Shown here piece after piece: positions 1 through 7,918 of a stretch of 7,918 bases of DNA (its first letter is position 1; each line of letters starts with the position of its first letter). The notes beneath the pieces were generated by a model. It saw only the letters and a list, made by a program, of their open reading frames with translations, was not told the origin of the DNA and did not search any database. The stretch spans positions 1 to 7,918 of the forward strand of contig JAUXDE010000084.1 in NCBI GenBank assembly GCA_030618495.1. Reading direction: 5' to 3'. The position numbers and the translations under genes are program-made. The stretch comes from Clostridia bacterium. GTDB taxonomy: Bacteria > UBA6262 > WVXT01 > JAUXBS01.

Positions 1-1
1 T

Positions 2-1150
2 GTTGACGTTACAGAGTTAAGACTTAACCATGCGGTACATGCTTCTGATATTGAAAGAGAAAATATTAGGATAATATCGCCTGATAGCCAAGTATTATGT
101 AGTTGCTCAATTACTAGAGCAGCAGTAGCAGCCGGAGAGGATGAAGAAGGCGAAGAGGGTGAAGAGGGTGAAGAAGGAGTTGAAGGCGAAGAAGGAGTTG
201 AAGGCGCAGAGAGCAGAGCAGGGCAGGAAAAGTCGCAGTTTTTTGGTTTTATTGATGATAGTAATGCAAGGCAGCTTTCCTATCTAATACAGTCGGATTC
301 CCTTGAAAACATTACCGCGGTGCTTTCCTATTTAACTCCGAGTCTTGCCAACAGGGTGATGTATTATTTCTCTCATGACTTGAAGGTTGAGGCAGCAAAA
401 AGTCTCATTACCCCGAGGCCGGTAATGCCTGCAGTGGCAAGAAAACTGGAAGAGGATATCAAGGAAAAAATTGATTTTGTGATCGGCGGCATTGAACATC
501 TTGTGGAAATACTTGATGAGGCTGACAATAGCACGAAAGAGGAGATACTGGGTTTTCTTCATGAAAAGGATCCGGAACTTGCCGTGAAGATGAGAAAGTC
601 CCTTGTCGGTTTTGAAAACATTTCACTGGTTGATGATAGTTCCCTGCGTATGCTCATGAGGAAAGTTCCCCTGCCAACGATGGCTGTTGCTCTTAAGGGC
701 GCGAATAATGAAACAACCAAGAGGATTGTTGACAGGTTGCCTGAAGGGACAGCGGCGATGATAAGGCAGGAACTGGATTTAGGCAAGCCGGTAAAACAAA
801 ATGTAATAGATGAAGCGCAGCGTAAAATCATAAAGATTGCGCGTGAACTGGAAAAAAATGGGAAAATCACGATAAAAAGGGAAGTGGAATTCAAAATAGA
901 GGAACAAGAGGAAGAAAAGAAAAGACAAGAAGAAAAAATAAGTAAAGTTGCGGGTATGGTCGATGATGAAGTACCGGAATCAGAAAAGGCAAAAGGGAAT
1001 TATTTAAAATGGCTGATAATCGCCGGTGTCATGGGGGTGGTTATCGCAGGTTGGCTGATTTTAAGGCAACCGGAGGTGAGGAGCAGGATGAGGAGTATTA
1101 TGGGAAACGCCTCCAAAGAACAGAAGGAAATGTTCATTCCGGAGGAATAA
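2..1150 (+). CDS. FliG-like protein with acidic repeat and C-terminal membrane anchor (5'-partial)
   Basis: The frame is open from base 2 to the TAA at 1148-1150, giving 382 residues, so the start lies upstream; the GTG at 320 is internal. Residues 80-290 resemble FliG middle and C-terminal domains: an F-x-F-I-D-D opening, the GG turn near 163, a DPELA segment, FENISLVDD, ALKGA at 230-234, a GKPV turn and an EAQRKIIKIARELE helix. In flagella FliG forms the rotor ring and switch. Here EHPQ is absent, and of the E. coli torque residues only the Lys of ALKGA is kept exactly; by eye R281 is Gly, D288 is Gln, D289 is Glu and R297 is Lys. A Glu/Lys-rich helix (about 296-312) and one membrane segment (about 334-355) follow, then an Arg-rich tail. 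Residues 1-35 vaguely resemble the end of a FliF/YscJ ring-building domain. FliG homology is fairly sure; a motor role is doubtful. Confidence 0.8.
   Translation, partial: VDVTELRLNHAVHASDIERENIRIISPDSQVLCSCSITRAAVAAGEDEEGEEGEEGEEGVEGEEGVEGAESRAGQEKSQFFGFIDDSNARQLSYLIQSDSLENITAVLSYLTPSLANRVMYYFSHDLKVEAAKSLITPRPVMPAVARKLEEDIKEKIDFVIGGIEHLVEILDEADNSTKEEILGFLHEKDPELAVKMRKSLVGFENISLVDDSSLRMLMRKVPLPTMAVALKGANNETTKRIVDRLPEGTAAMIRQELDLGKPVKQNVIDEAQRKIIKIARELEKNGKITIKREVEFKIEEQEEEKKRQEEKISKVAGMVDDEVPESEKAKGNYLKWLIIAGVMGVVIAGWLILRQPEVRSRMRSIMGNASKEQKEMFIPEE
143..205 (+). repeat. In-frame tandem repeat encoding an acidic Glu/Glu/Gly linker
   Basis: Nine-base units encoding Glu-Glu-Gly or Gly-Glu-Glu run from 143 to about 178. 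They merge into two exact 18-base units (170-187 and 188-205), each encoding EEGVEG. The repeat corresponds to residues 48-68 of the FliG-like fragment and separates its N-terminal segment from the FliG domains. It is probably a flexible, strongly acidic linker, and its DNA repetition makes copy-number change by slippage likely. Confidence 0.85.
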
Positions 1151-1583
1151 TGTATTTGTCGTAAAGAGGCTTATACTTACCTGAATTTAAAATATTTACC
1201 GTATTTCTATTATCATACTGCAAAACATCCCCGGTTCCGCAAACAAGCGGTTCATGGTATTTCCGCAGGTAGCTTTCCATAATCCTGCGGTCTGTTTCGT
1301 CAAAATCATTGACTGGCACTTCTGCAACCTTGTATATAAGGATACTGTCCTTAGGTTTGTTCCTTTCCCAACAGCTCTTCCTGAGTTCAAAAGGGTACAA
1401 TGATTCATCAGAAGGTCCCGTGGACTGACCGATATCAATCAGTTCATAGCTGGAAGGAATCCAGTTGTTTCTAGTCCCTTTTTTTGCGGCAATCACCATG
1501 AACAGGCATTCATGTTCCGTTATTCGGCTTACCTGTTCATAAGGGCCTTTCCATTGTAGTATTATGGTAATGTATTTTCTCAT
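1134..1583 (-). CDS. Hypothetical protein, possibly GIY-YIG-like fold
   Basis: This 149-residue protein starts at the ATG at 1583, preceded by an AAAGG-type ribosome site about 9 bases upstream on the minus strand. I do not firmly recognise the family. The layout hints at a GIY-YIG-like fold: an N-terminal strand region (LFMVIAAKKG, 27-36), then YELIDIGQS (46-54), which recalls the second strand and its following Gly-Gln, and a helix with RRIMESYLRKY (99-109), which recalls the Arg and acidic residue of the GIY-YIG nuclease helix. The first strand lacks a clear GIY motif, so catalysis is uncertain. There is no signal peptide or membrane segment. The gene converges on the FliG-like gene and their 3' ends overlap by 17 bp. 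Gene reality is likely, function unassigned. Confidence 0.6.
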   Translation of the reverse strand: MRKYITIILQWKGPYEQVSRITEHECLFMVIAAKKGTRNNWIPSSYELIDIGQSTGPSDESLYPFELRKSCWERNKPKDSILIYKVAEVPVNDFDETDRRIMESYLRKYHEPLVCGTGDVLQYDNRNTVNILNSGKYKPLYDKYIIPPE

Positions 1584-1752
1584 GGTTAATAACCTTTACA
1601 GTTGTGTCACTAAGACTAGACTAACCACACTATCGGAGTGACCTTTCAATAATACTATATATTTATATAAAATATGATAGCATAATTCAAGTAGAAAAAA
1701 ATCATTATTTGTTATTGCTTCCTTAAGATTCTCATGCCATTTATTTTTTTGA

Positions 1753-1780
1753 TTGAAATATCTTTATCATTTTGTATAAT
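1753..1780 (+). promoter_or_regulatory. Sigma70-type promoter for the tRNA-Gly/tRNA-Cys unit
   Basis: A TTGAAA box at 1753-1758 and a perfect TATAAT at 1775-1780 are separated by 16 bases. The expected transcription start is near 1787, about 9 bases before the tRNA-Gly 5' end. No obvious terminator follows the tRNAs, so this promoter may also feed the redox operon that begins at 2012. Confidence 0.7.
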
Positions 1781-1795
1781 AGGATTTCATGATAT

Positions 1796-1867
1796 GCGGA
1801 TGTAGTTTAGTGGTAAAACGACTGCTTGCCAAGCAGTAGAGCGTGGGTTCGATCCCCATCATCCGCT
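1796..1867 (+). tRNA. tRNA-Gly (anticodon GCC)
   Basis: The cloverleaf folds cleanly: acceptor stem GCGGATG with CATCCGC, a D arm containing AGTGGTA, anticodon stem 1821-1825 with 1833-1837, loop TTGCCAA with anticodon GCC at 1828-1830, and a T arm with GGTTCGATCC. The discriminator is T1867 and the CCA tail is not encoded. It decodes GGC and GGU. It sits 19 bases before tRNA-Cys in the same transcript. Confidence 0.96.
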
Positions 1868-1886
1868 TTTTCCAGGGGGCTATTAC

Positions 1887-1959
1887 GGCGTGGTACCCAA
1901 GTGGCTAAGGGATCGGTCTGCAAAACCGCCATTCGCCGGTTCAAATCCGGCCCACGCCT
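1887..1959 (+). tRNA. tRNA-Cys (anticodon GCA)
   Basis: Acceptor stem GGCGTGG pairs with CCACGCC. The D stem is CCC/GGG, the anticodon loop is CTGCAAA with GCA at 1920-1922, and the T stem GCCGG/CCGGC closes a TTCAAAT loop. The outermost anticodon-stem pair is a T-C mismatch, leaving four pairs. The discriminator is T1959 and CCA is not encoded. It lies 52 bases upstream of a very cysteine-rich operon on the same strand. Confidence 0.95.
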
Positions 1960-1980
1960 TTCAATAAGCATTCCGGCATT

Positions 1981-2004
1981 ATTAAAATTAGTTTTAATCG
2001 GAGG
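1981..2004 (+). promoter_or_regulatory. AT-only hairpin abutting a strong Shine-Dalgarno site
   Basis: A perfect 7-bp inverted repeat, ATTAAAA (1981-1987) and TTTTAAT (1992-1998) with loop TTAG, ends two bases before GGAGG (2000-2004). That ribosome site is 7 bases before the ATG at 2012 and fixes this as the operon's first start. The stem is A/T only and lacks a trailing U run, so it is not a terminator. It could be a DNA operator or a weak RNA element; this is inference. Confidence 0.5.
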
Positions 2005-2011
2005 TTCCAGG

Positions 2012-2545
2012 ATGAAGGGTATTATTTATATTGATATAGAAAAGTGTCTTGGTTGTAAATCATGTGAGTTGGAATGCGCTGTTGAGCATTCTAATTTCAA
2101 GGATTTGCTTAAAACAATAAAAGAGACGCCACTGCCTCAATCCAGGGTTAGCGTTGAAGCTTTAGGTGACATATCAATGCCAATGCAATGCAGGCATTGC
2201 GAAGATGCTCCGTGCGTGGCAGTGTGTCCGACAAAAGCTATGAAAAAAATGGGTGTTGAAGAACCTGTGTTGGTGGAAGATAAGTTATGTATCGGATGCA
2301 AGCTGTGTGTCCTGGTTTGTCCCTTCGGGGTTCTTAAAATGAACAAAGAAGGAAAGGTCGCGATAAAATGCGACCTGTGTATAGAAAGAACTAAAAAAGG
2401 CGAAGAGCCTGCCTGCGTTAATGCCTGCCCGACACACGCAATTCAGTACAAATCCATTGATGAAATTGTGGATGAAAAGAGGGGGAAAGCTGCTACTGAC
2501 TACCTGGTCGTCCTTGAAGAGAAGAAAAAGAAGGCCGGTAAATGA
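2012..2545 (+). CDS. CooF/HycB-like ferredoxin with four [4Fe-4S] clusters
   Basis: This 177-residue protein starts at the ATG at 2012 behind a GGAGG site; the open frame runs further upstream only through the tRNA genes, so longer starts are wrong. Sixteen cysteines form four cluster motifs: C12/15/18/22, C60/63/68/72, C93/96/99/103 and C120/123/135/139. This is the electron-transfer subunit pattern of the DmsB/HycB/CooF family. The first motif (CLGCKSCELECAVEHS) and the QCRHCEDAPC segment most recall CooF, which carries electrons from CO dehydrogenase to a hydrogenase or another acceptor. There is no signal peptide or membrane segment, so it should be a cytoplasmic electron wire. It is the first gene of the operon and overlaps the next by 4 bases (ATGA), suggesting coupled translation. 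Its catalytic partner is not in the window; HycB-type formate dehydrogenase or hydrogenase partners are equally possible. Confidence 0.88.
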   Translation: MKGIIYIDIEKCLGCKSCELECAVEHSNFKDLLKTIKETPLPQSRVSVEALGDISMPMQCRHCEDAPCVAVCPTKAMKKMGVEEPVLVEDKLCIGCKLCVLVCPFGVLKMNKEGKVAIKCDLCIERTKKGEEPACVNACPTHAIQYKSIDEIVDEKRGKAATDYLVVLEEKKKKAGK

Positions 2546-2994
2546 ATACTGATAAAGTTGATGGAATAATAAAAAAATACGGAAAAGAACAGTCTGCAAT
2601 AATGTCAATTCTGCAGGACATCCAGTCGGAATACAATTACTTGCCGCGTGAAGCTTTGGAGCAGGTGTCCAAAAAGATGAGTATCCCCTTGAGTAAAATA
2701 TACGGTATAGCGACATTTTACAAGGTGTTCAGCCTGACTCCGCGGGGCCGGCACCTGATTAAGGTATGTCTCGGAACCGCCTGTCACGTGCGCGGGGCTC
2801 CGCAGATACTTGAAGAAATTGAAAGGAAAATAGGGATACGCGCCGGTGAGACGACCGGCGACCTTAAGTTTACTTTGGAGAGGGTGAATTGTCTCGGCGC
2901 TTGCGCCCTGGGGCCGTTGGTAATGATTAACAATGATTACTATGGCCAAATGACTTCAGCCAAGGTTGACAAAATCCTTAAAGCTTATGATTAA
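2542..2994 (+). CDS. nuoE: NuoE/HydC-type [2Fe-2S] thioredoxin-like subunit
   Basis: This 150-residue protein has the normal length for the NuoE, HndA, HoxE and HydC family. An N-terminal helical region (about 1-60, with IQSEYNYLP and IYGIATFY) is followed by a thioredoxin-like domain. Its [2Fe-2S] ligands are C76 and C81 (CLGTAC) and C117 and C121 (CLGAC). In complex I and NAD-linked hydrogenases this subunit sits beside the FMN site of the NuoF partner and tunes or relays electrons. The start codon overlaps the stop of the CooF-like gene (ATGA), and its 3' end overlaps the NuoF start by 8 bases, so the three proteins are probably made together in fixed ratio. The family call is firm; which enzyme it serves is not settled by the sequence. 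Confidence 0.93.
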   Translation: MNTDKVDGIIKKYGKEQSAIMSILQDIQSEYNYLPREALEQVSKKMSIPLSKIYGIATFYKVFSLTPRGRHLIKVCLGTACHVRGAPQILEEIERKIGIRAGETTGDLKFTLERVNCLGACALGPLVMINNDYYGQMTSAKVDKILKAYD

Positions 2995-4843
2995 GAAATT
3001 AAAAAACAGGACTGATTTAGAAAATCTAAAAGAATCAATATTGAAAAAAAAAGATAAAAAGAAACATTGCATAATAGTTTCTTCGGGAACATGCGGTCAA
3101 ACAAGCGGTTCAGAAAAAGTTATTGAAAAGTTCAAAGATGAAATAAAAAAACAAGACATGGGGAAGCAGGTGGAACTTAAAGTTACCGGTTGTCATGGGT
3201 TTTGTGAGGTCGAGCCCGTTGCCCTCATTCAACCTGAGGGAATATTTTATCAAAAATTAAAAGCTGAAGATGTGCCGGAAATCATCTCGGAGACGATTGT
3301 TAAAGGCAAGGTTATAGAGAAACTGCTTTACTCTGACACTGAAACAGGAAAGAAGATTCCTTACGAGAAGGACATACCGTTTTATAAAAAACAAAGCCGC
3401 ATTATTTTTGGAAATAACGTATTAATTGACCCGACAAGTATTGATGATTATATTGGAATCGGCGGGTACGAGGCTTTGGGTAAAGTGCTGTTTAAAATGA
3501 AACCCGAAGAGGTGATTGAAGAAGTAAAAAAATCGGGACTGAGGGGCAGGGGAGGCGGAGGTTTCCCTACCGGGAAGAAGTGGGGATTTTGCCGCCAGGC
3601 GGAGGGGGACGTGAGATATGTCATCTGTAACGCTGACGAAGGCGACCCGGGCGCGTATATGGACAGGAGTTTGCTTGAGGGGAATCCTCACAGCGTGCTG
3701 GAAGGAATGATTATCGGAGCGTATGCCATAGGTTCTTCCGAGGGGTATGTTTATATTCGCGCGGAGTACCCTTTAGCGTTAAAAAACCTTGAGAAAGCTA
3801 TTAGCCAGGCTGAGGGTTACGGCCTGCTTGGCAAAAACATACTGGGTTCGGATTTCAATTTCAGGGTAAAAATAACCCGTGGAGGCGGCGCTTTTGTCTG
3901 CGGTGAATCTACGGCTTTGATGGCGTCCATTGAGGGGCGCGTCGGTGAGCCGAGGGCGAAGTACGTTCATACCATAGAAAGCGGTCTGCGGGACAAGCCG
4001 ACAAACCTGAACAATGTTGAAACATGGGCTAATGTTCCCATGATTATCAGCAGGGGCGCTGGCTGGTACGCAAAGATAGGCACCCAAAAGAGCAAGGGGA
4101 CAAAGATATTTTCTTTAGTAGGGAAAATAAAGAATACCGGGCTGGTAGAGGTGCCGATGGGGATGACCTTAAGAGAGATTATCTATGATATAGGCGGCGG
4201 TATTCCGGGGGGTAAGAAATTCAAAGCGGTCCAGACAGGAGGGCCGTCGGGGGGGTGTATTCCCGAGGAGTTAATTGATTTGCCTGTGGATTTCGAACGC
4301 CTGGCCGAAGCGGGGTCAATGATGGGGTCCGGCGGGATGATTATTATGGATGAAGATAACTGCATGGTTGACGTGGCTAAGTATTTTGTTGATTTTTTAA
4401 GGGAAGAGTCCTGCGGCAAGTGCGTCCCCTGCCGGGAAGGACTGGAAAACATGTACAATATATTGGCCGGTATCACGGAAGGCAGGGGAAAGGAAGAAGA
4501 CATTGGTTTGCTTAAAGAACTGTCCGAGGTGCTTTCCGAAGGGGCTTTATGCGCGCTTGGGACTACGGCTGCCAACCCGGTCATGAGCACTTTGCGCTAC
4601 TTTCCGGAGGAATATGAAAGTCATATCCGGGACAAAAAGTGCCCCGCGGGTGTCTGCAAGGAACTGGTACTGTACAGCATAATCGAAGAAAAATGTAACG
4701 GCTGCGGGTTATGCCGAAAAAAATGCCCGGCAAAGGCAATTAGCGGCGAACCCAAGAAAGTCCATGTTATCAATCAGGCTGAATGCATAAAATGCAGGCA
4801 GTGTTTCGAGGTTTGTAGATTTGGAGCGGTAAAAATAGAATAA
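2987..4843 (+). CDS. nuoF: NuoF/HydB-type NADH- and FMN-binding subunit with C-terminal 2[4Fe-4S] ferredoxin
   Basis: I chose the ATG at 2987 (618 residues), which overlaps the NuoE-type gene by 8 bases; a TTG at 2966 would add seven residues. Domains in order: a thioredoxin-like domain (about 20-110; GTCG with C36, and GCHGFC with C69 and C73); the FMN and NADH domain (about 150-330) with GLRGRGGGGFPTGKKW at 184-199 and NADEGDPGAYMDRS; an SLBB segment; the N3-type [4Fe-4S] domain with C476, C479, C482 and C522; and a ferredoxin domain with C570/573/576/580 and C600/603/606/610. This is the layout of HydB and HndC, not of the shorter complex I NuoF. It should oxidise NADH or reduce NAD+ in the cytoplasm. 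In bifurcating hydrogenases this subunit is the proposed bifurcation site, but that role cannot be read from sequence here. Confidence 0.94.
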   Translation: MIKKLKNRTDLENLKESILKKKDKKKHCIIVSSGTCGQTSGSEKVIEKFKDEIKKQDMGKQVELKVTGCHGFCEVEPVALIQPEGIFYQKLKAEDVPEIISETIVKGKVIEKLLYSDTETGKKIPYEKDIPFYKKQSRIIFGNNVLIDPTSIDDYIGIGGYEALGKVLFKMKPEEVIEEVKKSGLRGRGGGGFPTGKKWGFCRQAEGDVRYVICNADEGDPGAYMDRSLLEGNPHSVLEGMIIGAYAIGSSEGYVYIRAEYPLALKNLEKAISQAEGYGLLGKNILGSDFNFRVKITRGGGAFVCGESTALMASIEGRVGEPRAKYVHTIESGLRDKPTNLNNVETWANVPMIISRGAGWYAKIGTQKSKGTKIFSLVGKIKNTGLVEVPMGMTLREIIYDIGGGIPGGKKFKAVQTGGPSGGCIPEELIDLPVDFERLAEAGSMMGSGGMIIMDEDNCMVDVAKYFVDFLREESCGKCVPCREGLENMYNILAGITEGRGKEEDIGLLKELSEVLSEGALCALGTTAANPVMSTLRYFPEEYESHIRDKKCPAGVCKELVLYSIIEEKCNGCGLCRKKCPAKAISGEPKKVHVINQAECIKCRQCFEVCRFGAVKIE

Positions 4844-4846
4844 GAA

Positions 4847-5605
4847 ATGATTAATCTAACTATTAACGGCAAAAAAGTCAGCGTAGAAGAGGGGTTAACC
4901 ATACTCCAGGCAGCAGAACAAATGGGTATCCGGATACCCACTCTTTGCTATCATGAAGCAGTGGTTGCTTACGGCGCCTGCAGGGTATGCCTGGTAGAGG
5001 TTGTAAGAAAGGGCTGGCCGAAGATGGTTACCGCCTGCAATTATCCCGTCCAGGAGAATATCGAAGTTAATACCAATAATGAGAAGGTGATAAAGATTCG
5101 AAAGTTAGTTGTAGAACTGCTTTTAGCGCGCTGCCCGGAAGTAAAGGAAATAAAGGATTTGGCAGAAGAGCTGGGTATTAAGGAAATAAGGTTTAAGAAG
5201 AAAAACGATAAATGCATACTTTGCGGTTTGTGTGTCCGCGTCTGTGAAGAAAAGATGGGAATAACCGCCATAGGTTCAATAAACCGGGGGACGATAAGGG
5301 ATGTGGCAACTCCTTATAATGATAATTCTGATGTCTGTATCGGCTGCGGGGCATGCGCTTCTATTTGTCCTACCGGAGCGATTAAAATTGAGGATGTTGG
5401 CGACATCAGAACGATTGACAAGTGGAATACAAAGGTTAAATTAAGGAAATGTGAGACATGCGGTAAGTATTATGCGCCTGTGCCGCAGCTAGATTCCTTG
5501 AAGGGAAAGACATCTGTGACGGAAGAATCATTTAAGATGTGCATGGATTGCAGGAGAAAAAAACTAGAAAATACTATGATAAACGCCAAAAAATCGAAGT
5601 ATTGA
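4847..5605 (+). CDS. HoxU/NuoG N-terminal-type iron-sulfur subunit with extra Cys4 tail
   Basis: This 252-residue protein follows NuoF after 3 bases, and its ribosome site is weak, so coupling is likely. An N-terminal plant-type [2Fe-2S] domain has C34, C45, C48 and C64. The next region normally holds the His-Cys3 cluster of NuoG, HoxU and [FeFe] hydrogenase HydA, but here it reads LLLARCPEVKEI, with one Cys (C96) and no His ligand, so that cluster is probably absent. Two [4Fe-4S] motifs follow, C123/126/129/133 and C164/167/170/174. The tail adds CETC (202/205) and CMDC (232/235), a likely zinc ribbon or extra metal site. There is no H-cluster domain, so this is not a hydrogenase. It should collect electrons from NuoF and hand them to a partner not seen here. 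It is the last intact gene of the operon. Confidence 0.88.
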   Translation: MINLTINGKKVSVEEGLTILQAAEQMGIRIPTLCYHEAVVAYGACRVCLVEVVRKGWPKMVTACNYPVQENIEVNTNNEKVIKIRKLVVELLLARCPEVKEIKDLAEELGIKEIRFKKKNDKCILCGLCVRVCEEKMGITAIGSINRGTIRDVATPYNDNSDVCIGCGACASICPTGAIKIEDVGDIRTIDKWNTKVKLRKCETCGKYYAPVPQLDSLKGKTSVTEESFKMCMDCRRKKLENTMINAKKSKY

Positions 5606-5651
5606 GTATATTTAGCGTTTTTTAGTGCATCAAATAAATGGAGTTCCAGGG

Positions 5652-5879
5652 CTACATGTAAAATGTAATGGAATACTGGATATTCTCATAACAGGCTTGA
5701 GGGGCTTTAAAAGTAATTGACTGCATATTGGTTCTTTTCAGTTCAATGAACAGACCCTGAAAATAGATACAGAAACTGATGAAGGCGGGTTTTGTAAAGA
5801 GAGACTCAAAGTTTTTTTTAAGAACCTTTTCAGGACATTTGGTTGTTTGGCTACAAGGCTTATCATATGAGCGCCTCAT
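5652..5879 (-). pseudogene. Transposase fragment, N-terminal 75 residues only
   Basis: Starting at the ATG at 5879, whose ATGA overlaps the stop of the DUF6788-like gene, the frame codes 75 residues and stops at 5652. The segment LFTKPAFISFCIYFQGLFIELKRTNMQS, shown here as LFTKPAF (27-33), FCIYFQGLF (36-44) and ELKRTNMQS (46-54), followed by YENIQYSITF, resembles the N-terminal helices of IS4/IS701-type DDE transposases (a 'skPqf..F..yl.Gll..' region followed by 'Y..lq.fl'). These enzymes are usually 400 or more residues, so only a small N-terminal part remains. An alternative is a small unrelated protein, but the position behind a DUF6788-like gene favours a transposase. Confidence 0.5.
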
Positions 5880-6220
5880 TTCTTCTTTTTCTTCCAGAGC
5901 AGTTGACGATTTATTTTGCAAAGTTCCTTGATGGTCTCCCATAACCGGTCATAATATTTGACCACTTTTCTTACTTCTTTTAGTAATTCCTCAGGTATCA
6001 GGAACATTCTCATTTTTCCTTCTTCTTTTGCGGAGAGGTAGGAATAATGCCCATGCTTTCTTTTGCTTTTATTGCTTTTATGGCAACAGTAGTTTTGTTT
6101 CCCCCAGGTCAGATAATAGGTGCTGACAGTGGCGCGGAGGATTTTGTCCAGAGGGAGGATGGAATTGATCAACTTTTTCTGTTGTTTCTTTAATGACCTT
6201 GATTTTTGCGATTCAGGCAT
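5876..6220 (-). CDS. DUF6788-like insertion-sequence accessory protein
   Basis: This 114-residue basic protein starts at the ATG at 6220 behind a weak AGAAG ribosome site. By memory of the family, DUF6788 proteins carry a 'CGK.nC.C...kHGpyyyls...kGk.r..ylP...' core followed by helices. Here the core reads WGKQNYCC (39-46), KHGHYSYLS (55-63), EGKMRMFLIPEELLKEV (67-83) and a helical tail with YYDRLWETIKELCKINRQLL (89-108). The first Cys of the usual motif is replaced by Trp and the next by Tyr, so the metal-like site looks eroded. Such genes are often found beside transposase genes and are presumed accessory; the biochemical role is unknown. It ends in a run of lysines and overlaps the truncated transposase start. 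Confidence 0.6.
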   Translation of the reverse strand: MPESQKSRSLKKQQKKLINSILPLDKILRATVSTYYLTWGKQNYCCHKSNKSKRKHGHYSYLSAKEEGKMRMFLIPEELLKEVRKVVKYYDRLWETIKELCKINRQLLWKKKKK

Positions 6221-6386
6221 GATTACTTCTTTATTTATTGTATATATATATAATAATATTGTAACAAAATCAGTTTATTATGTTAAAAATCAAAAAAATA
6301 TCAGGTTGAATTGTTTTTTAAATCTGATAGAAATACAACTTTTATCTGCTAAAGCTCGATTTGTGATTTTACTGCCAATTTAACCC

Positions 6387-6419
6387 GGATATTGACGACA
6401 ATATTCAAAAAAAAAAAAA
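6387..6419 (+). repeat. Inverted repeat followed by a run of 13 A
   Basis: GGATATTG (6387-6394) and CAATATTC (6399-6406) form an 8-bp stem with one G-T wobble around the loop ACGA. A run of 13 A follows directly (6407-6419). The tract is on the wrong side for an intrinsic terminator on the minus strand and is A, not T, on the plus strand. It may be an upstream element of the promoter at 6433 or a relic of an insertion-sequence end. Confidence 0.5.
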
Positions 6420-6432
6420 GAACAAAAAACCC

Positions 6433-6460
6433 TTGACAAATCCACATTTTATGGTATATT
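6433..6460 (+). promoter_or_regulatory. Sigma70-type promoter pointing into the IS256-family element
   Basis: A perfect TTGACA (6433-6438) and TATATT (6455-6460) are separated by 16 bases, with an A-rich upstream tract (6407-6430) that could act as an UP element. Transcription would run rightward from about 6467, but no gene follows before the insertion sequence at about 6600. It may be the promoter of a gene now separated from it, or an outward-facing chance promoter. Confidence 0.6.
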
Positions 6461-6655
6461 TGTTATAAGACAAGAATGATAGATTTTCACAAGAAACCGG
6501 AGTATTACTGAAAATATTAAAGGAAGAGAAAAATTCGATAACGTTAAAACCGGATAATTGCTTTATAAACTAAGGGTTTAGTGTTTGAAATATGCTAAAA
6601 AATAACGAGTCAATCTATTTCTTAGTTGAAATTCCCAAAGCGGCCCCGTGTTTCA

Positions 6656-7909
6656 TCATGCCACTTCCTGCTTCCCCAACCTCTGGTTAACCAGATTTTT
6701 TAGCGCTTCCCGCAATAGCGGTAGATGCCGGTGTCCCTGTATTATTCTTAGCCTTGATTCTATCTCAAGCAAGGAAGTGCCGACCCACCGCATTTTTTGG
6801 TTGCTGTTTTTCCAGTGACTTACCCTAACGGTTTTACGTTCAACCTGGCTCATAACTGATTCTATACAGTTCGTGGTTTTAAGGCTGATACCCAGCTTGG
6901 TAAACAGGCCCAGCCGATGAAGGGTAAGAGTATCCTCAAATCCTTCGTCGATACTCCTTACGGCCGATTCATTTATGGGCTTTAGGTCCGACCGTATTAC
7001 TTTAAATTCTTTCTTCGCTTCTTCGTATGTCGGTTGCTCGTATGCTTTTTGCATCCTCTTCCGGTATTCCCCTTGCTTTCCCTTGGGCAGATAGCTTACC
7101 ACGTTTTCCCGCTTATGCCACTGACATCGGTGTATTTCAGCATGCGCCCCGAAGCTCTTGCGGATTGCCGCTGTCAATCCTTTGGCTCCGTCGATTATAA
7201 ACAGTATTCCGTTACTGTAATCCAATCCTCGGTCTTTTATGCCGTCAAAGAACTGGTTTATTACCCGTTCGTTTTCCGTACCCGTCTGTACCATACCGAG
7301 AAATACTTTTTTTCCTTCCATGGTTACACCGAGGGCTATTACTATTTCGTCATCAGCAAACGTCTTGCCGTCCACAAACATCGCTACTATATCATGTCCC
7401 TCAAGCCGCCGTTCCATAAGTTCACGCAGTTTTTTAGAGCTCGCTCTCTTAAGACGTTTTGATACGGTAGATGGCCGTAATCCAAATGCCCCTGGTACTG
7501 TGTCCGCGCATTCCTCGTAATTCCTGCACGATAAACCACTGAGGAGCCTTTTCATTAGTTTCTCATCGCCCATGTTGCGGTCCTGCAGGCTCTTATAGGT
7601 ATCAAGAGATATTTCCTTGTCGGAGACGGTATCCCGAACCCTCGGCACCGTCAACGGTATTCTCTTTCCCTGCAGGCATATTGAACCTTGTTGCTTGCCC
7701 CATCTCGATACCCCGTCCAGTCCTTCTCCACGGCTATATCTTCTGCCGGCAAGACGATTGACATCGTCTATTAACAACTCTTTCACATACTCCAATACCA
7801 CTGGCACCATTTCCTGAATCATTGTTACTCTCGTTTCAAATCCCTCTGTTCCTGCAGTTTCCCTGATTTTTTCCTTTACTTCCCGGCTCCTTTTTTCTAC
7901 AATCTTCAT
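6656..7909 (-). CDS. IS256-family (mutator-type) transposase
   Basis: This 417-residue protein is full length for the IS256 family. The catalytic DDE triad is visible as D180 (MFVDGKTF), D240 (FIIDGAKG) and E350 (TTNCIESVMSQVE). The family C-x2-H motif is at C262 and H265 (RCQWHKREN), in the insertion between the second Asp and the Glu. N-terminal residues about 20-130 form the DNA-binding helices and a VPRVRD strand. There is no frameshift or internal stop, so the enzyme looks intact. The ATG at 7909 is only 9 bases from the window edge and shows no clear ribosome site, so a start further upstream is possible. It acts by copy-and-paste transposition through a circular intermediate, as known for the family. 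Confidence 0.95.
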   Translation of the reverse strand: MKIVEKRSREVKEKIRETAGTEGFETRVTMIQEMVPVVLEYVKELLIDDVNRLAGRRYSRGEGLDGVSRWGKQQGSICLQGKRIPLTVPRVRDTVSDKEISLDTYKSLQDRNMGDEKLMKRLLSGLSCRNYEECADTVPGAFGLRPSTVSKRLKRASSKKLRELMERRLEGHDIVAMFVDGKTFADDEIVIALGVTMEGKKVFLGMVQTGTENERVINQFFDGIKDRGLDYSNGILFIIDGAKGLTAAIRKSFGAHAEIHRCQWHKRENVVSYLPKGKQGEYRKRMQKAYEQPTYEEAKKEFKVIRSDLKPINESAVRSIDEGFEDTLTLHRLGLFTKLGISLKTTNCIESVMSQVERKTVRVSHWKNSNQKMRWVGTSLLEIESRLRIIQGHRHLPLLREALKNLVNQRLGKQEVA

Positions 7910-7918
7910 GAAGGCGGT
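6656..7918 (-). mobile_element. IS256-family insertion sequence (cut by window edge; inner end not placed)
   Basis: The element covers at least the transposase gene and the last bases of the window. Its inner end should lie in roughly 6580-6655, since elements of this family carry only a short tail after the transposase. The terminal inverted repeat cannot be confirmed because the other end is outside the window. Confidence 0.75.

Follow-up and report, generated by a model that had tools for sequence, protein, structure and literature searches.

A putative natural FliF-FliG fusion protein in a bacterium with no detectable flagellum, and a possible rotary motor for something other than swimming

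The gene at the 5' end of the stretch of DNA analysed here (the window, 7918 bp, which is the whole of contig C31) is predicted to be, in its true form, a naturally occurring FliF-FliG fusion. FliF would be represented by its C-terminal part only, with a signal peptide, an RBM3/collar-like periplasmic domain and a membrane helix, and FliG would contribute its middle and C-terminal domains (FliG_M and FliG_C). The source bacterium has no detectable flagellum, as judged on FlhA and FliM/FliN. Because relatives of this gene are located beside motor genes and genes for the secretion of surface proteins, the fusion may be part of a rotary motor for something other than swimming. No description of the fusion family, or of a system of this kind, was found in the literature that was searched.

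The source genome (G000) has 1.69 Mb in 179 contigs, with an estimated completeness of 98% and an estimated contamination of 0.4%. The frame of the ORF under consideration (2..1150, plus strand) is already open at the contig edge, beyond which it continues, and since the window spans all of C31, this contig offers no sequence from further upstream. The features of this ORF are listed in Table 1.

Table 1. Features of the ORF at the 5' end of the window, with positions counted from the first letter of the window
Feature	Position	Strand	Evidence and remarks
Probably foreign 5' end: C-terminal domain of ribosomal protein bL25, residues 1-49	2..150	+	NF004132, Ribosomal_TL5_C
Acidic Glu/Gly repeat, probable chimera junction	151..235	+	Exact junction not placeable; the true gene also has an acidic linker here
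Predicted FliF_C-FliG fusion gene, 3' part: FliG_M, FliG_C, charged helix, C-terminal membrane helix, Arg-rich tail	236..1150	+	Pfam, PDB, AlphaFold/Foldseek
FliG_M	269..475	+	PF14841, residues 90-158; alignment
FliG_C with torque helix	557..874	+	PF01706; alignment; fold match
C-terminal hydrophobic helix, residues 332-357, then Arg-rich tail	995..1072	+	Hydropathy 2.14; helix 249-276 of model

Both FliG domains of the window score well above their Pfam cut-offs (FliG_M, E 6.6e-10, 39.5 bits versus 25; FliG_C, residues 186-291, E 2e-26, 92.8 bits versus 23.3), and the best solved relative in a PDB sequence match is the structure of the middle and C-terminal parts of FliG, 1lkv (E 4.9e-33). 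The sequence-only reading of this DNA had described these two domains together with one C-terminal membrane segment at about residues 334-355, and this description is confirmed by Pfam, by 1lkv and by the hydropathy of the helix. An AlphaFold model of the FliG part (mean pLDDT 78.1) gave Foldseek matches to FliG, including a TM score of 0.88 to the FliG bound to MotAB in 8ucs_H. A search of viral structures gave no match below E 0.04. With the FliG equivalog model TIGR00207, the window protein scores 114.4 bits and the related protein encoded on contig C88 of the same genome 127.8 bits, both below the cut-off of 226.7. FliG_N, the part of FliG that normally holds FliF, has no Pfam match in the window, and in the C88 protein only a weak one (E 0.058) that overlaps the middle domain. 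Further, the EHPQ motif, which is the part of FliG that normally holds FliM, is absent from the FliG_M of the window, where the alignment has SDSLENI in place of the GEHPQTI of the canonical row. The loss of these two holders of FliF and FliM fits genomes with no detectable flagellum. In the torque helix (E. coli numbering, assigned by eye), charge is kept at K264, at D289 (replaced by E) and at R297 (replaced by K), but R281 is changed to G and D288 to Q; R281 is lost in every fusion that was aligned.

The sequence-only reading had also taken residues 20-32 as the end of a FliF/YscJ ring-building domain. However, these residues are a part of bL25, and the model YscJ_FliF_C has no match anywhere in the window. 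Residues 1-49 match the bL25/Ctc model NF004132 of NCBIfam (E 5.8e-7, model positions 143-191 of 193), with a score that falls under the full-length cut-off because the bL25 piece is only a fragment, and residues 1-38 match Ribosomal_TL5_C (E 6e-4, model positions 45-83 of 84). A weak PDB match to the bL25 structures 7jil and 9i5t was also seen. The fragment appears Bacteroidota-like, with which the weak 7jil match is consistent, although it is no proof. The G+C content is 0.36 over nucleotides 1-120 versus 0.43 across the window. A complete bL25 of different sequence is encoded on contig C129 of the same genome, and due to this the 5' end of the window is most likely an assembly chimera, in which the bL25 piece would have been joined by misassembly within the Glu/Gly repeat. 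That the protein is genuine as read, one gene encoding a bL25-type domain, an acidic linker, the FliG domains and a membrane helix, would agree with a frame that runs uninterrupted from the contig edge across FliG; however, this frame begins exactly at the contig edge and inside bL25, the join falls in a low-complexity repeat, and a true fusion of bL25 with FliG was rejected as highly improbable in view of the intact bL25 on C129 and of the intact relatives, which carry FliF_C and a transmembrane (TM) helix at this place.

The missing 5' half of the gene can be sought elsewhere in the source genome, which has exactly two FliG_C matches (C88 and the window) and two FliF_C matches (C88 and C51). 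On C88, FliF_C (PF08345, 29.7 bits, cut-off 23.8) and FliG_C are present in one protein of 553 residues. The FliF_C match on C51 (E 4.7e-7, 30.8 bits, same cut-off) lies in an ORF which encodes a signal peptide, the FliF C-terminal domain and a membrane helix, and which runs off the contig end in an acidic repeat (...KEGEEGEEGEEGEEKEGEEGAGD). The C51 half and the window half are each cut off at a contig edge, in acidic repeats of the same kind, the longest exact word common to the end of C51 and the repeat of the window being 16 bases. As one FliF_C/FliG_C pair is fused on C88 and the other two matches are found in halves at contig edges, C51 and the window are most simply interpreted as the 5' and 3' halves of one gene, split by an assembly break. 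In another genome of the same genus (G001), the orthologue of the C51 half likewise stops at a contig edge. The model for full-length FliF (TIGR00206, an equivalog) scores 27.2 bits on C51, below its cut-off of 129.75, and the fusion proteins go from the signal peptide straight into FliF_C, with none of the N-terminal ring-building domains of full-length FliF. Thus, the earlier idea of a FliF-like frame carrying FliG holds for the real gene, on the evidence of FliF_C on C51 and of the intact orthologues, but not for the bL25 residues that were cited for it. The order departs a little from the proposed one of FliF part, acidic linker, FliG domains and C-terminal helix, in that a signal peptide precedes FliF_C and a membrane helix stands between FliF_C and the linker. 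FliG follows the last helix of FliF instead of preceding it, and the C-terminal helix is an additional one, seen in this subtype only.

In intact relatives, a single frame encodes a signal peptide, FliF_C, a TM helix, a linker, FliG_M and FliG_C, followed by either a TM helix or TPRs. In three genomes of the same order (G002, G003 and G004), such frames are 581-586 residues long and encode, like the window, a hydrophobic helix at the C-terminus; a second type, about 645 residues long and with TPRs in place of this helix, is also present in G003 and G004. Intact fusions are also present at loci L050-L062, acidic linkers in the intact relatives L054, L058 and L060-L062, and an aligned C-terminal hydrophobic helix in L041, L044 and L045. 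A scan of genome contigs gave 16 fusion loci (some of them on the same contigs as in G003 and G004), from MAGs whose records are labelled Elusimicrobia, Endomicrobiales, Clostridia, 'bacterium' and Sumerlaeota, these labels being the records' own and possibly wrong. The family is found in the order of the source bacterium, among Elusimicrobiota MAGs and in a single MAG labelled Sumerlaeota; with a model made from the FliF_C-like part, each of the 6 genomes of the order gave a match, as did 13 of the 16 genomes from the phylum of G076, to which MAGs labelled Elusimicrobia belong. All named carriers that were found are MAGs, and we know of no carrier that is a cultured strain. The AlphaFold model of an intact relative of 585 residues is of moderate quality (mean pLDDT 63, 70-90 in the structured parts), and in its one chain both FliG (1lkv, E 8e-13) and the FliF S-ring/RBM3 (8z5v, E 8e-7) are matched. 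A more distant FliF_C-FliG protein of similar order is present in a genome of another phylum (G048, L046:9823-11778, part of the frame masked); its locus has no PorV or Mot neighbours, and it is a related case to be regarded as a remote lead.

The gene clusters in which the fusions are found are of two types. In type A, the fusion, in some cases preceded by a PorV-like gene, is followed by MotA, MotB and a second MotB, after which there is often a histidine kinase with response regulators, or else a TPR protein. In type B, the order is a giant surface protein, a PorV-like protein with TPRs, the fusion, a coiled-coil protein (~800-1600 residues), MotA and MotB. In a tree, the fusion FliGs group together (support 89/88) and the FliG of the window lies among the type-A rows (94/99), the finer placing being unsure due to long end branches. 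A PorV-family gene is located directly upstream of the fusion in 15 of the 19 loci with room for it; 12 of these were found by a motif script, which missed the PorV genes of L004 (C88) and L038 (C51), identified by NCBIfam, and of L057, identified by reading the upstream ORF. Three type-A Elusimicrobiota loci have no PorV gene upstream. Matches of a FliG model with TPR tails to PorV-TPR proteins were false and were left out. MotA is found downstream and on the same strand in 12 of the 14 loci with enough sequence. The Asp of the motif YxDxxT carries the proton in MotB; it is kept in the first MotB of the type-A pairs (L004:10578-12023, L041, L045, L052, L053 and L055), and the second MotB has Asn there in all 6 of these distinct loci. 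As Asn replaces the proton-carrying residue, the second MotB is probably unable to conduct by itself, which points to a MotB pair of mixed type, one partner being non-conducting. In L056, one member of the MotB pair has Gly at this position.

Several further observations concern these neighbourhoods. The long coiled-coil protein, which has a Pro-rich N-terminus and belongs to no clear family, is present between the fusion and motA in those type-B clusters whose sequence extends to this point (e.g., L042:11042-14407, L120:2712-6626 and L060:12000-15902). On C88 (L004:7040-10564), the MotB genes are followed by those for a histidine kinase, response regulators and a PilZ protein, which hints at control of the motor by c-di-GMP or by a two-component system. 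The copy in the window has no motA or motB downstream; the next ORF, on the minus strand (1134-1583, 149 residues), shares 17 bases with the FliG gene at the 3' end of the latter and has no Pfam or NCBIfam match. It is followed by a hydrogenase-type cluster (2542-5605) with a NuoE-like protein, a NuoF-like protein with extra ferredoxin domains and a 252-residue protein resembling the N-terminus of [FeFe] hydrogenase group A6/HoxU, without the catalytic domain. Judged by these similarities, the cluster is the predicted diaphorase module of a hydrogenase or a similar enzyme. An IS256-family transposase gene (6656-7918), the start codon of which is 9 bases from the edge, is present at the contig end.

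In the complete protein, the second, FliF-type helix has basic residues on the side of FliG (RISRQRE in C51 and RFFTRGLARVL in C88), and as FliG follows this helix, it should be cytoplasmic. The sequence-only reading had placed the FliG domains outside the cytoplasm and the tail inside, for which the Arg-rich character of the tail speaks by the positive-inside rule; however, this topology, which requires the upstream helix to be absent, is not supported and is very doubtful, as the complete protein has a signal peptide and the FliF-type helix, the C88 and type-B proteins share the same domain order but have no C-terminal helix, and MotA, whose gene along with motB is linked to the family, is expected to meet FliG in the cytoplasm. 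With cytoplasmic FliG and a C-terminal helix, the Arg-rich tail would be placed in the periplasm, which is unusual and conflicts with the positive-inside rule. The C-terminal helix may be a re-entrant or a surface helix.

With regard to the flagellum, no FlhA match was found in G000-G005, in G048 or in 13 further carriers, and the same search does detect FlhA in controls as well as in two genomes of the sample that are flagellated; similarly, no FliM/FliN match was found in G000-G005. The source genome does contain components of the T9SS type: a probable SprA homologue (TIGR04189, E 7.8e-51, 172.6 bits, slightly below the equivalog cut-off of 200), the gene for which lies outside the fusion cluster, SprA_N (28.5 bits, cut-off 27), PorV_fam (109.1 bits, cut-off 90) and the T9SS sorting domain Por_Secre_tail (29.9 bits, cut-off 23). 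GldL and GldM gave no match in this genome with models that can miss remote homologues, and weak sub-threshold matches in several relatives. GldLM powers T9SS and gliding in Flavobacterium (PMC8986121), FliG and MotAB are the torque-making pair of the flagellum (PMC9389320), and engineered FliF-FliG fusions assemble and rotate (PMC10128058). In view of the presence of a SprA relative, PorV and sorting domains without detectable GldLM, the role of GldLM elsewhere and the rotation of the engineered fusions, a flagellum-free, MotAB-driven FliF-FliG rotor is the most likely interpretation, which we favour with moderate confidence, and its coupling to T9SS or gliding is plausible. We infer that the fusion protein would form a ring in the inner membrane with FliG on the cytoplasmic side, and that MotAB units would push FliG_C and in this way turn the ring. 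FliG_N and the FliM-binding motif would be dispensable, because FliF is covalently attached and FliM is absent. More speculatively, the periplasmic part of the rotor would pass motion or force to an outer-membrane system of the PorV/SprA type, which would export or move giant T9SS-sorted surface proteins, the motor standing in for GldLM. We put forward only tentatively that type-IX-like secretion or gliding is driven by a rotor of this kind in place of GldLM, and that the rotor is conserved across several deep lineages of bacteria.

The same MotAB-FliG machine could also have another load, such as an envelope-spanning structure, periplasmic or cytoskeletal coiled-coil filaments, or load sensing. 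The long coiled-coil proteins of the type-B clusters and the PilZ and two-component genes of C88 would be in accordance with this. However, PorV-family genes are directly upstream at most loci, and a SprA relative and T9SS-type sorting domains are present, so that a load of another kind appears rather unlikely. Less probable still is a decayed flagellum, in which the FliF, FliG and Mot genes survive as remnants that now either do nothing or serve in regulation. In favour of decay are the lack of FlhA and FliM/FliN and the loss of some torque residues, but the frames are open, two paralogues are present in several genomes, the order of the cluster is conserved, the family is found in all 6 genomes of the order and in 13 of the 16 from the phylum of G076, and one member of each MotB pair retains its Asp. 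If the preferred interpretation, a MotAB-driven FliF-FliG rotor, is true, then this rotor-stator pair is a module that functions, and may have evolved, independently of export, switching and filament; further, the family would make it possible to test directly what powers outer-membrane secretion or gliding in lineages with SprA and PorV relatives but without detectable GldLM.

Among known systems, the flagellar rotor (FliF/FliG with FliM/FliN) and its MotAB stator have the domains and folds of FliF_C, FliG_M, FliG_C, MotA and MotB in common with the family described here. However, this family is without FliM/FliN, FlhA and EHPQ and has PorV-type neighbours, and in comparison to the flagellar stator its type-A clusters add a second MotB, with Asn replacing the proton-carrying Asp. 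The FliF/FliG rotor domains that are a feature of the fusion family are, to our knowledge, not known from the Agl-Glt system of Myxococcus. This system (for AglRQS, see PMC9389320 and PMC8986121) is similar in having a MotAB-type motor without a flagellum and two MotB-like partners. In the engineered FliF-FliG fusions (PMC10128058; construct of PDB 8z4d/8z4g), FliF is likewise in frame with FliG, and FliG comes after the last helix of FliF; in contrast, the fusion described here is a natural one, with only the C-terminal part of FliF, without FliG_N and in the absence of a flagellum. Lastly, as in T9SS/gliding with GldLM, PMF-type motor genes are present here in a genome that also encodes a SprA relative, PorV-family proteins and T9SS-type sorting domains; however, GldL and GldM are not detected in the source genome, and their role would be taken by the FliF-FliG fusion together with MotAB.
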